Assembly (NCBI RefSeq): GCF_029224025.1
Contig: NZ_CP119392.1
Location: forward strand, 2,937,001 to 3,001,000
Direction of reading: 5' to 3'
DNA from: Rhodanobacter sp. AS-Z3
GTDB lineage: Bacteria; Pseudomonadota; Gammaproteobacteria; Xanthomonadales; Rhodanobacteraceae
Length of the DNA: 64,000 bases
This document shows positions 1 through 64,000 of this stretch, one piece after another. How positions within the stretch are numbered: position 1 is the stretch's first letter; the number at the start of each line of letters is the position of its first letter. Under the pieces are notes generated by a model. That model ran no database searches. It worked only from the letters and a program-made list of their open reading frames with translations, and was not told where the DNA came from. A program made the position numbers and the translations under genes.

Positions 1-16
1 CAATCGGTGGCACGGT

Positions 17-41
17 AGCGCGGTGCCAAGCGCGCTTTTTT
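17..41 (+). terminator. Rho-independent terminator of a gene left of the window
   Basis: AGCGCG (17-22) pairs with CGCGCT (31-36) around an 8-nt loop and runs into six T residues (36-41). It would end a rightward transcript coming from outside the window. A second stem, TGGCAC (8-13) with GTGCCA (23-28), overlaps it, so the two cannot form at once. Confidence 0.6.
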
Positions 42-488
42 CGAGCGAACTGGCGCGGCAAGCGCAAGCCGTGATCCAGAGCTCACCGGCAAGGCACGCG
101 GGCTGGGTCGGCGCTGCGGACCGTGGAATCGACCCGTCGCCGAAGCGCACGCACGCGCAGCCGCAGCCTCGCCGCGGGCTGCGGCGGTTTCCGAACCCTC
201 TGGTTTGTCGCCGGATTCGCGGTGCATCGCACCTGTCATCCGGCCGCTCGAACCATCCACGAATGAATCCTCGTCATGCCCCAGGGGGCTACGCACGATA
301 CGCCAGCTTTGCCACGGTTGCCCGTAACACGAGGCTGGCACACACCTTTCGGCCAGCCATCAAGGCGACCCTTTGGCCCAGTCTGTGGCAGGCCAAAGGG
401 GCATGATCGCACGTGAACCGCCCAATCCAACCTCACCGTGCGCGCTGGCCCCGGCTATAGTCGCGCTCGCCATCACACCGGAAAGTTC
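42..488. other. Intergenic stretch upstream of the DUF1415 gene
   Basis: No convincing gene is seen here. A reading frame crosses it on the plus strand, but it has an Arg/Pro-rich composition typical of a non-coding frame in GC-rich DNA and no ribosome-binding site. A GC-rich hairpin, CCGCAGCC (161-168) with GGCTGCGG (177-184), lies inside it, followed by only three T residues. An unrecognised small RNA cannot be excluded. Confidence 0.4.
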
Positions 489-1079
489 ATGAACACGCCC
501 CCCGCCAACGATCTCAACGCCGACGCCCTGCCCGAGGACGCGCCCTATCTTGCCGCGACCACCCGCTGGGTGGAACGCGCGGTGATCGGCTTGAATCTGT
601 GCCCGTTTGCCCGCGCGCCGCATGTGCAGGGCAAGCTGCGCATGCGGGTCAGTCAGGCGCGCGACACCGATGCCTTGCTCGACGACCTCTGCGGCGAACT
701 GCAGTCGCTCAACGCACTGACCCCGGATGAATGTGAAACCGGCCTGCTGATCCATCCATTCGTGCTGGGCGATTTCCTCGACTACAACGACTTCCTCGAC
801 GTCGCCGATGCTGCCGTGCAAACGCTGGGTCTGGAAGGCGAATGGCAGGTCGCCAGCTTCCATCCGCAGTATCAGTTCGCCGACAGCGAGCCCGAGGATG
901 TGGAGAACTACAGCAACCGCTCGCCCTTCCCCACGCTGCATCTGCTGCGCGAAGCCAGCATCGAGCGGGCGATGGAACAGATGAGCGACACCGACGCGAT
1001 CTACCGGCGCAATATCGACACGCTGCAGAAGCTGGGGCCGCAGGGTTGGCAGGCGCTATGGGACGACACCACCGGCTGA
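489..1079 (+). CDS. DUF1415 family protein
   Basis: A 196-residue cytoplasmic protein of the DUF1415 family, whose function is unknown. The family core is visible: TTRWVERAVIGLNLCPFA near residues 24-41, with the conserved N-L-C-P-F, then HPFVLGDFLDYNDFLD and a F-H-P-x-Y-x-F-A stretch near the middle, and NRSPFPTLHLLRE towards the end. I start it at the ATG at 489, because the 17 residues that could extend it upstream look non-coding and family members begin near here. No membrane segment or signal peptide is seen. It faces the PAP2 gene head-on, with a 12-bp inverted repeat between them. Confidence 0.85.
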   Translation: MNTPPANDLNADALPEDAPYLAATTRWVERAVIGLNLCPFARAPHVQGKLRMRVSQARDTDALLDDLCGELQSLNALTPDECETGLLIHPFVLGDFLDYNDFLDVADAAVQTLGLEGEWQVASFHPQYQFADSEPEDVENYSNRSPFPTLHLLREASIERAMEQMSDTDAIYRRNIDTLQKLGPQGWQALWDDTTG

Positions 1080-1136
1080 GCAGTGGGCAGCATCCACCAA
1101 AAATTTCTAATGCGGTGAACCATCACCTTCGCCAGG

Positions 1137-1167
1137 ACGCGTCGGGCACGTGGCGTGCCCGACGCGT
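1137..1167. repeat. Perfect 12-bp inverted repeat between convergent genes
   Basis: ACGCGTCGGGCA (1137-1148) and TGCCCGACGCGT (1156-1167) form a hairpin with a 7-nt loop. It sits between the convergent DUF1415 and PAP2 genes, where it could stop transcripts from both sides. No T-run follows on either strand, so it is not a classic intrinsic terminator. A REP-like element is an alternative. Confidence 0.55.
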
Positions 1168-1199
1168 GGTTCGAAAACGAGAGGTCTTTCGGCAACCGG

Positions 1200-1937
1200 C
1201 TAACCGCCTGCCGGAACCTGTCGGTTGAAGCCAGCGTCCTCCAGTTCGCGTGCTGCTGCATCGAGATCGTGACGGATGGCCGGGCTGGACAGAAAGTCGC
1301 GGACCAACGCCTGTCCCAGCACGCGGCCGGCGAAGATGTCCTGCGGCGTATGCACGCCACGCACCACCCGGCGCCAACCCACGCTCCGCGCGTAGCGATC
1401 CAGCGCCTGCGCACGTTGCGGAAGCAAGTGGCCGAGCAGCAGCGCGAAGACCGTTGCCCGCGTGCTGTGCCCACTGGGGTAGCCATAATCGCGGCTCTTC
1501 CAGTCGACAGCGTCACCTTCCGGGTCCCACTGGCATGAGTTGACCGGACAGGGCCGCTCGCGGTGCCAGGTCTGTTTGGCTTCGTTCTTGGCGAGATTCG
1601 TCTCCTTCTTCACCTCGGCGAACAACGCAGCGGTGGCTGGCAGCCGCTGCTCGGTGAACTCCGGACCCAGTACGGCAGCGAACGAGAACACCCCGAACTC
1701 CTCTTCCTGTTTCGACAGCGCGGCCTGCTCCGTTGTTCGCGTGGTGTAGGCCTGAAAGGTGACGGTGCGATCGGCGCTGTCTTCAGCGCTGCCCATGGCT
1801 GATGGCGCTGGAAGCACGGCGACGGCCTCATGCAGCTGGGCGTCACTGAGATAGTGTTGGGCGGTGCGCGCGTTGCCGATATTCAGCATCGACAGGCCAA
1901 GTACGGCGACACACACGCGGGTAAAATTCATGCTCAT
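1200..1937 (-). CDS. Exported class A acid phosphatase (PAP2 family)
   Basis: A 245-residue periplasmic phosphatase of the PAP2/class A non-specific acid phosphatase type, expected to remove phosphate from organic phosphomonoesters. The three catalytic blocks are visible: KQTWHRERP (about 121-129), YPSGHSTR (153-160) and R-x5-H-x3-D ending in HTPQD (196-200). A hydrophobic segment at about residues 7-21 looks like a signal peptide. The ATG at 1937 is chosen because GGAG lies 7 bases upstream; the ATG two codons later is too far from it. It follows the TonB-receptor gene by only 19 bp, so the two are very likely co-transcribed. The receptor could bring in the product or substrate of the enzyme. 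Confidence 0.88.
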   Translation of the reverse strand: MSMNFTRVCVAVLGLSMLNIGNARTAQHYLSDAQLHEAVAVLPAPSAMGSAEDSADRTVTFQAYTTRTTEQAALSKQEEEFGVFSFAAVLGPEFTEQRLPATAALFAEVKKETNLAKNEAKQTWHRERPCPVNSCQWDPEGDAVDWKSRDYGYPSGHSTRATVFALLLGHLLPQRAQALDRYARSVGWRRVVRGVHTPQDIFAGRVLGQALVRDFLSSPAIRHDLDAAARELEDAGFNRQVPAGG

Positions 1938-1956
1938 GCGACTGCTCCGCTGCATG

Positions 1957-4245
1957 TCAAAGTGCCAGCGACACGGAGGCAAACCAGCTCCGTCCGGGCA
2001 GCACGAGATAATAGGTATCGCCCTTCTTCACCGAGTCGGCGACCTGCTGGTTGGCGTCGAGCAGGTTGTCCACCTGCAGCTTCAGCTTGTAGCTCTTGAT
2101 GAACGAGCCGCTGAGTTTCTGGCCGTAGCCCAGGCTGAGCGCAGCGCGCCAGAAGCCGCCACTGTTGCTGGTGGCGGTGACCGAATTGGCCTGATCGGGA
2201 TTGAAGTCGCCGTTGTAGACCTTCTGCGCACCGATGTACTTGCCGCCCAGCGCTGCGAAGAAGCCGTTCTGGGCGTAATTCACGCCGAGCGCCGCGGTGC
2301 TGTCGGGGATGTTGGGGATATCCAGACTGGAGCGCTTGAAGCGTGCGTCGAGCAACGAGCCGTTGGCATACACGCTGACACCGCTGCCCACGTAATAGGT
2401 AGCTTCCGCTTCCACGCCGTGCATGCGCGCACCCTTGGCGGTGGCGTAGATGTCATCGTGGGTGACCGGATCGACTGCGGTGAGCGGGTAGTTGTTGTAG
2501 TCGATGAAGAAGATGTCGGCATCGGCGTTGAAGCGGTCGGTCTTGTATACCGTGCCGAACTGGTAGTTCATCGTCTGCTGTGGACGGGCGCGGTTGAGGC
2601 GCGGATCAGGCACGTAAAACTGGTTGAGGTTGGGGGCGAGAAAGCCCTGCGCGGCCTGCGCGTAGATGCTCCAGTCAGCGCCGAGGCGGTAGTTGCCGCT
2701 GAGGTAGCCCAGCGTCTTGCGCCAGGTCTGGTCGTACTTCAGCGGCAGCTTGGTGCCCTGGTTGTACGGCGTGTCGATGTAACGGGTGAAGCCGACGTTT
2801 TTCATGCCCGGAGCGATGGTGAGCGCTTCACTGGCCTGCCAGGCGTACTCGGCGTACAGCTGCGTGGTACGCAGGCGATCATTCATCGTGTATTTGTAGG
2901 GCGCGTAGGGGTTGCTGCCGCCGGGTTTGACGTCGGTCGCGCCGCCGCGACTGTAGTCCAGCGCTACGCTGGAGCGGTCGTTGCCGGTGTATTCGTACCA
3001 GCCGCCGGTACGAAACTGACCTTTGTCGTCGGTGTGCGCCAGCTCGAATGTGTCGCCCCAGGCACGGTAGTTGTTGACCTTGTAGTAGCCACCCATTGCC
3101 GTCTTCGAACTCTTGGTGCCCACGTAGGCGCTTTCGTGGCTGCCATTGGTATACGCGTACGTATACAGCTTGTTGTCGAGCTGCCAGGTCTCGCTGAAAT
3201 CGCTGTGGACGCCCAGGTATTCCATGTCGGTATTCTTGTCCTGGTAGTTGTAGCAGTCGCAATCGGTGCTGGTACGGTCGGTATTGAGGCCGAAGTTGCG
3301 GCCCAGCGTGTTGATCTGCTGCTGGGTGAGCGTGCCCTTGTCCGGCTTGTTGAAGTGGATCGTGTTGTAGTTGCTGAGCAAGGTAATTTCGGTGTGCTCG
3401 CCCACCGGCTGCACGTACTTCAGGTAACCAGTGGTGCGCCGCATCGGTGCATGCGTATTGGCGGTATCGGTGTCGTTGTATTGCACGCTGGCGATCAACT
3501 TGCCGCCGCCCAGGCCATCGATGCGGCCGGTGTTGAGCTCCAGATGCGTCAGCGTAGTGCCATAGCTGCCGATGCTGAAGGTGGGGATGAACGAGAACGT
3601 GTCGCGCGCGTCCTTCGAGCGCAGCGCCACGGTGCCGCCGAAAGTCGCTGCGCCCAGCGTGCTGGCACTGCCGGGACCACGATCGATACTGACCTCGCCG
3701 ATCATCTTGGCCGGGAAGTAGCTGCTGGTGTGGTGGCTGAAGTCGTTGGTGTCGCCGAACGGGATACCGTCATAACTGACGTTGTACTGGTTGTCGCTGA
3801 AGCCACGCAGGGTCATCTGCTTGGATTCGCCCAGGCCCGGACCGGCCGGGCTGATGTTGCTCACGGCCGGCGCGATGTTGGCGATGCTGGCGTAGTCGGC
3901 GGTGGGCGCCGTGTAATTGTTGATGTAGTCCAGGCCGATCACCGACTGCGGCTGCGTCGCATCCAGCTCACTCTGCACCGGCGCCAGGGTGATTGCCGAA
4001 GTCGTTACGGCGCGCACTTCCACTTCCTGCAGTTGCTTCGCCTCGATCATGTTCGGCGCAATGCTTGACGCCATTGCGGCGTTTGACACGTCATCCGTGG
4101 TGGCTGCATGGGCGCCGCCGACAACCAGCAGCGAAGAGGCGCACAAGAAAGCCACGCGATAGGATTGGCGGATCGCGGTAACCAGCGGGCGCCTGCGGAA
4201 AACAACGCGGCCAACGGCAAGGCCTGCATGCAAACATGACATCAT
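1957..4245 (-). CDS. TonB-dependent outer-membrane receptor
   Basis: A 762-residue TonB-dependent receptor. In order it has a long basic N-terminus with a signal peptide ending near AHA, a TonB-box-like LQEVEVRAV, a plug domain with PQSVIGLDYI, QMTLRGFSDNQYNV and IDRGPGSASTLGAATFGGTV, and a large beta-barrel ending in the aromatic/hydrophobic SWFASVSLAL. A cysteine cluster (DCDCYN) lies in what is probably an extracellular loop. The ligand is not evident. The gene is followed after 19 bp by an exported acid phosphatase, so a phosphorylated or phosphate-containing ligand is a reasonable inference. Two ATGs at 4245 and 4242 are possible, with AGGA about 10 bases upstream. Confidence 0.93.
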   Translation of the reverse strand: MMSCLHAGLAVGRVVFRRRPLVTAIRQSYRVAFLCASSLLVVGGAHAATTDDVSNAAMASSIAPNMIEAKQLQEVEVRAVTTSAITLAPVQSELDATQPQSVIGLDYINNYTAPTADYASIANIAPAVSNISPAGPGLGESKQMTLRGFSDNQYNVSYDGIPFGDTNDFSHHTSSYFPAKMIGEVSIDRGPGSASTLGAATFGGTVALRSKDARDTFSFIPTFSIGSYGTTLTHLELNTGRIDGLGGGKLIASVQYNDTDTANTHAPMRRTTGYLKYVQPVGEHTEITLLSNYNTIHFNKPDKGTLTQQQINTLGRNFGLNTDRTSTDCDCYNYQDKNTDMEYLGVHSDFSETWQLDNKLYTYAYTNGSHESAYVGTKSSKTAMGGYYKVNNYRAWGDTFELAHTDDKGQFRTGGWYEYTGNDRSSVALDYSRGGATDVKPGGSNPYAPYKYTMNDRLRTTQLYAEYAWQASEALTIAPGMKNVGFTRYIDTPYNQGTKLPLKYDQTWRKTLGYLSGNYRLGADWSIYAQAAQGFLAPNLNQFYVPDPRLNRARPQQTMNYQFGTVYKTDRFNADADIFFIDYNNYPLTAVDPVTHDDIYATAKGARMHGVEAEATYYVGSGVSVYANGSLLDARFKRSSLDIPNIPDSTAALGVNYAQNGFFAALGGKYIGAQKVYNGDFNPDQANSVTATSNSGGFWRAALSLGYGQKLSGSFIKSYKLKLQVDNLLDANQQVADSVKKGDTYYLVLPGRSWFASVSLAL

Positions 4246-4460
4246 GATCAAATCGTCCTGGATTGAGGCGGAAGGGCAAGCCCATCAAGCCTAGGGAGCT
4301 GATTTGACCGTTTTGTTGCAGCTGGCTTGCAGAAAAAGTGCGACTGAGCTGGCTCCGAAAGTTCCCTGCACTGAATGCGGGATGTGAGATGTGGGACGCA
4401 AAATCGTACCGAAGCCGATGCCTCAACATCCTGTTCATCGGATGGCTGTCACGCTGACGC

Positions 4461-4805
4461 ATGACTGACCTCAGCACGCAACCCGACGACCCCTACGCCG
4501 AAAGCGTCGACCCCCGCGTGCATTGCAATACCTGCGAAGCCGTGTGCTGCCGCCTCACCGTGGTGCTGATGCCCGAAGACCGGGTGCCCACCTGGTTGAT
4601 CGAGCGCAATGAATACGGCATGGAAACCCTGGCCAAGGGCGAAGACGGCTGGTGCGCCGCCATCGACCCCAAGACCTTCGGCTGCACCATTTACGACGAG
4701 CGCCCGACCATCTGCCGCAAGTTCGCGATGGGCAGCCCGAGCTGCCGCGACGAACGGCACAAATGGTTTGGCGCGAGCATCCCCACCGCGGTGCATGTGC
4801 TGTAA
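4461..4805 (+). CDS. YkgJ-family Cys-cluster protein
   Basis: A 114-residue protein of the YkgJ family (annotated as putative zinc- or iron-chelating). It carries the family cysteines CNTCEAVCC near residues 22-30, then single Cys residues in GWCAAID, GCTIYDERPTICRKF and SPSCRDE. The Y-x-x-R-P-x-x-C-R-x-F block is the family hallmark. It is divergent from the TonB-receptor gene and has no obvious partner. The metal bound and the role are unknown for the family. Confidence 0.85.
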   Translation: MTDLSTQPDDPYAESVDPRVHCNTCEAVCCRLTVVLMPEDRVPTWLIERNEYGMETLAKGEDGWCAAIDPKTFGCTIYDERPTICRKFAMGSPSCRDERHKWFGASIPTAVHVL

Positions 4806-4837
4806 CCGCAGGACCATCACGTCTCCCATCGCGCTCC

Positions 4838-4854
4838 GGCGGGCAGTGTCCGCC
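4838..4854. repeat. REP-like short hairpin
   Basis: GGCGGGCAGTGTCCGCC folds into a 7-bp stem (one G-T pair) with a 3-nt loop. A related GCAGTGCCGCCCTA string occurs about 110 bp further on, before the end of rsuA. The layout, short GC-rich hairpins in a gap between convergent genes, is that of REP elements. Confidence 0.4.
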
Positions 4855-4968
4855 CTACGGGACGAAGTTGAGTTAGGGGTCATGGCGCACGCTGCAGCTC
4901 GTCGTTGGGCAGGCACTGCGCGCCGGCTTTTCGCCACGACCTGCTGCAAAGCGGCGTGCAGTGCCGCC

Positions 4969-5670
4969 CTAAGCCGCGAAAATCAGTGCGACTTCGCTGG
5001 CATCCAGCGGGCGCCATTCGCCCAGCGGCAAATCGCCCAGCACCAGCCCACCAACTGAAACCCGGCGCAAGGTCTCCACGTTGTTGCCGGTGGCGGCGAA
5101 CATGCGGCGTACCTGGTGGTAACGGCCTTCGGTGACACTGAGCCGCGCATGACGCGGGCCGAGCACTTCCAGCTCAGCCGGCGCCAGCGGCTCCTTTTCC
5201 GATTCCAGCATCATCGTGCCGCTGGCAAACAGCTCACCTTCGTCGCCGCGCAAATCCTGCGCCAGCGTGGCCTCGTAGACTTTGGTCACCTGGGTCTTCG
5301 GCGAAATGATCCGGTGCAACAACGCACCATCATCGGTGAACAGCAGCAATCCAGTGGTGTCGCGATCAAGTCGACCGACGCTGGACATCGCCGGTGAGCG
5401 CACGCTGTAACGCGGCGGCAGCAGATCGTAGACGACGCGGCCCGGGTCCTTGCGCGAGCAGGTGATGCCCAGCGGCTTATTCATCATCAGCACCAGACCT
5501 GCTGGTGGGTCCAGCGGCTCGTCGTCGACGCGAATCGTGTCAAGCGGCACCACGTCGTCGGTGTACAGCACGTCGCCAGCGCCATCGGTGATGCGGCCCG
5601 AACGAAACAAGGCAGTGACATCCTTGCGGCTGCCATAGCCAAGATTCGCAATCAGCTTGACCAGTTTCAT
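4969..5670 (-). CDS. rsuA: 16S rRNA pseudouridine-516 synthase
   Basis: A 233-residue protein of the RsuA family, which makes pseudouridine 516 in 16S rRNA. It has an N-terminal S4-type RNA-binding region (MKLVKLIANLGYGSRKDV), the MNKPLGITCS strand, the catalytic motif VGRLDRDTTGLLLFTDD with its Asp, and the C-terminal VTEGRYHQVRRMFAATGN block. It overlaps the end of rsmC by 4 bp (ATGA), so two small-subunit rRNA modifiers are translated from one message. Confidence 0.92.
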   Translation of the reverse strand: MKLVKLIANLGYGSRKDVTALFRSGRITDGAGDVLYTDDVVPLDTIRVDDEPLDPPAGLVLMMNKPLGITCSRKDPGRVVYDLLPPRYSVRSPAMSSVGRLDRDTTGLLLFTDDGALLHRIISPKTQVTKVYEATLAQDLRGDEGELFASGTMMLESEKEPLAPAELEVLGPRHARLSVTEGRYHQVRRMFAATGNNVETLRRVSVGGLVLGDLPLGEWRPLDASEVALIFAA

Positions 5671-6734
5671 CCACGCACCCCTGTTGCTTCGATCACTTTG
5701 AACCCATCCTGCACGATCAGCGTGCGTACTAAATGAAAACGCGCGCCAAGCACCGCTTCGTAAGGCAAATGCCGATTGGCCACGAGCAGCAGGCGACCAT
5801 TGGGCTGCAGCGCCTCGGCGGCGCTGACGATGAACGCGCGACCGAGTTCGGGCAGGTCGGCACGCCCCTGATGAAACGGCGGGTTGCTGACAATGACGTC
5901 ATAACGCTGCGCCAGTCCGCGAGTGACGTCATGCCAGTGCACCGAAATCGCCACCTCACGCCCGGACTGCTGTTTCGCCCGGGCCAGATTTCGCCGTGCC
6001 GGTTCCAGTGCACGGGCTTCGGCTTCGTATAGATCAATGGCCTGCACGCGCGGGCAACGCGCCATCAACTGGCTGGCGAGATAACCGTAGCCGGCACCGA
6101 GATCCGCCACGCTGCCATGCAGATCATCTGGCAAGTGCTCGGCCAGCAAGGCCGAGGCGCGATCAATGCGGTCCCAAGCGAACAATCCGGGACGGCTGAC
6201 ATAGCCATAGACAATTTCGCGTGGCGCATCGAGCCCCAGCCAGTCGGCCAACAGTGGCTGGTCGATGTCGTTCGCTGCCGGCGTGCTCCAGAACACCCGG
6301 CATTTATGCTTGGACAGGTGCTGCACGGTCGTGGCGAGTTTCGCCAGATCCGCCTCGCCCGACTTCGCACCCTCGGTATTCGGCATCGCCGCCAGCACGC
6401 AGCCTCCGGGCTGCAAATGCGTCAAGGCGCGGGCGAACAACGCACGTGCCTCGTCACGCTGACGCGGCGGCAGCAGCAGCACCAGCGCAAACTTCTCGCC
6501 ACTGGCCGGCTCGCCTACGCGCATGCCGTTTCGACCAAGCTCATCGGCAAATGGAAGGAAGCTTTGCTCGCACAGCCAGCCTGGCTGCGCCATCTCACGC
6601 AGGCGCACGCCAGCACGAGCGCGCAGAAACAGCACCTTGCCAGCAACCGGCAAGCTGAGGTCACGCGTCTCGAACGGAACGAACAGGGCGGCCAACGCCG
6701 CATCGGGCGCGGCCGCAAATACGCTGGCAGTCAC
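5667..6734 (-). CDS. rsmC: 16S rRNA (guanine-1207-N2)-methyltransferase-like protein
   Basis: A 355-residue two-domain class I methyltransferase of the RsmC type. The N-terminal half is the degenerate domain. The C-terminal half has the SAM-binding VADLGAGYGYLASQL and the catalytic SNPPFHQG motif that marks N2-guanine methyltransferases. Length fits the family. The start is a GTG (6734), with no strong ribosome-binding site in front of it. It is translationally coupled to rsuA through a 4-bp overlap. The nearest alternative is the 23S enzyme RlmG, but context with rsuA favours RsmC. Confidence 0.85.
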   Translation of the reverse strand: MTASVFAAAPDAALAALFVPFETRDLSLPVAGKVLFLRARAGVRLREMAQPGWLCEQSFLPFADELGRNGMRVGEPASGEKFALVLLLPPRQRDEARALFARALTHLQPGGCVLAAMPNTEGAKSGEADLAKLATTVQHLSKHKCRVFWSTPAANDIDQPLLADWLGLDAPREIVYGYVSRPGLFAWDRIDRASALLAEHLPDDLHGSVADLGAGYGYLASQLMARCPRVQAIDLYEAEARALEPARRNLARAKQQSGREVAISVHWHDVTRGLAQRYDVIVSNPPFHQGRADLPELGRAFIVSAAEALQPNGRLLLVANRHLPYEAVLGARFHLVRTLIVQDGFKVIEATGVRG

Positions 6735-6804
6735 GTCATATCTTCAGCACAGAATCGGGATGGCCATTGTACGTGGCCGCGCGAAGCAACACCGCGGCGA
6801 CGCT

Positions 6805-7593
6805 TCAATGCGCGGCAGCCGGCAACTCGTCCAGCAGCTGGTTCGTCAGTGGCTGATAGCCGCCATCGAAATGATGATCACCCTTCTTGGCATGCACCGT
6901 CACCCACGCTGGCACGCCCGACTGGTCGCAGACGCTGTCGTCGGCGTCGTCCAGGCCGTAATAGCAGACCACCGGCGGCTGGCCCTGCAACGCCTGCAGC
7001 GGCGGCAAGGCGTCGTAGTGCTGGATCGGGTTGATGTGCTGCAGGACCTTCTTGAGATGTTCCTTGAACCAGCCCTGCTTGATCATGTAACCCTCCAGCT
7101 CGATCTCGAAGGTCACGTCGCGACTGGGTGACAGCAAGACCAACTGGGTGATGCGCGCACGATTGGCCGGGCTGAGCCTGGCCACGATGGTTGGCAGCAC
7201 ATCGGCACCGAAGGAAAACCCAACCAGCCAGATGCGCTGCTTGCCCCAGGCGCCGAGATACTTCGTCATCAGCGCATCTAGCTCGTGCGCCGACTGCTCC
7301 GGCGTGCGCTCGTGCCAGTAATACTTGAACGTGTTGACGCCCAGCACCGGAATGCCGCGATCGATGAAGGCGATGCCCAGGCGCCGATCCAGGTCGGCCC
7401 AGCCTCCGTCACCGGAATAGATGATCGCCATGACGTCATCCCGGCCCGCCGGCGGCGCCGTGCTGATGGCCGCCACCGGCAACACCACGGTGGCCTTTTC
7501 CAGACTGACGCGTGACCACGGATGCCACATCATCACCGCACCCAGCACGCTTGCACCCACCACAGCCAGCATGATTCGACTCCTGCGTGTCAT
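6805..7593 (-). CDS. virJ: AcvB/VirJ-like periplasmic aminoacyl-phosphatidylglycerol hydrolase
   Basis: A 262-residue alpha/beta hydrolase of the VirJ/AcvB family. A hydrophobic anchor or signal lies at residues 8-24. The body has the family start IIYSGDGGWADLDRRLG, the nucleophile elbow GFSFGADVLP, and a late KKGDHHFDGGY block with the likely catalytic His. Members of this family cleave lysyl- or alanyl-phosphatidylglycerol in the periplasm. The ATG at 7593 overlaps the stop of mprF by 4 bp, so synthesis and removal of the modified lipid are coupled. The hydrolase function is inferred from the family and this neighbour. Confidence 0.88.
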   Translation of the reverse strand: MTRRSRIMLAVVGASVLGAVMMWHPWSRVSLEKATVVLPVAAISTAPPAGRDDVMAIIYSGDGGWADLDRRLGIAFIDRGIPVLGVNTFKYYWHERTPEQSAHELDALMTKYLGAWGKQRIWLVGFSFGADVLPTIVARLSPANRARITQLVLLSPSRDVTFEIELEGYMIKQGWFKEHLKKVLQHINPIQHYDALPPLQALQGQPPVVCYYGLDDADDSVCDQSGVPAWVTVHAKKGDHHFDGGYQPLTNQLLDELPAAAH

Positions 7594-10199
7594 CGGCGCA
7601 CCACTCCGGAAAGCCCGCCGGAAATCAGGCTGGCAACATTGGTCAGGATCATCGGCAAGGCAATGCCGCGGGGCACGGCGATGTAACGTGGCTCCCAGAC
7701 CGGGCCGAACTTTTGCTTGTAGTGCTGCAGCCCGCGGAAATTGTAGAAGCGTCCGCCGCGACCGAACACCAGCGCGCCGAAGCGATTCCACAGCGGTGCC
7801 TGGCGTCGGTTGTGCAACCCGGCCAGCGGTGCCATGCCGAGGTTGAACCACGTATAGCCTTCGGCGCGTGCCCACTGCATCAGTTCAACGAACAGATAAT
7901 CCATGATCCCGGCCGGGCCCTCCGGTAGATGCCGCATCAAATCCACCGAGGCCTCCTGCTTGAACTCGGTCAGGAACAGATTGGCGAACGCCACCATTTT
8001 CCCGTCCTGCCAGACCACCGCCATCGGCGTGCGCTGCAGATACTCCGGATCGAACGCACCCAGCGAGAAGCGCTTCTCGCGCACATTTTTGCCTTTCAGC
8101 CAGGCATCGGAGACCGCTTTCAGTTGCGGCAGCAGCGGCGCCACAGCGGCAGCCGGCAGGATCTCCAGCCGCAGGCCGTCTCGGGTCAGCTTGTTCACCG
8201 TATTGCGCAACACTTTGCGCGACTTGCCGTCGAGGTTGAAATCGGCCAGCCGTACGCGCGCCTCTTCGCCCACCTTCAACAGGGTCAGACCGACTTCCAG
8301 ATACATGTCCAGGTCCGCCGGGGTCACCTGATAGAACACCGGCCAGCCGCCAGCGTGTTCGCATTGCTCCAGGAAACCCCACACCAGCTCGCGGCGGGCA
8401 TCCTCATCGCTGCCCACCGGATCGCCCATGGCCACCCAGCTGCGGCCGGCGATGTCGTACATCACGAACGCCTTGTGTGCGGCATCGAACAACAGACTCT
8501 TGTCGCCCACCAGCGCCAGATGTGCCTGTGCGGAGGGAAACTGCTTGATCAACGGCAACGCCAGTTGCAGTTCCGCCTCGCTCGGCGCTTCCCGATGCAG
8601 CTTCATTGGGCGGATCAGGCTGGCCAGCGCGAACAGCATGCCGGTGGCGGCCGCAGCAACCAACGCCCGCGCAGCGCGCGGTGCCGCGCCGTGGTTGAAG
8701 CTGAACTGCCACCACAGGTCGGCGCTGTAATCGACGTGCCGATAGCTGAACACCGCCAGCCACCCCGCGCAGCCAAGCACGGCAACGATTGCCAACACCC
8801 AGCCCAGCGAGAAGCTGGTGCTGAACAAGGAAGCCCGTCGATAGAACAGTCGGCGTGCCGGCGCCAACGCCATTGCCAGCAACACCAGCAGGGTGGCTTC
8901 CTCGTAATCGATGCCTTTCAACAACGAAAACAGCGCACCCGCGACAAGCAGGATCAGGGTCAGCCAATAGGCCGCGTCCAGCCTGCGTTGCAGCCCGCGT
9001 GCAAGGATCAGCAACAGCATGCCGATGACACTGGCCAGCAAGTGCGAAACCTCAAGCACCGTCAACGGCAGCACCTCCCGCAGCACGGCCATGCGCGCCG
9101 GCAATGCGTGGGTGGCTCCGGAAAACAGCAGCACCGCACCCGAGACCAGGGTCAACCCGGCAAAGAAGGCCGGCAGCAAGCCCATGAACCACGGCGACCA
9201 CAACGACTTTTGCCTGAGGCCACGCGCCTCGCGCTGCAACACCAGCACCGTGGCCGAACACAGCGGCAACAGGTAGTAAATCACCCGGAATGCAGCCAGC
9301 GCACCCAGGATCGGCGCGGTCAGCGCCGGATTGCCGGTGGCACCGAAGCCGGCCAGCATCAGCGCTTCGAAGACGCCCAGCCCACCGGGAACATGACTGA
9401 TCAGGCCGGCGATCTGCGCGATCACGAAGATCGCCAGGAAGTGGGCGAAGCCACTGTCGAGCTGATCCGGCATCAGCACATACAGCACGGCGGCGGCCAG
9501 ACCCCAGTCGAGCGCGCCGACCAGCACCTGTCGCAACGCCACCATGAACGACGGCAGCCGCAACTGCCAGCGACCGATCTGCAACGGTCGACGCAGCAGG
9601 CCACCGGCAACGATCCACGCCAACGGAATCAGGGTCAGCAGCAGGCCCAGCGAAAAGCTGAAGCTGGCCAGCGGCAACGCCGGCGGCAACGGCACCAGCA
9701 GCAGGGTCACCCCGGTCAGCGCCAGCAGGCCCAGCCAGAAACTGAGCGTGCAGAACAGCACCACCTTTGCCACTTCGGTGGTGGACAAGCCGTTCTGGAT
9801 ATAAAACCGGTAACGGATTGATCCGGACACCAGCAAGGACATGCCGATGGCATTGCTGAAGGCATAACTGACAAAGGAAATCAGGCTCACTCGGCGCCAT
9901 GGCAACGGCCGCTCGATCGACGCCAGCGCAAAGCGGTCGTACAACGTCATCACCGCAAAGCCGAGCAAGGTGAACAGCGCAGCCAGACCCAGCCGTACAT
10001 GCGAGATACCCTGCACGTAGCGCCGCACCTGATGATAGTTCACGTCGCGCGCCAGCAAGTGCAGCGCCCACAACGCCAGGCACAACATGGCTACCGACAG
10101 CAGCGGCCCCGCCATCCTGCGCAACAGCACGGCACGCTGGCTCGGTGGCTCCAATGCCTGCTCCGCGGTCAGAGCGGCTTCAACTTCTTCTTGCTGCAC
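7590..10199 (-). CDS. mprF: Phosphatidylglycerol aminoacyltransferase/flippase MprF
   Basis: An 869-residue bifunctional membrane protein. The first half (roughly residues 25-500) is a multi-spanning flippase domain with the conserved SHVPGGLGVFEALML. The C-terminal part (about 540-850) is the cytoplasmic DUF2156 transferase domain, with GKSRKVLRNTVNKLTRDGL and FNLGMAPLAGL. It attaches an amino acid from aminoacyl-tRNA to phosphatidylglycerol and flips the product, lowering surface negative charge and susceptibility to cationic peptides. Whether Lys or Ala is used cannot be told from the sequence. The start is a GTG with GGAG upstream. It overlaps virJ and lies 90 bp after the OPT gene. Confidence 0.93.
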   Translation of the reverse strand: MQQEEVEAALTAEQALEPPSQRAVLLRRMAGPLLSVAMLCLALWALHLLARDVNYHQVRRYVQGISHVRLGLAALFTLLGFAVMTLYDRFALASIERPLPWRRVSLISFVSYAFSNAIGMSLLVSGSIRYRFYIQNGLSTTEVAKVVLFCTLSFWLGLLALTGVTLLLVPLPPALPLASFSFSLGLLLTLIPLAWIVAGGLLRRPLQIGRWQLRLPSFMVALRQVLVGALDWGLAAAVLYVLMPDQLDSGFAHFLAIFVIAQIAGLISHVPGGLGVFEALMLAGFGATGNPALTAPILGALAAFRVIYYLLPLCSATVLVLQREARGLRQKSLWSPWFMGLLPAFFAGLTLVSGAVLLFSGATHALPARMAVLREVLPLTVLEVSHLLASVIGMLLLILARGLQRRLDAAYWLTLILLVAGALFSLLKGIDYEEATLLVLLAMALAPARRLFYRRASLFSTSFSLGWVLAIVAVLGCAGWLAVFSYRHVDYSADLWWQFSFNHGAAPRAARALVAAAATGMLFALASLIRPMKLHREAPSEAELQLALPLIKQFPSAQAHLALVGDKSLLFDAAHKAFVMYDIAGRSWVAMGDPVGSDEDARRELVWGFLEQCEHAGGWPVFYQVTPADLDMYLEVGLTLLKVGEEARVRLADFNLDGKSRKVLRNTVNKLTRDGLRLEILPAAAVAPLLPQLKAVSDAWLKGKNVREKRFSLGAFDPEYLQRTPMAVVWQDGKMVAFANLFLTEFKQEASVDLMRHLPEGPAGIMDYLFVELMQWARAEGYTWFNLGMAPLAGLHNRRQAPLWNRFGALVFGRGGRFYNFRGLQHYKQKFGPVWEPRYIAVPRGIALPMILTNVASLISGGLSGVVRR

Positions 10200-10251
10200 G
10201 CGGCGCAGAACTCCACTGGGATCACCCAGTTTAGAGCCAGTCTGGTGACTT

Positions 10252-10281
10252 GCGATGAACGGCCATGCAGCCGTTCATCGC
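10252..10281 (-). repeat. 12-bp inverted repeat after the OPT gene
   Basis: GCGATGAACGGC (10252-10263) and GCCGTTCATCGC (10270-10281) flank a 6-nt loop, nine bases past the OPT stop codon and before mprF. No T-run follows, so full termination is doubtful. It could protect the 3' end of the OPT message or reduce read-through into mprF. Confidence 0.5.
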
Positions 10282-10289
10282 GGCAACCT

Positions 10290-12284
10290 TCAGGCAGCCG
10301 AGCGACGACCCATCCGCGCCACCCACAGATACAAACCGGTATTGACCAACACGAAGGCAAGGCCACCGAGCCAGATCGCTGCGGTGCCAAAGCCCGGACC
10401 AACCAGGGCCAGCGGCGCATCCTTGCCGGAGAACACCACGATCGCGGCGATCACCACGCCGATGATGCTTTCACCGACGATCATGCCCGAGGCCAGCAGC
10501 ACACCCAGCTGCTTGGTCGCTGCCGGATCGCGTGCCAGCTCTGCACGCTTGTCGAAGTACCAGCCGACGATCGCGCCAACCACCACCATCAGCGTAGTCG
10601 AGGTCGGCAGGTAAATGCCCAGGCCCACCGCCAGCGGCGGCAACGATGCGGACTTGCTGCCGCGGCCAAGTGCAGCGTCGATGATGATCAACACCACGCC
10701 GATCGCGCCGCCCAGGATGATCAGGCTCCAGTCGATATTGCCCTGGATCACGCCCTGCGCCAGCGCTGAAATCAGCCCGGCTTGTGGTGCGGCCAATGCA
10801 CGTGGGCCAGCGCCAGGCATGCCGGCAAAGCCATACGCCTGGTTGACCAGATCCAGCACCGGCGGAATCACCGCTGCACCCACCAGCACGCCGGCCACCA
10901 GCGCCACCTGCTGCTTCCACGGCGTGGCATCGACCAGCTGGCCGGTCTTCAGGTCCTGCAGATTGTTGTTGGCGATGGTGGCTACCGAGAACACGATCGA
11001 AGTGGCGAACAACGCGAATGCCACCAGCCCCTTGCCCGCGCTGACCGGCAATTGCGACTGCACGCCGGCGACCAGCAACAGCGCGGCGACGATCACCACC
11101 AGAATGCCCACGCCGGACAATGGACTGTTGGACGAGCCGATCAGGCCGGCCATGTAACCGCACACGGCGGAGACCAGAAAGCCCATCACCACCACGAATA
11201 TCAAGCCGCCCACCAGCAGCAAGGCCAGGTGGTCGCCCAGCCCGGTATCGCGAGCGAAATCCCCGAGCAGCCAGGCAATCGGCAGCAGGCACAACAGACT
11301 GATCAGGCCGACAATGCCGATCGGCATGTCCAGCTCGGTGCGCGGCAGGCTGGCACCCTGGCCGGATTTACGCGCACGCGACGAGGCCATCGCTGCGGCC
11401 AGTCCGCCGATCACCGGCTTGACCAGCTTGGCCAGCGTCCAGATGGCTGCCACACCAATGGTGCCCGCACCGATGAAGCGGACCTTGGTGCTCCACGCCG
11501 CCTGTGCAATATCTGCTGCTGCGCCAGCCGCGCCCAGCAACGCGGTGTAATGCGGCACCGCCCAACCCCAGGCAATCACCGCACCGAACAACATGGCAAG
11601 ACCGACCCACAAGCCGACCAGGTGACCGACCGCCAGCAGCGCAAACGAAAGGTTGAAGTCGTAGCCGGTCGCCGAGCCGCGATCACCCAGACGAAAATAC
11701 TGGGCCACGTCACTGCCGAACACACGCGTGGCCACGACAATGGCGAACAAGGCCGACACCACCGAACCGCCCAGCACGGCCAGCAATCCGGCGCGAGTGC
11801 TTTCTTCGGACTTGGATTCCGCGCCCTCACCGCCGCCAACCTTCAGTACCTCGGCGCAGGCGACGCCTTCGGGATACGGCAGGTCCGAATCAGTCACCAG
11901 CGCCCGGCGCAGCGGGATGGTGTACATCACGCCCAGGATGCCGCCGGTGGCGCAGATGCCAAAGGTGATCCAGAACGGAAAGCCGGTCCACCAGCCGACC
12001 ATGACCAGGCCGGGCAACACGAAGATGATCGCCGACAGCGTGCCCGCCGACGACGCAATCGTCTGCACGATATTGTTTTCCTGGATGGTCGAATTCCTGA
12101 AGTTGCGCAGGATCGCCATCGAAATCACCGCCGCCGGAATCGAGGTGGCGAAGGTCAGGCCGGCCTTGAGGCCGAAGAACACGTTGGCGGCAGTGAACAC
12201 CAGGGTGATCACGATGCCGATGATCAGCCCGCGCACGGTCAACTCGGTGCGTGGCTCACTGACGGATGCTGGTTTTGCACTCAC
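10290..12284 (-). CDS. OPT-family oligopeptide transporter
   Basis: A 664-residue polytopic membrane protein of the OPT superfamily, proton-coupled importers of peptides or metal-chelator complexes. The N-terminal family signature is clear: ELTVRGLIIGIVITLVFTAANVFFGLKAG split over residues 14-43, followed by SIPAAVISMAILR and the NNIVQTIASSAGTLSA block. A later DLPYPEGVACAEVLK is also typical. About 14-16 hydrophobic segments are visible. The start is a GTG with GGAG 8 bases upstream. The substrate is not predictable. It sits between an RluA-type gene and mprF on the same strand. Confidence 0.92.
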   Translation of the reverse strand: MSAKPASVSEPRTELTVRGLIIGIVITLVFTAANVFFGLKAGLTFATSIPAAVISMAILRNFRNSTIQENNIVQTIASSAGTLSAIIFVLPGLVMVGWWTGFPFWITFGICATGGILGVMYTIPLRRALVTDSDLPYPEGVACAEVLKVGGGEGAESKSEESTRAGLLAVLGGSVVSALFAIVVATRVFGSDVAQYFRLGDRGSATGYDFNLSFALLAVGHLVGLWVGLAMLFGAVIAWGWAVPHYTALLGAAGAAADIAQAAWSTKVRFIGAGTIGVAAIWTLAKLVKPVIGGLAAAMASSRARKSGQGASLPRTELDMPIGIVGLISLLCLLPIAWLLGDFARDTGLGDHLALLLVGGLIFVVVMGFLVSAVCGYMAGLIGSSNSPLSGVGILVVIVAALLLVAGVQSQLPVSAGKGLVAFALFATSIVFSVATIANNNLQDLKTGQLVDATPWKQQVALVAGVLVGAAVIPPVLDLVNQAYGFAGMPGAGPRALAAPQAGLISALAQGVIQGNIDWSLIILGGAIGVVLIIIDAALGRGSKSASLPPLAVGLGIYLPTSTTLMVVVGAIVGWYFDKRAELARDPAATKQLGVLLASGMIVGESIIGVVIAAIVVFSGKDAPLALVGPGFGTAAIWLGGLAFVLVNTGLYLWVARMGRRSAA

Positions 12285-12395
12285 TGATGGCTCTCCCCCG
12301 GTTGGATGCTGCGGTGGAAGATAGCGTGGATAGGTCGCCAGGCGTTATCCGAAACATTCCCATGCCAGGCAGCCAACCCGTACCGCACCCAGCCG

Positions 12396-13289
12396 TCAGC
12401 GCAACACGAGCCGGCTTTCGAAGTTCCGTGGCATCCGCGACAGCGGATCGACGAACGTCAGGCCACGCGCCAGCAATTGCAACGGATGGGCAAAATCCTC
12501 CGGTGCTGCCACCGCGAGTTGTGGATAGCAGGAATCGCCCATGATCGGCGCGCCCAATGCCGCCATGTGCACGCGCAACTGATGCTTTTTCCCGGTAACC
12601 GGGTGCAGCGCATAACGCCACAACTCGGCACCGCGATCGAGCACTTCGATGCGCGTTTCGCTGTTCGGCTCCCCATCAACCTCGCACATGCGGAAGAACG
12701 GCTCGCCAGCAACGATCCGCGACCGACGCAGCAGCGGGAACGTCAGTTGCGCCAGCGGCGGCGCCAGCGCCTCGTAACGCTTGTCGATGCGCCGCTCGCG
12801 GAACAACGCCTGATACGCACCACGACTGGCCGGATTCGCGGAGAACAACACCAGTCCCGCGGTAAGCCGATCAATCCGGTGCAGCGGCACCAGTTGCGGG
12901 TTGTCCAGCCGGCGGATCAACCGGCGCAGCAAGGTCTGCTCGACGAAACCACCGGCAGGGGTGACCGGCAGGAAGTGCGGCTTGTCGACCACCACCAGGT
13001 GCTCATCCACATGCAGCACCGTCTCGGTGAACGGAATCGGCAACTCCTCAGCCACCTCGCGGTGGTAGTGGATACGCATGCCCGCGCGATATGGCGTCTG
13101 CACGCTGATCGGCACGCCCTCTCCATCCAGCACGCGACCACGCGCGATCCGGTCCAGCCATTGCGTGCGACTGACCGTGGCGAAATGGTCGCTCAGGGCA
13201 TCCAGCACGCTGACCCAGTGACCGGCCGGCAGATGCACGGTGCTGGCGTCGCTGTCTGGAACAAAAGCGGGGGTGGCAGGTTTGTTCAT
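12396..13289 (-). CDS. RluA-family pseudouridine synthase
   Basis: A 297-residue RNA pseudouridine synthase of the RluA family. The strand LVVVDKPHFLPVTPAGG is followed by the catalytic LHRIDRLTAGLVLFSAN, with its Asp, and by LHPVTGKKHQLRVHMAALGAPIMGD. The N-terminus resembles a short S4-like region (SRTQWLDRIARGRVLDGEGV). The target RNA cannot be read from the sequence; small RluA-type enzymes modify 23S rRNA or tRNA. It lies 111 bp upstream of the OPT gene on the same strand. Confidence 0.88.
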   Translation of the reverse strand: MNKPATPAFVPDSDASTVHLPAGHWVSVLDALSDHFATVSRTQWLDRIARGRVLDGEGVPISVQTPYRAGMRIHYHREVAEELPIPFTETVLHVDEHLVVVDKPHFLPVTPAGGFVEQTLLRRLIRRLDNPQLVPLHRIDRLTAGLVLFSANPASRGAYQALFRERRIDKRYEALAPPLAQLTFPLLRRSRIVAGEPFFRMCEVDGEPNSETRIEVLDRGAELWRYALHPVTGKKHQLRVHMAALGAPIMGDSCYPQLAVAAPEDFAHPLQLLARGLTFVDPLSRMPRNFESRLVLR

Positions 13290-13367
13290 CAGGCCGGCAG
13301 TCTAGCCGGCTGCCTGCCCAGCGGCGCCAGCGCGTAGAATGGTGGGTTGTCGTCCGCAGGCACTCTC

Positions 13368-13925
13368 ATGGCACTCAACTCCACCATCTACAAGGTCGAA
13401 CTGCAGATCAGCGACATGGATCGGCATTACTACGCGACCCATGCACTGACGCTGGCCCGGCACCCGTCGGAAACCGAGGAGCGGCTGATGGTGCGCCTGC
13501 TCGCGTTCGCGCTGTACGCGGAAGACCGGCTGGAGTTCGGCAAGGGCATCAGCGACGAGGACGAACCGGCGCTGTGGCGCAAGGCGTATACCGACGAGAT
13601 CGAGCTGTGGATCGAGGTGGGCCAGCCCGATGAAACGCGTATCCGCAAGGCCTGCGGTCGTTCGCGCCAGGTGGTGGTGATCAACTACGGCGGCAACACG
13701 GCGGAGATCTGGTGGAACAAAAATGCCAGCGCACTGGCCCGCAACAAGAATCTGACCGTGCTCGATATTCCGCACGCCACCGTGGCCGAACTGGTGGCGC
13801 TGCTGCAGCGTGGCATGCGCCTGCAGGCGCTGATCCAGGACGGCCAACTGCAATTGATGAATGATGCCGATGCGGCGGCGGTTGAACCGGTCAAGCGCAT
13901 GCTTGCCGCCGAACTGGTGAGCTGA
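13368..13925 (+). CDS. yaeQ: YaeQ family protein
   Basis: A 185-residue YaeQ protein, a PD-(D/E)XK nuclease-fold family of uncertain function once reported to compensate for loss of RfaH. The start MALNSTIYKVELQISDMDRH matches the family N-terminus, which is why the ATG at 13368 is used rather than one 7 codons upstream. Typical blocks are RHPSETEERLMVRLLAFALY, GLS/GIS-DEDEPALW, WIEVGQPDETRIRKACGR and IWWNKN. It is divergent from the RluA-type gene. Confidence 0.93.
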   Translation: MALNSTIYKVELQISDMDRHYYATHALTLARHPSETEERLMVRLLAFALYAEDRLEFGKGISDEDEPALWRKAYTDEIELWIEVGQPDETRIRKACGRSRQVVVINYGGNTAEIWWNKNASALARNKNLTVLDIPHATVAELVALLQRGMRLQALIQDGQLQLMNDADAAAVEPVKRMLAAELVS

Positions 13926-14000
13926 GCCGCGCCAGGCCCGTGAGCACCCGCTTTCCCGCATAATCCCTATCCATTCCCACCAGATTTTTCGGAGTCACCC

Positions 14001-14435
14001 ATGCGCTGGTTGCTGCCCCTGCTTACCGTGTTCGCCCTCGCCGCCTGCAGCACCCCGCCCGCTGCGCATGCCAGCGGCAAGGTGGACAAGCTCACCATCA
14101 TCGACACCAAGGTGGGCACCGGTGCCGAAGCCAAGCCCGGCATGGACGTGCTGGTGCAGTACACCGGCTGGCTCTACGACGACAGCGCCAAGGACAAGCA
14201 CGGCGCCAAGTTCGACAGCTCCTACGACCATGGCGCGCCGTTCAACTTCCCGCTCGGTGCGGGTCGCGTGATCGATGGTTGGGACCAGGGCGTGGCCGGC
14301 ATGAAGGTCGGTGGCAAGCGGACCCTGCTGATTCCCGCCGCGCTGGGCTACGGCGCACGTGGCGCCGGTGGTGACATCCCGCCGAACGCCTCGCTGGTGT
14401 TTGACGTGGAGCTGGTTGACGTCAGCACGCACTGA
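14001..14435 (+). CDS. FKBP-type peptidyl-prolyl isomerase lipoprotein
   Basis: A 144-residue lipoprotein with a signal peptide ending in the lipobox LAAC (Cys at about residue 16) and one FKBP domain. Visible active-site features are VLVQYTGWLYDD, FDSSYDHGAPFNFPLGAGRVIDGWDQG (split by the FDSS strand), GYGARGAGG and IPPNASLVFDVEL. It should isomerise Xaa-Pro bonds of proteins at the membrane-periplasm boundary. GGAG stands upstream of the ATG. The ~42-nt gap before the next feature leads into the REP doublet. Confidence 0.93.
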   Translation: MRWLLPLLTVFALAACSTPPAAHASGKVDKLTIIDTKVGTGAEAKPGMDVLVQYTGWLYDDSAKDKHGAKFDSSYDHGAPFNFPLGAGRVIDGWDQGVAGMKVGGKRTLLIPAALGYGARGAGGDIPPNASLVFDVELVDVSTH

Positions 14436-14445
14436 ACTACCTTCC

Positions 14446-14518
14446 GTAGGAGCGCACCCTGTGCGCGATGCTCTTCGTCACGTCACGCAAAAGCATCGCG
14501 CACAGGGTGAGCTCCTGC
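14446..14518. repeat. REP doublet (REPIN) between convergent genes
   Basis: GTAGGAGC then GCACCCTGTGCGCGATGCT (14446-14472) is repeated in inverted orientation at 14492-14518 with two mismatches in 27. Each copy has an internal stem GCGCAC/GTGCGC and begins with the GTAGGAGC head typical of REP sequences in pseudomonads and xanthomonads. The pair can fold into one long hairpin, and lies between the FKBP gene and the RIO kinase gene. Confidence 0.8.
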
Positions 14519-14531
14519 AAAATCGCCAGGC

Positions 14532-15389
14532 TCAGTCTTCCTGCTCGGCCGCCTCACGGCCCTGCTGGCGGATGATCGCTTCCTCGCGCGCGTCGATGAT
14601 CGACTGCATCACACTGTCCACGTCGGCAATGGTTTCATCGAATTCGAAGTGGCCGGTGAGTTCGCTGTCCGGATGCAGCTCACCCAGTTCAAACAGCGCC
14701 CACATTTCCTCGCCGTAATGGGTGTCCAGCAGCTCTGGCGCGAAGCGCGACAGGCTGATGCTGATATTGCCCACGTCACGCCGCAGCATCATTCGCGCGT
14801 TGTTGTTGCCCGAGGCGCTGACTGCTTGCGGCAAATCGATGATTACCGGGCCATCCCGCCCGACCAGCACGTTGTATTCGGAAAGGTCACCGTGGATCAG
14901 GCCCACGCAGAGCATCCGCGCCACCTGTTGCATCAAAAAACGGTGGTAGTCGCGGGCCGTGTCGGCGGACAACTCCACCTCGCCCAGTCGCGGCGCGGAA
15001 TAGCCGTCGGCATCAGTAACCAGCTCCATCACCAGCACGCCACTGAAGTAACCGTAGGGCTTGGGTACTCGCACGCCGGCAGCAGTCAACTGGTACAGCG
15101 CATCTACCTCGGCGTTCTTCCAGGCGGCCTCGGCTTCCTTTCGACCGAACTTGGTCGCCTTGCCCATCGCGCGCGCCTGGCGGCTGCCACGCACCTTGCG
15201 GCCTTCCTGATATTGCACCCGCGCCTGGAAACTGCGCTGAGCCATGTCCTTGTAGACCTTGGCGCAGCGGATATCCTCGCCTGAGCGGACGACGTAGACG
15301 GAGGCTTCCTTGCCGCTCTTCAGCGGTCGCAACACCTGATCGATCACACCTTCGTCGATCAGGTCCTGCAGGCCCTTGGGGGTTTTCAT
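14532..15389 (-). CDS. RIO1-type serine kinase (PA4780 family)
   Basis: A 285-residue RIO-type atypical protein kinase. It shows the ATP-binding region GKEASVYVVRSGEDIRCAKVYK with the catalytic Lys, the RIO insertion rich in basic residues (RVQYQEGRKVRGSRQARAMGK), the catalytic loop LIHGDLSEYNVLV and the metal-binding VIIDLPQAV. This is the bacterial PA4780-like branch. The substrate is unknown. It faces the REP doublet and the FKBP gene, and is 37 bp after the membrane EAL gene on the same strand. Confidence 0.88.
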   Translation of the reverse strand: MKTPKGLQDLIDEGVIDQVLRPLKSGKEASVYVVRSGEDIRCAKVYKDMAQRSFQARVQYQEGRKVRGSRQARAMGKATKFGRKEAEAAWKNAEVDALYQLTAAGVRVPKPYGYFSGVLVMELVTDADGYSAPRLGEVELSADTARDYHRFLMQQVARMLCVGLIHGDLSEYNVLVGRDGPVIIDLPQAVSASGNNNARMMLRRDVGNISISLSRFAPELLDTHYGEEMWALFELGELHPDSELTGHFEFDETIADVDSVMQSIIDAREEAIIRQQGREAAEQED

Positions 15390-15426
15390 GCGTGGAAAGC
15401 TTCGATAGTTCGGATGCCAACGCCCA

Positions 15427-17721
15427 TTATGGCTGATTGCTGCCCGCCGCCGTGACTACCGCCTGTACGGGCCTTCTGGCAGAGCGCTCCGGCTGACGCC
15501 GCGCGGCTTGCCAGCGGGTCATGGCCTCACCGATCGGCAACGGCCGCGCAATGTGGAATCCCTGCGCCCAGTCCACACCCAGCTCACGCAGGGCTGTCGC
15601 CGTGGCGGCATCCTGAACGTACTCGGCTACCGTCTGGGCCCCGAACGCCTGTGCCACGGACACGGTGGCACGCACCAACTCCATGTCGCGGTGGGAGCGC
15701 ATCATGTCGCAGACAAAACTGCCATCAATCTTGATGACGTCCACCGGAATCTGTTTCAGACGCTCGAACGACTGATAGCCCACGCCGAAGTCATCGATCG
15801 ATATCAGGCAACCACGCTCGCGCAAGGCGGCAAACAACTGCTCCGACTCCCCGGCGTGGGTGATCGCATCGGTTTCGGTGACCTCGAAACACAGTTCATT
15901 CATCGGCACCACGAAGTGATCAAGCAAACCCAGCAACTCGCGCGCAAACACCCGCGAGGCCAGCGATTGCCCGGCAATATTGATACACAGGTGACCAAGG
16001 AACGGGGAATACGCGCCGCGTTCCTCGCGCAGCCAGCGATCGACCCGCCGTACCACCGCCAGATCCAGTTCGGCCATGCGGCGATCATTGCGCAGCGAGT
16101 TGAGAAAACTTCCAGGCAGCATCAACTCGCCGTCCGAGTCGCGCAGGCGACAAAGAATTTCACCCGAGACGCCTTCATCGCCCGCCCGCGAAGACAGCGG
16201 CGCATAGGGCTGGAAATGCAACTCGATCTCACCATCGCGAATTCGCGACAACACTGTTGTGGAAAGCTCAAGCACCCTTCGGTGGCGCTCCTGCGGCGTA
16301 GTGTCTTTCTGCAGCTCGGCGTGTTGCATGCACAATTCACCGCGAAGATGCGCGTCGATCGCCGCTTCGGACGCGCGCAGAATGCGGGCATCCAGGCTCT
16401 CACCCGGCAACTCGGTACCCGCCACCCCCAGGTAAGACAACATTCTGATGCGGTGTTCGTGCCAGACAAACTCACTGTCGTGCGCTCGCTTAAGCAGGCG
16501 ACTCCACGCGGCATCGCTATCAGCCTGCGCATCATTCAGGACCAGCAAAAACTGACCCGTGCCAAAATAGTAAGTCTTCGCAATGCCTGCAGCCTGCTCG
16601 GCCAGCCATCGCGGAATCGCCGCCTGTGCCCGAAGTCCAACCCCAGCGTTTATCTTCGCGATACCGTCAATCAGCAGAAAACCCATGGAACGTGGCGGTG
16701 TTACCTCGCAATCACGGCGAAAAGCGGCAAGATTGGCCAGCCCACTGAGCGGATCAACCAGACTGGCCTGCTCGTGTCGCTGCAGGGCTTCCTCGCGCTC
16801 GCGGCCATACAGCAGCAGCAGCAGAACCAGCAGCTCCAGCATCATGCACTCAATGGCAATACGCAGCAGCGCGCTCGTCCCCAACAAATGAGTCGCATGA
16901 CTTGCATAGTCCACCAGCGATGCAGCGAAAACGAATTCGACCATCACCAGAAGTGGCATGCTCCAGCGCAGTTTCAGCCCGAGTACCGCCAATACCAGCA
17001 ATGCCGCCAACAGCAAGCGGCTATCGAGCAAGGCATCCAGGGCAAGCTCAATATTCCATCCCATCAAACCTGCGAAACGCAGCAGCGCAGCAGGAAGTAG
17101 CACCCCTATACCGAGCAACCGCCAGGGAATTTTCCGCCACGACAGGGCGGTATCTTCCGGATCGCCAGACAGGCGCCGAACCACCAGCGGCAACCCCAGG
17201 ATCATCACGCCAAACGCCGTCGAGAAGAACGCCTCGATCGCATCACGGGTCATCGTTTGTCTGGTTGCCAGCGGATCAAACCAGAGGTTCAGAATGACGG
17301 TCGACAGCGTCAAAAGAAGTGGCACCACGACCACACCGAACAGCATGAATGGTGGTACATCTGCCACGCTGAAACGCCAATCATCGTGATGACCGCGCCG
17401 CAGCCAACGCGAACCAAGGTCAAACAGCACATACGTGAGAACAGCTGATGCTGCACCGAACGCGTAATAGGTCAACGTAAGATGAAGCACCAAACTCATC
17501 TTGACCAACCAACTGGCATAGCTGGCCATGACCGCCAGCGCCAGCGGCAGGCGGTCACGATAGATCACGGCCAACGCAAACAGAAAACCCAGGTGCAAAT
17601 GGGTCAGCAGAATGTTTTCACCGACGCCGGAAAGGTGGACCTCGTAGGGAATTTCGACAACGTAGAAAGCACCGGCTACCAGTGCCAGCAATATCGCCGC
17701 TACCCAACGTGATCGTTGCAT
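15427..17721 (-). CDS. Membrane EAL-domain protein with a degenerate GGDEF domain
   Basis: A 764-residue protein: about eight N-terminal membrane segments (residues 1-310), a degenerate GGDEF domain in which the signature region reads FGTGQF, and a C-terminal EAL domain. The EAL domain keeps likely catalytic residues in GEILCRL, INIAGQSL, EVTETDAI, IDDFGVGYQSF, DVIKIDGSF and the E of AEYVQD, so c-di-GMP hydrolysis is possible. The GGDEF part cannot be a cyclase and may be regulatory. GAGG precedes the ATG by 5 bases. The sensory ligand is unknown. Confidence 0.85.
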   Translation of the reverse strand: MQRSRWVAAILLALVAGAFYVVEIPYEVHLSGVGENILLTHLHLGFLFALAVIYRDRLPLALAVMASYASWLVKMSLVLHLTLTYYAFGAASAVLTYVLFDLGSRWLRRGHHDDWRFSVADVPPFMLFGVVVVPLLLTLSTVILNLWFDPLATRQTMTRDAIEAFFSTAFGVMILGLPLVVRRLSGDPEDTALSWRKIPWRLLGIGVLLPAALLRFAGLMGWNIELALDALLDSRLLLAALLVLAVLGLKLRWSMPLLVMVEFVFAASLVDYASHATHLLGTSALLRIAIECMMLELLVLLLLLYGREREEALQRHEQASLVDPLSGLANLAAFRRDCEVTPPRSMGFLLIDGIAKINAGVGLRAQAAIPRWLAEQAAGIAKTYYFGTGQFLLVLNDAQADSDAAWSRLLKRAHDSEFVWHEHRIRMLSYLGVAGTELPGESLDARILRASEAAIDAHLRGELCMQHAELQKDTTPQERHRRVLELSTTVLSRIRDGEIELHFQPYAPLSSRAGDEGVSGEILCRLRDSDGELMLPGSFLNSLRNDRRMAELDLAVVRRVDRWLREERGAYSPFLGHLCINIAGQSLASRVFARELLGLLDHFVVPMNELCFEVTETDAITHAGESEQLFAALRERGCLISIDDFGVGYQSFERLKQIPVDVIKIDGSFVCDMMRSHRDMELVRATVSVAQAFGAQTVAEYVQDAATATALRELGVDWAQGFHIARPLPIGEAMTRWQAARRQPERSARRPVQAVVTAAGSNQP

Positions 17722-18042
17722 CCCAACCTCTTCAGCATCTCACTCGAACGATCCAGCTACCGGTCAGCAGCGACGATTTTCACGAAAAAACGGCCAGCTG
17801 CCAGCCATGCAACCTGAAAATGCCTTTGGCCGCAAGCCGCCAGGAGAACGGTTGAATGGGCCTCGACCACCCATTTCAGGCTCACCAGATGGCGCGGAAT
17901 GGGTGCCATCTCAACCACAGCAAACCTGATCTCTCACACTCGATAGCGGCTGCCTGTGGGTAAACTGAACCACGGATTGCATCGCCGGCGGTTGCCCCGG
18001 AACCTGGAACGTTCGTCACATCGACACCGCCCCACTGTCAGG
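17722..18042. other. Gap between the EAL gene and the luciferase-like gene
   Basis: Both neighbours are on the minus strand. A possible weak terminator for the luciferase-like gene lies near 17783-17806: on the minus strand a GGC/GCC-rich stem precedes six T residues. The rest presumably holds the promoter of the EAL gene. No gene is seen. Confidence 0.35.
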
Positions 18043-19029
18043 TCAACCGGCTACCATCAGCCCGGCGGCCAGTTCGAAGGAACGCCGACGCGCCGCATGT
18101 TCGAACACGTTGGTGGTGATCAACAGCTCATCCGGGCAGTGTCGCGCCATGAAAGCCGTCAGGCCCTCCTGAACGGATGTCGCGTCACCGACCACCGCGC
18201 AAGCCAACGCCCTTTCCATCATCAGCTTTTCCGGTGGCGTCCAATACGCCTCGATATTGTCGATGGGCGGTGGAATCAACCCCGGCCGGCCGCGCCGCAG
18301 GTTGATGAAGGCCTGCTGCTGGGTGGTGAACAGTCGCCGCGCTTCGGTGTCACTGTCCGCCGCCACCACGTTGATGCCGAGCATGGCGTACGGCTGTGGC
18401 AACCGTGCGGACGGCGTGAAGTCCCGCCGGTACAGCGCCAGTGCCTCGTCCATCGCGTCCGGCGCAAAATGCGAAGCGAACGCGAATGGCAGGCCGAACT
18501 GCGCGGACAGTTTCGCGCTGAACAAACTGGAGCCCAGCAGCCAGACCGGCACGTCGATACCGGCGCCCGGCACCGCACGCACGGGCTGGCCAGGTTGCGC
18601 CGGTTCGAAATAGCCAAGCAATTCCAGCACATCGTGCGGGAAGCTTTCCGCGCCGTCGAAATAGCGACGCAAGGCCCGAGCCGTGGCCTGGTCGGTACCC
18701 GGCGCCCTGCCCAGGCCCAGATCAATCCGGCCGGGGTACAGCGAGGCCAGCGTGCCGAACGCCTCAGCCACCTGCAGCGGCGCATGGTTCGGCAACATGA
18801 TGCCGCCCGCACCCACGCGAATGGTCGAGGTACCACCAGCGACGTGGCCGATCAGCACCGCTGTCGCCGCGCTGGCAATGCCCGGCATATTGTGATGCTC
18901 GGCCAGCCAGTAACGCCGATACCCCAGCCGTTCGCCCAGCCGCGCCAGGTCCAGCGTATTGCGAAATGCCTCACTGGCGTCGCTGTCCTCGGTCACCGGG
19001 GCCAGGTCGAGAATGGAAAACGGAATCAT
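18043..19029 (-). CDS. YhbW-like flavin-dependent oxidoreductase (luciferase-like)
   Basis: A 328-residue luciferase-like (LLM class) flavin-dependent protein of the YhbW/MsnO8 subgroup. It starts [12 protein letters not shown], as that subgroup does, and shows [58 protein letters not shown] and [15 protein letters not shown]. It should use reduced FMN or F420-like flavin with an unknown organic substrate. A longer version starting 24 codons upstream is possible, but the extra residues are unlike the family. It is divergent from the pseudouridine-synthase homologue. Confidence 0.9.
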
Positions 19030-19135
19030 CGCGTACTCTTGCCGGAAGGGTTGAACAAACGATGTGGGGACGCCCCGACGAATTGCCACCGGCTGCAGCA
19101 ACTACAATGCTGCCACCTCACTCTGTGGCACCCCG

Positions 19136-19858
19136 ATGACTGAAGCCATCCGCCTGTCCAAACGCGTCGTCGCGCTGCACCAATGTTCGCGCCGCGAGGC
19201 CGACCAATACATCGAGGGCGGCTGGGTGCGCGTCGACGGTGTCGTGGTGGAAGAACCCCAGTTCATGGTCGACACGCAACAGGTCGAACTCGATCCAGAT
19301 GCCGTGCTCACCGCCACCGAGGCGGCCACCCTGGTGCTGCACAAACCCGCCGGTTACGACGCGGGCACAGGGGCCAATCCAGCCTCGGCGCTGGTCACAC
19401 CGCTGACGCATTGGTCAGAAGACAGCTCCGGCGTGCGCCCATTGAAGCGCCATCTGCATCGGCTCGAAACGCCGCTGTCCCTGCCGACCTCAGCCAGCGG
19501 GCTGCTGGTGTTCACCCAGGACTGGCGGGTCAAACGCAAGCTGATCGAGGACATCGATCGGGTCGAGCAGGAGTTCGTGGTCGAAATCAGCGGCGAACTG
19601 GCCCCGAACGGGCTGGCGCTGCTCAATCACGGCCTGCACTTCAACAACTACGCGATGCCACCGATCAAGGTCAGCTGGCAGAATGAGCACAACCTGCGCT
19701 TTGCGTTCAAGCGGCTGTCATCCAGCCAGATCGAGCCGATGTGCAATGCGGTCGGTCTGACCGTACTGTCCATGAAGTGTCTGCGTGTTGGCCGTATTCC
19801 CCTGGCGAAATTGCCGCCAGGCCAGTGGCGCCATCTCGCACCGCACGAGCACATCTGA
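19136..19858 (+). CDS. RsuA/RluF-type pseudouridine synthase homologue lacking the usual catalytic Asp
   Basis: A 240-residue protein with an N-terminal S4 domain (IRLSKRVVALHQCSRREADQ, ending GGWVRVDG), then an RsuA/RluF-type catalytic fold with LVLHKPAGYDAGTG, SGLLVFTQDWRVKRKLIED and a C-terminal NAVGLTVLSMKCLRVGRIPL block. The family's GRLD motif is replaced by HRLE (residues 108-111), and about five extra residues separate it from GLLVF. The Asp forms the covalent adduct in working enzymes, so this protein may be inactive as a synthase or use Glu; it could act purely as an RNA-binding protein. The ATG at 19136 fits the start of the S4 domain. Confidence 0.82.
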   Translation: MTEAIRLSKRVVALHQCSRREADQYIEGGWVRVDGVVVEEPQFMVDTQQVELDPDAVLTATEAATLVLHKPAGYDAGTGANPASALVTPLTHWSEDSSGVRPLKRHLHRLETPLSLPTSASGLLVFTQDWRVKRKLIEDIDRVEQEFVVEISGELAPNGLALLNHGLHFNNYAMPPIKVSWQNEHNLRFAFKRLSSSQIEPMCNAVGLTVLSMKCLRVGRIPLAKLPPGQWRHLAPHEHI

Positions 19859-19925
19859 GACCATTCGCGACGATCCCGGAACAGTCTAAACTGCACCCGA
19901 CAACAACCACCCGCAGGAGAGCGAC

Positions 19926-20024
19926 ATGAGCAAGGGCATGGATTCAAAGAAGAGCGAAAAGAAGAAACCGGCGAAAACCATGAAAGAGAAAAAGGCCGCC
20001 AAAAACGAGAAGAAAAAGGGCTAG
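19926..20024 (+). CDS. 32-residue Lys-rich microprotein
   Basis: A 32-residue protein starting MSKGMDSKKSEKKKP, about half Lys, with no hydrophobic segment. AGGAG stands about 7 bases before the ATG, a better ribosome-binding site than most genes here have, and the frame ends at TAG. Similar very small MSKGMDSKK-type proteins occur in xanthomonads and pseudomonads, as far as I recall, which argues for a real gene. A nucleic-acid or ribosome-associated role is a guess from charge. It is followed by an 11-bp inverted repeat. Confidence 0.7.
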   Translation: MSKGMDSKKSEKKKPAKTMKEKKAAKNEKKKG

Positions 20025-20043
20025 TGGCCCCGAATGCTAAATT

Positions 20044-20078
20044 TTCGGCATCCGTGGCCGATAAGCCCGGATGCCGAA
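20044..20078. repeat. 11-bp inverted repeat after the microprotein gene
   Basis: TTCGGCATCCG (20044-20054) pairs with CGGATGCCGAA (20068-20078) around a 13-nt loop. It begins 20 bp after the microprotein stop and ends 22 bp before the HDOD gene. It lacks a T-run, so it may attenuate rather than stop transcription, or stabilise the upstream message. Confidence 0.5.
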
Positions 20079-20100
20079 CGCTGAAATAAACGGGAGTCTT

Positions 20101-21153
20101 ATGGCGAGCATGTGGCAGCGCCTTTTCGGCCGCCAAAGCAATCGTGCGCGAGCAGCGCCGCAGGCAACCCGGCCGGCCGCGCCTCCCGCCGTGGCTCCCC
20201 GCCCCGCTCCCGTGCCCGACGTGCCCGAGCCGCCTGCCGAACAGGCGCTGGCCAGTCGTGTCCAGCTGGAGGAACTGTTCCATCGCTTCGTGCTGGATCT
20301 GCCGGAATCCTCCCTGGTCGAACTCACTCCGAACGAACTTGCCCTGGTCAAGCGACTGGACCTGCTCAGCGTGCGCTTCGACATGCGCAGCCTGCCGCGC
20401 CTGCCCAGTGTCTTGCCGCAATTGCTGCGTGAACTTCGCAGCGACACTGCCGCTGGCGCCCAACTCGCCAAGCTGATTGCCCGCGATCCACTGCTGATCG
20501 GCGAAGTGATGCGCGTCACCAGCAGCGTGTTCTATCGCTCGGCGCAGCCGATCACCAGCCTGCAACAAGCCGTGGTGCTGCTGGGACAGGACACCTTGCG
20601 TCAGGTGGTTGCCCAGCACGTGATGAAACCGATCCTGCAAGCGAATACCGGCTCGGGTGGGCAGAGTGCCGGCGTGCGCCTGTGGGAGCACGCCGAACGC
20701 TGCGCCCACGCCAGCGCGTTCCTGGCCCGCAACGCGGGCGGTGACGCGTTTGAATCCTATCTGGCCGGCATCATCGCGCGCACCGGCACGGGCGCCGTGG
20801 TCCGCCTGCTGGAAACCACATCCCCACTCAACGAGGCGCCGGTTTCAGCGGCGTTTCTGGCCGAATGCGACCACCTTGCGGCGCGTCTCTCACTGCAGGC
20901 GGCACAGCACTGGGAGCTACCGGCGCGCGTCGTCGAAGCCGTGGCGGAGATGCAACTGCAGGACGCCAAACCCATCAGTACACTCGGCAAAATCCTGGTC
21001 GTGGCCGACCTGCTGGCGATGGAACAGGTACTGGGCGAGCATGCACGCCTGCCCAAATCGGTCGAAGCCGACTGCGGCAACCTGCTGCCTGCCTCGACCG
21101 TGGAACGCTGCCGGAAGGATCTGCGCAGCAATTTCGAAAACACGCACGCCTGA
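20101..21153 (+). CDS. HDOD-domain signalling protein
   Basis: A 350-residue cytoplasmic protein. After a Pro/Ala-rich linker (about residues 15-55) comes an HDOD domain with LPRLPSVLPQLLRELRSD, LIARDPLLIGEVMRVTSS and SLQQAVVLLGQDTLRQVV. HDOD domains are HD-like folds without the metal-binding dyad and act as regulators in c-di-GMP, motility and competence pathways. No output domain is attached. The ATG at 20101 is preceded by GGGAG. It may share a message with the microprotein upstream. Confidence 0.82.
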   Translation: MASMWQRLFGRQSNRARAAPQATRPAAPPAVAPRPAPVPDVPEPPAEQALASRVQLEELFHRFVLDLPESSLVELTPNELALVKRLDLLSVRFDMRSLPRLPSVLPQLLRELRSDTAAGAQLAKLIARDPLLIGEVMRVTSSVFYRSAQPITSLQQAVVLLGQDTLRQVVAQHVMKPILQANTGSGGQSAGVRLWEHAERCAHASAFLARNAGGDAFESYLAGIIARTGTGAVVRLLETTSPLNEAPVSAAFLAECDHLAARLSLQAAQHWELPARVVEAVAEMQLQDAKPISTLGKILVVADLLAMEQVLGEHARLPKSVEADCGNLLPASTVERCRKDLRSNFENTHA

Positions 21154-21159
21154 ACCCGC

Positions 21160-21879
21160 TCAGCGCCGGTCGCGTTGCAGTGGCGCCACGCTGAGACCGA
21201 TCAGTCGCGACACCACCAGCGCCACGTACATCAGCCCGACAAACATCTCCAGCGCGGCCACGGCGCGGGTATGAACAGTGATCGGGATGACATCGCCAAT
21301 GCCGGTACTGGAAAGCAGCGCGAAGCTGAGAAACAGCAGCTCGGTCCAGGTTCGTGGCGCCTGCGGATTCACCGCCGCGGAAAAGCAGCCGGGCTGCAAG
21401 GTCTGGCACAACACGAACACGAAGGTGAAAGCCCACGCGAGCAGGGTGAAGGTCGCCCCGGCCGCGAACAGCTCATCCGTGGTGGCATGCCGGTCGGCCA
21501 GCATGTAGCTGATCAGGCAACCGGCAGCATAGAAATAGAACACCGCTTCCAGCGCCGCCCACCAGGGGCGCAACAGCGGCACGTCCATGATCATGTCGAT
21601 CACGTTCAACGCCACCGCCGGCACCGCGATGCTCAAGCTGATCCACGCGCGACCCGGTGTCCGCCGAACCATCGAAATGGCCAGACCAAGCACCACCACG
21701 CCAAAAGCTCCGAGCAAAGCCCGCGCCGGACGCGTCTGTTCGATGAACGGATACAGCAGCAAACCGGCCAGTTGCACCAGCAACAGAATGGCCGAGGGGT
21801 GGCGGATGATGCGCACCAACCAGCGCAGTTGGGTAAAGCGCAGCAGCTTCCGGGGTGTCAGGGTGTCGGCATCGCTCAT
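21160..21879 (-). CDS. Potassium-channel-like membrane protein
   Basis: A 239-residue membrane protein with about six hydrophobic segments and a pore-loop region near the C-terminus reading LSFALLSSTGIGDVIPIT, which resembles the TxGYGD selectivity filter with I for Y. It is thus an ion-channel-2 type protein without a cytoplasmic sensor. AGGAA lies upstream of the ATG at 21879; 33 residues further upstream look non-coding. Selectivity for K+ is inferred. It is convergent with the HDOD gene. Confidence 0.78.
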   Translation of the reverse strand: MSDADTLTPRKLLRFTQLRWLVRIIRHPSAILLLVQLAGLLLYPFIEQTRPARALLGAFGVVVLGLAISMVRRTPGRAWISLSIAVPAVALNVIDMIMDVPLLRPWWAALEAVFYFYAAGCLISYMLADRHATTDELFAAGATFTLLAWAFTFVFVLCQTLQPGCFSAAVNPQAPRTWTELLFLSFALLSSTGIGDVIPITVHTRAVAALEMFVGLMYVALVVSRLIGLSVAPLQRDRR

Positions 21880-21978
21880 GCGGGTTCCTTGCATGCGGTG
21901 GATCTGATATCCGCCGAGTGTAGCCGCTGAGATCGCGTGCGGCGGGAGGCATCCTGTGACTCCCGCCACACCCATCAC

Positions 21979-24699
21979 TTACTGCGCAACAACCCCGACG
22001 TCGTCGATCACGAACGAGGTCTGCTGACTACTGTCTTCCTTGCCGTAGAAATTGATCTGTATCGCCTGTCCTTTATAGGCATCCAGATTGATCGTGCGCT
22101 GCTGGAAGCCGCTCGCTGCATCGACGTTTGAATAGCTGGCCAGATTGATGGTCTTGCCGGTGGAGGTGATCAACTGCACCTGCAAGGTGTCATAGGCCTT
22201 GCTGCCGGTCTCCGCGGTATCCACATGCAGGAAGAAACTCAGCGTGGCATGCGCGACACCGACGGGAATGCTGATCGCCTGGCGCACATAGTCGGTGTGG
22301 CTGCTGCCATAACCATCCAGCCATGCCTTCCAGCTTCCGGCATGGGCGGCTTCGCTGCTGTCGCTGGTGATCACGCCGCTGGTCTGCGTCCAGCTGGTCG
22401 AACCGCTTTCGAAGTTGCCATTGTTGATCAACTGGGTCGTGCCACCACCGCCATTGGATAGGCTGAAGTTGACTGATCCGCTGGTGCCGACGTTGCCTGC
22501 CGCGTCGTATGCTCTGGCCATCAGCGCATGCGTGCCGTTGCTGAGCGTGGTCGAGTCCAGCGTGACGCTGTACGGTGAGCTGGTATCGGTGCCCTTGAGT
22601 GCGCCATCCACGTAGAACTCCACCCGCGCCACGCCGACGTTGTCGCTCGCCGCGGCCTTCAACGTGATGCTGCCGCTACTGCCGCTTTCCGATGCACTCA
22701 CTGTCGGTGCCGTGGTGTCGCTACCGCCACTGCTGTTGGACACGCTGAAGCCGACCGAATTGCTGCTACCGATATTGCCGGCTGCGTCATAAGCCTTGAC
22801 GATCAGCACATGCGTGCCGTTGGCCAGCGTGGTCGAGTCCAGCGTGGCGCTGTACGGTGCGTTGCTATCAGTGGCCTTGAGCGCGCCATCCACGTAGAAC
22901 TCCACCTTTGTCACGCCTATGTTGTCGCTGGCGCTGGCATTGAAGGTGATTGTGCCGCTGCTACCGGCTTCACTGGCAGTTGCCGTTGGTGCGGTGGTGT
23001 CACCCGAGCCAGCGCCCTCGCTCACCCAGACCGGCGCCGACCACAGCCGCAGACCGTTGGCCTGGGTAATTCTGGCGTAATAGAAGTGATCTCCTTCGGT
23101 CGGAGTGAACGTCGTGGTCGCCGTCTGAGTCAGTAGGGTCACCGTGCCGTTGCGTCCCGGGACACCCTCGAAGATCTCGACCAACTGGGCACTTTGCCCC
23201 GAAGCACTCGCGTAACTGACGTTCAATGCCAGCGGTCCGCTATTGGCAAAACGCTCACCCATCAGGTGCCCATTCGCGGTCAGTATGATCTGCGAGGTCT
23301 TGTCTTCGGTGGCAAACACGTGGCGTGCGCGCAGTGCCGCGACAAAGCTGTCCAGACTCAAGGCGGTGCCATTGGGTATCAGCACACCGGTACGGTTGCT
23401 GAAACTGGCGCCCCAGTTCGCGCAGTGATTGTCCTGATCGGAACTCGGTGCCACGTGATACCCACGTTCGAGAATGGTGTTGTAGGCAATCTCGTAGTTC
23501 GGGCGCGACGTTTCCGACTCGGTGGTGTTCACCGAGAACGCCGAACTGTTCAATACTTCGGCCAGCACCATGACCTGATCACCGTCGGCGGTGTAACCGA
23601 AGTCGGTGCCGTTGACCTTGAACTGCCCGCTTTGTGCTGGGTGATTGAACTGGCCGATCCAGTTCTTGCTGCGCATCAGGGTGTACAGCGACGCATAGTC
23701 GCCCTTGGCGATCTCGTAATCACCGATCAACTGACCGGCACTGTTTTTCTCCCACTCGATCAGGCCATCGGCGTTGAAGATGTTCATGTGGCCGCCGTTG
23801 CTGATCACGCCCCACTCCTGACCATAGATCGAGAGGAAATTGGGATGGGCGGCATGGAACGCCGTGGCTGCCTGCAAGCCCGAGGCAAACAGGTTGTGCG
23901 CGGTGGCGGGATTGGCCGAGGCGTTGGTACCGGTGGAGCCATCGAACATGTGGTTGTGCTCGGACGTCATCAACATGTCCAGCCCGTGATCCATCGCGTA
24001 CTGGTAGGCGTCGGTCGGACCAAAGGCACTGCTCTGCGGACTCTGTTCGCCATGGCAGGTCGCCAGCGCGCCACCGCCGTCACTGTGATTGGTCTGACTG
24101 TGCAGATCGCCGTACCAGATCGTGTAAGGCAAGCCGCCGGTGGTGGCCGCAAGCGTATGCAGGTTTGCCTGCCGCGCCAGCGTCATGACCTGCGGCATGG
24201 CGGTTGCTGCAACCTGGCCCACCTGGATCTGCTGGCGTTGTTCGGTGATCGCGTCGGGCGCCAGGCGTGCTGCCAGGCTCAGCGCACGACTGGCCAGGCC
24301 GCTGCCAATCCGGCGCGCGTTGTCATTGTCCAGCGCGATCGTGCGCAAGCGCACCGTGTAGTAACCCGGCGATAGCGGCTTGAGCTGCGCGTCCAGTCCA
24401 TCCCAACGGACGCTGGCCTGCGCCTGGCGCGTGTGCAACACCGAACCGCCATTCCATTCGCGCAACAGCTGACCATCTCGATCAAGCAGCGCGATCTGCC
24501 ATGCCACCGGCGTGCCCGGGTTGGCTCCGGGGTATTCGAAATGCATCACGATGTCCCGGCCCGCAGCAACCTGAAACGGCACCTGCAGCGAGGCGTCAAA
24601 CTCTTTGTGGTCCGGCAGCAGCGGAGTGGCCAAAGCTGACCAACAGGCTACGCATCCCGCGAGCACAAGGCTGCGGGTGATCTTGTTATTCCACGACAT
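21979..24699 (-). CDS. Exported PHP-type phosphoesterase-like protein with Ig-like repeats
   Basis: A 906-residue secreted protein. A signal peptide (about 1-27) is followed by a beta-rich N-domain, a PHP-like metal-binding domain (DLHSQTNHSDGG, TSEHNHMFDG, YGQEWGV, QFNHPAQSG, SSDQDNHCANWG) of the CehA/McbA type, two Ig-like repeats of 94 residues each, and a C-terminal domain that looks like a carbohydrate-binding beta-sandwich (NNGNFESGSTSWTQTSG at its start). Members hydrolyse phosphate or carbamate esters, but the substrate here is unknown. AGGGG precedes the ATG at 24699 by 7 bases. It is probably transcribed alone. Confidence 0.82.
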   Translation of the reverse strand: MSWNNKITRSLVLAGCVACWSALATPLLPDHKEFDASLQVPFQVAAGRDIVMHFEYPGANPGTPVAWQIALLDRDGQLLREWNGGSVLHTRQAQASVRWDGLDAQLKPLSPGYYTVRLRTIALDNDNARRIGSGLASRALSLAARLAPDAITEQRQQIQVGQVAATAMPQVMTLARQANLHTLAATTGGLPYTIWYGDLHSQTNHSDGGGALATCHGEQSPQSSAFGPTDAYQYAMDHGLDMLMTSEHNHMFDGSTGTNASANPATAHNLFASGLQAATAFHAAHPNFLSIYGQEWGVISNGGHMNIFNADGLIEWEKNSAGQLIGDYEIAKGDYASLYTLMRSKNWIGQFNHPAQSGQFKVNGTDFGYTADGDQVMVLAEVLNSSAFSVNTTESETSRPNYEIAYNTILERGYHVAPSSDQDNHCANWGASFSNRTGVLIPNGTALSLDSFVAALRARHVFATEDKTSQIILTANGHLMGERFANSGPLALNVSYASASGQSAQLVEIFEGVPGRNGTVTLLTQTATTTFTPTEGDHFYYARITQANGLRLWSAPVWVSEGAGSGDTTAPTATASEAGSSGTITFNASASDNIGVTKVEFYVDGALKATDSNAPYSATLDSTTLANGTHVLIVKAYDAAGNIGSSNSVGFSVSNSSGGSDTTAPTVSASESGSSGSITLKAAASDNVGVARVEFYVDGALKGTDTSSPYSVTLDSTTLSNGTHALMARAYDAAGNVGTSGSVNFSLSNGGGGTTQLINNGNFESGSTSWTQTSGVITSDSSEAAHAGSWKAWLDGYGSSHTDYVRQAISIPVGVAHATLSFFLHVDTAETGSKAYDTLQVQLITSTGKTINLASYSNVDAASGFQQRTINLDAYKGQAIQINFYGKEDSSQQTSFVIDDVGVVAQ
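22438..23001 (-). repeat. Tandem 282-bp Ig-like coding repeat
   Basis: Two head-to-tail copies, 22720-23001 and 22438-22719, each begin with the codons for DTTAPT and encode a 94-residue bacterial Ig-like domain (SDNxGVxxVEFYVDGALK, then YDAAGNxG). They lie inside the PHP-type gene and probably act as spacers between the catalytic and C-terminal domains. Confidence 0.85.
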
Positions 24700-24853
24700 T
24701 GATAAACCCCTACGCGTTGGCAAGAACTCCCCCGGCGCGATTTATAGGCGACCGGAGCACGCAGCGGTATGACCAAAATTCTTAGTTGCCGCTGCAACCA
24801 CCGTGACTAAACCGGTCAAGCCTTGCGTCAAAGGTACTGCGAGACGAGGTGAG

Positions 24854-25324
24854 TCAGAGCCGATCCAGATGCATCGACTGGGTCAGCAGACCGTTGTCGC
24901 TGAGCTTGGGCGGACCGCTGCACACAAAGCCCAGATGCAGATAGACCGGCACAGCCATCGCCGACGAATTCAAGGTGAAGCGCCGGGTGCCCGCGCGGCG
25001 CACGGCGTCGCGCATCGTGCGTTGCCACAACTGTCGCGCGATACCGAGGCGATGCAGGCGCGTACTGACGAAGAACTGGAACAGGTGTGAGTCATCACGC
25101 ATCGCCGCCACACCAACGACCCGTCCGTCATCCGCACACGCCAGCTGAAAGCGCTGGCCAGCGAGGATCTTGCGGCGAATGATCCGTGCACCCATGCCAT
25201 ACAGAAGCGACGGTGCCGCACTCGCTGGTTGCTCCGGCAGTATCCAGCGGCGCGTCACCCGGCGCGCCACTAGGCCAATCGCACAAGCATCCTGCGGGCG
25301 ACCGAGCCGATAGCGAATGACCAT
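24854..25324 (-). CDS. GNAT-family acetyltransferase
   Basis: A 156-residue GNAT N-acetyltransferase. The acetyl-CoA-binding stretch is FVSTRLHRLGIARQLWQRTM (Q/R-x-x-G-x-A type), preceded by VVGVAAMRDDSHLFQFFV and followed by the C-terminal VYLHLGFVCSGPP. The substrate is unknown. It lies directly after the ddaH stop codon; the pattern TGA-GTG-ATG shows tight coupling, and I use the ATG rather than the GTG. It is the last gene of a three-gene unit with ddaH and the small Cys protein. Confidence 0.82.
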   Translation of the reverse strand: MVIRYRLGRPQDACAIGLVARRVTRRWILPEQPASAAPSLLYGMGARIIRRKILAGQRFQLACADDGRVVGVAAMRDDSHLFQFFVSTRLHRLGIARQLWQRTMRDAVRRAGTRRFTLNSSAMAVPVYLHLGFVCSGPPKLSDNGLLTQSMHLDRL

Positions 25325-25327
25325 CAC

Positions 25328-26098
25328 TCAATCCGCCACGCGAAACACCAGACTGCAACAGGTCACCGCACCTTCGGCCTTCTGCAGTTCGGACACATCC
25401 ACAGAGGTTACCGCGAAGCCGGCATCGAGCAGTCGCTGCTGCGTGCGCGGGAAGCTCGCCGGCATCAGCAGCGCATCACCGATGCGCACCACGTTCGCCG
25501 CATGCGGCTCGGCCGGGTCGACTTCGATCACGCGGAAGTCAGCGAAGCGCGAGCGATCCACCCACGCCGGCTGCAACAATACGGTCTGATCATCGAGCTG
25601 GGTCACGGCGGATTTCAGATGCAGGCAGCCGTGGGTCGGCACACCCTCTACGGCGTAGCCATGGCCTACCAGCAACTCGCGCAACTGCGTAATGCCCGCA
25701 TCATTGCTGCGCGCCGACTCACCGACGTAGAGGGTGCGGCCCAACCGCAGCACATCGCCACCGTCAATCGTTCCGGGCGCCTCGATCGCCAGCAACGGCC
25801 GCCAGCTTTTCAGCGCAGCGCCGATACTTGCCACCTCGTCACGACGAGACGACGCGCCGGGCCGGGTCAGCACCGCAACCTCATCCAGCACGATCGCGGC
25901 GTCCTCGACGAAAACCGAATCAGGCAACTGGGCTTCGGCTGGCAACGAAATCACCCGGCAACCAAGCGCCATCAGTGCTTCCCGATAGGCGTGATGCTGT
26001 TTGATGGCCTGCGTCACATCGATCGCGGAGCGCTCGACGAAGGACAATTCGCACGTACCCAGTGCCGGGCTGACGTCACGCGTGATGGCTACCCACAT
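25328..26098 (-). CDS. ddaH: Dimethylargininase (DDAH-type amidinohydrolase)
   Basis: A 256-residue guanidino-modifying enzyme that converts N-omega-methylated arginine to citrulline and methylamine. Visible residues are PDSVFVEDA (about 59-67), APGTIDGGDVLRLG, the catalytic His in GCLHLKSAV (H160) and the nucleophile Cys in GAVTCCSLVF (C247). Length and motifs match bacterial DDAH. AGGA is 8 bases before the ATG. It lies 14 bp after the small Cys protein gene and 3 bp before GNAT. Arginine deiminase is a less likely reading because of length. Confidence 0.9.
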   Translation of the reverse strand: MWVAITRDVSPALGTCELSFVERSAIDVTQAIKQHHAYREALMALGCRVISLPAEAQLPDSVFVEDAAIVLDEVAVLTRPGASSRRDEVASIGAALKSWRPLLAIEAPGTIDGGDVLRLGRTLYVGESARSNDAGITQLRELLVGHGYAVEGVPTHGCLHLKSAVTQLDDQTVLLQPAWVDRSRFADFRVIEVDPAEPHAANVVRIGDALLMPASFPRTQQRLLDAGFAVTSVDVSELQKAEGAVTCCSLVFRVAD

Positions 26099-26112
26099 GC
26101 CTGCTTTCCTTT

Positions 26113-26304
26113 CTACGTTGAGGGATGACGCGCACGCCAGGCAGCCATCGCCGCCTCATGGCGGGCCAGTGCTTCGTCGTGTACATCGTAGACACAGCGT
26201 ACGCAGCCCTCGCCGCAACAATCGGCAGCGTCGGGTTCGACGGGGCGTTGCGGTGGCGGATCATCCGGGTCCGACACCGCAGCGGCAGGCTCATTCGTAC
26301 TCAC
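26113..26304 (-). CDS. Small oxidoreductase-like Cys-rich protein
   Basis: A 63-residue protein with the block DCCGEGCVRCVYDVHDEALA, which matches the short 'oxidoreductase-like' domain (PF09791-type: CCGSGCxxCVWD). Pro/Asp-rich sequence precedes it, and a short Ala/Arg-rich helix follows. The start is uncertain: GTG at 26304 (used) or GTG at 26334. The family function is unknown, and the four Cys suggest metal binding. It is the first gene of a unit with ddaH and GNAT, spacing 14 bp. Confidence 0.75.
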   Translation of the reverse strand: MSTNEPAAAVSDPDDPPPQRPVEPDAADCCGEGCVRCVYDVHDEALARHEAAMAAWRARHPST

Positions 26305-26387
26305 GGCAGTTCTTTCTGCAGCAGCGGGAATCACCCCGATGGTGCAACCAAGCGCCGCCGCAACTCAAGCACCGAAGGTGTGCAAGC

Positions 26388-27161
26388 TCACTTCGCCGGT
26401 TTGCGGAAGCGGTAGATGAACTGGTCGGTGTGACCACGGATGGCCTTGTCGAACACCTTGATATCCAGTGGATCAGCCGCGTTGTGCAGCGCCTTGCTTT
26501 CGCCATCGAAGACGAAGCCGGCCGCTTCCACTTCCTGTTTCACCGCCGCCGGATCGATCCGATGCAAGGTATTGGTATCGGCAAAGCCGGAGCCGGCTGG
26601 CGCGACGTGATCGATAATCACGAACAGCCCTCCAGGCTTGAGTGCGTCGAAGACTTGATGGTTGAACGCCGCCATATCCATCGGGCCCATGAACGCATCG
26701 TGGAAGTCGTGGTAGTTCTGCACCGTGAACACCAGGTCCACTGGTGCTGGCGCCTGCAGCTTGGCCGCCGGCTGCTGCAGGATGCTGACATTGGCGTAGT
26801 GCGGCGTGGCCACCAGCTTCTGCCAGTTGCCCAGGCTTTCGGTGTCGAACTTGCCCATCTCGGTCGGCCAGACGGTGTAGACATGTCCCTTGGGACCCAC
26901 GATGCCACTGAACACCCGCGTCCAGTAGCCGCTGCCGGGAACCAGTTCCAGCACACTCTGGCCAGGCTTGACCTCGGCGAACTGCATCACCTGATCGATT
27001 TTGCGGCGGCTATCGTCGACCTTGTCTGCCGCACGGGCTGGATCGTTCAGGGCCTTCTGCAGCACGGCCTGTGGCGCGGCTGCATGGGCATTCGGCGCGT
27101 AGGCCGAAGCAGCGGCGGGGACAGCAAGGCAGAACAGGGCTGCAAGCACGGTTGGTCGCAT
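26388..27161 (-). CDS. Exported class I methyltransferase-like protein
   Basis: A 257-residue protein with a clear signal peptide (MRPTVLAALFCLAVPAAASA) and a Rossmann-type methyltransferase fold: SVLELVPGSGYWTRVFSGIVG, VYTVWPTEMG, VDLVFTVQNYHDF and LKPGGLFVIIDHVA. Exported methyltransferase-like proteins of this type are common in xanthomonads but have no proven substrate, and SAM is not expected in the periplasm, so the role is open. GGAG is 7 bases before the ATG. It is divergent from the M14 peptidase gene. Confidence 0.8.
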   Translation of the reverse strand: MRPTVLAALFCLAVPAAASAYAPNAHAAAPQAVLQKALNDPARAADKVDDSRRKIDQVMQFAEVKPGQSVLELVPGSGYWTRVFSGIVGPKGHVYTVWPTEMGKFDTESLGNWQKLVATPHYANVSILQQPAAKLQAPAPVDLVFTVQNYHDFHDAFMGPMDMAAFNHQVFDALKPGGLFVIIDHVAPAGSGFADTNTLHRIDPAAVKQEVEAAGFVFDGESKALHNAADPLDIKVFDKAIRGHTDQFIYRFRKPAK

Positions 27162-27337
27162 GACGCTTCTCCATCGCAAGAGGTCGTTCGATTGTGCTCC
27201 CGAATACGCGCAGCAACCTGTGCCGAGCGGCATGGTGCGTGCTGACGGAATCCCTGCCTGACTGATGGCCTATTCGCCGCGGCGCCTGCTCTGGCAAAGT
27301 GGGGGATCGGCCGGCTGTGGCCACGGGGAAAGCGATC

Positions 27338-30109
27338 ATGCACAAGACCATCCGGTTTTCATGGGGAATGCTGTTCACGCTCGGCGTGTGCGCGGCTCAG
27401 GCGGCCAGTGTGAGCGTGGCTAACGACTATGCGCGTGCGCCGGACCAGCCGCTCGACCAGGCCTATACCGCACAGATCCTGAAGTTCACGACCGATCCGT
27501 CGTTCAACACACCGCTGACGAACTACCTGCCCGCCTCCGCCACGGTACCTACACCGGAGAAAGTGCTGGGCCATATCGCCGGCGCACCGAACTACCTGCC
27601 CTATAGCGCCGACGTATCCCGCTATTTTCGTGCACTGGCCGCCGCCAGCCCACGGGTCAAGGTGTTCAGCATCGGCAAGAGTGAGGAAGGCCGCGAGATG
27701 ATCGCGGTGGCGATCGCCGATGAAAGTCTGCTGGCCGACCTTGATGCAAACAAGGCGCGCCTGGCCAATCTGGCCGATCCACGCGCCATCGGCATGGACG
27801 ATACCAAGGCCGACCAACTGATCGCACAATCCACCCCGGTCTACTACATCACCGGCTCCATCCATTCCACCGAAACCGGTTCGCCCACCGCGTTGATGGA
27901 ACTGGCCTACCGCCTCGCGGTGGATAACGCGCCCTACATCCGTCACATCCGTTCGCATGTGATCACCCTGATCACGCCGGTCGTCGAGGTCGATGGCCGC
28001 GACCGCATGGTCGACCTGTACAACTGGCATCTGGCGCACCCCGGGCAGAACTATTCGCGGCTGCTGTATTGGGGCCACTACGTGGCGCATGACAACAATC
28101 GCGACGCGATGGGCATGTCGCTGGCGCTTACCCGCAACGTCGCCGACACCTTTGTCGGCTGGCATGCGCAGGTGCTGCACGACCTGCACGAGTCGGTGCC
28201 GTTCCTGTACGACAACACCGTGGGCGACGGCCCGTACAACGCGTGGATCGACCCGATCCTCACCGGCGAGTGGCAGCAACTGGGCTGGGACAACGTGCAG
28301 CAAATGACAAGGCTGGGTATGCCCGGCGTGTTCACCCATGGTGACTTCGATACCTGGAGCCCGGGCTATCTGATGTTCATTGCCGCCATGCACAACGGCA
28401 TCAGCCGGCTGTATGAAACCTTCGGCAACAACGGCGCCGATACCGTGCAGCGCATCCTCGATCCGTCGGAATACGCGCGCACCTGGTACAAGCCCAACCC
28501 GCCGCTACCCACCGTGCTGTGGTCACAGCGCAACAACAACAACTACCAGCAGACCGGCCTGCTCACCGCGCTGAATTATTTCTCCAGCAACGGCCAGCAG
28601 TTCCTGAAAAATTTCTACCTGAAGGCCAAACGGTCGATCGAGAAGCCGCAGCAGGCTGGCCCCGCCGCCTATGTGTTCAGCGCGAGCGATCCGCGCCCCG
28701 GCTCACGTGCCCAGCTGCTGCGCGTGCTGCAACGTCAGCATGTGGAGATCAGCATCACCAGCGCACCGGTCACTGTAACCATGCCCGCCCCAGGCGACGA
28801 CAAGAAGCCGGCCGCCAAGCAGACTTTCCCCGCTGGCAGTTACGTGGTGCGCATGGACCAGCCCTACTCGCGCATCGCCGATACGTTACTTGACCGTCAA
28901 TACTGGTCACCGAAGGACCCGCAGCAACATCCGTATGACGACACCGGCTGGTCGATGGGCGACCTGTTCGACGTGCAGCTCGCGCGGGTCACCGATCCGG
29001 CGATCCTGCAAGCGCCAATGAGTGCGCTCGGCGAAGCGGTCAACGTACCTGCCGGACTGGCCGCGATCGACTTGCCCAACGCGAAGCTGCCACGCATCGC
29101 GCTCATGCACACCTGGCTGGGTACACAGACTGAAGGCTGGTGGCGCATCGCGCTGGACAATCTGAACGTTCGTTACGACTACATCAGCACGCAGGACGTA
29201 GCCAAAGCGGGCAACCTGCGCGCCAAGTACGACGTGATCCTGTTCGCACCGATCGGCGACACCAGTGCGCAGGAAATCGTCGACGGCATGCCGATGTGGG
29301 GCAACCCGATGCCGTGGAAGACCACGGCGCTCACGCCGAACCTTGGTCGCATCGACGCTACCGATGACATCCGTCCCGGCCTGGGCAACACCGGGCTGGC
29401 CAACCTCAAACGCTTCGTCCAGGACGGTGGCCTGCTGGTCACCGCCGAGGACACTGCGAAATTCGCCATCGACACCGGTATGGCACCGGGCGTGTCAGTC
29501 GCGCCAACCAATCGACTGAAGGTAGTCGGCAGCGTGCTGCAGGCGAAATTCGTTGACCGCCATAACCCGATCGCCACCAGCTACACCCGCGACGAGCTGG
29601 CTTTGTATAGCGCCAACGGCCAGTCGTTCAACGTATCCAACCTGCTCACCGGCGACCATGGGCTGCCCAGTGCGAAGAGCTTCCAGCGCCCCACCGGTCG
29701 CGGCGGCCCGCACGACACCGACACGCCGGAAGGCAGGGCCGCTACCGCCGCCGCACCGCTGCCCGACGTGCAGCCATGGCAGCCGATGCCGCTGAATGCC
29801 GAGCAGATGCGCAACAACCCGTGGGTGATTCCTGTCGATCAGCGACCGCAGGTGATCCTGCGCTACGCCGAGGCGAAGAACCTGCTGATCGCCGGCCTGC
29901 TCGACGGTGCCGACGAGATGGCCGAGCATGCGGCGGTGGTCGACGCCCGCTACGGCAAGGGCCATGTGCTGCTGTTCGCAAGCAATCCGATCTGGCGCGG
30001 CGAAACCATCGGCAGCTACCCGCTGGTGTTCAACGCAATTCTCCACCATGACCGGCTGGATACGCCGGCGAGCGCCACCCGGCAGGCGACGAGTCAGCCA
30101 GCCGAGTGA
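27338..30109 (+). CDS. Exported M14-family zinc carboxypeptidase
   Basis: A 923-residue exported metallopeptidase. The signal peptide ends near AQAAS (about 23). The M14 zinc site is seen as H-S-T-E (H176, E179) in ITGSIHSTETGSP, with LITPVVEVDGRDRMVD and a DLHE element later. The C-terminal half has a GATase-like fold (DVILFAPIGD, FVQDGGLLVTAEDT), as in large xanthomonad M14 proteins. It should trim C-terminal residues of peptides outside the cytoplasm. It converges with the GGDEF gene of the borosin locus, 9 bp apart, so it is not part of that transcript. Confidence 0.87.
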   Translation: MHKTIRFSWGMLFTLGVCAAQAASVSVANDYARAPDQPLDQAYTAQILKFTTDPSFNTPLTNYLPASATVPTPEKVLGHIAGAPNYLPYSADVSRYFRALAAASPRVKVFSIGKSEEGREMIAVAIADESLLADLDANKARLANLADPRAIGMDDTKADQLIAQSTPVYYITGSIHSTETGSPTALMELAYRLAVDNAPYIRHIRSHVITLITPVVEVDGRDRMVDLYNWHLAHPGQNYSRLLYWGHYVAHDNNRDAMGMSLALTRNVADTFVGWHAQVLHDLHESVPFLYDNTVGDGPYNAWIDPILTGEWQQLGWDNVQQMTRLGMPGVFTHGDFDTWSPGYLMFIAAMHNGISRLYETFGNNGADTVQRILDPSEYARTWYKPNPPLPTVLWSQRNNNNYQQTGLLTALNYFSSNGQQFLKNFYLKAKRSIEKPQQAGPAAYVFSASDPRPGSRAQLLRVLQRQHVEISITSAPVTVTMPAPGDDKKPAAKQTFPAGSYVVRMDQPYSRIADTLLDRQYWSPKDPQQHPYDDTGWSMGDLFDVQLARVTDPAILQAPMSALGEAVNVPAGLAAIDLPNAKLPRIALMHTWLGTQTEGWWRIALDNLNVRYDYISTQDVAKAGNLRAKYDVILFAPIGDTSAQEIVDGMPMWGNPMPWKTTALTPNLGRIDATDDIRPGLGNTGLANLKRFVQDGGLLVTAEDTAKFAIDTGMAPGVSVAPTNRLKVVGSVLQAKFVDRHNPIATSYTRDELALYSANGQSFNVSNLLTGDHGLPSAKSFQRPTGRGGPHDTDTPEGRAATAAAPLPDVQPWQPMPLNAEQMRNNPWVIPVDQRPQVILRYAEAKNLLIAGLLDGADEMAEHAAVVDARYGKGHVLLFASNPIWRGETIGSYPLVFNAILHHDRLDTPASATRQATSQPAE

Positions 30110-30118
30110 TCCCGCGAC

Positions 30119-31942
30119 TCAACCGTGATCAACCGCCACGCCAGCCACGCGCTGGCGTGGCTGCGTGTCATCACTGACCATGACCCGGTTGCGCCCTTCG
30201 CGCTTGGCGCGGTAGAGGCCATCGTCTGCATCGACCAGCAACTTCCGCAGGTCGTAACCGGAACGCTCGATGGTGGCTACGCCAAAGCTGGCCGACACCG
30301 GCACCTCAGCCAGATTGTCGCCGAAGACCGAGGCCGCCGCGATGGCCTCGCGAATCTGCTCGGCACGCGCCAGCGCCTGCTCCAATGTGCATTCCGGCAA
30401 CAGGATACCGAACTCTTCGCCACCGAGCCGACCAAAGATATCGGTGGAACGCAGGTGCTGCTCACACGCCGCCACCGCACGCTTCAGCACGCGATCGCCT
30501 ACCGCGTGCCCATGCGTATCGTTGACCACCTTGAAGTGATCCAGATCGATCAGCACCAGGCAGGCCTGCCGCGAGGACTTGCGGCAGTACTGCAATTGCT
30601 GCTCGGCTGACGTCACAAAATGCTGTCGGTTGAAGATCCCGGTCAGTCCGTCGCGCCGTGCCAGTTTCATGAAACGCAGTTGCGAGCGCTTGATGCGGTA
30701 GGTCATGAACGCAATGAAACCCAGCACCAACAGCAGTAGCAGGAGCTGCAGCCGACTGGTTTCCGAGGCCTTGCGATCCAGCGCCTGCTGCAGTTTCAGC
30801 ACTTGGTTCTGCCGACTCAGCGTATCCACCTGTGCCTTGTTCGCCGCCAGTTGCTGCTTGACCGTCTGGAAGGCCAGCGCCTTCGCGCTGACCTCGTCAA
30901 GATGTCCCTTGTCGGCCACCATATATTTTTCATGGTAGGCCAGCGCTGATGCAGCGTCGCCTTCCTGCTTGGCCAGCGTATAAAGAATCTTGTACGCCTC
31001 GACCACAGCTGGCGCGAATCGATTACTGGTGCCATGCCCGACGGCAGCCAACGCAAATTGCCGGGCCAGTGGCGTTTTCCCTGCCTGCTGATACGCCTGC
31101 GCCAGCAAGCCCTCGAATTGGGCTACCTGCTGCGAATAGTTGTCGCGGTGCACTTCGGCGAGGTGTTTGCTCAGCAAGGCAATCGCCTTGTCCGAATCTC
31201 CCTGCTGCAGAGCGAGGCTGGCTGCAAAGTAGCGGATACCGTTCGCGTAAAGGCTGTTGTTTTCCTTCAGGCAGGTTGCCACGCCTTCGCTGATCAACGG
31301 CTCAATGCCATTCCACTGCCTGCCGCCAAACCGCGCCGCAATCCGCGCATGATCATCGACACAGGTAAAGCCCGGCCTTGCCAACCCCTGCGTGAAGATT
31401 TGTTCGGCGTAATAGGAAGCCAGTGCGTATTGCCCGGCATCGGCATACAGCGACGAAACCACGCCGTAGCCTTTCTCACGCAGGCTCGGCGTTGCGCGTG
31501 ACCCCTCGCCAATCGCTCCGACGAGCTGATCCAGTTGCCGAAAGGCATCTTCGAAACGAGACTGCTCGGAAAGCGAGTTCACCTGCAACATCCGGGTCTT
31601 GAGCCGCAGGTCGTCATCCTGCGAGTCACTCAGGATGGCGTGGGTCAATGCATCCGACTTTTTGTAGTCACCCGCCAGGATGGCCTGCCACGCCTGCAAG
31701 TAACGCAAGTGCTGCTGCTGTTCCGGTGCCAGTTCGTCAATTCTAGGTTCCAGCTGACGCAGCAAGCTGACACATTGATCGGACAGTGACGTGGTGCACG
31801 CCGGATGCTCCGCTTGTTGCAACAAGCTGGCCGCATCAACCGCATTCGTTGACGCGGCCACACCGGTGGAAACGGCGAACGGAAGTCCACCGCCACACGC
31901 AGCGATCAGCGCTAATCGACGCAGTGCGCTGAATGCACGCAT
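30119..31942 (-). CDS. TPR-GGDEF diguanylate cyclase
   Basis: A 607-residue protein: signal-like N-terminus (1-30), TPR-type helices (about 40-350), a coiled coil (360-395), one membrane span (about 399-416) and a GGDEF domain with the intact signature GGEEF (507-511) and an I-site RSTD at 498-501, five residues before it. It should make c-di-GMP in response to a signal bound by the periplasmic TPR part, and be feedback-inhibited. It begins 4 bp after the precursor stop (TGA-GTCC-ATG), so it is translationally coupled to the borosin precursor. Confidence 0.9.
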   Translation of the reverse strand: MRAFSALRRLALIAACGGGLPFAVSTGVAASTNAVDAASLLQQAEHPACTTSLSDQCVSLLRQLEPRIDELAPEQQQHLRYLQAWQAILAGDYKKSDALTHAILSDSQDDDLRLKTRMLQVNSLSEQSRFEDAFRQLDQLVGAIGEGSRATPSLREKGYGVVSSLYADAGQYALASYYAEQIFTQGLARPGFTCVDDHARIAARFGGRQWNGIEPLISEGVATCLKENNSLYANGIRYFAASLALQQGDSDKAIALLSKHLAEVHRDNYSQQVAQFEGLLAQAYQQAGKTPLARQFALAAVGHGTSNRFAPAVVEAYKILYTLAKQEGDAASALAYHEKYMVADKGHLDEVSAKALAFQTVKQQLAANKAQVDTLSRQNQVLKLQQALDRKASETSRLQLLLLLLVLGFIAFMTYRIKRSQLRFMKLARRDGLTGIFNRQHFVTSAEQQLQYCRKSSRQACLVLIDLDHFKVVNDTHGHAVGDRVLKRAVAACEQHLRSTDIFGRLGGEEFGILLPECTLEQALARAEQIREAIAAASVFGDNLAEVPVSASFGVATIERSGYDLRKLLVDADDGLYRAKREGRNRVMVSDDTQPRQRVAGVAVDHG

Positions 31943-31946
31943 GGAC

Positions 31947-32300
31947 TCAAGCGGGCAACGAGCTAAGTAGGCGGCCGTCGCTCTCGACGAGAAGTGCCCG
32001 CTCGGAATCATCCGCGAGCTCTTCGTCCTCGTCGGCTTCTTTGGCGGGCGACGGTGGTGGTACGGCAGGCCGTGCCGGCTGCGGGCCGGTACCTGGCGGG
32101 CCGGGTGGTGATACCAAAACGCAGACGGGCTTCGATCCCAGCAACTCGCCCAGGCGCTCGGCGTCGCGCGCGACCAACGCTGCATACTGTTGGGGGGTGG
32201 CGTCGACGACAGCCAAGGCCGTAGCCAATTCATCCGGTGAAGCCTGCGAAAGCTGCGCGTCCCCGCCCATCCTTTCGAGAAAATCGATCACATCCAGCAT
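31947..32300 (-). CDS. Candidate split-borosin RiPP precursor peptide
   Basis: A 117-residue protein. Residues 1-54 are predicted helical and read DFLERMGGDAQL then SPDELATALA and LVARDAERLGELLG, the layout of the recognition domain of split-borosin precursors such as SonA of Shewanella. The likely core follows: KPVCVLVSPP (57-66), a short hydrophobic strand like the methylated SonA segment. Then come a Pro-rich stretch (65-86), an acidic stretch (88-99) and a second hydrophobic tail (LLVESDGRLLSSLPA, 103-117). AGGA precedes the ATG by 7 bases. It lies between the methyltransferase and the GGDEF gene. That it is a substrate is inferred from context and domain layout; a Nif11-like protein is the alternative. 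Confidence 0.78.
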   Translation of the reverse strand: MLDVIDFLERMGGDAQLSQASPDELATALAVVDATPQQYAALVARDAERLGELLGSKPVCVLVSPPGPPGTGPQPARPAVPPPSPAKEADEDEELADDSERALLVESDGRLLSSLPA

Positions 32301-32497
32301 GTATCAGTCCTCAAGCCAAGTTGCTCAGACGCTCACCCGGAACGGCAGTAAACGTATCCACTGTCGCCCCCGTTGCGTAACACCGGGAATGCATCGGCAT
32401 CGTTCCAGCTAAAGCTTCGGACGCGCCCCTCGCGGCCAGCTCCAATCCCGCAGAATAGTGTTTTCTTGCGCCCTCAGGTAGTCAACCTGATGCACCG

Positions 32498-33310
32498 TCA
32501 CCCAGTACCAGCCACCGCACGGTCCAGCGCATCAAAGCGCGCGAGTATCTCCGGATTGGGCTGCATGGCATACGCCGGTGGAATCACCAGAGTATCGGTC
32601 ATGTCCAGCTTCGCCTGCGGCAACGCAGCAAGCGTGCACCGCTCGATGCGTGGCGACTGGATCGGCAGCGTCGCGGCGCGATAGATGGTCACCTCATGGT
32701 TCAACGGATAGTCGCGTGCCAGCACATCCACCAGCACCTGACGATAGGCGGCATTGGTGGAGAAACGCGCCATCGACTGGTCGCCGACCACGCCGACCTG
32801 CCACAGGATCAGGTAGGCCGCAGGATCGATGCGTCGCTGGTAGAACAGCAACTGGCTGGCTTCGTAGTGCTGGCAGCCATACGCACCCGGGTCGATGCCG
32901 AGATCGGCGTATAGACAGCCTTCGGCCGAAATGGCCGGCTCCATGTGCGCGCGGCAGCCCTCCTCCCTGGCCAGCTCGATCGCCTTGTGCGGCACCCATG
33001 CAAACACGCCGGGATGACCGTAGAACACGCCACAGACCCGCCTGCCGGCGCGCACTTCCACCAGCATGGCTTCGACCATCTGCCAATAGGTGTTCATACG
33101 CGAGCTGCCTTCCTGGTAGAACGACTGCAAGCTGCGTACGTCGGCGTGCATGCGCCGCAGCCACAACTCCACGATGCCATCGGACAGCGCGAAAAACACT
33201 ACGTCGGCCTGTTCGATATGACTGCGCGCCAGCGGCGCCAGATGGGCACCCAAGGTCATGCCCAAGCCGACACAGACCAAGCTTCCAGTCGAAGGCGTTG
33301 TTTGCATCAT
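32498..33310 (-). CDS. Split-borosin peptide backbone alpha-N-methyltransferase
   Basis: A 270-residue SAM-dependent methyltransferase of the tetrapyrrole-methylase fold. It is the borosin type: the stretches SRMNTYWQM (70-78), VCGVFYGHPGVFAWVPHKA (92-110), AISAEGCLYADLGIDPG (126-142) and YEASQLLF (149-156) match the methyltransferase half of OphMA closely as I recall it. Y65, R71, Y75 and Y97 align with OphMA Y66, R72, Y76 and Y98, the active-site residues. The protein ends soon after the IPPA block, so no core peptide is fused, as in the split SonM type. It would methylate backbone amide nitrogens of the precursor encoded next. Start options are two ATGs (33310, 33307). It lies 20 bp after the slipin gene. 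Confidence 0.88.
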   Translation of the reverse strand: MMQTTPSTGSLVCVGLGMTLGAHLAPLARSHIEQADVVFFALSDGIVELWLRRMHADVRSLQSFYQEGSSRMNTYWQMVEAMLVEVRAGRRVCGVFYGHPGVFAWVPHKAIELAREEGCRAHMEPAISAEGCLYADLGIDPGAYGCQHYEASQLLFYQRRIDPAAYLILWQVGVVGDQSMARFSTNAAYRQVLVDVLARDYPLNHEVTIYRAATLPIQSPRIERCTLAALPQAKLDMTDTLVIPPAYAMQPNPEILARFDALDRAVAGTG

Positions 33311-33330
33311 GCTGACTCGTTTGGGGTGAA

Positions 33331-34107
33331 TCAGTCAGTTTTACCCGAATCGCGCTTGGACGGAAATGCTTCCATCAGTGGCCGGATCAAGTCCAGCGGC
33401 AACGGGAACACGATGGTCGAGGACTTGCCGTTGTTGGACATGTCGGCCAGTGTCTGCAGGTAACGCAATTGCAGCGCCTGCGGCTGCTGCGACAACATGG
33501 CGGCGGCATCACGCAGTTTCTCCGCTGCCTGCATTTCACCCTCGGCGTGGATCACCTTGGCGCGGCGTTCGCGTTCGGCCTCGGCCTGGCGGGCGATCGC
33601 GCGCACCATGGTTTCGTTGAGGTCGACGTCCTTGATCTCCACGTTCATGATCTTGATGCCCCACGGATCGGTGGCTTCATCCAGCGTGGTCTGCAAGGTG
33701 TGGTTGATCGAGTCGCGCTGGGACAGGATCTCGTCCAGTTCGTGCTGGCCCAGCACCGAACGCAAGCGCGTCTGCGCCAGCTGGCTGGTCGCCTGCAGGA
33801 AGTTTTCCACTTCCAGCACCGACTTGTCCGAATCAACCACGCGGAAGTAGACCACCGCGTTGACCCTCACCGACACGTTGTCGCGCGAGATCACGTCCTG
33901 CGGCGGCACGTCCATCACGGTGACCCGCAGGTCGACCCGGATCATGGTTTGCACCACCGGAATCAGCAGCACCAGGCCGGGGCCCTTGGTACTGGTGTAG
34001 CGACCCAGGGTCAGCACCACGCCGCGCTGGTACTCCGGCAGGATCTTGATCGTGGCAAACAGCAACATCGCGCCAAGAATGACCAGTACACCGACAAATC
34101 CGAACAT
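33331..34107 (-). CDS. SPFH-domain slipin (stomatin-like) protein
   Basis: A 258-residue SPFH/band 7 protein. An N-terminal membrane anchor ([20 protein letters not shown]) is followed by the slipin core: [55 protein letters not shown] and a coiled [22 protein letters not shown]. It should form membrane oligomers at the inner membrane. AGGAG is 6 bases before the ATG. It lies 16 bp after nfeD, its usual partner, and 20 bp before the borosin methyltransferase. Confidence 0.93.
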
Positions 34108-34123
34108 TTCTATCTCCTGAACT

Positions 34124-35536
34124 TCATGAAATTTCTGCGTCGGCTTGCGCCGGCTCGACCCGCAACAACAAACCCTGCCGCGACAGCACCCGCACGCGCG
34201 CACCAGCCGGCAATGCCGTAGCGCAATGCACGCGCCAGCGCTCGCCGCGCAACATCATCCAGCTCTCGCCGCCGGGAACGACGGCCTGCAGCAAATCGCC
34301 GGTGTCAGCCAGCATCGCCGCATCACCACTGAACTGCGGCGCTCGCCGCGCGCGAAACACCAGCCACACGATCAGCCCGAGCAGTGCGGCCGCACACACC
34401 GCAATGCCGCCGATCGCGCCCAGATTCACCGCATAACCGGGCACGCCGGTGTTCATCAGCATGACCGAACCGGTGACAAAAGCGACCAACCCGCCGATGC
34501 CGAAAGCGACCACGCCGGGATTCACCGCTTCGGCCACCAGCATGCCAATGCCCAGCGCCATCAGCGCCAGCCCGGCGTAGTTCACCGGCAACAACTGCAG
34601 CGCGTACAAGCCGACCAGCAGGCTGATCGCACCGACGATGCCGGGCAGCATGGCGCCGGGATGCAGTGCTTCCAGCCCAAGGCCAAAGATGCCGCCCAAC
34701 AGCAGCAGATAGGCGATGGTCGGATTGGTGATGATGCCCAGGAAGCGAGTGCGCGCATCGGGCGCATAGCTACGCACCGTAGCCCCTTGCAGATTCAGCG
34801 TGACGGTGCGATCACCCAGCTTCACCACGCGGCCGTTTGATTTCGCCAGCAGGTCGTTCACATCGCTGGCGACGAAGTCGATCACGTGTTGTTGCGCGGC
34901 CTCGCCGGCGGTCAACGTCGCGGCGCCGCGCACCGCCTGCGCTGCCCAGTCCGCATTGCGCCCGCGTAGCTGTGCCAGCGAGCGGATGTAGGCAATCGCA
35001 TCGTTGGTGACTTTGTTTGATTCGGCATCATGGCCCGCTGCCGACGGCTCGCTGCGAACGGTGGAACTGGCGACGGGTTGGCTGGCCGGCCTGGCCGAAG
35101 GCCGTGGCGTGTTGCCGCCCAAGGACACCGGCGTCGCCGCACCGACATGGGTGGCCGGTGCCATCGCGGCAATCTGGCCGGCATAAAGAATATAGGTACC
35201 GGCCGAGGCGGCACGGGCACCGTCGGGTGCGACGTAGACCAGCACGGGAATGTCGCTGGCCAGCATCCGCGAGATGATCAATCGCATCGATTCGGACAGC
35301 CCACCCGGTGTATCCAGCTGCAGCACGATGGCTTGCGCGCCGTCGTGCTCCGCGCGGATCGAGGCACCCTCGAAATACTCGGCGGCGGCAGGACCGATCG
35401 GCCCCTCCAGCGTGATCTTCGCCACCATCTTTCCGGCAGCCTCGTGACCGGCTGCCGCCGCGTGGTCAGCCCAAGTCGGGGTCACCAAAAACGCAGCCAA
35501 CAGGGCCGCGCTCATTCGCCACCAACCACGCTTCAT
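34124..35536 (-). CDS. NfeD-type membrane-bound ClpP-class serine protease
   Basis: A 470-residue NfeD long-form protein. It has a signal peptide (1-27), a ClpP-class protease domain with [13 protein letters not shown] and the nucleophile Ser in [11 protein letters not shown], the general-base Lys region SNKVTND, then about 4-5 membrane helices, and a C-terminal OB-fold ([22 protein letters not shown]). Its archaeal relatives cleave the C-terminus of partner stomatins. GGAGG is 8 bases before the ATG. It leads the slipin gene by 16 bp. Confidence 0.92.
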
Positions 35537-36009
35537 CACGCCGACCTCCGCAAACAGCGACGATACCGCCACTGTACGCGTGCAGGTGTTCAAAAACGGT
35601 CACACACAGGAAAATCATGCAAGGCCGGCTGGGCGCACAAGGACGAAAGGCACTACGCCTGATGATGTTGCAAGTCGCCACCCCGAAGCGACCATTCGGC
35701 ACGCGCGTGCCCGTCCGAAAAACCGTTGACGCCAGCCAGCAGCACGAGCATGTCCACCGGCGACGACAGCAACCACCTCAGGTCGCAGCGCCGAATGCTC
35801 GCCGAGCATGCAGGGCTGCCTGGCAGCGAGGTGGCCCAGTCCGGCGCGCTGTCAGGTCGGAAGATACGGCGCGAATGGCCTGCGCTGCCGCGGTCACGCG
35901 TGGCCGAGTTCCGTATCCGGCAGCAGTGCAAGAAACAAGCTATGCGCTTGGACAGGCTATGCCGCGGTGGCGCCAGACAGGTTTGGCTGAGCGTGACCCG
36001 ACTCGCCCA
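35537..36009. other. Gap upstream of nfeD, no recognisable gene
   Basis: A minus-strand frame (35653-35931) ends in a hydrophobic-containing VDMLVLLAGVNGFSD stretch, but lacks a ribosome-binding site and resembles nothing I know. Its Arg-rich start looks non-coding. It could be a decayed gene remnant. The nfeD promoter should also lie here. Confidence 0.3.
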
Positions 36010-36891
36010 TCAGTCAACCGGCGGTGCCGGCTGGATCTTCTCACTGGGCGTGCCTGCAGGAGCAGCATGCAGCCCTGCACCGACCAGTTGCGCGCGTATC
36101 GCGCGCAGTTTCGCCTTGATGCGCGCTTCGGCTTCCGGCCCCACCCGCATCATCAACTTCTGTCCAGTCGACAGCGACTCCAGCGCAGGATCGGCATAAA
36201 CATAATAGGCGTTCGATCGCCGCATGGGCGCCCGGGCCGCCAGGTCCGGTGCCGCAAGCAAATCGTCCAGAACCACGATCAGTCGGTCATTGAAGTAGCC
36301 CTTGGGATAACCCAACTGCTGATAAGCCTGCTGGAACAGCGGATAGGCATGCACATACCAGGCAACCAGCGCCCGCGGATCGGTGGCGTCGACTACCTGC
36401 AGATAGGGCGCGTAGCGCTCGCTGTTATTCGCGGCCAGCACGATGGAACCACCCACGTCGTCAACCAGCACCGGACCCTTCGGCGTATGCGCCGGCAAGG
36501 TGAAGGAACCCAGTGCCTCGTGCCGGGGCAGCGCATCCAGCGTGGCGACGATCCGTTCGATGATCCGCTGACGAATCAGCAACGCCGACCAGTCACTGCC
36601 GGCCGCCAATCGGCCAAGCCCGTCGGCCACACTTTCATCGCTGCCGTCCAGCGCGGGCAACGGAGTGGTCGAGGCCTCGGCCGGCGCTGTTCGCGCCTGC
36701 TCAATGGGGTGCTCGATCACCGCCTGCTCCTGCGCGGTCGCCACGGGTGTGGCGCTGCTTGCCCTCGGGGTCACCAGTGGCGCGTCGCCAGCATTCATCG
36801 CCTTGCGCGCCAGATACAACCCGCCTGCACCAATGGCCAACACGACGACGCCCGCCGCAACCCAGCTTCCCACCGATGACTGCTTGCTCAT
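36010..36891 (-). CDS. DUF3014 family membrane-anchored protein
   Basis: A 293-residue DUF3014 protein: a short N-terminus, one membrane span (WVAAGVVVLAIGAGGLYLA), a Pro/Ala/Glu-rich linker, then the domain with DWSALLIRQRIIERIVATLD, LVDDVGGSIVLAANNSERYAPYLQ, YVHAYPLFQQAYQQLGYP and YVYADPALESLSTGQKLMMR. The family is typical of proteobacteria and of unknown function. GGAG is 5 bases before the ATG. It lies 59 bp after the ABC permease on the same strand, so it may be co-transcribed with the exporter. Confidence 0.9.
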   Translation of the reverse strand: MSKQSSVGSWVAAGVVVLAIGAGGLYLARKAMNAGDAPLVTPRASSATPVATAQEQAVIEHPIEQARTAPAEASTTPLPALDGSDESVADGLGRLAAGSDWSALLIRQRIIERIVATLDALPRHEALGSFTLPAHTPKGPVLVDDVGGSIVLAANNSERYAPYLQVVDATDPRALVAWYVHAYPLFQQAYQQLGYPKGYFNDRLIVVLDDLLAAPDLAARAPMRRSNAYYVYADPALESLSTGQKLMMRVGPEAEARIKAKLRAIRAQLVGAGLHAAPAGTPSEKIQPAPPVD

Positions 36892-36950
36892 GATTACTCC
36901 GATCTTGTTGCACGACTCAATGTGTTCTGACTGGCGCAAGCCCGATTCGT

Positions 36951-37712
36951 TCACGCCTTCAATCGATAGCCGCTGCGGAAAATCCACCATACCAACGCCA
37001 GACACATCGCCAGAAACACCATCGTCATGCCAACACTGACCCCGATGCCTACGTCGGCCACGCCGTAGAAACTCCAGCGAAAGCCGCTGATCAGATAAAC
37101 CACCGGATTGAACAAGGTGACCTTCTGCCAGAACGGCGGCAGCATGTGGATCGAGTAGAAACTGCCACCGAGGAAGGTCAGCGGCGTCACGATCAGCAAC
37201 GGCACCAATTGCAGCTTCTCGAAGTTGTCCGCCCAGATCCCGATGATGAAACCGAACAGACTGAAGGTCACCGCGGTGAGCAGCAGAAAGGCCAGCATCC
37301 ACAGTGGGTGCTGGATATCAAAGGTGACGAAGAGTCGCGCGGTAATCAGGATGATCACCCCGAGGATGACCGACTTGCTGGCCGCGGCACCGACGTAGCC
37401 CGCCACGATTTCAAACGGCGACACCGGTGCCGACAGAATCTCGTAGATGGTGCCCACGAACTTCGGAAAATAGATCCCGAACGATGCGTTGGAAATGCTT
37501 TGCGTCAGCAGCGACAACATGACCAGACCCGGCACAATGAAAGCGCCGTAGCTGACTCCGTCGATGCCGTTCATGTGCGAACCGATGGCGGCGCCGAACA
37601 CCACGAAATACAGCGAGGTGGAGATCACCGGCGAGACGATGCTCTGCAGCAAGGTGCGCCAGGTACGCGCCATTTCGAAGCGGTAGATTGCGCGGATGCC
37701 GTGAATATTCAT
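36951..37712 (-). CDS. ABC-2 type exporter permease (YadH-like)
   Basis: A 253-residue permease with six hydrophobic segments of the ABC-2 type. Typical motifs are the start [17 protein letters not shown] region ([20 protein letters not shown]), [15 protein letters not shown] and the C-terminal [17 protein letters not shown] and [13 protein letters not shown]. YadH proteins export an unknown substrate together with YadG. It overlaps the ATPase gene by 4 bp. Nothing in the neighbourhood identifies the cargo. Confidence 0.9.
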
Positions 37713-38635
37713 GCGCGCTCCCTCACCAGATCCACGAAAATATCTTCCAGCGAACTCTGGCTGGTCTGCAGGTCCTTGAAGTCGATACCGGCCTCGGCGA
37801 GCCGTCGCAGCAGCCCATCGATGCCGGTGTGCTCGCTCTGTGCATCAAACGTATAAACGAGTTGCTGACCGTTGCCCTTCAGTTCGAGAGCATAGGTCGC
37901 CAACCCTGGCGGAACCTCCGACAGCGGATTCTGCAACTGCAGGGTGAGCTGTTTACGCCCAAGCTTGTTCATCAGCGCAGCCTTCTCCTCCACCAGGATC
38001 AACTCGCCCTTGTTGATCACCCCGATGCGATCAGCCATCTCCTCGGCCTCTTCGATGTAGTGCGTGGTCAGGATGATGGTGACGCCGGTGTCACGCAGCG
38101 CGCGCACCATCACCCACATGTCGCGGCGCAGTTCCACGTCGACGCCCGCTGTGGGCTCATCAAGGAACAGGATGCGCGGCTCATGCGAAAGCGCCTTGGC
38201 AATCATCACCCGGCGCTTCATGCCGCCGGACAAGGTGATCATCTTGTTGTTGCGCTTGTCCCACAGTGACAAGTCCTTCAGCACCTTTTCGATATGCGCC
38301 GGGTCGGGCGCGCGACCGAACAGACCGCGGCTGAAACTGACCGTGTTCCACACCGTCTCGAACGCGTCGGTGGTGAGTTCCTGCGGCACCAGACCGATCT
38401 TGCTGCGAGCGGCGCGATAGTCGCGCACCACGTCGTGTCCGTCAGCCAGCACCTTGCCTTCGCTCGGGTTGACGATGCCACAGATGATGCTGATGAGCGT
38501 GGTCTTGCCGGCACCGTTGGGGCCGAGCAAGGCGAATATTTCGCCCTGGCGAATTTCCAGCTCGATGTTCTTCAGTGCACTGAAGCCGGAGGCGTAGGTC
38601 TTGCTGAGTTGATGAACGGCAATGATCGGCGGCAC
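37709..38635 (-). CDS. ABC exporter ATPase (YadG-like)
   Basis: A 308-residue ATP-binding subunit. It has the Walker [11 protein letters not shown], the Q-loop at [10 protein letters not shown], the signature [15 protein letters not shown], Walker [14 protein letters not shown] and the switch His in ILTTHY. The C-terminal extension (about 230-308) is usual for this subgroup. The start is a GTG at 38635, chosen because AGGAGG stands 5 bases before it; upstream ATGs lack such a site. It is translationally coupled to the permease and divergent from the lipocalin gene. Confidence 0.94.
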
Positions 38636-38812
38636 GCCAACCTCCTGACAACGAGCGGGGAGAGGCATGGTATGCCTGACCTGACAGCCAGGGCCAGCCA
38701 TCACCAGGCCCATTCCACCCCGGTCGACGAGTGCTTACCCGACCCTGCACGACCTGCAACCATTCAGGCGCCGACAACGTACGATGGTCAACGCACCTGA
38801 CGGATATCCCTC

Positions 38813-39346
38813 ATGCCATTACTGCTCTTGTTGCTCGCCTCGCTGGTTGCCGCCTCACCCGCCGCGGCGGACACGCTGCCGAACGAACCGGTGCCGACAC
38901 TGGCGATGGACCGCTATGCTGGCCAATGGCATGAAATTGCCCGGCTGCCGATGTACTTCGAGCGCCGGTGCCTGAACGGCGTGACCGCGAAGTATGTGCC
39001 GAATGCCGACGGCACGGTGCGGGTGGAAAACACCTGCATGACCGCGAAGGGTCAGATGTCGATTGTTGGCATGGCACGCGTCAAGGAGGGCCAGCCGGGC
39101 GCGCTGGAGGTTCGCTTTGCGCCGGGCTGGCTGAGCTGGCTACCGTTGAGTTGGGCCGATTACTGGGTGATCGAAGTGGACCGTGATTACCAATGGGCGG
39201 TCATCGGCAGCCCCGGCCACAAACACCTGTGGATACTGGCGCGCCAGCCGCGCATGGATCGGGCACTGTTCCAGACCTTGAAGGAGCACTCCCGGCTGCG
39301 CGGTTATAGCGTCGACGACCTGATCATCACGGCGCCGCTGGACTGA
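38813..39346 (+). CDS. blc: Blc-type lipocalin
   Basis: A 177-residue exported lipocalin. The signal peptide (about 1-19) is followed by the hallmark YAGQWHEIARLPMYFERRC, VTAKYVPNADGTVRVENTC, the YWVIEVDRDYQWAVIGSPG strand and the LWILARQPRMD helix region. Cys at about residue 20 is absent, so unlike E. coli Blc it may not be lipid-anchored. It should bind a lipophilic ligand such as lysophospholipid in the periplasm. It is divergent from the ABC ATPase. Confidence 0.9.
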   Translation: MPLLLLLLASLVAASPAAADTLPNEPVPTLAMDRYAGQWHEIARLPMYFERRCLNGVTAKYVPNADGTVRVENTCMTAKGQMSIVGMARVKEGQPGALEVRFAPGWLSWLPLSWADYWVIEVDRDYQWAVIGSPGHKHLWILARQPRMDRALFQTLKEHSRLRGYSVDDLIITAPLD

Positions 39347-39397
39347 CTGGCGTTGCGTTTGCCACCACGCCAGTGATGCGAATGTGCGCTTTCCCGG

Positions 39398-39892
39398 TCA
39401 GTGAACCTCACCGAGCGGGCTGGCCATACAACCGGTTTTCTGCACTGTGTAGCTGATCCCGGCCACGCGCCAGCCAGCCGCCGTGCGCACCAGGCTGAAG
39501 TTGTCGATGCCGCAATGTGACAATTTTCCATCGAGATGAAAGTCATACGGGGCCCACACCTGGGCGATATTTCCGTTCACCGTGACCTGCGCATTCCAGA
39601 TCCGTTCGAGGAAGATTTCGCGGTGTTTGCCGAGGGTATCGAGGTAGCCCGTGTCTGGTTCGATGCGCACCGTGCCGTCAGGCAGCAGCACCACGAAATT
39701 TGCGCCCGGCAGAATCAGCCGGCGCGAGGCATCGACATCATGCTTGCCCATGGCCGTAAAAAGAGCGACCACTGCAGCCAGGGCATCCCGCTGGGCAGGG
39801 CTGTAAATGTCCTTGGCGTTCGCGCAACTGGCACCCGGTATGGCGCAGGCAATGAACACAATCATCGCCATCGTGGCACTACGGAAATTCAT
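39398..39892 (-). CDS. Exported NTF2-like protein
   Basis: A 164-residue protein with a signal peptide (about 1-25) and a SnoaL/NTF2-like body: AALAAVVALFTAMGKHDVDASRRL, then the strands VRIEPDTGYLDTL, VTVNGNIAQVWAPYDFHLDG and CGIDNFSLVRTAAGWRVAGISY. The pattern is that of a hydrolase-like or scaffold domain of unknown function. The ATG at 39892 has GGGGA upstream. No partner is evident. It is convergent with the lipocalin gene. Confidence 0.75.
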   Translation of the reverse strand: MNFRSATMAMIVFIACAIPGASCANAKDIYSPAQRDALAAVVALFTAMGKHDVDASRRLILPGANFVVLLPDGTVRIEPDTGYLDTLGKHREIFLERIWNAQVTVNGNIAQVWAPYDFHLDGKLSHCGIDNFSLVRTAAGWRVAGISYTVQKTGCMASPLGEVH

Positions 39893-39966
39893 CTGCTGTC
39901 CCCCGCTGAAAGTTGCCTGATACCTGTTCAACCTGGCGCGTCACCCAAGCTGGTCAAACCCCACGT

Positions 39967-40449
39967 TCAAAACAGCAGCAGCAATAATGGCACGATGATT
40001 CCAGCGCCAGACAGCGCACCGAACAGCGCTGGGCGACGGCTGAAACGCCAAGCCATGTAGAGCCCGCTGAGCACCGAGACGAACAAGCTCAGTGCCACCA
40101 GCGCAAAGAAAACTTTCATCGGCAGCAAATTCTTCCTGGCCGGTCGATTCTCGACGGCCACCACTCGCGGCTCCGCGTCCGCGGCTGGTCGTGCTTGCAA
40201 CGGTGCGGCGGCACCGTTGGCGGGCGGGCGTCGCCGCTGCGGCATCTCGATGGTCTGTTTCTTATGTAGTTGTGCTGCGCTGGCCAGCCACGCCGGTGGC
40301 GCGTAATCGCTGCCGCGCGTGGTTTCGTGCAGGCTGAACACCTGCAGTCCGCCAGTGAGCGCAAAAAACAGGAGCATCGGCGCGCTGAACACGCCCAGGT
40401 AGAGATGTATCGAACGCAGGCTGCGCAGGAATCGATGAGGGAGCGACAT
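39967..40449 (-). CDS. PepSY-associated membrane protein
   Basis: A 160-residue membrane protein with RSIHLYLGVFSAPMLLFFALTGGLQVFS near its N-terminus, the typical first segment of the PepSY-associated TM family (HxxxG), and two more hydrophobic stretches near the C-terminus (FFALVALSLFVSVLSGLYMAW and IIVPLLLLLF). A Pro/Ala-rich linker lies between. These proteins are often linked to iron uptake or redox, but no such neighbour is here. The start lacks a good ribosome-binding site. Confidence 0.75.
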   Translation of the reverse strand: MSLPHRFLRSLRSIHLYLGVFSAPMLLFFALTGGLQVFSLHETTRGSDYAPPAWLASAAQLHKKQTIEMPQRRRPPANGAAAPLQARPAADAEPRVVAVENRPARKNLLPMKVFFALVALSLFVSVLSGLYMAWRFSRRPALFGALSGAGIIVPLLLLLF

Positions 40450-40627
40450 ACAAGATGCAAGATCGTGACAAGAGGTCCGTACTCTAGTCGGAACCGCGTG
40501 GTCGTTCCATCGCCTGGGCGCCCGCCGAAGTACGCCGATGGAAGCAGCACCAGGATCATTGGCACCGGCATGTAGTCTGCTGATAGGCTCTGACTCGTTG
40601 CATCCTGCCAGTTCACCGGGATAGCGC

Positions 40628-41845
40628 GTGGCCTTTGAGATCGAAGAACAGCGCATCGACGTCAATGACCTGCGACTCGGCATGTATGTGTGCCGACTCG
40701 ACCGGCCATGGGAAGACACGTCCTATCCGCTGCAGGGTGTCGGGCTGACCAGCCCGGAGGATCTCGCCGGCATCCGCGCCATTTGCCAATACGTCTACAT
40801 CGATTTGCGCCGCCAGGTGGTCATCGCATCGCCCGCAGCGCTGACCCGTACCAACCTCTCTGGGACACGCTTCAAGAACACGGTTCACTACAGCGACAAG
40901 ATACCTGTCGAAGAAGAAGCGCCGCGCGCGCATGCCGCGCTCGACAATGCCAGCCAGATGGTTGACCGCATCTACGACGACATCGCCAGCGGCCGAGAAC
41001 TGTCGGTCGAGCGCGTGGAGCAGGCCGTGCGTCCACTGGTCGCCAGCGTGCTGCGCAGTGCCGATGCGTTCTTCCTGGTCGAAGGCTTGCGCCGACACGA
41101 TAACTATTCCTACAGCCATTCGATCGGTTGCAGCGCGCTCGCCGCCGTTTTCGGGCGACATATGGGCTTTGCCGAGGAAACCATCCTCAGCCTGGCTGCG
41201 GGCGGATTGTTGATGGACGTGGGCAAGACCCGTCTCCCGGAAAGCCTGTTGCGCTATCCGGGGTCGCTGGCACCGGCCGAGGTGGACGTCGTGCGTTCGC
41301 ATGTCGCTGCGGGCCTCGAAATCGTCTCCGAATCGGGTATCACCAACCAGGATGTACTCGACATCCTGCGTACTCATCACGAGCGTCACGATGGCAGCGG
41401 CTATCCCGATGGCCTCGCCGGCAATGTCATTCCGATCACCGGGCGCATGCTCGGCATCATCGACACCTACGACGCGATGGTCAGCCCACGACCGTATCGG
41501 CCGGCCATCTCGCGCCATCATGCATTGCGGCAAATCTACGCGGCCCGCAACACCCTGTTCCAGGCAGAGATGATCGAGCGCTTCCAGGTTTGTCTTGGCG
41601 TGTATCCCACCGGATCGATAGTCGAATTGAGCAGCGGTGAAGTAGCCGTGGTCATCGCGCAGAACCAGGTGCGTCGCCTGCGACCGAAAATCGTCGTACT
41701 GACCTTGCCAAACAAGCAACCACTCAAGGAGTTCCGTCAGATCGACCTGATGGCGTCTTCGGCGAAGAACGAGCCGATCGATATTCTGCGTGGCCTGGCC
41801 GTGGGCGATTACGGCGTCGACGCTGCCGAGCTGTTCCTGAAATGA
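40628..41845 (+). CDS. HD-GYP-domain protein with an altered HD dyad
   Basis: A 405-residue protein. The N-terminal DUF3391 region (residues 1-130) has IDVNDLRLGMYVCRLDRPW. It is followed by an HD-GYP domain with YSHSIGCSAL, GGLLMDVGKTRLP (residues 192-204) and the intact HHERHDGSGYPDG (250-262). The canonical HD is MD here (M196-D197), so one metal ligand is missing and c-di-GMP hydrolysis is uncertain. The start is a GTG preceded by GGGA. It is followed after 70 bp by an EAL protein, suggesting one message with two potential c-di-GMP regulators. Confidence 0.88.
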   Translation: MAFEIEEQRIDVNDLRLGMYVCRLDRPWEDTSYPLQGVGLTSPEDLAGIRAICQYVYIDLRRQVVIASPAALTRTNLSGTRFKNTVHYSDKIPVEEEAPRAHAALDNASQMVDRIYDDIASGRELSVERVEQAVRPLVASVLRSADAFFLVEGLRRHDNYSYSHSIGCSALAAVFGRHMGFAEETILSLAAGGLLMDVGKTRLPESLLRYPGSLAPAEVDVVRSHVAAGLEIVSESGITNQDVLDILRTHHERHDGSGYPDGLAGNVIPITGRMLGIIDTYDAMVSPRPYRPAISRHHALRQIYAARNTLFQAEMIERFQVCLGVYPTGSIVELSSGEVAVVIAQNQVRRLRPKIVVLTLPNKQPLKEFRQIDLMASSAKNEPIDILRGLAVGDYGVDAAELFLK

Positions 41846-41915
41846 CGCCACTGCACACCAGCCTGCCAATGCCGCAGGTCCCCCCTTCCTTCTGCTGTCA
41901 GGACGCGATGCCACC

Positions 41916-43163
41916 ATGCTGAACCGGCCAGCCCTGTTCGACGTCATCGAGCAACAGATTGCTGCCTGCATCGGTACCGGCGGAAGCTTCGCCGTGCTGA
42001 TGCTGCGCGCTCACGGCCTGCGTGAAATCGCCCTGCGTTTTGGTTACAGCCAGGCCGAGCACGCTGGCGAGATCGTCCAGGAGTTGATTGGCATGTCGCT
42101 GCGCCCGATCGACTGCGTCTTCCAGATCGGCGATGACAGCTATGCGGTGGTGCTACCCGACATGCTGGGCCGCAACCACGGACTGCTGGCCGCCGCCAGA
42201 CTCAGCCAGGCCTTCGAACAGCCGCTGGTGGGGATGGAAGCCCCCTGGCAACTGCGCATCTCCATGGGTATTGCAATCTACCCGGAACATGGCCAGGACG
42301 CCGAACTGCTTTGCCGCCGCGCCGGAATGGCACTGGATGAGGCGCAGCGCCGGCGCGAGCCCTGCGTAATCTATCAGCCCGACGAAACCCAGGTGGAGGT
42401 CTTTTACGAGGAACTGCGCGAAGCCATCGAGGCGAACCACCTGCAGGTTTTTTTCCAGCCGGTGCATGACTTGCTGAGCAAGCGCATGGTGGCGGTTGAA
42501 TCGCTGGCGCGGTGGACCAGCCCGCGCCACGGCGAAGTATCACCCGCCCGTTTCGTGCCGTTTTCCGAACAAAGTGATCTGATTTCCGCACTGACCCGCT
42601 GGAGCATCAACGCCACGCTGCGACATGCAGCGCCGCTGTGCGCAACCGGCGAGTTGAGCTTTGCCATCAACTTGTCGCCACGTGCGTTCTCACGCCCCGG
42701 AATGGTCGAGCAACTCAAGGGCGCGCTGGACGTCTGGGGCGTGGAGCCCACGGCAATCATCGCGGAAGTCACCGAGACAGCGTTGGCCAATGACCTGGAA
42801 TCCGGCGTACAGGTGCTGGGCCAGCTACGCGACATGGGCGTGCGCATCTCGATCGATGATTTCGGCACCGGCTATGCGTCGATCTCCTACCTGCACCGTT
42901 TCCCCGCCACCGAACTGAAGATCGATCAGTCGTTGGTCGGCTCCATGCAGGACGATCCGCATACGAGCCGACTGGTCGGCGCAATCATCAATATGGCGCG
43001 CCATCTGGATCTGGCCACGGTAGCCGAAGGCATCGAGAATCAAGTCACCCAGGACCGGTTGACTGACATGGGCTGCACGTACGGACAGGGCTTCCACCTT
43101 GGTCGACCGGAGCCCGCCGCGAATTTCGCCAGCCGCTTCCTTGCCGGCCACGCCCAGCGCTGA
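41916..43163 (+). CDS. GGDEF(degenerate)-EAL c-di-GMP phosphodiesterase-like protein
   Basis: A 415-residue cytoplasmic protein. The N-terminal GGDEF-like domain has IGDDSY (71-76) where the signature should be, so it is not a cyclase. The C-terminal EAL domain reads ESL (195-197) and keeps INLSP, EVTET, IDDFGTGYASI, ELKIDQSLV, VAEGIEN and YGQGFHLGRP, all the residues expected for activity. It likely hydrolyses c-di-GMP and follows the HD-GYP gene on the same strand. It has no membrane segment. Confidence 0.88.
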   Translation: MLNRPALFDVIEQQIAACIGTGGSFAVLMLRAHGLREIALRFGYSQAEHAGEIVQELIGMSLRPIDCVFQIGDDSYAVVLPDMLGRNHGLLAAARLSQAFEQPLVGMEAPWQLRISMGIAIYPEHGQDAELLCRRAGMALDEAQRRREPCVIYQPDETQVEVFYEELREAIEANHLQVFFQPVHDLLSKRMVAVESLARWTSPRHGEVSPARFVPFSEQSDLISALTRWSINATLRHAAPLCATGELSFAINLSPRAFSRPGMVEQLKGALDVWGVEPTAIIAEVTETALANDLESGVQVLGQLRDMGVRISIDDFGTGYASISYLHRFPATELKIDQSLVGSMQDDPHTSRLVGAIINMARHLDLATVAEGIENQVTQDRLTDMGCTYGQGFHLGRPEPAANFASRFLAGHAQR

Positions 43164-43184
43164 GCCGTGCTCAAGCCGACCAGC

Positions 43185-43529
43185 TCAGGCCTTTTTCAGA
43201 AAACAGACTTTCAGCACCAGGCCCTTGATCTTGTCCGAGTTGCCTTCGATGTGTTCGTCATCACCATCGACCAACCGAATGTTGCGGATCAGCGTGCCCT
43301 GCTTCAGCGGAATCGATGACCCTTTCACCTTGAGGTCCTTGATGACCGTGACCGTGTCCCCGCTGTTGAGCACGTTGCCGTTCACATCGCGAACCAGCAG
43401 CGCTTGGCCGCCCTGGTCTGCGCCCGCCTCCATCGACCACTCATGCCCGCAATCGGCGCAGATGTAGTTGCCGCCATCGGCATAGGTATTTTCCATGGCG
43501 CACAACGGACAGGCTGGAATGTCAGACAT
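43185..43529 (-). CDS. yjdM: YjdM/PhnA family zinc-ribbon protein
   Basis: A 114-residue protein with an N-terminal zinc ribbon (CPLCAMENTYADGGNYICADCGHEW, Cys pairs at about 7/10 and 24/27) and a C-terminal KOW-like PhnA domain (VLNSGDTVTVIKDLKVKG, IKGLVLKVCFLKKA). The family is often called PhnA, but it is not a phosphonate hydrolase; function is unknown. AGGA lies 8 bases before the ATG at 43529. Confidence 0.93.
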   Translation of the reverse strand: MSDIPACPLCAMENTYADGGNYICADCGHEWSMEAGADQGGQALLVRDVNGNVLNSGDTVTVIKDLKVKGSSIPLKQGTLIRNIRLVDGDDEHIEGNSDKIKGLVLKVCFLKKA

Positions 43530-43644
43530 GGAACGATCCTGAGGCGGTCTAGCGGGCCAGAAGTATACCGGCAAGGTGCGGATCTTCACGTCACCGACAT
43601 GGCCAAGGCGCTACATCTGCGAGCATCACATGCGGAGAGACGTC

Positions 43645-44010
43645 ATGACTGCCCACCAGGTTCTTGCCACAGTTGCCGCAAGTGACTTCGGTGCATCCCG
43701 TGCGTGGTACGCCCGTTTGTTCGGGCGGGTGCCCGACAATGCGCCAGACGCTGCTTGCGCCGAATGGCAGATTGCCAGCCGCACGCGTATCCAGCTGCGG
43801 CCGCGCGACGAGCTCGCCGATGCACCGTGGCAAGCGGGCCCCGCCTCGCTGGGCATCATGGTCGACAACCTCGATGAAATGCTGCGTGACCTGCATACGC
43901 GCCAGATCGACGTACCGATACCCCAACTGGCCACCCACTTTGTCCGGGTTGTGCCGGTCCGCGACCCCGACGGCAATATGGTGACCTTCGTCGAGTCGGC
44001 TGCAGCTTGA
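43645..44010 (+). CDS. VOC/glyoxalase-like protein
   Basis: A 121-residue single-domain protein of the vicinal-oxygen-chelate fold: a start VLATVAASDFGASRAWYARLFGR, then a middle LGIMVDNLDEMLRDLHTR and a C-terminal RDPDGNMVTFVES with the usual metal-binding Glu. Whether all metal ligands are present is not clear, since the first strand has no His. The substrate is unknown. GGAGAG precedes the ATG. Confidence 0.83.
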   Translation: MTAHQVLATVAASDFGASRAWYARLFGRVPDNAPDAACAEWQIASRTRIQLRPRDELADAPWQAGPASLGIMVDNLDEMLRDLHTRQIDVPIPQLATHFVRVVPVRDPDGNMVTFVESAAA

Positions 44011-44059
44011 GCGACTGAAGCGGGTATCCTCGTTACTCAGCCCGAGGGAGTTGCCCGCC

Positions 44060-44617
44060 ATGTACCGTTGCCTGCTGCTGTCGCTTGCGCTGTTCGGGTT
44101 CGCGCCATTTGCCAGCGCCGCGAGCTCACCACCAGCTGAGCTGACCGGACTGCCTCACGTGTCTTTCCCGGCGCCGCATCGCGTCGCCTCGGGCCGTTTG
44201 CAGGCCAGCGATATTCCGGCCTTGAAACACGCCGGCATCCGTGAAGTGATTGACCTGAGTGTCGACAGTGAAACACCCGACTTCGATGAAGCCGCTGCCA
44301 TGCACGCCGCCGGCATCGACTATCGCAACCTGCCGATCCATGGCGCAGATGACTTGAGTCCTGCCACGGTCACCCACTTCGATCGCCTGCTGGCCGAAGC
44401 CGGTGACCGGGAAACCCTGGTGCATTGCGCCAGCAGCAACCGGGTGGGTGCCCTGATTGCACTGCGCGCGGCGCTGATCGGCGGCAAGAACAGTGAGGAC
44501 GCGGTGGCCGAAGGCCGCCGCTGGGGCTTGAAGAGTCTGGAGCCGGTCGTTCGCGCGCGATTGAGTGCGTGGCAGAGCGCGGATACCAGCGCGGCTCCTG
44601 CGCCACCGACTCGCTGA
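44060..44617 (+). CDS. Exported DUF442-like phosphatase
   Basis: A 185-residue protein with a signal peptide (about 1-20) and a phosphatase-like fold: VASGRLQASDIPALKHAGIREVIDLSVD, then LVHCASSNRVGALIAL with the Cys and Arg of a CX4R signature, as in the DUF442/beta-lactamase-hydrolase-like family rather than the CX5R of classic tyrosine phosphatases. The substrate is unknown. It is followed after 65 bp by the EamA gene on the same strand. Confidence 0.78.
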   Translation: MYRCLLLSLALFGFAPFASAASSPPAELTGLPHVSFPAPHRVASGRLQASDIPALKHAGIREVIDLSVDSETPDFDEAAAMHAAGIDYRNLPIHGADDLSPATVTHFDRLLAEAGDRETLVHCASSNRVGALIALRAALIGGKNSEDAVAEGRRWGLKSLEPVVRARLSAWQSADTSAAPAPPTR

Positions 44618-44682
44618 TCCACTGCCCGCCCTGTTGCCGGCCTTTGCTCGGCGCACACCCGCACTCACCTGCCCGCCGCCGC

Positions 44683-45621
44683 ATGACTACGCCGTCACCA
44701 GCCACGCCGCAGCCCGCTACGCCACTGCCACCGCGCGCGGTGCTGCTGATGCTGGGCAGCGCGCTGCTGTTTGCACTGATGGCCGTATCGATCCGGCTGG
44801 CATCAGCGCAGTTGCACCCGTTCCAGATCACCTTCTTCCGTAGTGCTTTCGGTGCCTTGTTTGCGCTGCCCTTGTTGCATGGACGTGGCTTGCGCTTCCT
44901 GCATACCCCGCGCTTCGGTTTCTACCTCGTGCGCTGTGTGATCGGCATGGGCGGCATGCTGGCGGGATTCTGGGCCATCGTGAACCTGCCGCTGGCCGAA
45001 GCCGTCGCGCTGTCCTATTCGTCGCCGCTGTTCGTCACCATCGGTGCCGTGCTGTTTCTCGGCGAAGTGGTACGCATGCGCCGGTGGAGCGCTGTAGTGG
45101 CTGGTTTCATTGGTGTGCTGGTGATCGTGCGTCCCGGTAGCGATGCCTTTGCCACCGGCAGTCTGGTTGCGCTGCTGGCCGCCGCACTGACTGGTGCGGT
45201 GACGATCAGTATCAAGTCGCTAACCGGCAGCGAACCCGCCGACCGCATCGTGCTGTTGACCACACTGTTGTGGATTCCCCTTTCTCTACCAGCCGCGCTG
45301 GCGGTGTGGCAGTGGCCGCACGCACAAACGTGGCCGTGGTTGGTGCTGTCCGGCGCATTCGGCACCGGCGGTCACTACTGCTGGACGCGCGCCCTGCGGC
45401 TCGCCGACGCCTCACTGCTGGCCCCATTCAGTTATCTGCAGTTGCTGCTGGTCGCGGCTTTGGCGTGGTGGCTCTTCGGCGAAGTGGTAGATCGCTACAC
45501 CGCCGCTGGCGCGCTCATCATCGTCTGTGCCAGCCTGTATATCGCCTGGCGCGAACATCATCTGGCGCAACAGCAACGTCGTTTGCTGGTGGCCGCGACG
45601 AGTGCGGAGCCCACCATCTGA
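44683..45621 (+). CDS. EamA/DMT-family transporter
   Basis: A 312-residue membrane protein with about ten hydrophobic segments in two EamA repeats: LLMLGSALLFALMAVSIRLAS through FITIGAVLFLGE-like FVTIGAVLFLGEVVRMRRW, then LVALLAAALTGAVTISIKSLTG through WWLFGEVVDRYTAAGALIIV. DMT transporters export amino acids or other metabolites. The substrate is not predictable. It is convergent with the RNA ligase gene. Confidence 0.88.
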   Translation: MTTPSPATPQPATPLPPRAVLLMLGSALLFALMAVSIRLASAQLHPFQITFFRSAFGALFALPLLHGRGLRFLHTPRFGFYLVRCVIGMGGMLAGFWAIVNLPLAEAVALSYSSPLFVTIGAVLFLGEVVRMRRWSAVVAGFIGVLVIVRPGSDAFATGSLVALLAAALTGAVTISIKSLTGSEPADRIVLLTTLLWIPLSLPAALAVWQWPHAQTWPWLVLSGAFGTGGHYCWTRALRLADASLLAPFSYLQLLLVAALAWWLFGEVVDRYTAAGALIIVCASLYIAWREHHLAQQQRRLLVAATSAEPTI

Positions 45622-45641
45622 CCGACCCAGCGGTGCAGTGC

Positions 45642-46298
45642 TCAATAGTCGTCGGGAAGCTCAGGCAAATCCGGCATATTGGCCAACTCGTCCATCAGAT
45701 CGATCACCACAGGCTTCGGGGCGCTGGCCAACGGCCAGCTGGCGACTACCTCGAAACGCGACTCGCCGAAGAAGCTGCGAATCAACGCGAACTCTGCCGC
45801 ATACCATTGGATTGGCGCGATGGATTCTTCGATCGAATCGATCAGCGTGCCATGCAGCAAACTGACATGCGGCAGGAAGCTGGAAACCCCGCTGACCTGC
45901 AGACCGAAGCGCGCCTGGGCTGCCGCAATCGCCTTGCGCAAGCCGAGCGCCGCCTCGTTGGTAGCGCTGTCCGCGCACAGCACGAACGGAAATTGTCCAT
46001 CCTTGGCACTGAAACGCATGGCCGCATCGAGGTTGACCGTGAAGCCTTGTTCACGCACCTCCCCCGCGGCGGCCAGCAAGGCTTCTTCGAGTGGTCGCGG
46101 CGGCCAGTCCGGCTTGCCCATCGGACACAGGGTCAGATGCAGGCTGTCGATCCCGACCGGAGTTGCGCATATCCGGTGCGATTTGCAGAAGCGCTCACCC
46201 ACTTCGATCATCGCGGCGCGCACGCGCCTATCCGGCAGCAATCCAAAGAAGTAATTGATGCCCGCAGTGAGTCCGGAGGGGTTGGACGAATTGGAAAT
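45642..46298 (-). CDS. 2H-family 2'-5' RNA ligase-like protein with an ATT start
   Basis: A 218-residue 2H phosphoesterase (LigT/ThpR-like). The two HxT/S motifs are HLTLC and HVSLLHG, with the usual spacing. The expected N-terminal strand INYFFGLLPD lies upstream of any ATG in frame. No ATG or GTG is in frame before it; the only well-placed initiator is ATT at 46298, with GGAGG 7 bases before it (46306-46310). TTG at 46241 would cut the strand and has no such site. The protein would end with an Asp/Pro-rich tail. RNA 2'-3' cyclic phosphate ends are the likely substrate class. Confidence 0.78.
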   Translation of the reverse strand: MSNSSNPSGLTAGINYFFGLLPDRRVRAAMIEVGERFCKSHRICATPVGIDSLHLTLCPMGKPDWPPRPLEEALLAAAGEVREQGFTVNLDAAMRFSAKDGQFPFVLCADSATNEAALGLRKAIAAAQARFGLQVSGVSSFLPHVSLLHGTLIDSIEESIAPIQWYAAEFALIRSFFGESRFEVVASWPLASAPKPVVIDLMDELANMPDLPELPDDY

Positions 46299-46616
46299 GG
46301 CCTTGCCTCCGTGCTGTCAGGATTGCGACGACTTGAGCGGTGCTGCCCAGCCTAGCAAAATCTGCGAAAAAGGACGGCACCGCTGGCCCCGACCGCGCCC
46401 GCACCCCGCGCCCCGTCCTGTCGTCGCTGAGCTTGCCGCTTGTCGGGCATCCGTACAAGTGGATGGAATCATCACCAAAACACGGAACCGGCCGAGGCGA
46501 GCAAGGTTCGCGACAGCAAGCCTTGCCCCCTGTCGCTCCATGGGCTGCGGCGATTCCTGTAGCATGTTGCGACGTGGTCACGGGATTGATCATTCGAAAG
46601 CGTCCATGACCCAGCC
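46299..46616. other. Divergent promoter region between the RNA ligase and GGDEF-EAL genes
   Basis: The ribosome-binding site GGAGG for the RNA ligase is at 46306-46310 (minus strand). The rest should hold two divergent promoters. A tiny frame (ATG ACC CAG CCA TGA) overlaps the start of the GGDEF-EAL gene. No other gene is seen. Confidence 0.35.
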
Positions 46617-48698
46617 ATGACCTTGTTTGTTTCCAGCCAATTGATCGCCTGCGGCATTTGCCTGTTCGCCGGCTTCTATTCCCTGCTGGCCAGGTCGGCT
46701 GGGCAGCGTGACCCCATGGTTCTTGCGTTCGGCAACTTGTGTCTGCTGCTCGCCGCCTACCTTCTGCTGACTGCATCCATCGCTCAGACCAACTCGCTGA
46801 ACCTGGCGTGTTCGCTGGTCCGCTGGCAAGTGGCGATCGCCTGCCTGATCTTTCCGGCAGCCACCTGGTTCATTGGCCACTATGCGCAATTGCAACGTCG
46901 CCGACCATGGCTTGGCGTGGCATGCGCCATCTTCGGCGGGCTGTTTTTCGTCAATCTGTTCTCTCCCTCCAGCGTGATCTACTCAGCCATCGCGAAAGGC
47001 GCGCCGATCGTGCTGCCATGGGGTGAAACGGTCAGTAATTTCGTCGGACAGAAGTCCAGTTTGTTTGGGGTCTACTACCTGGCCAGGGATGCCGCCTACC
47101 TCTGGGCGATCGGTTGCTGCATCGCCTTGTGGCGGCGAAACAGCACGCGCGCGCGGCCGTTGACCCTCTATCTTTTGATTCAGGCAGTGGCAGCCATTCA
47201 CGGCGAGGTGATCAGCCGTGCCGAACTGCGTTCGGTGAGCTATGAGTCACTCATCTTTCTCGCGCTGGTCGTGCTGATGGGTGACCAGTTGCGACGTGAA
47301 TTGCAACACCGTGCCACGCTGCTGACCCGCAACCTCGATGAATTGCGCTCCGAAACGCTGCGCCGCGAGCAGGTAGAGTCGAACCTGCGCCATCTTGCCT
47401 ATCACGACACGGTCACGGGCCTGCCGAATCGGCTGGCGGTGCGGGAACATGTGCAGACAGCACTGATGGCAAAAAACCCGGCCGGCAGCGCACTGATCAT
47501 GCTGGACCTGGATCATTTTCGCACGATCAACGAAGCACTTGGCCACGACGTCGGCGACAAGCTGCTGAAGGCTGTTGCAACGCGACTGGTGTCGGCGGTT
47601 CCCTCCGGCAGCCTGGTTGCCCGACCGGGTGGCGACGAATTTGCCCTGCACCTGAAACTGCCCGTGGGTCTGGCACCCGCCGGCGCCGCACTCGACATCG
47701 CCGGCGACCTGACGAAACAGCTTACCGCGCCGTTCCGAATAGGTGCCCACGACCTGGCCATTGGTGTCAGCGGCGGCATTGCATTGCTGCCCGGAATGGC
47801 TGGCGACGTCGACAGCGCCTTGCGCCAGGTAGCCATGGCCCTGCACAAGGCCAAAGCCACTGGCCGCAACCGGACCATTGTTTTCGAGCAGGCGATGCAG
47901 GCGCAGGCGGACCGTCGGCTGTTGCTGGAAAAAGGCTTGCGCCTGGCGCTGGAGCGCGACGAATTCGAACTGCATTATCAGCCGCAGATTGACGCCAGTG
48001 GCCAGTTCGTCGCCGCCGAAGCGCTGTTGCGTTGGTGCCACCCCATCGAGGGAATGATCTCGCCTGAGGAGTTCATCCCGATTGCCGAGGAGGCCGGACT
48101 CATCCATGCGATTGGTCGCTATGTCATGCAACGCGCCTGCGTCGAACGGGAAGGCTGGCCGACCGCCCATGCGACAGCGCGCGTATCCATCAATGTCAGT
48201 CCGTGGCAACTGTTCGCGCAGGACTTCGTGACCTCCTTGCAGGAGATCGTCAATGCCACGCGCACCCTGCCGCGCCAAGTCACCATCGAAATTACCGAAA
48301 GCGCGTTGCTGCACGATCTGGACGACCTCACGCGCAAAATTGATGAGCTGGCAAACTGCGGATTTCACTTTGCGCTGGATGACTTCGGCTCGGGCTATGC
48401 CTCGCTCGGACATCTTAAGAAGCTGCCGCTGCACGAACTGAAGATCGATCGCGCCTTCATTGAAAACCTGCAGGCCGGCGTAACCGACCCCTTCGTCAAC
48501 GCGATCATCACGATTGCACACGAACAGAAATTGCTCGTAGTGGCTGAAGGCGTCGAGACCGAGCCGCAACGGGTTGCCTTGGTTGAAATGGGCTGTGATG
48601 CTGCCCAGGGGCATTTGATCAGTCAGCCACTGCGTGCAGATTCCTTCTGCCACTGGCTTGAACAACAGCCCGCCCGGCAGGTTCTGGCAAACGGTTGA
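46617..48698 (+). CDS. Membrane GGDEF-EAL protein
   Basis: A 693-residue protein: about seven N-terminal membrane segments (1-225), a short coiled region (225-258), a GGDEF domain with GGDEF at 338-342 and MLDLDHFRTINEALGHDVGD before it, and an EAL domain with EAL at 468-470, INVSPWQLF, EITESALL, LDDFGSGYASL, ELKIDRAFI and VAEGVETEPQ. Both enzymatic signatures are intact, so either activity is possible. No RxxD inhibitory site precedes GGDEF. The sensory ligand is unknown. Confidence 0.9.
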   Translation: MTLFVSSQLIACGICLFAGFYSLLARSAGQRDPMVLAFGNLCLLLAAYLLLTASIAQTNSLNLACSLVRWQVAIACLIFPAATWFIGHYAQLQRRRPWLGVACAIFGGLFFVNLFSPSSVIYSAIAKGAPIVLPWGETVSNFVGQKSSLFGVYYLARDAAYLWAIGCCIALWRRNSTRARPLTLYLLIQAVAAIHGEVISRAELRSVSYESLIFLALVVLMGDQLRRELQHRATLLTRNLDELRSETLRREQVESNLRHLAYHDTVTGLPNRLAVREHVQTALMAKNPAGSALIMLDLDHFRTINEALGHDVGDKLLKAVATRLVSAVPSGSLVARPGGDEFALHLKLPVGLAPAGAALDIAGDLTKQLTAPFRIGAHDLAIGVSGGIALLPGMAGDVDSALRQVAMALHKAKATGRNRTIVFEQAMQAQADRRLLLEKGLRLALERDEFELHYQPQIDASGQFVAAEALLRWCHPIEGMISPEEFIPIAEEAGLIHAIGRYVMQRACVEREGWPTAHATARVSINVSPWQLFAQDFVTSLQEIVNATRTLPRQVTIEITESALLHDLDDLTRKIDELANCGFHFALDDFGSGYASLGHLKKLPLHELKIDRAFIENLQAGVTDPFVNAIITIAHEQKLLVVAEGVETEPQRVALVEMGCDAAQGHLISQPLRADSFCHWLEQQPARQVLANG

Positions 48699-48736
48699 TC
48701 AAACCCGCTGCATCTGCGAGAGCTGCCACATCGAGA

Positions 48737-49003
48737 TCAACGCAACTGGCTGTCCTTGCTGCCACGGCGGTTGTACAAGCCGGCGCCGCGCTGCTCCTCA
48801 TCGTGAACCTGCTGGCAGGCCACACACAGGCGCACGCCCGGCACGGCTTCGCGACGCGCCGGTGGAATCACCGCGTCACATTCCTCGCAATGGCTCAGCC
48901 CCGGGCCTTGGCGCAATTGCTGCCGCGCACGCTGTACCGCGTCACTGACGGTGGCGTCGATCTGATCTTGTACAGCGCCGTCGCCGGCCCAACCGGTTGC
49001 CAT
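48737..49003 (-). CDS. DksA/TraR-type C4 zinc-finger protein
   Basis: An 88-residue protein with a C4 zinc finger CEECDAVIPPARREAVPGVRLCVACQ (C39, C42, C60, C63) after a short helical N-terminus, like YbiI and other small DksA/TraR relatives. It lacks the long coiled coil with acidic tip of DksA, so it may not enter the RNA polymerase channel in the same way. GGAG is 7 bases before the ATG. It follows the TPR lipoprotein gene by 38 bp. Confidence 0.85.
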   Translation of the reverse strand: MATGWAGDGAVQDQIDATVSDAVQRARQQLRQGPGLSHCEECDAVIPPARREAVPGVRLCVACQQVHDEEQRGAGLYNRRGSKDSQLR

Positions 49004-49041
49004 GATCTATCTCCACAAAGACCGCAGCGCGGCCGCGCCGC

Positions 49042-49806
49042 TCAGTGCGACTTTGCCCGCAAATCCCTGATATATCCAAGCTCACCCAACGACTTGGGTT
49101 CACCCGGGGTCAGTTTCAAGCAGGCCTGATAAGCCTTCGTCGCATCGTCCAGACGATGCAGTTCAACCAGGGCGTAACCTTCACCGCGCAGAGCCACGCA
49201 CTTCAACCGGGTGATGGTTTCCGGGTCAACACCACTGATCTCGGCATTACCCTCGGCGTCCTGATACAAGGCCAGCATCTTCTGCCAGTCACCGCTGCGT
49301 TGATAGGTGAATGCAAGTTCGCTCTGGTACTGGCTGTCCATCGGCGACAAGGCCAGCGCTTTCGCCAGCTCGGCTTGCGCTTCGGGATAACGCGCCATCT
49401 CGCTGTAGGCGTAGGCACGGGCCCAGTGCGCACGAGCCCAAGCGGCCCCGATCACCTCGACCGGCCGGTCGACTTTTCCGTTGACCGCCTTGCTACCCAA
49501 GGTTGCGTAGGTGAGCGCATCGAGCATGCCGTTGGCGCAGAAAACCAAGACCGGCTTGCCCGCGTACATCGTTTCGTACTTGGTGATCACCTCGGTCAAC
49601 GGCCCATCGATTGCCAGTTGGATGCGCCCGGACTGGATCATATGCACCGCGTCGGTCACTGTCTGCAGATCCGCATCGGCAACCGGCTTGCCGTCTGCGT
49701 CGAGATTCAAGGTGACGGTGCTGGACGGCTTGACCGCTGCCTGCGGTGCACAGCCGGCCAGCGTGAATACCGCAATCAGCACGGCAAAGTTGGCAAAACG
49801 ATGCAT
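49042..49806 (-). CDS. TPR-containing lipoprotein
   Basis: A 254-residue lipoprotein with signal peptide and lipobox LAGC (Cys near residue 19). It is followed by an unknown N-part (VTDAVHMIQSGRIQLAIDGPL) and TPR-like helices (WARAYAYSEMARYPEAQAELAKALALSP, ELAFTYQRSGDWQKMLALYQDAEG, ALRGEGYALVELHRLDDATKAYQACLKLTPGE). TPRs suggest protein binding in the periplasm. GGGGA precedes the ATG. It leads the zinc-finger gene by 38 bp and is divergent from the acyl-CoA dehydrogenase gene. Confidence 0.83.
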   Translation of the reverse strand: MHRFANFAVLIAVFTLAGCAPQAAVKPSSTVTLNLDADGKPVADADLQTVTDAVHMIQSGRIQLAIDGPLTEVITKYETMYAGKPVLVFCANGMLDALTYATLGSKAVNGKVDRPVEVIGAAWARAHWARAYAYSEMARYPEAQAELAKALALSPMDSQYQSELAFTYQRSGDWQKMLALYQDAEGNAEISGVDPETITRLKCVALRGEGYALVELHRLDDATKAYQACLKLTPGEPKSLGELGYIRDLRAKSH

Positions 49807-49940
49807 GGACTTCCCCTGTTCAAATGCGGGCCCAGCATAACGCGACAGCATGCTTGCTCCAGCCTGCGGCGATTGGCGGCATGGCCAACTGCGCAGCAAG
49901 TGCAAGAATGCAACTTCAGCCCTTGCCTGGAGAACGTACC

Positions 49941-51701
49941 GTGAGCACGCCATCGCCTGTCACCCCCGCACTGCGCAGCGAGCACAGCGTCGCCAAACAG
50001 TTGTTCCTCGGCAACATTCTTGAAGAAAATCTGTTCCCTTACCCGGAAATCCGTGCACGCGACCAGGAAATGCTGGGCGCGATGACCGACGCCATCGACC
50101 AGTTCCTTGGTGACAAGACCGCCGAACTGAAACAGTACGACCGCGATGCCGAGCAGCCGGCCGAATTCATCCAATCACTGCGCGACATGGGTTTGTTCGG
50201 CCTGATCATCCCCGAAGAGTTCGGTGGACTGGAGCTGTCCAACGGCGCCTATGCGCGCGTGCTCGGCCAGACCAGCAGTCACGACAGTTCGGTCTCGCTG
50301 ACCATCGGCGCGCACAGCTCGATCGGCATGAAGGGCCTGCTGTTGTTCGGCAGCGACGAGCAAAAACGGCGCTACCTGCCCAAGCTGGCCACTGGCGAAA
50401 TGATCGCGGCGTTTTGCCTGACCGAATCCGGCGCCGGTTCCGATGCCGCGTCCATCCGCACAAAGGCCGTGCGCAACGACGACGGCAGCTGGACGCTGTC
50501 CGGTGAAAAAATCTGGATCACCAACGGTGGCATCGCCGATTTCTATACCGTGTTTGCGCGGACGGATACGCCCGAAGGCAAGATCAGCGCTTTCATCGTG
50601 GAGGCGACGTGGCCCGGCGTCAGTCATGGCCCGCATGAGGACAAGATGGGTATACGCGCATCCAGCACCACCACGGTCGCGTTTGCCGATGTGCGGGTGC
50701 CACCCGAGAACCTGCTCGGTCCGGTCGGCAAGGGCTTCAAGGTCGCCATGAGCATCTTGAACAGCGGCCGTACCGGTCTGGGTGGCGGCGCTGTCGGCGG
50801 CATGCGCTCGCTGATCCGGCTCGCCTGCGCACAGGCCAAGGAGCGCAAGCAGTTCGGTCAGCCGATTGCCGAGTACGGGCTGGTGCGCGAAAAGATCGCG
50901 CAGATGACGATGGACTGCTTCGCTGCCGAAAGTGCGGTGTGGATGGTGGCGCATCTGATCGATGCCGGTGGCAGCGACTATTCGGTCGAGGCGGCGATGA
51001 GCAAGGTGTTCGCCAGCGAGGCCGTGCAGCGTGCGTCCTACGAGGCGCTGCAGATCGCTGCCGGCAACGGCTTCATGCGCGACTTTCCGTACGAACAGAT
51101 CACTCGCGACACCCGCATCCTGTCGATCTTCGAAGGCACCAACGAGATCCTGCACCTGTACATCGCACTTTCCGGATTGAAAGACGTGGGTGCCGGCCTG
51201 AGCGAACTGAAATCCGCCGTGGGCGAGATGTTCAACGATCCGATCAAGGGCTTCGGCGTACTCGGCAGTTATACCGGCCGACGCATGCGCGAAGCCACCG
51301 GTTACGGCATCGATCGGATTGCCTACGCGCTGTCGCCGCGACTGCGCAAGGTCGCCGGGATGTACGAGAAGTACACCGTCGAATTGTCCAAATCATCCGA
51401 TCAGCTATTACGTCGCCACGGCAGGAAAGCCACCGACATGCAGCATGCGCAGAAGCGTCTGGCCGATATCGCGATTGATCTGTTTGTCGGCTTGTGCGTG
51501 CTATCGCGTGCCGACAGTCTGGAAAAGAAATCCCACCCCGCCGCCGCACAAGCGGTCAGCATTGCCGAGATGTTCGCCAGACAGGCACGCCGCCGCATGG
51601 CGCGCAACGTGCGCGGGCTGGAGCGCAACGAGGATGCGGCGGTCGAGCAACTTGCTGGCGCCGTGCTGGCCAACAACGGCTACATGTGGGATGTGATCTG
51701 A
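49941..51701 (+). CDS. Acyl-CoA dehydrogenase (long-chain type)
   Basis: A 586-residue acyl-CoA dehydrogenase with the VLCAD/ACAD9-like C-terminal extension. It shows the FAD-binding AAFCLTESGAGSDAASI and WITNGG, the GTGLGGGAVGG-type region as RTGLGGGAVGGMRS, QFGQPIAEYGLVREKIAQM and the catalytic-Glu region ILSIFEGTNEILHLYIAL. It should carry out the first step of fatty-acid beta-oxidation. A GTG start with GGAG 8 bases upstream is preferred to longer frames. It is followed by osmC, 113 bp away, on the same strand. Confidence 0.92.
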   Translation: MSTPSPVTPALRSEHSVAKQLFLGNILEENLFPYPEIRARDQEMLGAMTDAIDQFLGDKTAELKQYDRDAEQPAEFIQSLRDMGLFGLIIPEEFGGLELSNGAYARVLGQTSSHDSSVSLTIGAHSSIGMKGLLLFGSDEQKRRYLPKLATGEMIAAFCLTESGAGSDAASIRTKAVRNDDGSWTLSGEKIWITNGGIADFYTVFARTDTPEGKISAFIVEATWPGVSHGPHEDKMGIRASSTTTVAFADVRVPPENLLGPVGKGFKVAMSILNSGRTGLGGGAVGGMRSLIRLACAQAKERKQFGQPIAEYGLVREKIAQMTMDCFAAESAVWMVAHLIDAGGSDYSVEAAMSKVFASEAVQRASYEALQIAAGNGFMRDFPYEQITRDTRILSIFEGTNEILHLYIALSGLKDVGAGLSELKSAVGEMFNDPIKGFGVLGSYTGRRMREATGYGIDRIAYALSPRLRKVAGMYEKYTVELSKSSDQLLRRHGRKATDMQHAQKRLADIAIDLFVGLCVLSRADSLEKKSHPAAAQAVSIAEMFARQARRRMARNVRGLERNEDAAVEQLAGAVLANNGYMWDVI

Positions 51702-51814
51702 GCCAGGTCGCGGACAGCTTTGACGATTGATAGGGCACCCGATGAACTGGCGTCATCGGGTTACCATGACGTCCTCGTTGACCGTTGCCACCTTCGCTGC
51801 AGGAGCTTCCGAGC

Positions 51815-52231
51815 ATGAGCATTCCCTCCGTCCACGCTGTCACCGGACAAACGCCTTACACGGTGAGTTTCACCGATGACCAGGGCCATTCATGGCTCGC
51901 CGACGAACCGCTCGAAGATGGCGGCGCGAATGCCGGGCCGGCGCCGCATCGGCTGTTGCTTTCCGCACTGGGTGCGTGCACCGCAATCACCTTGCAGATG
52001 TACGCTGCGCGCAAGCAATGGCCGCTGCGTCGGGTTGGCGTGGATCTGCAGTTCAATCCGGAAGGCACGCCGACCAGCGGCAACGACATCACCCGCATCA
52101 TCACGCTGCAGGGCGACCTCAGCGAAGAGCAGCGCGAGCGTCTGCTGCAAATCGCCAATGCCTGCCCGATTCACAAGGTGCTAACGGGCGAAGTGCGGAT
52201 TGGCAGCAGTCTGGCCAGCAATCCGGTCTGA
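51815..52231 (+). CDS. OsmC-family protein
   Basis: A 138-residue OsmC/Ohr-fold protein: LADEPLEDGGANAGPAPHRLLLSALGACTAITLQMYA has the first Cys (about residue 57) in ALGACT, and LLQIANACPIHKVL has the second, the pair used in peroxide reduction. The two Cys are in the OsmC positions. AGGAG is 9 bases before the ATG. It ends 24 bp before the convergent UbiM gene. The true substrate (hydroperoxide or another) is not clear. Confidence 0.88.
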   Translation: MSIPSVHAVTGQTPYTVSFTDDQGHSWLADEPLEDGGANAGPAPHRLLLSALGACTAITLQMYAARKQWPLRRVGVDLQFNPEGTPTSGNDITRIITLQGDLSEEQRERLLQIANACPIHKVLTGEVRIGSSLASNPV

Positions 52232-52255
52232 AACGCCCTTTCGAAGGATGCGGGT

Positions 52256-53467
52256 TCAGACAGACCGACGTCGCAACAGCGTGGGAATGGTCGTGGAATC
52301 CGCTGTCAGTCCCGACATCACCATGCGCTTGAACGGCCCCAGCCTTGCGCCCGCGCCGAGCGCCAGCTTGCGTACGAGGCGCGCGGGACGACGGTCGTCG
52401 GTGTACAGGCCCGCCAACATCTGGGTGGCCAGATACAGCGGACGCGTTGCGCGACGGTGCCGGCGTTCGTAGCGCTGCAATACGGACGCACTCCAGAACG
52501 GCCGACCTGCCGTGAGCGCCGCGCACAGTTCATGCGCCAACGTGTCCTGGCCGAGCAGCCCAAAATTGAAGCCATGTGCGGTGACCGGATGCATGCCGAC
52601 CGCGGCATCGCCGATCAACGCAAAGCGCTCGGCGACGAAGCGCTTCGCATACACCCCGACCAACGGATAGGTGCAACGGGGACCGACGACTCGCATGGCT
52701 CCCAGTCGTTGCTGAAAGCGCTCGGCCATCGCCGCTTCCAGCGCCGCATCGTCCAGTGCCAGCAAGGTTTTCATCGCCTGTGGCGAAAGCGTCAGCACCA
52801 CGGAAGAAGTATGCGAGTCGTGCAACGGCAGCAAGGCCAGCGTCTGGCCGTGACCAAACCATTCCCACGCCACCTGTTCGTGCGACACGTCGTGCTGCAT
52901 GCGCAGCACCAGCATGGTCTTGCCGAAATCATGCATGCCGGCGGCAATACCCATCGCCCGTCGCGTGTCGGAGAAACGACTGTCTGCCGCAACCACCAAT
53001 TGCGTGTGCAAGCTTTCGCGATTGGCCAGTTCAACCTCGGCACCGTCGCTACTGGTGCGCACCGTTGTCACCTGCGCGCCAGTGATTCGCTCCACCGCCG
53101 GCAGTTCCATCACCTCGGCGTACGCAGCCCGGCGAATCGCATGGTTGGAAAGTAGCCAGCCCAGTTGTGACTTGCCCGCTTCGTCATGACGAAACATCAA
53201 GCCATCGCGATCATCACCATCGAGCACCATCGCATCGCGCAGGGTGCCGATCTCGTCCTCGCGCAAACGCGCCCACAAGCCCAGTTCGCGCATCAAACGC
53301 TGCGAATGATGGGTGATCGCGATTTCACGGCCATCATCGGCTGGCGCCATCAAGGCCGCCTCCTCCTGCCGCTCGACCAGCGCGATGCGCAGGCCGCTGC
53401 CCGAAAGCGAACGGGCGAAACACAGTCCGGCCGGACCCGCGCCGATGATCACGATATCGAAGAACAT
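52256..53467 (-). CDS. ubiM: UbiM-like FAD hydroxylase (ubiquinone synthesis)
   Basis: A 403-residue flavoprotein hydroxylase of the UbiH/UbiM group. The Rossmann motif IVIIGAGPAGLCFARSL is followed by DDGREIAITHHSQ, ADSRFSDTRRAMGI, the TMLVLRMQHDVSHEQVAWEWF block, and the second FAD motif RFALIGDAAVGMHPVTAHGFNFGL. These fit UbiM, a ubiquinone ring hydroxylase of several proteobacteria. GGAG is upstream of the ATG at 53467. It follows a small CCGGC-tailed protein by 98 bp. UbiH or UbiF is the alternative. Confidence 0.82.
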   Translation of the reverse strand: MFFDIVIIGAGPAGLCFARSLSGSGLRIALVERQEEAALMAPADDGREIAITHHSQRLMRELGLWARLREDEIGTLRDAMVLDGDDRDGLMFRHDEAGKSQLGWLLSNHAIRRAAYAEVMELPAVERITGAQVTTVRTSSDGAEVELANRESLHTQLVVAADSRFSDTRRAMGIAAGMHDFGKTMLVLRMQHDVSHEQVAWEWFGHGQTLALLPLHDSHTSSVVLTLSPQAMKTLLALDDAALEAAMAERFQQRLGAMRVVGPRCTYPLVGVYAKRFVAERFALIGDAAVGMHPVTAHGFNFGLLGQDTLAHELCAALTAGRPFWSASVLQRYERRHRRATRPLYLATQMLAGLYTDDRRPARLVRKLALGAGARLGPFKRMVMSGLTADSTTIPTLLRRRSV

Positions 53468-53565
53468 GGCAGCACACTCCATTGATGGATCGCCCGCAAG
53501 TGGCGGGCCGTGGTTATCTTTCTGCGCAGACCGCAGTCAGCGACGTCGCACGACAAAAACGCTGA

Positions 53566-53805
53566 TCAACCGCTGCAGCCACCGCAGCAGATCGACGGTT
53601 GCTGCACCACCTGCGCGGGTGCCACCGTCCAGCCCACATGTCGCAGCACTTCGATCAGGTCGGGTGCGGTGGTGGTGGAAGAGATCCGCATCACCAGGCC
53701 ACTCATGTCCAGATCGACCACCGCCATCGGGTCGATGTCGAACATCGCATCCTGCACTTGCGCCGGATCGGGCGCGCTGTCGGTCAGGGCAATATGGAAT
53801 TCCAT
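53566..53805 (-). CDS. Small HMA-like protein with a CCGGC tail
   Basis: A 79-residue protein with a beta-alpha-beta-like layout (MEFHIALTDSAPDPAQVQDAMF, then AVVDLDMSGLVMRISS, LIEVLRHVGWTVAP) and a C-terminal SICCGGCSG with three Cys. The fold resembles a heavy-metal-associated domain, but the usual GMxCxxC loop is absent and the cysteines are moved to the tail. Metal binding or redox is an inference. AGGA lies 8 bases before the ATG. It is upstream of ubiM on the same strand. Confidence 0.7.
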   Translation of the reverse strand: MEFHIALTDSAPDPAQVQDAMFDIDPMAVVDLDMSGLVMRISSTTTAPDLIEVLRHVGWTVAPAQVVQQPSICCGGCSG

Positions 53806-53993
53806 CGGGGTTCCTCGCTTTATGCACACTGATTCAGTGTCATCGAACCCATCTTGGTCGCGCCCGCTGATCGTCACCTTGACGGGGGTCAAGTCATGAC
53901 CAGACTGCGGGCAGGCAATCGGACGCCCCGTAAAGGCGCCCGCAGAAATACCGGCCACCGGTCACCGTGGTGAAACGGAGTTGCAGCGGCTGT

Positions 53994-54821
53994 TCAGTGC
54001 GCGGGGAACAGCTGCATGAAAATGGCGGGCGAGGCACGCCGATAGATATTCTCGTGCGTGAGCTTCGGCCAATGCTCGTAATACCAGCGTATGCCGGGGC
54101 TTGCTTCAGTACGCAACGCGGCCTGCAGTAGCCCGCCGCCCGCCTCGTCCAGTCCGTCGTCACCGGTGCTGGCCACGTACAAGGTCTGCTGACGCCGCGG
54201 CCGCGGCGCCTGCAAATCGAGCTTGGCGTTGCGGGCCAGGAAACTGTCGTTCCACCACAGGCTGGGGCTGAGCGCGATCCCCGCGTCGAAACGTTGCGGA
54301 TCGACCAGCATCGTTTCCACCACGAACAGGCCGGCCAGGGATTCGCCGACAATCGCGCGGTGTCCGTCGGTGCGATAGCGGTGCTCCACGTCGGGAATCA
54401 ATTCGTCGCTGATGAAACGGCGGAAATTTTCCGAGCCACCGACATGGGGAGCGATGGCACGATCACTCGCCACGCTGGTAACGCCGGTCATGTCACGGCG
54501 GCGCTCGGTGTTCTCGATACCAACCACGATCATCGGGCGCATGTGTCCGGCACGAATTGCGGCATCCACGTCGTGCGCAACGTGTGGAAAGTCTTCCTGC
54601 AGCCCACCGTCGAGCACGTACAACACCGGGTAGCGTGCTGCCGTAGCCATGTCGTAGGAAGGCGGTGTGTAGATGTTGATGTGCCGTGCTTCATGCAACA
54701 CCGCCGAATGGACGGTGAACGCGACGTGCGCCGGCAGATCCGCCGCACGCGCCCGAGACATTCCTACGATGACCAGCAGGAAGATTGCCGACGCCAGCAT
54801 TCGGCGGAAGATCGCACTCAT
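53994..54821 (-). CDS. Exported esterase (IroE/Esterase-D-like)
   Basis: A 275-residue exported alpha/beta hydrolase. After a signal peptide (about 1-26) come INIYTPPSYD, RYPVLYVLDGG, IVVGIENTERRRDMTG, and the nucleophile elbow IVGESLAGLFVVETML, with the likely acid and His in GDDGLDEAGG and HWPKLTHENIY. This is the putative-esterase family used on siderophore esters or other substrates. It begins 4 bp after the CycA gene, so the two are co-transcribed. The substrate is unknown. Confidence 0.85.
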   Translation of the reverse strand: MSAIFRRMLASAIFLLVIVGMSRARAADLPAHVAFTVHSAVLHEARHINIYTPPSYDMATAARYPVLYVLDGGLQEDFPHVAHDVDAAIRAGHMRPMIVVGIENTERRRDMTGVTSVASDRAIAPHVGGSENFRRFISDELIPDVEHRYRTDGHRAIVGESLAGLFVVETMLVDPQRFDAGIALSPSLWWNDSFLARNAKLDLQAPRPRRQQTLYVASTGDDGLDEAGGGLLQAALRTEASPGIRWYYEHWPKLTHENIYRRASPAIFMQLFPAH

Positions 54822-54825
54822 CCGC

Positions 54826-56205
54826 TCAACCCTGTCGCACGCGGCGCCCCTTCCACAGGTAGCCAATCCCCAGCAGCACGAACCACACCGGGCTGGCCAT
54901 CAGTGCTTGACAGGTATCGGGCTGCAAGCTCAGCAGCACCAGCACGAACACGAAGAACGCCAGACACACCCAGCACATGAACACGCCACCGGGCATCTTG
55001 TAGGTCGACGCTTCATGCAACTGCGGGCGCTTGCGCCGGTAGGCGATATAGGCGAACAGGATCAGCGACCAGACAAACATGAACAGCACCGCTGACAAGG
55101 TGGTGATCAGGGTGAACGCGGTGATCAGGTCGGGAATCAGGTAGATCAGTGCCGCACCACACAACAGGCAGAAGCAGGAAAACAGCAAGCCCAGCGACGG
55201 CACGGCAGCGCGGGACAAGCGTGCGAACGCCGACGGCGCGTGTTTCTCTTCGGCCAGGCCATACAGCATACGGCTGGTGGAGAAGATGCCGCTATTGGCC
55301 GAGGACGTGGCCGAAGTCAGCACCACGAAATTGATCAAGCTGGCCGCTGCCGGAATGCCGGCCAGCACGAACAGTTCCACAAACGGGCTCTTGCCCGGCT
55401 CCACCATGCGCCACGGCGTGACCATCATGATCGCCACCAACGCCAGCACGTAGAAAATGATGATGCGGATCGGGATCGAGTTGATTGCCTTGGGCAGGTT
55501 GCGCTGCGGGTCGGCGGTTTCCGCCGCGGTGGTGCCGACCAGCTCGATGCCCACAAAGGCGAACACCGCGATCTGGAAGCCCGCGAAAAAGCCGCTCAAA
55601 CCTTTCGGGAAGAAGCCGCCGTCATTCCACAGGTTGGCCACCTCGGCCTTGTGCCCGGTCGGCGAAGTGAAGCCCCACGCGACCAGCGCGAAGCCGGTGG
55701 CGATCAGCGCGCAGATGGCGACAATCTTGATCAGCGCAAACCAGAACTCCATTTCGCCGAACAGCTTCACCGTGACCAGGTTCAGGCTGACCAGCAGCAG
55801 CACGCAGAGCACCGCCGGTATCCACGGTGCCAGTCCGGGAAACCAGAATTGGGCATAGGCAGCAATCGCGATCACGTCGGCGATCGCGGTGATGATCCAG
55901 CAAAACCAGTAGGTCCAGCCGCAGAAGAAACCGGCCCATGGCCCGAGCAAGTCGGTGGAGAAATCAATGAACGACTTGTACTCGAGATTGGACAACAGCA
56001 ACTCGCCCATCGCCCGCATCACGAAGAACAGCATCACGCCGATGATCAGGTAGACCAGCAGGATCGACGGACCGGCCAGACTGATCGTCTTGCCCGAGCC
56101 CATGAACAAGCCGGTGCCAATCGCGCCACCAATGGCGATCAATTGCAGGTGTCGGTTGGAAAGGCTGCGTCGCAGGTGCTCCGGGTGTTCCAGCGTTGCA
56201 GTCAT
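54826..56205 (-). CDS. cycA: D-serine/D-alanine/glycine transporter (CycA-like)
   Basis: A 459-residue amino-acid permease of the APC superfamily with 12 membrane segments. Its similarity to CycA as I recall it is strong: LIAIGGAIGTGLFMGSGKTI, MRAMGELLLSNLEYKSF, LLGPWAGFFCGWTYWFCW, FAGFQIAVFAFVGIELVGTT and SANSGIFSTSRMLYGLA. It should import D-Ser, D-Ala and Gly. The ATG at 56205 has AAGG 8 bases upstream. A 4-bp gap leads to the esterase gene. Confidence 0.9.
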   Translation of the reverse strand: MTATLEHPEHLRRSLSNRHLQLIAIGGAIGTGLFMGSGKTISLAGPSILLVYLIIGVMLFFVMRAMGELLLSNLEYKSFIDFSTDLLGPWAGFFCGWTYWFCWIITAIADVIAIAAYAQFWFPGLAPWIPAVLCVLLLVSLNLVTVKLFGEMEFWFALIKIVAICALIATGFALVAWGFTSPTGHKAEVANLWNDGGFFPKGLSGFFAGFQIAVFAFVGIELVGTTAAETADPQRNLPKAINSIPIRIIIFYVLALVAIMMVTPWRMVEPGKSPFVELFVLAGIPAAASLINFVVLTSATSSANSGIFSTSRMLYGLAEEKHAPSAFARLSRAAVPSLGLLFSCFCLLCGAALIYLIPDLITAFTLITTLSAVLFMFVWSLILFAYIAYRRKRPQLHEASTYKMPGGVFMCWVCLAFFVFVLVLLSLQPDTCQALMASPVWFVLLGIGYLWKGRRVRQG

Positions 56206-56578
56206 GCGGTCAGCCTTGGCAGCGGGGAAAGAAGCCAACATACAGAAAAGCTCCCGCCGCAGCCACGCATTCAGTGCAGCGCCGCGTGATGCATCCAGAG
56301 CACAAAGAGCAACGCCAACACCAGCACACTGCCAGCTGCACGCCGGTTCCATGCATACGTCTGGAGGCGAGATAGTTCCTTTCGTGCCGGGTCGCCCCGG
56401 CGACATTTGCTGTTCCAGACGACGTGCTGACCGCATGGGCTGCCATGCCGAAAATCGCCCCAGCGCTCCGGGCAAGTCGACGGGCAATACGGCGGCTGGT
56501 CGGCATGCGGCCTTGCAGCTTCCCCGCATGACCTGATCGGGAGCATCATGCGGCAACCTACGACTGCTGGTGCCCCTC
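56206..56578. other. Divergent gap between cycA and the OmpA-like gene
   Basis: The cycA ribosome-binding site and promoter should lie here. A minus-strand frame ending at 56271 encodes a hydrophobic tail (SVLVLALLFVLWMHHAALH), but no start with a ribosome-binding site was found, so a small membrane protein is possible but not shown. A plus-strand ATG at 56548 with GGGAG upstream opens a 70-codon frame overlapping the OmpA gene in another frame. Confidence 0.3.
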
Positions 56579-57433
56579 ATGAATCGGATCTTCCGCGTCT
56601 TCATGTTCGCGCTCTGCCTTACCCTGCCCTTGCTGGCAATGGCCGGCAACGATATTGCCGGCTCCAAGGATCATCCCCTGCTGACCCGTTACCCGGGCTC
56701 ATATATTGGCGAATACAGCAAGGCGTACAACGCCACCGAGTTCAAGGTTGGCGCCGGTAACAGCGCCACGACCCAGACCGTGGAAGGCGATACCACCAGC
56801 CTTCGCTATTTCCACGGCAGCCCGGAAACCCAGCCCAGTGCGCTGCAGGTCATCCGCAACTACCAGAACGCAATCCGGCAGATCGGCGGCGAAGTGCTGT
56901 ACGAGCGTTTGCCCAGCGACGGCGACGGCGGCGAGACCACGCTCAAGGTGCACACCGGCGGCAAGGACGTCTGGGTCAAGGTAGTACCGGACATCTACGG
57001 TGCGCCGACCCAGGACTATCTGCTGGTGATCACCGAAGTGGCTGCGATGGCACAGGCGGTGACCGCCAACCAGTTGCGCGACGAACTCGACAAGAATGGC
57101 TTCATCACCCTGCATGTGAACTTCGATACCGGCAAGTCGGTGTTGAAGCCGGATGATCTGGCCACGATGCAGCAGATCGCCCTCATGCTGAAAGCCACGC
57201 CGGCACTGAAGCTCAGCGTGGAAGGCCATACCGATAACGTCGGCGACGCCGCTTCCAACAAGACACTGTCCGAGGCCCGTGCGAAAAGCGTGATGGCTGC
57301 AATCGTGCAGGCGGGCGTCGCCGCCGGGCGACTAAGCGCCACCGGCTTCGGCCAGGAACGCCCCGTTGCCGACAATCGCAGCGAGGAAGGACGCGCAAAA
57401 AACCGCCGCGTCGAACTGGTCAAGGCACCGTAA
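56579..57433 (+). CDS. OmpA-family protein
   Basis: A 284-residue exported protein: signal peptide (MNRIFRVFMFALCLTLPLLAMA), a central domain (about 30-165) with YPGSYIGEYSKAYNATEF and TTLKVHTGGKDVWVKVVPD, and a C-terminal OmpA peptidoglycan-binding domain with LHVNFDTGKSVLKPDD, VEGHTDNVGDAASNKTLSEARAK and RLSATGFGQERPVADNRSEEGRAKNRRVEL. It likely links the outer membrane or periplasm to peptidoglycan. The ATG at 56579 has no good ribosome-binding site. Confidence 0.9.
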   Translation: MNRIFRVFMFALCLTLPLLAMAGNDIAGSKDHPLLTRYPGSYIGEYSKAYNATEFKVGAGNSATTQTVEGDTTSLRYFHGSPETQPSALQVIRNYQNAIRQIGGEVLYERLPSDGDGGETTLKVHTGGKDVWVKVVPDIYGAPTQDYLLVITEVAAMAQAVTANQLRDELDKNGFITLHVNFDTGKSVLKPDDLATMQQIALMLKATPALKLSVEGHTDNVGDAASNKTLSEARAKSVMAAIVQAGVAAGRLSATGFGQERPVADNRSEEGRAKNRRVELVKAP

Positions 57434-57534
57434 CCGAGCGCACTGACGCCCTTTGGATGGATGCCGCCGCAATGATTTCATCGGAAACGCGTCTGCGTTC
57501 AAGCAGGCATGGGACACACGCCAGGTGAAGTGTC

Positions 57535-58398
57535 CTACCCGGACACATCCTTCGACGCATGCTCGGCCGGCTGTGCCCGTTCGCCACGCGCCACCATCAA
57601 CGAGTGCGTGAGTTCGGCGCCCATCAGCACAATCACCGACGCATAGAAAACCCAGGTCAACAACACCACCAACGCACCGGCCGAACCATAGGCCCCGCCC
57701 ACGTCGCTGTGCGAGATGTACAAACCGATCACCCATTTTCCGGCCAGAAACAGCAGTGCGGTCAATGCGCCGCCGCGCAGCGCATCCCGCCAATGAATAT
57801 GGGCATCCGGCAGCACCCGATACATCGCACCAAAGGCAAGCACGAATACGGCTGCCGAGAAAACGTATTCGATGGTGGCCCACATCCACGTATCGCCCGG
57901 CACCACCAGTTGCAACACGGCTGAGACAACAAACGTCACGATCATCATGAAACCGATCCCGCCGAGCAACGCCAGCCCGCGTGCTCGTGCCCGCAGCCAT
58001 GCGCCAATGGCATTACCCGGTTGTGCTTCAACCCCCCAGATGCGGTTGAGTGATCCCTGCAATTGGGCAAATACCGAGGACGCACCGACAAGGGTGACGC
58101 CGATACCCACCAGGCCGGCCATGTTTCCCGCGCGCGGATGTTCGCGCGCACTGCTCACCACAGCCTGGATCGCGTCAGCCGCACTCGACCCGATCATGCC
58201 GGTAAGCATGGCTGCCAATTGTTGCTGACCGTCGCTGTGCAAAAGAGAAAGCATCCACACCAGCAGGATCAAGATGGGTGCGAACGACACTGACGCATAG
58301 AAGGCGAGCGCGGCGGCGCGTGTCATCAACTCGTCGTCGCCAAAGCCGGAGAACGCCGAGATCACGGTGCGCTTGACCAGACTGGCTATCGCTTTCAT
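57535..58398 (-). CDS. YihY/BrkB-family membrane protein
   Basis: A 287-residue membrane protein with about six hydrophobic segments. Family blocks are AAALAFYASVSFAPILILLVW near the start, VGASSVFAQLQGSLNRIWGV, MYRVLPDAHIHWRDALRGG and YGSAGALVVLLTWVFYASVIVLMGAE. The family was once called a ribonuclease BN or BrkB, but this is not established; transport is more likely. It is convergent with the OmpA gene. A 12-bp inverted repeat lies 50 bp upstream of its start. Confidence 0.9.
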   Translation of the reverse strand: MKAIASLVKRTVISAFSGFGDDELMTRAAALAFYASVSFAPILILLVWMLSLLHSDGQQQLAAMLTGMIGSSAADAIQAVVSSAREHPRAGNMAGLVGIGVTLVGASSVFAQLQGSLNRIWGVEAQPGNAIGAWLRARARGLALLGGIGFMMIVTFVVSAVLQLVVPGDTWMWATIEYVFSAAVFVLAFGAMYRVLPDAHIHWRDALRGGALTALLFLAGKWVIGLYISHSDVGGAYGSAGALVVLLTWVFYASVIVLMGAELTHSLMVARGERAQPAEHASKDVSG

Positions 58399-58730
58399 GA
58401 GGGATCGTCGGGAAAAGGGCCTTCAGTGAAGCATCGTGAGGGTGAAAATCAGCTCACGGCGTTCAGGCCGTGAGCTGAAACACCGTAGGGCACTCAGTCA
58501 AGGGGCACACGGTGAGCCCTGATTCGTCGGCAGGCGATGTGCGCAGAGCTGACTCTCACGGCGCATCGCGCTGTTACAGCAGGTGCAGGCCATCGAACGG
58601 CCAGCCAACCAAACCTCGCGCTGCACCAACTGCTCGGACGCGCAACATGACCTGGCAACCGCCAGTCGGTTACGATGCCACGCTTTCACCGCCTCGCGGT
58701 CGTACCTACCAGAGCAGGAGCTTGCCCGTC
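58399..58730. other. Divergent region between yihY-like and methyltransferase genes
   Basis: It holds the 12-bp inverted repeat at 58449-58478 and AGGAG (58716-58720) for the GTG start of the methyltransferase. An upstream ATG at 58647 is in frame with that gene but has no ribosome-binding site. No other gene is seen. Confidence 0.35.
58449..58478. repeat. 12-bp inverted repeat upstream of yihY-like gene
   Basis: TCAGCTCACGGC (58449-58460) pairs with GCCGTGAGCTGA (58467-58478) around a 6-nt loop, about 50 bp upstream of the yihY-like start on the minus strand. It could be a protein-binding operator or a hairpin in the 5' leader. No T-run follows. Confidence 0.5.
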
Positions 58731-59573
58731 GTGTCGCACTACTCCGGCCCCTTGCTCACGCGACCGCTCGCCGACGCCTTGCTGGCCGCACGCGATGCCG
58801 ACGTTGATGTCTGGACGGGCTCACTCGACCTTGGCATCTCGAACCACACCGCCACGCTGGAACCCGATGTCTGGCAATGGCATGGCAACGGTTATCCCTA
58901 TCCGGGCCGACTGAAGGACCGCACCATCCACTACTGGGACGGTGACGACTTTGCGCCGGTGGCGCGTTATTCCGGATCACTGATCAAACTGGTGCCGACC
59001 GACTGGGGTGCACCCACGTTCGAGATCGACGGCATCAAGATGCTGCCCACCGCCAAGGAATCCCCGTTCGAGGATGCGCGGCGCAAGGTGGCGCTGATTG
59101 AACCGCGCGGCAAGGTAGTGCTGGATACCTGCGGCGGGCTGGGCTATTTCGCCGCGTGCTGCCTGGAAGCGGGCGTGGCACGCATCCATTCGTTCGAGAA
59201 AAATGCCAACGTATTGTGGCTGCGCACAATCAATCCGTGGTCACCCGATCCGGATTCGACGGCCAGCGATGGTCGGCTACAGCTGACCCATGCCGACGTG
59301 TCGCAGATGATCACGCAAATGGCCGATGGCTCAATAGACGCGTTGCTGCATGACCCACCGCGCTTCGGCATCGCTGGCGAGCTCTACTCGCAAGTGTTCT
59401 ACAACGAATTGGCGCGCGTACTGCGCCGTGGCGGGCGGCTGTTCCACTACACCGGCAGTCCGAACAAACTGACCAGCGGCCGTGATGTACCGCGCGAAGT
59501 GGAAAAACGGCTGGAGAAAGCCGGCTTCAAGGCGCAACTCGCACTCGACGGCGTGCTGGCGACACGCCGCTGA
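58731..59573 (+). CDS. Predicted SAM methyltransferase (COG2521-like)
   Basis: A 280-residue protein with a SAM-binding fold: VVLDTCGGLGYFAACCLEAGVARIHSFEKN (motif I and the acidic end of strand 2), then LTHADVSQMITQMADGSIDALLHDPPRFG with the DPPR motif, and a C-terminal RGGRLFHYTGSPNKLTSGRDVP. The pattern is that of the spermidine-synthase-like, 'archaeal' methyltransferases of COG2521. Substrate unknown. GTG at 58731 with AGGAG 10 bases upstream is preferred over ATG at 58647. Confidence 0.78.
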   Translation: MSHYSGPLLTRPLADALLAARDADVDVWTGSLDLGISNHTATLEPDVWQWHGNGYPYPGRLKDRTIHYWDGDDFAPVARYSGSLIKLVPTDWGAPTFEIDGIKMLPTAKESPFEDARRKVALIEPRGKVVLDTCGGLGYFAACCLEAGVARIHSFEKNANVLWLRTINPWSPDPDSTASDGRLQLTHADVSQMITQMADGSIDALLHDPPRFGIAGELYSQVFYNELARVLRRGGRLFHYTGSPNKLTSGRDVPREVEKRLEKAGFKAQLALDGVLATRR

Positions 59574-59577
59574 ATCG

Positions 59578-60774
59578 TTAGGGGCTTGGTACCTGCGTTG
59601 TGTCCGCGCCACGCTGAACCGCTTCAATGAAAGCCCGACGTGAAGCCACCAGTGCCTTCGAGGTTGCCTGCGGCCATGCGCCGACCTGCACAATCACCAG
59701 CTGGCGCGCCGGGTCCACATAAACCATCTGGCCGTAGATGCCGATCGCGGCGTAGCTGCCATCGCTGTCGGTCCACCACAAGTAACCGTAACCGTGCCCC
59801 GGACTGGCCACGTCCTGCTGCTTGCGCATCGCACCGTGCATCCACGCATCGGCGATCATCGGCTGACCATCGATACGTCCGCCATCGAGCATGAACTGGC
59901 CGATCCGCGCGTAGTCCGCCAGTGTGGCCGACAAGCCGCTGCCACCGGTGTCGCTGCCATCGCAGTCGTCCTTCAACCAATACGCGTCGGACGCCATGCC
60001 GTAAGGCTGCCAGATAGTCTGCGACAAATACTCTGCCAGCGATTTCTTCGTGGCCCGCTGGACCAGAATACCGAGCAGGTCAGTCTCGGCAGTGTTGTAG
60101 TTCCAGTGCGTGCCGGCCGGATATTCGCGCGGCAATTTCGCCAGATACGAGATCACGTGCGGCTGGCCGTGCTCGCACGCGCTGCGATACATCTGCGCCA
60201 CGTCGGAGTGCGGGTCCGCGTAGTCCTCGTTCCAGCGTACGCCCGAGGTCATCGTCAACAACTGCTCCACCGTAACCTTGGCGTACGCGGTGTCGCGAAA
60301 TTGCGGAACATATGTATCCAGGGTGTCGTCCATGCCATGGATATCGCCGCGACGCAGCGCGATGCCGAGCAAGGTCGAGGTGACCGACTTGGCGACCGAG
60401 AACGAGGTCCAGCGCTTGCCGGCATCAAAGCCCGCTGCATAACGCTGCAGGCGAATGCGACCGTGCTGCAGCACCATCACGCCCGCCAGATGATGGGCGG
60501 TCATATAGCCGTCCAGCGTGGTCACGCCATCCTTCCACTGCGGCAGCAACGCTGTGCCCTGTGGCAAGGCATGCACCTGCGTGCCATGTGCCACGCGATC
60601 GGCGGGGAAAATTTCGTACATGCGCGGGAAGCGCGCTGTGTGTTCAGCCTGGCTCCAGAACAACACGTCCTCACGTTGCTGGCCGACCGACGGCGACTGG
60701 CTGGCCCATAGTGGCAGCGCAAACGCCCCGCATGACGCCATGCACAGCCAACGCAGACAAATGTTCAAACGCAT
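59578..60774 (-). CDS. Exported beta-lactamase-family serine hydrolase
   Basis: A 398-residue exported class C beta-lactamase-type hydrolase. After the signal peptide come the nucleophile motif SFSVAKSVTS (S-x-x-K), the Tyr motif WNYNTAETD (Y-x-N type), and late GYGYLWWTD and IGIYGQMVYVDP. Such proteins are usually esterases or D-amino-peptidases rather than true beta-lactamases. GGGAG precedes the ATG at 60774. It is convergent with the methyltransferase gene, 4 bp apart. Confidence 0.88.
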   Translation of the reverse strand: MRLNICLRWLCMASCGAFALPLWASQSPSVGQQREDVLFWSQAEHTARFPRMYEIFPADRVAHGTQVHALPQGTALLPQWKDGVTTLDGYMTAHHLAGVMVLQHGRIRLQRYAAGFDAGKRWTSFSVAKSVTSTLLGIALRRGDIHGMDDTLDTYVPQFRDTAYAKVTVEQLLTMTSGVRWNEDYADPHSDVAQMYRSACEHGQPHVISYLAKLPREYPAGTHWNYNTAETDLLGILVQRATKKSLAEYLSQTIWQPYGMASDAYWLKDDCDGSDTGGSGLSATLADYARIGQFMLDGGRIDGQPMIADAWMHGAMRKQQDVASPGHGYGYLWWTDSDGSYAAIGIYGQMVYVDPARQLVIVQVGAWPQATSKALVASRRAFIEAVQRGADTTQVPSP

Positions 60775-60988
60775 GACACTCCCGGCCATCGAGGCAACTC
60801 TGTTGAAAAGGGCCGCCAGCCAGAACACTTTGCCGACGGCTCAACGCGGCATTCTAGATCTTCCGTGACGCGCACGCAGTGAACAGCTCCGAATACAGCG
60901 AAGCATTCGGCGTGCAGGCCGCGCACTATCCTCGCGCTGCTGGCTGCGCGAAGATGTCTTGTCAGACCGGCTCTCCTCAGGGACTCGC

Positions 60989-61738
60989 ATGAACAAGTCA
61001 GCTCGCCGTGGTCACTACGGCATTGATGCGCCTTACGCTCCGTTTTTCATGGGCATCGGGCTGCTGGCTTGCCTCGCTCTGGTGGTGTTTGCACATATCG
61101 ACAGCTTCCTGATCAGCGCGACCATCCTGCCCTTGATCCTTGCGTTCTATCTGCACACTACCTTGCGCGGCAAATTTGTCGCCTGGCACCAGCTGCTCGC
61201 CAGCCAGCGCTGGCGTGGTGACGAACACGTGCTCGACCTTGGTTGCGGTCGCGGCGCGGTGCTGTTGATGGCTGCCGAACACCTCCCGCAAGGTCGTGCC
61301 ACCGGCATCGATATCTGGAGCAGCAAGGATCAGTCGGGCAACGCTATCGACGTGACCGCCAGCAATGCCAATGCGGAAGGTGTGGCCGACCGCATTGAAC
61401 TGAAAACCGGCGACATGCGTGAACTGCCGTTCGCCGATGCCAGCTTCGACCTGGTGGTCTCCAATGTGGCAATCCACAACATCAGCGCGCGGGCTGGCCG
61501 TGATCGTGCCATCGCAGAGGCATGGCGCGTGTTGCGTCCGGGTGGAAAGCTGCTGATCGCGGATATCGGCAAGACCCGCCAGTACCAGCAGAGCCTTGCG
61601 GCGCTGGGCGTTTCTTCGCAACGTCACTCACTGGGTTGGCGCATGTGGTGGGGTGGCCCGTGGATGGCTACGGTACTGCTCACCGCAAACAAGGCAGCCG
61701 CTGCCAATGAGTCCATCGAAATCGTCGGAAGCAGCTGA
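60989..61738 (+). CDS. Membrane-anchored class I methyltransferase
   Basis: A 249-residue protein with two hydrophobic segments (FFMGIGLLACLALVVFAH and FLISATILPLILAFYL) followed by a SAM-binding domain: HVLDLGCGRGAVLLMAAEHLP, ATGIDIWSSKDQSG, FDLVVSNVAIHNI and LRPGGKLLIADIG. It resembles UbiE/gamma-tocopherol-type enzymes in its SAM fold. The substrate may be a membrane lipid or quinone, which is an inference from the anchor. AGGGA lies 5 bases before the ATG. Confidence 0.82.
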   Translation: MNKSARRGHYGIDAPYAPFFMGIGLLACLALVVFAHIDSFLISATILPLILAFYLHTTLRGKFVAWHQLLASQRWRGDEHVLDLGCGRGAVLLMAAEHLPQGRATGIDIWSSKDQSGNAIDVTASNANAEGVADRIELKTGDMRELPFADASFDLVVSNVAIHNISARAGRDRAIAEAWRVLRPGGKLLIADIGKTRQYQQSLAALGVSSQRHSLGWRMWWGGPWMATVLLTANKAAAANESIEIVGSS

Positions 61739-61946
61739 AGCAGACTCCCGATTTCGCCCGCATCGACCCGGCTGGGACGCCTCGTGCTCCACCGCATGTC
61801 GGGTGCGTTCTCGGCCAAGGTCGTCATGCCGACTGCCGAGCGAGCATCCGTTGTCCGGCACATCGCCGGAACGGACTGGGCTGCCCCGAATAGCTGTACC
61901 CGGATGGCAGAATTCAAGTTTTCCATCAGGCGGCCGATCGCTTTTG

Positions 61947-64000
61947 ATGAAAATGAAAGCGGCCTTGATTTGGCTATGCCTTGGCCTGTTGTTCGTGGCT
62001 GAGTCTACAGCTGCACGTTCATCCGAAACCGTGACTCAGGTTGTGACCGACCTGCAAGCGCATGGCTATCAAAACAGTCATGCCGCACTGACACGGCTGC
62101 GCGATGCCAGCGATGTTCCCGGCCCGACGTCTCCGCTGGATGCGAGGCTGCACTACGAACAGGCGCTGCTCAAACTGGCCATGGAAGGTAACCAGATCGA
62201 GCAGGTCCGCGCGAGCCTGACCGCGCTGCAACGCATGGCCAGGCAGGAGGCTTGCGACGCCTGCCACTTCTACGCACTTCTGGCGCAGGCGCGCCTTGCA
62301 CTGGTGGACGTTTCCGCCCCTGCCGCCCGGCCTTATCTTGATCAGGCCAGCGTCTTGTTGACGAAGAATCGGAATGCCGTCGACCAGCAAATTTTTTACA
62401 CCCTGCTTGGCAATACCCAGGCTCAAGATCGCAAGCTGAATACCGGTATCGAGAACACCATGCGGGCGCTCGAGCTGGCTGAGGCGCGCGGCGATGCCGC
62501 GGCCGCGGTCAGATTGCAGGGCGCCCTGATCTGGATGAATGCCGATTTAGGCGACCTGCGTCGCGCCAGCGGGCTGGGGGAAGACGCTTATGACCTTGCC
62601 ACGGCAATGAATTTCCGGCCAGCGATGGCACAGATCAGCCTGGATCTCGGTCACGTCTATGCACTGACCGGTGACCGTGCCAAACAACGCACCGCGATCG
62701 AGCGCTCCCTGTCTCTTTCCCGTGACGACCCTGGCCTGATCAGTCTGCAGGTACTCAGTCTGAACAACCTGTCCGACCTCTATCTTTCCGAACCCGGACA
62801 AGAGCAGCGTGTACTGGACTATGCGCACCGCGCCGATGATTTGGCCAGCTTGCACAAGATGGAGTTACAGCGTGCAGCTCCGCTTACCAATATTGGCCTC
62901 GCGCAAGCCAGGCTGGGCCGCGTTGCTGACGGCGTGGCGAATATTCGCGAAGCGATCGCCATTTCCCAACGGCATGGACAAAAGGAATACGTCGTCGGCA
63001 TTACCCGCGAATTGGTGGGCGTTCTGGAGCGCGCCAGCCGCTATCGCGAGGCGCTGACCGAATTGCGCAAAGCCGATGCACTCGAGCTCGACCTTACTCG
63101 GCAGCAGCGCGATAGCGCGGTACTGGATCTGCAGGAAAAGTACGCGGCCGAACACCAAGCCCAAAAAATCATCCAGCTTTCTGCCCAGAATGCCCTCAAG
63201 CAGGCAGAGCTGGCCGCTGAGTCCTGGCGTAATCGCTTGTGGGCGGCGCTGGCCCTGATGTTGGCGATAGGATCCGCCTTGCTTGTGCGATCGATTCGTC
63301 AGGCGCGGCTGGCCAACCGATCCCTGGCCATAGCCAACGCGTCGCTGGCCGAACAGTCGACAACCGATCCGCTCACCGGCGCAGCCAATCGGCGTCACGT
63401 GCAGAACCTGCTGCAGCAACAGCCGCGACCGCTGAGAACACGGCGTACTGACCCCAGCGAAACCCGGCAGCCGGAAACCAGCCTGCTCTTGCTGGATCTG
63501 GATTTCTTCAAGCGGATCAACGACACCCACGGTCACTCTGCAGGTGATCTTGTACTGGTCACCGTGGCCCAACGTCTGCGCCAGTTGCTGCGTCAGGAAG
63601 ATACTGTCGCCCGCTGGGGTGGCGAAGAATTCGTGCTGGTACTGCCACACACACCCGCCAGCACCCTGCCGGCGGTGGCGCATAAAGTTCTACAGGTCAT
63701 TGCATCGACACCTGTATCGCTGGGCGAGTGCGAAATCGCTGTCACGGTATCGCTTGGCGCGGTCAGCTTCCCGATGTATGCCGATCAGGGCTGGGAAGCT
63801 GCCCTGGCGGTAGCGGACCTTGCGCTCTACGAGGCCAAGTCCGCGGGCCGCAATCGCGCCGTCTGTCTGACCCGGGTAAATCCGCATGCGGATTTACAGC
63901 AACTGCGTGGTGATCTTGCCCAATCGGAGCAGGCCGGCGACATCGACTTGACCGAGGTGCCTGGCCCCGCTGTGGGGCCAACCTTACCGCAACCCGCTTC
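61947..64000 (+). CDS. TPR-GGDEF diguanylate cyclase, cut by the window end
   Basis: A protein of at least 684 residues running off the right edge. A signal-like N-terminus (about 1-25) leads to TPR-type helices (60-420), one membrane span (about 430-447), and a GGDEF domain with LLLLDLDFFKRINDTHGHSAGD, the intact GGEEF (558-562) and an I-site RQED (549-552) five residues before it. It should be an active, feedback-inhibited diguanylate cyclase, similar in layout to the cyclase of the borosin locus. Two ATGs (61947, 61953) can serve as start. Confidence 0.88.
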   Translation, partial: MKMKAALIWLCLGLLFVAESTAARSSETVTQVVTDLQAHGYQNSHAALTRLRDASDVPGPTSPLDARLHYEQALLKLAMEGNQIEQVRASLTALQRMARQEACDACHFYALLAQARLALVDVSAPAARPYLDQASVLLTKNRNAVDQQIFYTLLGNTQAQDRKLNTGIENTMRALELAEARGDAAAAVRLQGALIWMNADLGDLRRASGLGEDAYDLATAMNFRPAMAQISLDLGHVYALTGDRAKQRTAIERSLSLSRDDPGLISLQVLSLNNLSDLYLSEPGQEQRVLDYAHRADDLASLHKMELQRAAPLTNIGLAQARLGRVADGVANIREAIAISQRHGQKEYVVGITRELVGVLERASRYREALTELRKADALELDLTRQQRDSAVLDLQEKYAAEHQAQKIIQLSAQNALKQAELAAESWRNRLWAALALMLAIGSALLVRSIRQARLANRSLAIANASLAEQSTTDPLTGAANRRHVQNLLQQQPRPLRTRRTDPSETRQPETSLLLLDLDFFKRINDTHGHSAGDLVLVTVAQRLRQLLRQEDTVARWGGEEFVLVLPHTPASTLPAVAHKVLQVIASTPVSLGECEIAVTVSLGAVSFPMYADQGWEAALAVADLALYEAKSAGRNRAVCLTRVNPHADLQQLRGDLAQSEQAGDIDLTEVPGPAVGPTLPQPA

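Follow-up and report, generated by a model that had tools for sequence, protein, structure and literature searches.

What does a split borosin pair do in Rhodanobacter sp. AS-Z3, and which of the genes around it belong to the same system? Split borosins, in which the backbone N-methyltransferase and its precursor peptide are separate proteins, were defined on SonM and SonA of Shewanella oneidensis (Miller 2021, PMC8429565; PDB 7ltc and others), and type IV borosin clusters are described as widespread in bacteria in a 2024 review (PMC11285071). Within the accessible literature, no stated function was found for the bacterial split borosins. The locus discussed here lies in a stretch of 64,000 nucleotides, referred to below as the window, for which an earlier note had proposed a two-gene split borosin locus. 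The pair itself belongs to an already published class; what is added to that note is a third gene, encoding a diguanylate cyclase.

Organization of the locus

The two open reading frames (ORFs) of the earlier note lie where it had placed them, on the minus strand, and the motifs it quoted (SRMNTYWQM, VFYGHPGVF, DFLERMGGDAQL and KPVCVLVSPP) are present in the translations. Its methyltransferase-precursor pair is real, but the cyclase gene that follows was overlooked, and the locus is a trio (Table 1). The spacing between precursor and cyclase likely reflects translational coupling. The ORF list gives the cyclase a longer frame (30119-32233) that overlaps the precursor; the ATG at 31942 was taken as the start on two grounds: it leads into a signal-peptide-like stretch, and in related loci (e.g. 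L031, L033, L041 and L042) the cyclase homologues start 3-16 nt past the stop codon of the precursor.

Table 1. Features of the three-gene locus, in window coordinates
Feature	Position	Strand	Basis
Borosin methyltransferase, 270 aa	32498-33310	-	SonM homologue by PDB search
Borosin precursor, 117 aa	31947-32300	-	Homologues, 26-row alignment, profile match to SonA
Leader/borosin-binding domain, precursor residues 1-57	32130-32300	-	Profile alignment to SonA
Probable core, precursor residues 58-66 (PVCVLVSPP)	32103-32129	-	Position inferred
Pro-rich then acidic tail, precursor residues 67-117	31950-32102	-	26-row alignment
4-nt gap, precursor stop to third-gene ATG	31943-31946	-	Read from sequence
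Diguanylate cyclase with TPR-like sensor, 607 aa, third locus member	30119-31942	-	GGDEF match (2.4e-43) and linkage
TPR-like sensor region, residues 25-395, predicted periplasmic	30758-31870	-	TPR_14 in relatives
Predicted membrane helix, about residues 394-418	30689-30763	-	Kyte-Doolittle up to 2.04
GGDEF domain, residues 429-586; GGEEF at 507-511, RSTD upstream (I-site-like)	30185-30658	-	

Positions 30000-34300 were scanned for promoters and terminators, and the sites returned were no more numerous than in shuffled sequences. Directly upstream of the methyltransferase, across a 21 bp gap, lie SPFH/Band 7 and NfeD genes (33331-35593, minus strand), a neighbourhood that is not constant among the loci of relatives. 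On the other side, a secreted-looking M14 zinc carboxypeptidase (27299-30109, plus strand) is convergent with the cyclase gene; it also adjoins the cyclase in L031, L033 and L041 and was not seen in the other 12-kb loci compared.

The methyltransferase

The best PDB matches of the methyltransferase are SonM chains (265 bits, E 6.5e-78), and OphMA chains align over query residues 4-262 (173 bits, E 6.7e-50). The earlier note had named a better match to tetrapyrrole methylases, with the active-site tyrosines absent, as an outcome that would speak against a borosin enzyme. Instead, all 25 distinct PDB sequences at E <= 0.001 are borosin enzymes (SonM, OphMA, dbOphMA and MroMA), and identity as a tetrapyrrole (cobalamin) methylase was rejected, the best NCBIfam match scoring 33 bits against a cut-off of 525. 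In Pfam, the protein matches the broad TP_methylase family alone (PF00590, 9e-16), and at least 4871 database proteins match it at E <= 1e-20. The residues Y65, R71, Y75 and Y97, which the earlier note had placed at OphMA Y66, R72, Y76 and Y98, align pairwise with Y58, R67, Y71 and Y93 of SonM, whose mutants are described as losing up to about 100-fold in efficiency (PMC8429565). Likewise, the SonM match reaches residue 259 of 270, in agreement with the claim that no core is fused to the enzyme. Methyltransferase and precursor are separate ORFs, as in type IV split borosins, and differ in this from the fungal borosins such as OphMA, where the core is fused to an enzyme of the same methyltransferase family.

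The precursor

Taken alone, the precursor sequence reaches SonA in the PDB at E 0.49, too divergent for proof, whereas a 26-row precursor profile reaches SonA chains at E 3.3e-4 to 1.2e-3, and SonA accounts for seven of its eight PDB matches at E <= 1. Over profile positions 1-57 to 1-59 the alignment to SonA 1-57 is free of gaps, and the borosin-binding domain of SonA is given as residues 1-53 (PMC8429565). The separate precursor with a SonA-like recognition domain that the earlier note had proposed is therefore supported at the level of profile homology, the leader finding the SonA domain at the lower of these E values. Precursor homologues number 39 at E <= 1e-3; C60, P65, P66, P68 and P82 are invariant in the 26 that were aligned, and the last part of the tail is variable. 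The modification-site residues of SonA, given as L63 and I65 (PMC8429565), face V63 and P65 only when the ungapped register of the SonA alignments is extended.

In another family of the order, a short ORF lies beside the methyltransferase in all 17 contexts read by eye, and its end carries a Cys closely followed, within a few residues, by an acidic stretch, so that a Cys-containing hydrophobic segment leading into acidic residues recurs. Cores without Cys occur elsewhere (e.g. L036, L039 and L056), as do NSTIKA-type endings (L078 and L082). Two or more precursors per methyltransferase are found in L031, L033, L041 and many other loci, for example a long Pro-rich one together with a shorter one ending PLPEEEWEQYQ.

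On the homology of both proteins, the locus can be assigned with high confidence to the split borosins, and the neighbouring enzyme would be expected to methylate the precursor. That the enzyme has another substrate, or that the 117-residue protein is bound but left unmethylated, is very improbable: the faint resemblance of the single precursor sequence to SonA leaves room for it, and against it stand the four retained pocket residues, the profile match to SonA and the position of the precursor, next to the enzyme in every one of the 11 named loci. The likeness to SonM/SonA, as that pair is described in PMC8429565, extends to a free-standing methyltransferase of about 263-270 residues, a separate precursor, a helical leader and the same pocket residues. 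Unlike SonA, the precursor of the window has 117 rather than about 75 residues, a core with a Cys and a tail that is Pro-rich and acidic, and it is followed by a TPR-GGDEF gene.

Distribution

The earlier note had called backbone N-methylation a rare RiPP modification; in this genus, however, the locus is no rarity. The methyltransferase occurs in 45 of the 60 genomes searched (that of the window included); within the genus, 34 of the 35 remaining genomes have it. The order yields 92 matches in 71 of 151 genomes. At the level of the class, 9 of 369 genomes hold a match at E <= 1e-25, seven of them outside the order. All 11 named loci (from Rhodanobacter, Dyella and a Frateuria MAG) carry the full trio. 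The genome of the window itself has two methyltransferase copies, each with a precursor and a cyclase; the second trio (L042:7426-10619, about 955400-958600) has a precursor without the Cys-Val-Leu-Val core.

The cyclase

The third gene encodes a protein with a hydrophobic N-terminus, a TPR-like region, one membrane helix and a C-terminal GGDEF domain. Its GGEEF sequence is accompanied by an RxxD motif at inhibitory-site spacing, and the GGEEF columns are invariant in 49 of 49 aligned homologues. More broadly, 89 of the 90 GGDEF ORFs in the loci examined keep GG[DE]E[FY], and 31 of the 90 have RxxD at inhibitory-site spacing. With both the signature and the full domain intact, diguanylate cyclase activity is predicted.

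TPR_14 is detected in 9 of 13 aligned cyclases (best 2e-11), and the member in the window falls below the cut-off (TPR_12, E 0.019); the TPR label on its sensor is taken from the TPR_14 matches of these relatives. Hydropathy alone, in the form of the hydrophobic N-terminus and the one membrane helix, suggests a periplasmic sensor region, and the signal-peptide hydropathy peak at the N-terminus is weak (1.69). When a profile of the sensor was searched against the PDB, the best match was a eukaryotic TPR protein (E 0.0011), and 6 of 15 weak matches were arbitrium receptors or RapF (E 0.013-0.14). Because these six are weak and a eukaryotic TPR protein is matched best, they may mirror generic TPR similarity alone. 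RRNPP receptors, which include the arbitrium receptor and the Rap phosphatases, are TPR folds that bind peptide signals, and they are cytoplasmic receptors of Gram-positives and their phages. Any likeness of the window's sensor to them would lie in these weak profile matches, and its predicted periplasmic location would be a difference.

Linkage of split borosins to the cyclase

The association with a cyclase is not particular to the window. Across the 151 genomes of the order, a GGDEF gene lies on the same strand within 4 kb of 84 of the 92 methyltransferase matches, and three of these are fusions. Chance placement was rejected on comparison with random 810-bp intervals, of which 5.2% (200,000 draws) had such a gene within 4 kb, the control representing the window's genome with its 48 GGDEF domains and the surveyed genomes being related to each other and hence non-independent. 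By coordinates, a gene matching the cyclase of the window (E <= 1e-60) occurs on the same strand within 4 kb of 46 of the 92, a fraction that falls with methyltransferase score from 38/39 (>= 340 bits) through 8/27 (250-340 bits) to 0/26 (below 250 bits). A fading of the link in distant families was considered and discarded as an artefact of that cut-off, since reading the other 46 contexts revealed a same-strand GGDEF gene in 38 (nearest gap <= 1829 bp). The remaining eight comprise five contig ends or fragments (L096, L100, L103, L104 and L115), the two halves of L094 and one intact locus (L060). Ten of the 38 contexts hold a GGDEF protein that does not match the sensor region of the window's cyclase; six of the ten (L076, L107, L109, L111, L112 and L114) have their GGDEF gene 1.5-1.8 kb away.

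The precursor gives a similar picture. Searched against these 151 genomes, its profile has 46 matches at E <= 0.01, and in 44 of them a cyclase starts within 1 kb downstream; the two others are the L060 precursor and a match to the Pro-rich part alone. From the side of the cyclase, 13 of 66 matches have no methyltransferase match within 8 kb on their strand, and a precursor lies just upstream of seven of the 13, with none recognised at the other six. One of these six is a third TPR-GGDEF gene in the genome that holds the window (L043, 4008057-4009805), with no recognised precursor or methyltransferase adjoining it.

Outside the order, a same-strand GGDEF gene stands beside one of seven matches (L083), and the cyclase link is therefore not general to split borosins; it characterises this order and appears at least once beyond it. 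Within the order, the near-constant cyclase neighbour suggests that the peptide belongs to a signalling system. A less likely alternative is that the pair is a plain split borosin and its methylated peptide serves some other purpose, such as antibiosis or metal binding, with the cyclase merely timing its production or use. Cyclases can regulate neighbouring genes, the methyltransferase-precursor pair fits a published pathway class, and six of the seven matches outside the order do without a cyclase. Such a role for the cyclase accords poorly, however, with the seven precursor-cyclase pairs that persist without a nearby methyltransferase, and with L056, where one methyltransferase accompanies five cyclases and three recognised precursors and can thus serve several precursor-cyclase pairs. 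Nor was a dedicated exporter or immunity gene recognised in the 12-kb loci, in which genes were named by their match to the window.

The link is also kept across different gene orders, from methyltransferase-precursor-cyclase in the window to precursor-cyclase-methyltransferase (e.g. L080 and L095) and to cyclase-methyltransferase fusions. The fusions (L078:776-3364, L079:667-3204 and L090:1354-3924) are single frames of TPR, GGDEF and methyltransferase domains, each after a precursor. As the two catalytic domains of such a chain would share one side of the membrane, the fusions would suit a reversed relationship, in which the cyclase acts on the borosin pair and c-di-GMP, GTP or membrane anchoring controls the activity or location of the methyltransferase. 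This we regard as improbable, given that the genes are separate in most loci and that several precursor-cyclase pairs have no methyltransferase nearby.

Correlated divergence of precursor and sensor

Divergence was compared over 39 loci, in sets of 19 and 20, which yield 42 precursor-cyclase pairs; in the set of 20, the complete trio is present at 19, and the remaining locus, L122, is cut off by the end of its contig. In Mantel tests, whose p-values ignore shared ancestry, leader distance correlates with sensor distance once methyltransferase and GGDEF distances are removed (42 pairs, r 0.468, p 0.0005), but not with GGDEF distance once methyltransferase and sensor distances are removed (42 pairs, r 0.094, p 0.14). 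Checks gave leader-sensor values of 0.37 (Poisson distances), 0.484 (39-pair subset) and 0.358 (160 conserved sensor columns), and the GGDEF term stayed weak throughout (0.08-0.13, p 0.09-0.18). A correlation also remains between leader and methyltransferase distances once the other two are accounted for (r 0.276, p 0.002), as would be anticipated for an enzyme and its substrate. Precursor divergence tracks the sensor, then, beyond both the methyltransferase and the GGDEF output domain, which argues against a peptide with an unrelated job. Linked recombination could add to the correlation, because the precursor adjoins the sensor-coding end of the cyclase gene, although similar leader correlations come from all thirds of the sensor (0.37-0.41).

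Proposed function

Considered together, the reading in terms of c-di-GMP would rest on homology, retained active-site residues, linkage, fusion and correlated divergence. A functional tie between the split borosin and the cyclase is likely, and a role of the peptide as ligand of the TPR-like sensor is plausible. The full proposal, to which we give slightly better than an even chance, is that the three genes form a unit in which the methylated peptide, or the whole modified precursor, acts on the sensor and changes c-di-GMP output. The methyltransferase would dock the helical leader (residues 1-57) and methylate backbone nitrogens in the hydrophobic stretch that follows, at about residues 59-63 (VCVLV); prolines cannot take a backbone N-methyl group. 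The product would then engage the TPR-like sensor of the downstream cyclase and alter its output, in one direction or the other. The core limits, cleavage and export of the peptide are likewise presumed, and a product made in the cytoplasm would have to reach a sensor predicted to be periplasmic. A wider version, tentative and distinctly less probable, holds that N-methylated RiPPs are dedicated ligands of TPR cyclases, each precursor having a receptor cyclase of its own and a single methyltransferase being able to process several of them, in an order-wide family of peptide-to-c-di-GMP systems.

To our knowledge, no earlier pathway leads from a RiPP to c-di-GMP, and the one proposed here would, if true, be the first known. 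The near-constant cyclase partner would give split borosins a concrete and testable job, the control of c-di-GMP by a peptide that, being methylated on its backbone, would be protease-resistant. Natural receptor-ligand pairs would also become available for engineering.

Relation to described systems

Borosin types V-X reportedly come from Imani 2022 and Cho 2022. The account of Xu 2024 (PMC11395268) lists types 0-X, and its Figure 1 legend names a GGDEF domain, without a function; its text, so far as accessible, makes no mention of c-di-GMP or a cyclase. The L078, L079 and L090 fusions would fit such a GGDEF-bearing architecture, whereas the window, like most relatives, encodes the cyclase separately. 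A word search of the main text of Miller 2021 (PMC8429565) for GGDEF, diguanylate or tetratricopeptide returned nothing. No paper linking borosins with diguanylate cyclases or Rhodanobacter, or backbone N-methylation with c-di-GMP, was found in a search that had most subscription papers outside its reach, and a description of the separate-gene link may already have been published.

The closest functional parallel is from Vibrio vulnificus, where the TPR domain of the cyclase RcbB is described as repressing RcbB and its operon partner RcbA as relieving that repression (PMC12282931). By analogy, an operon-encoded partner may tune a TPR-GGDEF cyclase through its TPR domain in the window as well. 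Unlike the precursor of the trio, RcbA is itself a TPR protein and not a RiPP precursor, and no methyltransferase is described in the accessible part of PMC12282931.

Variant loci

In L111, a flavin amine oxidase gene (4994-6592, identified by Pfam) lies between the GGDEF gene and the borosin precursor, and by likeness to L111, on which the Pfam run was made, the same gene is interposed in L112 and L114; it is possibly a tailoring enzyme. At L094:3829-5463, one 545-residue frame holds two tandem borosin-type methyltransferase domains, with a short precursor-like ORF adjoining.
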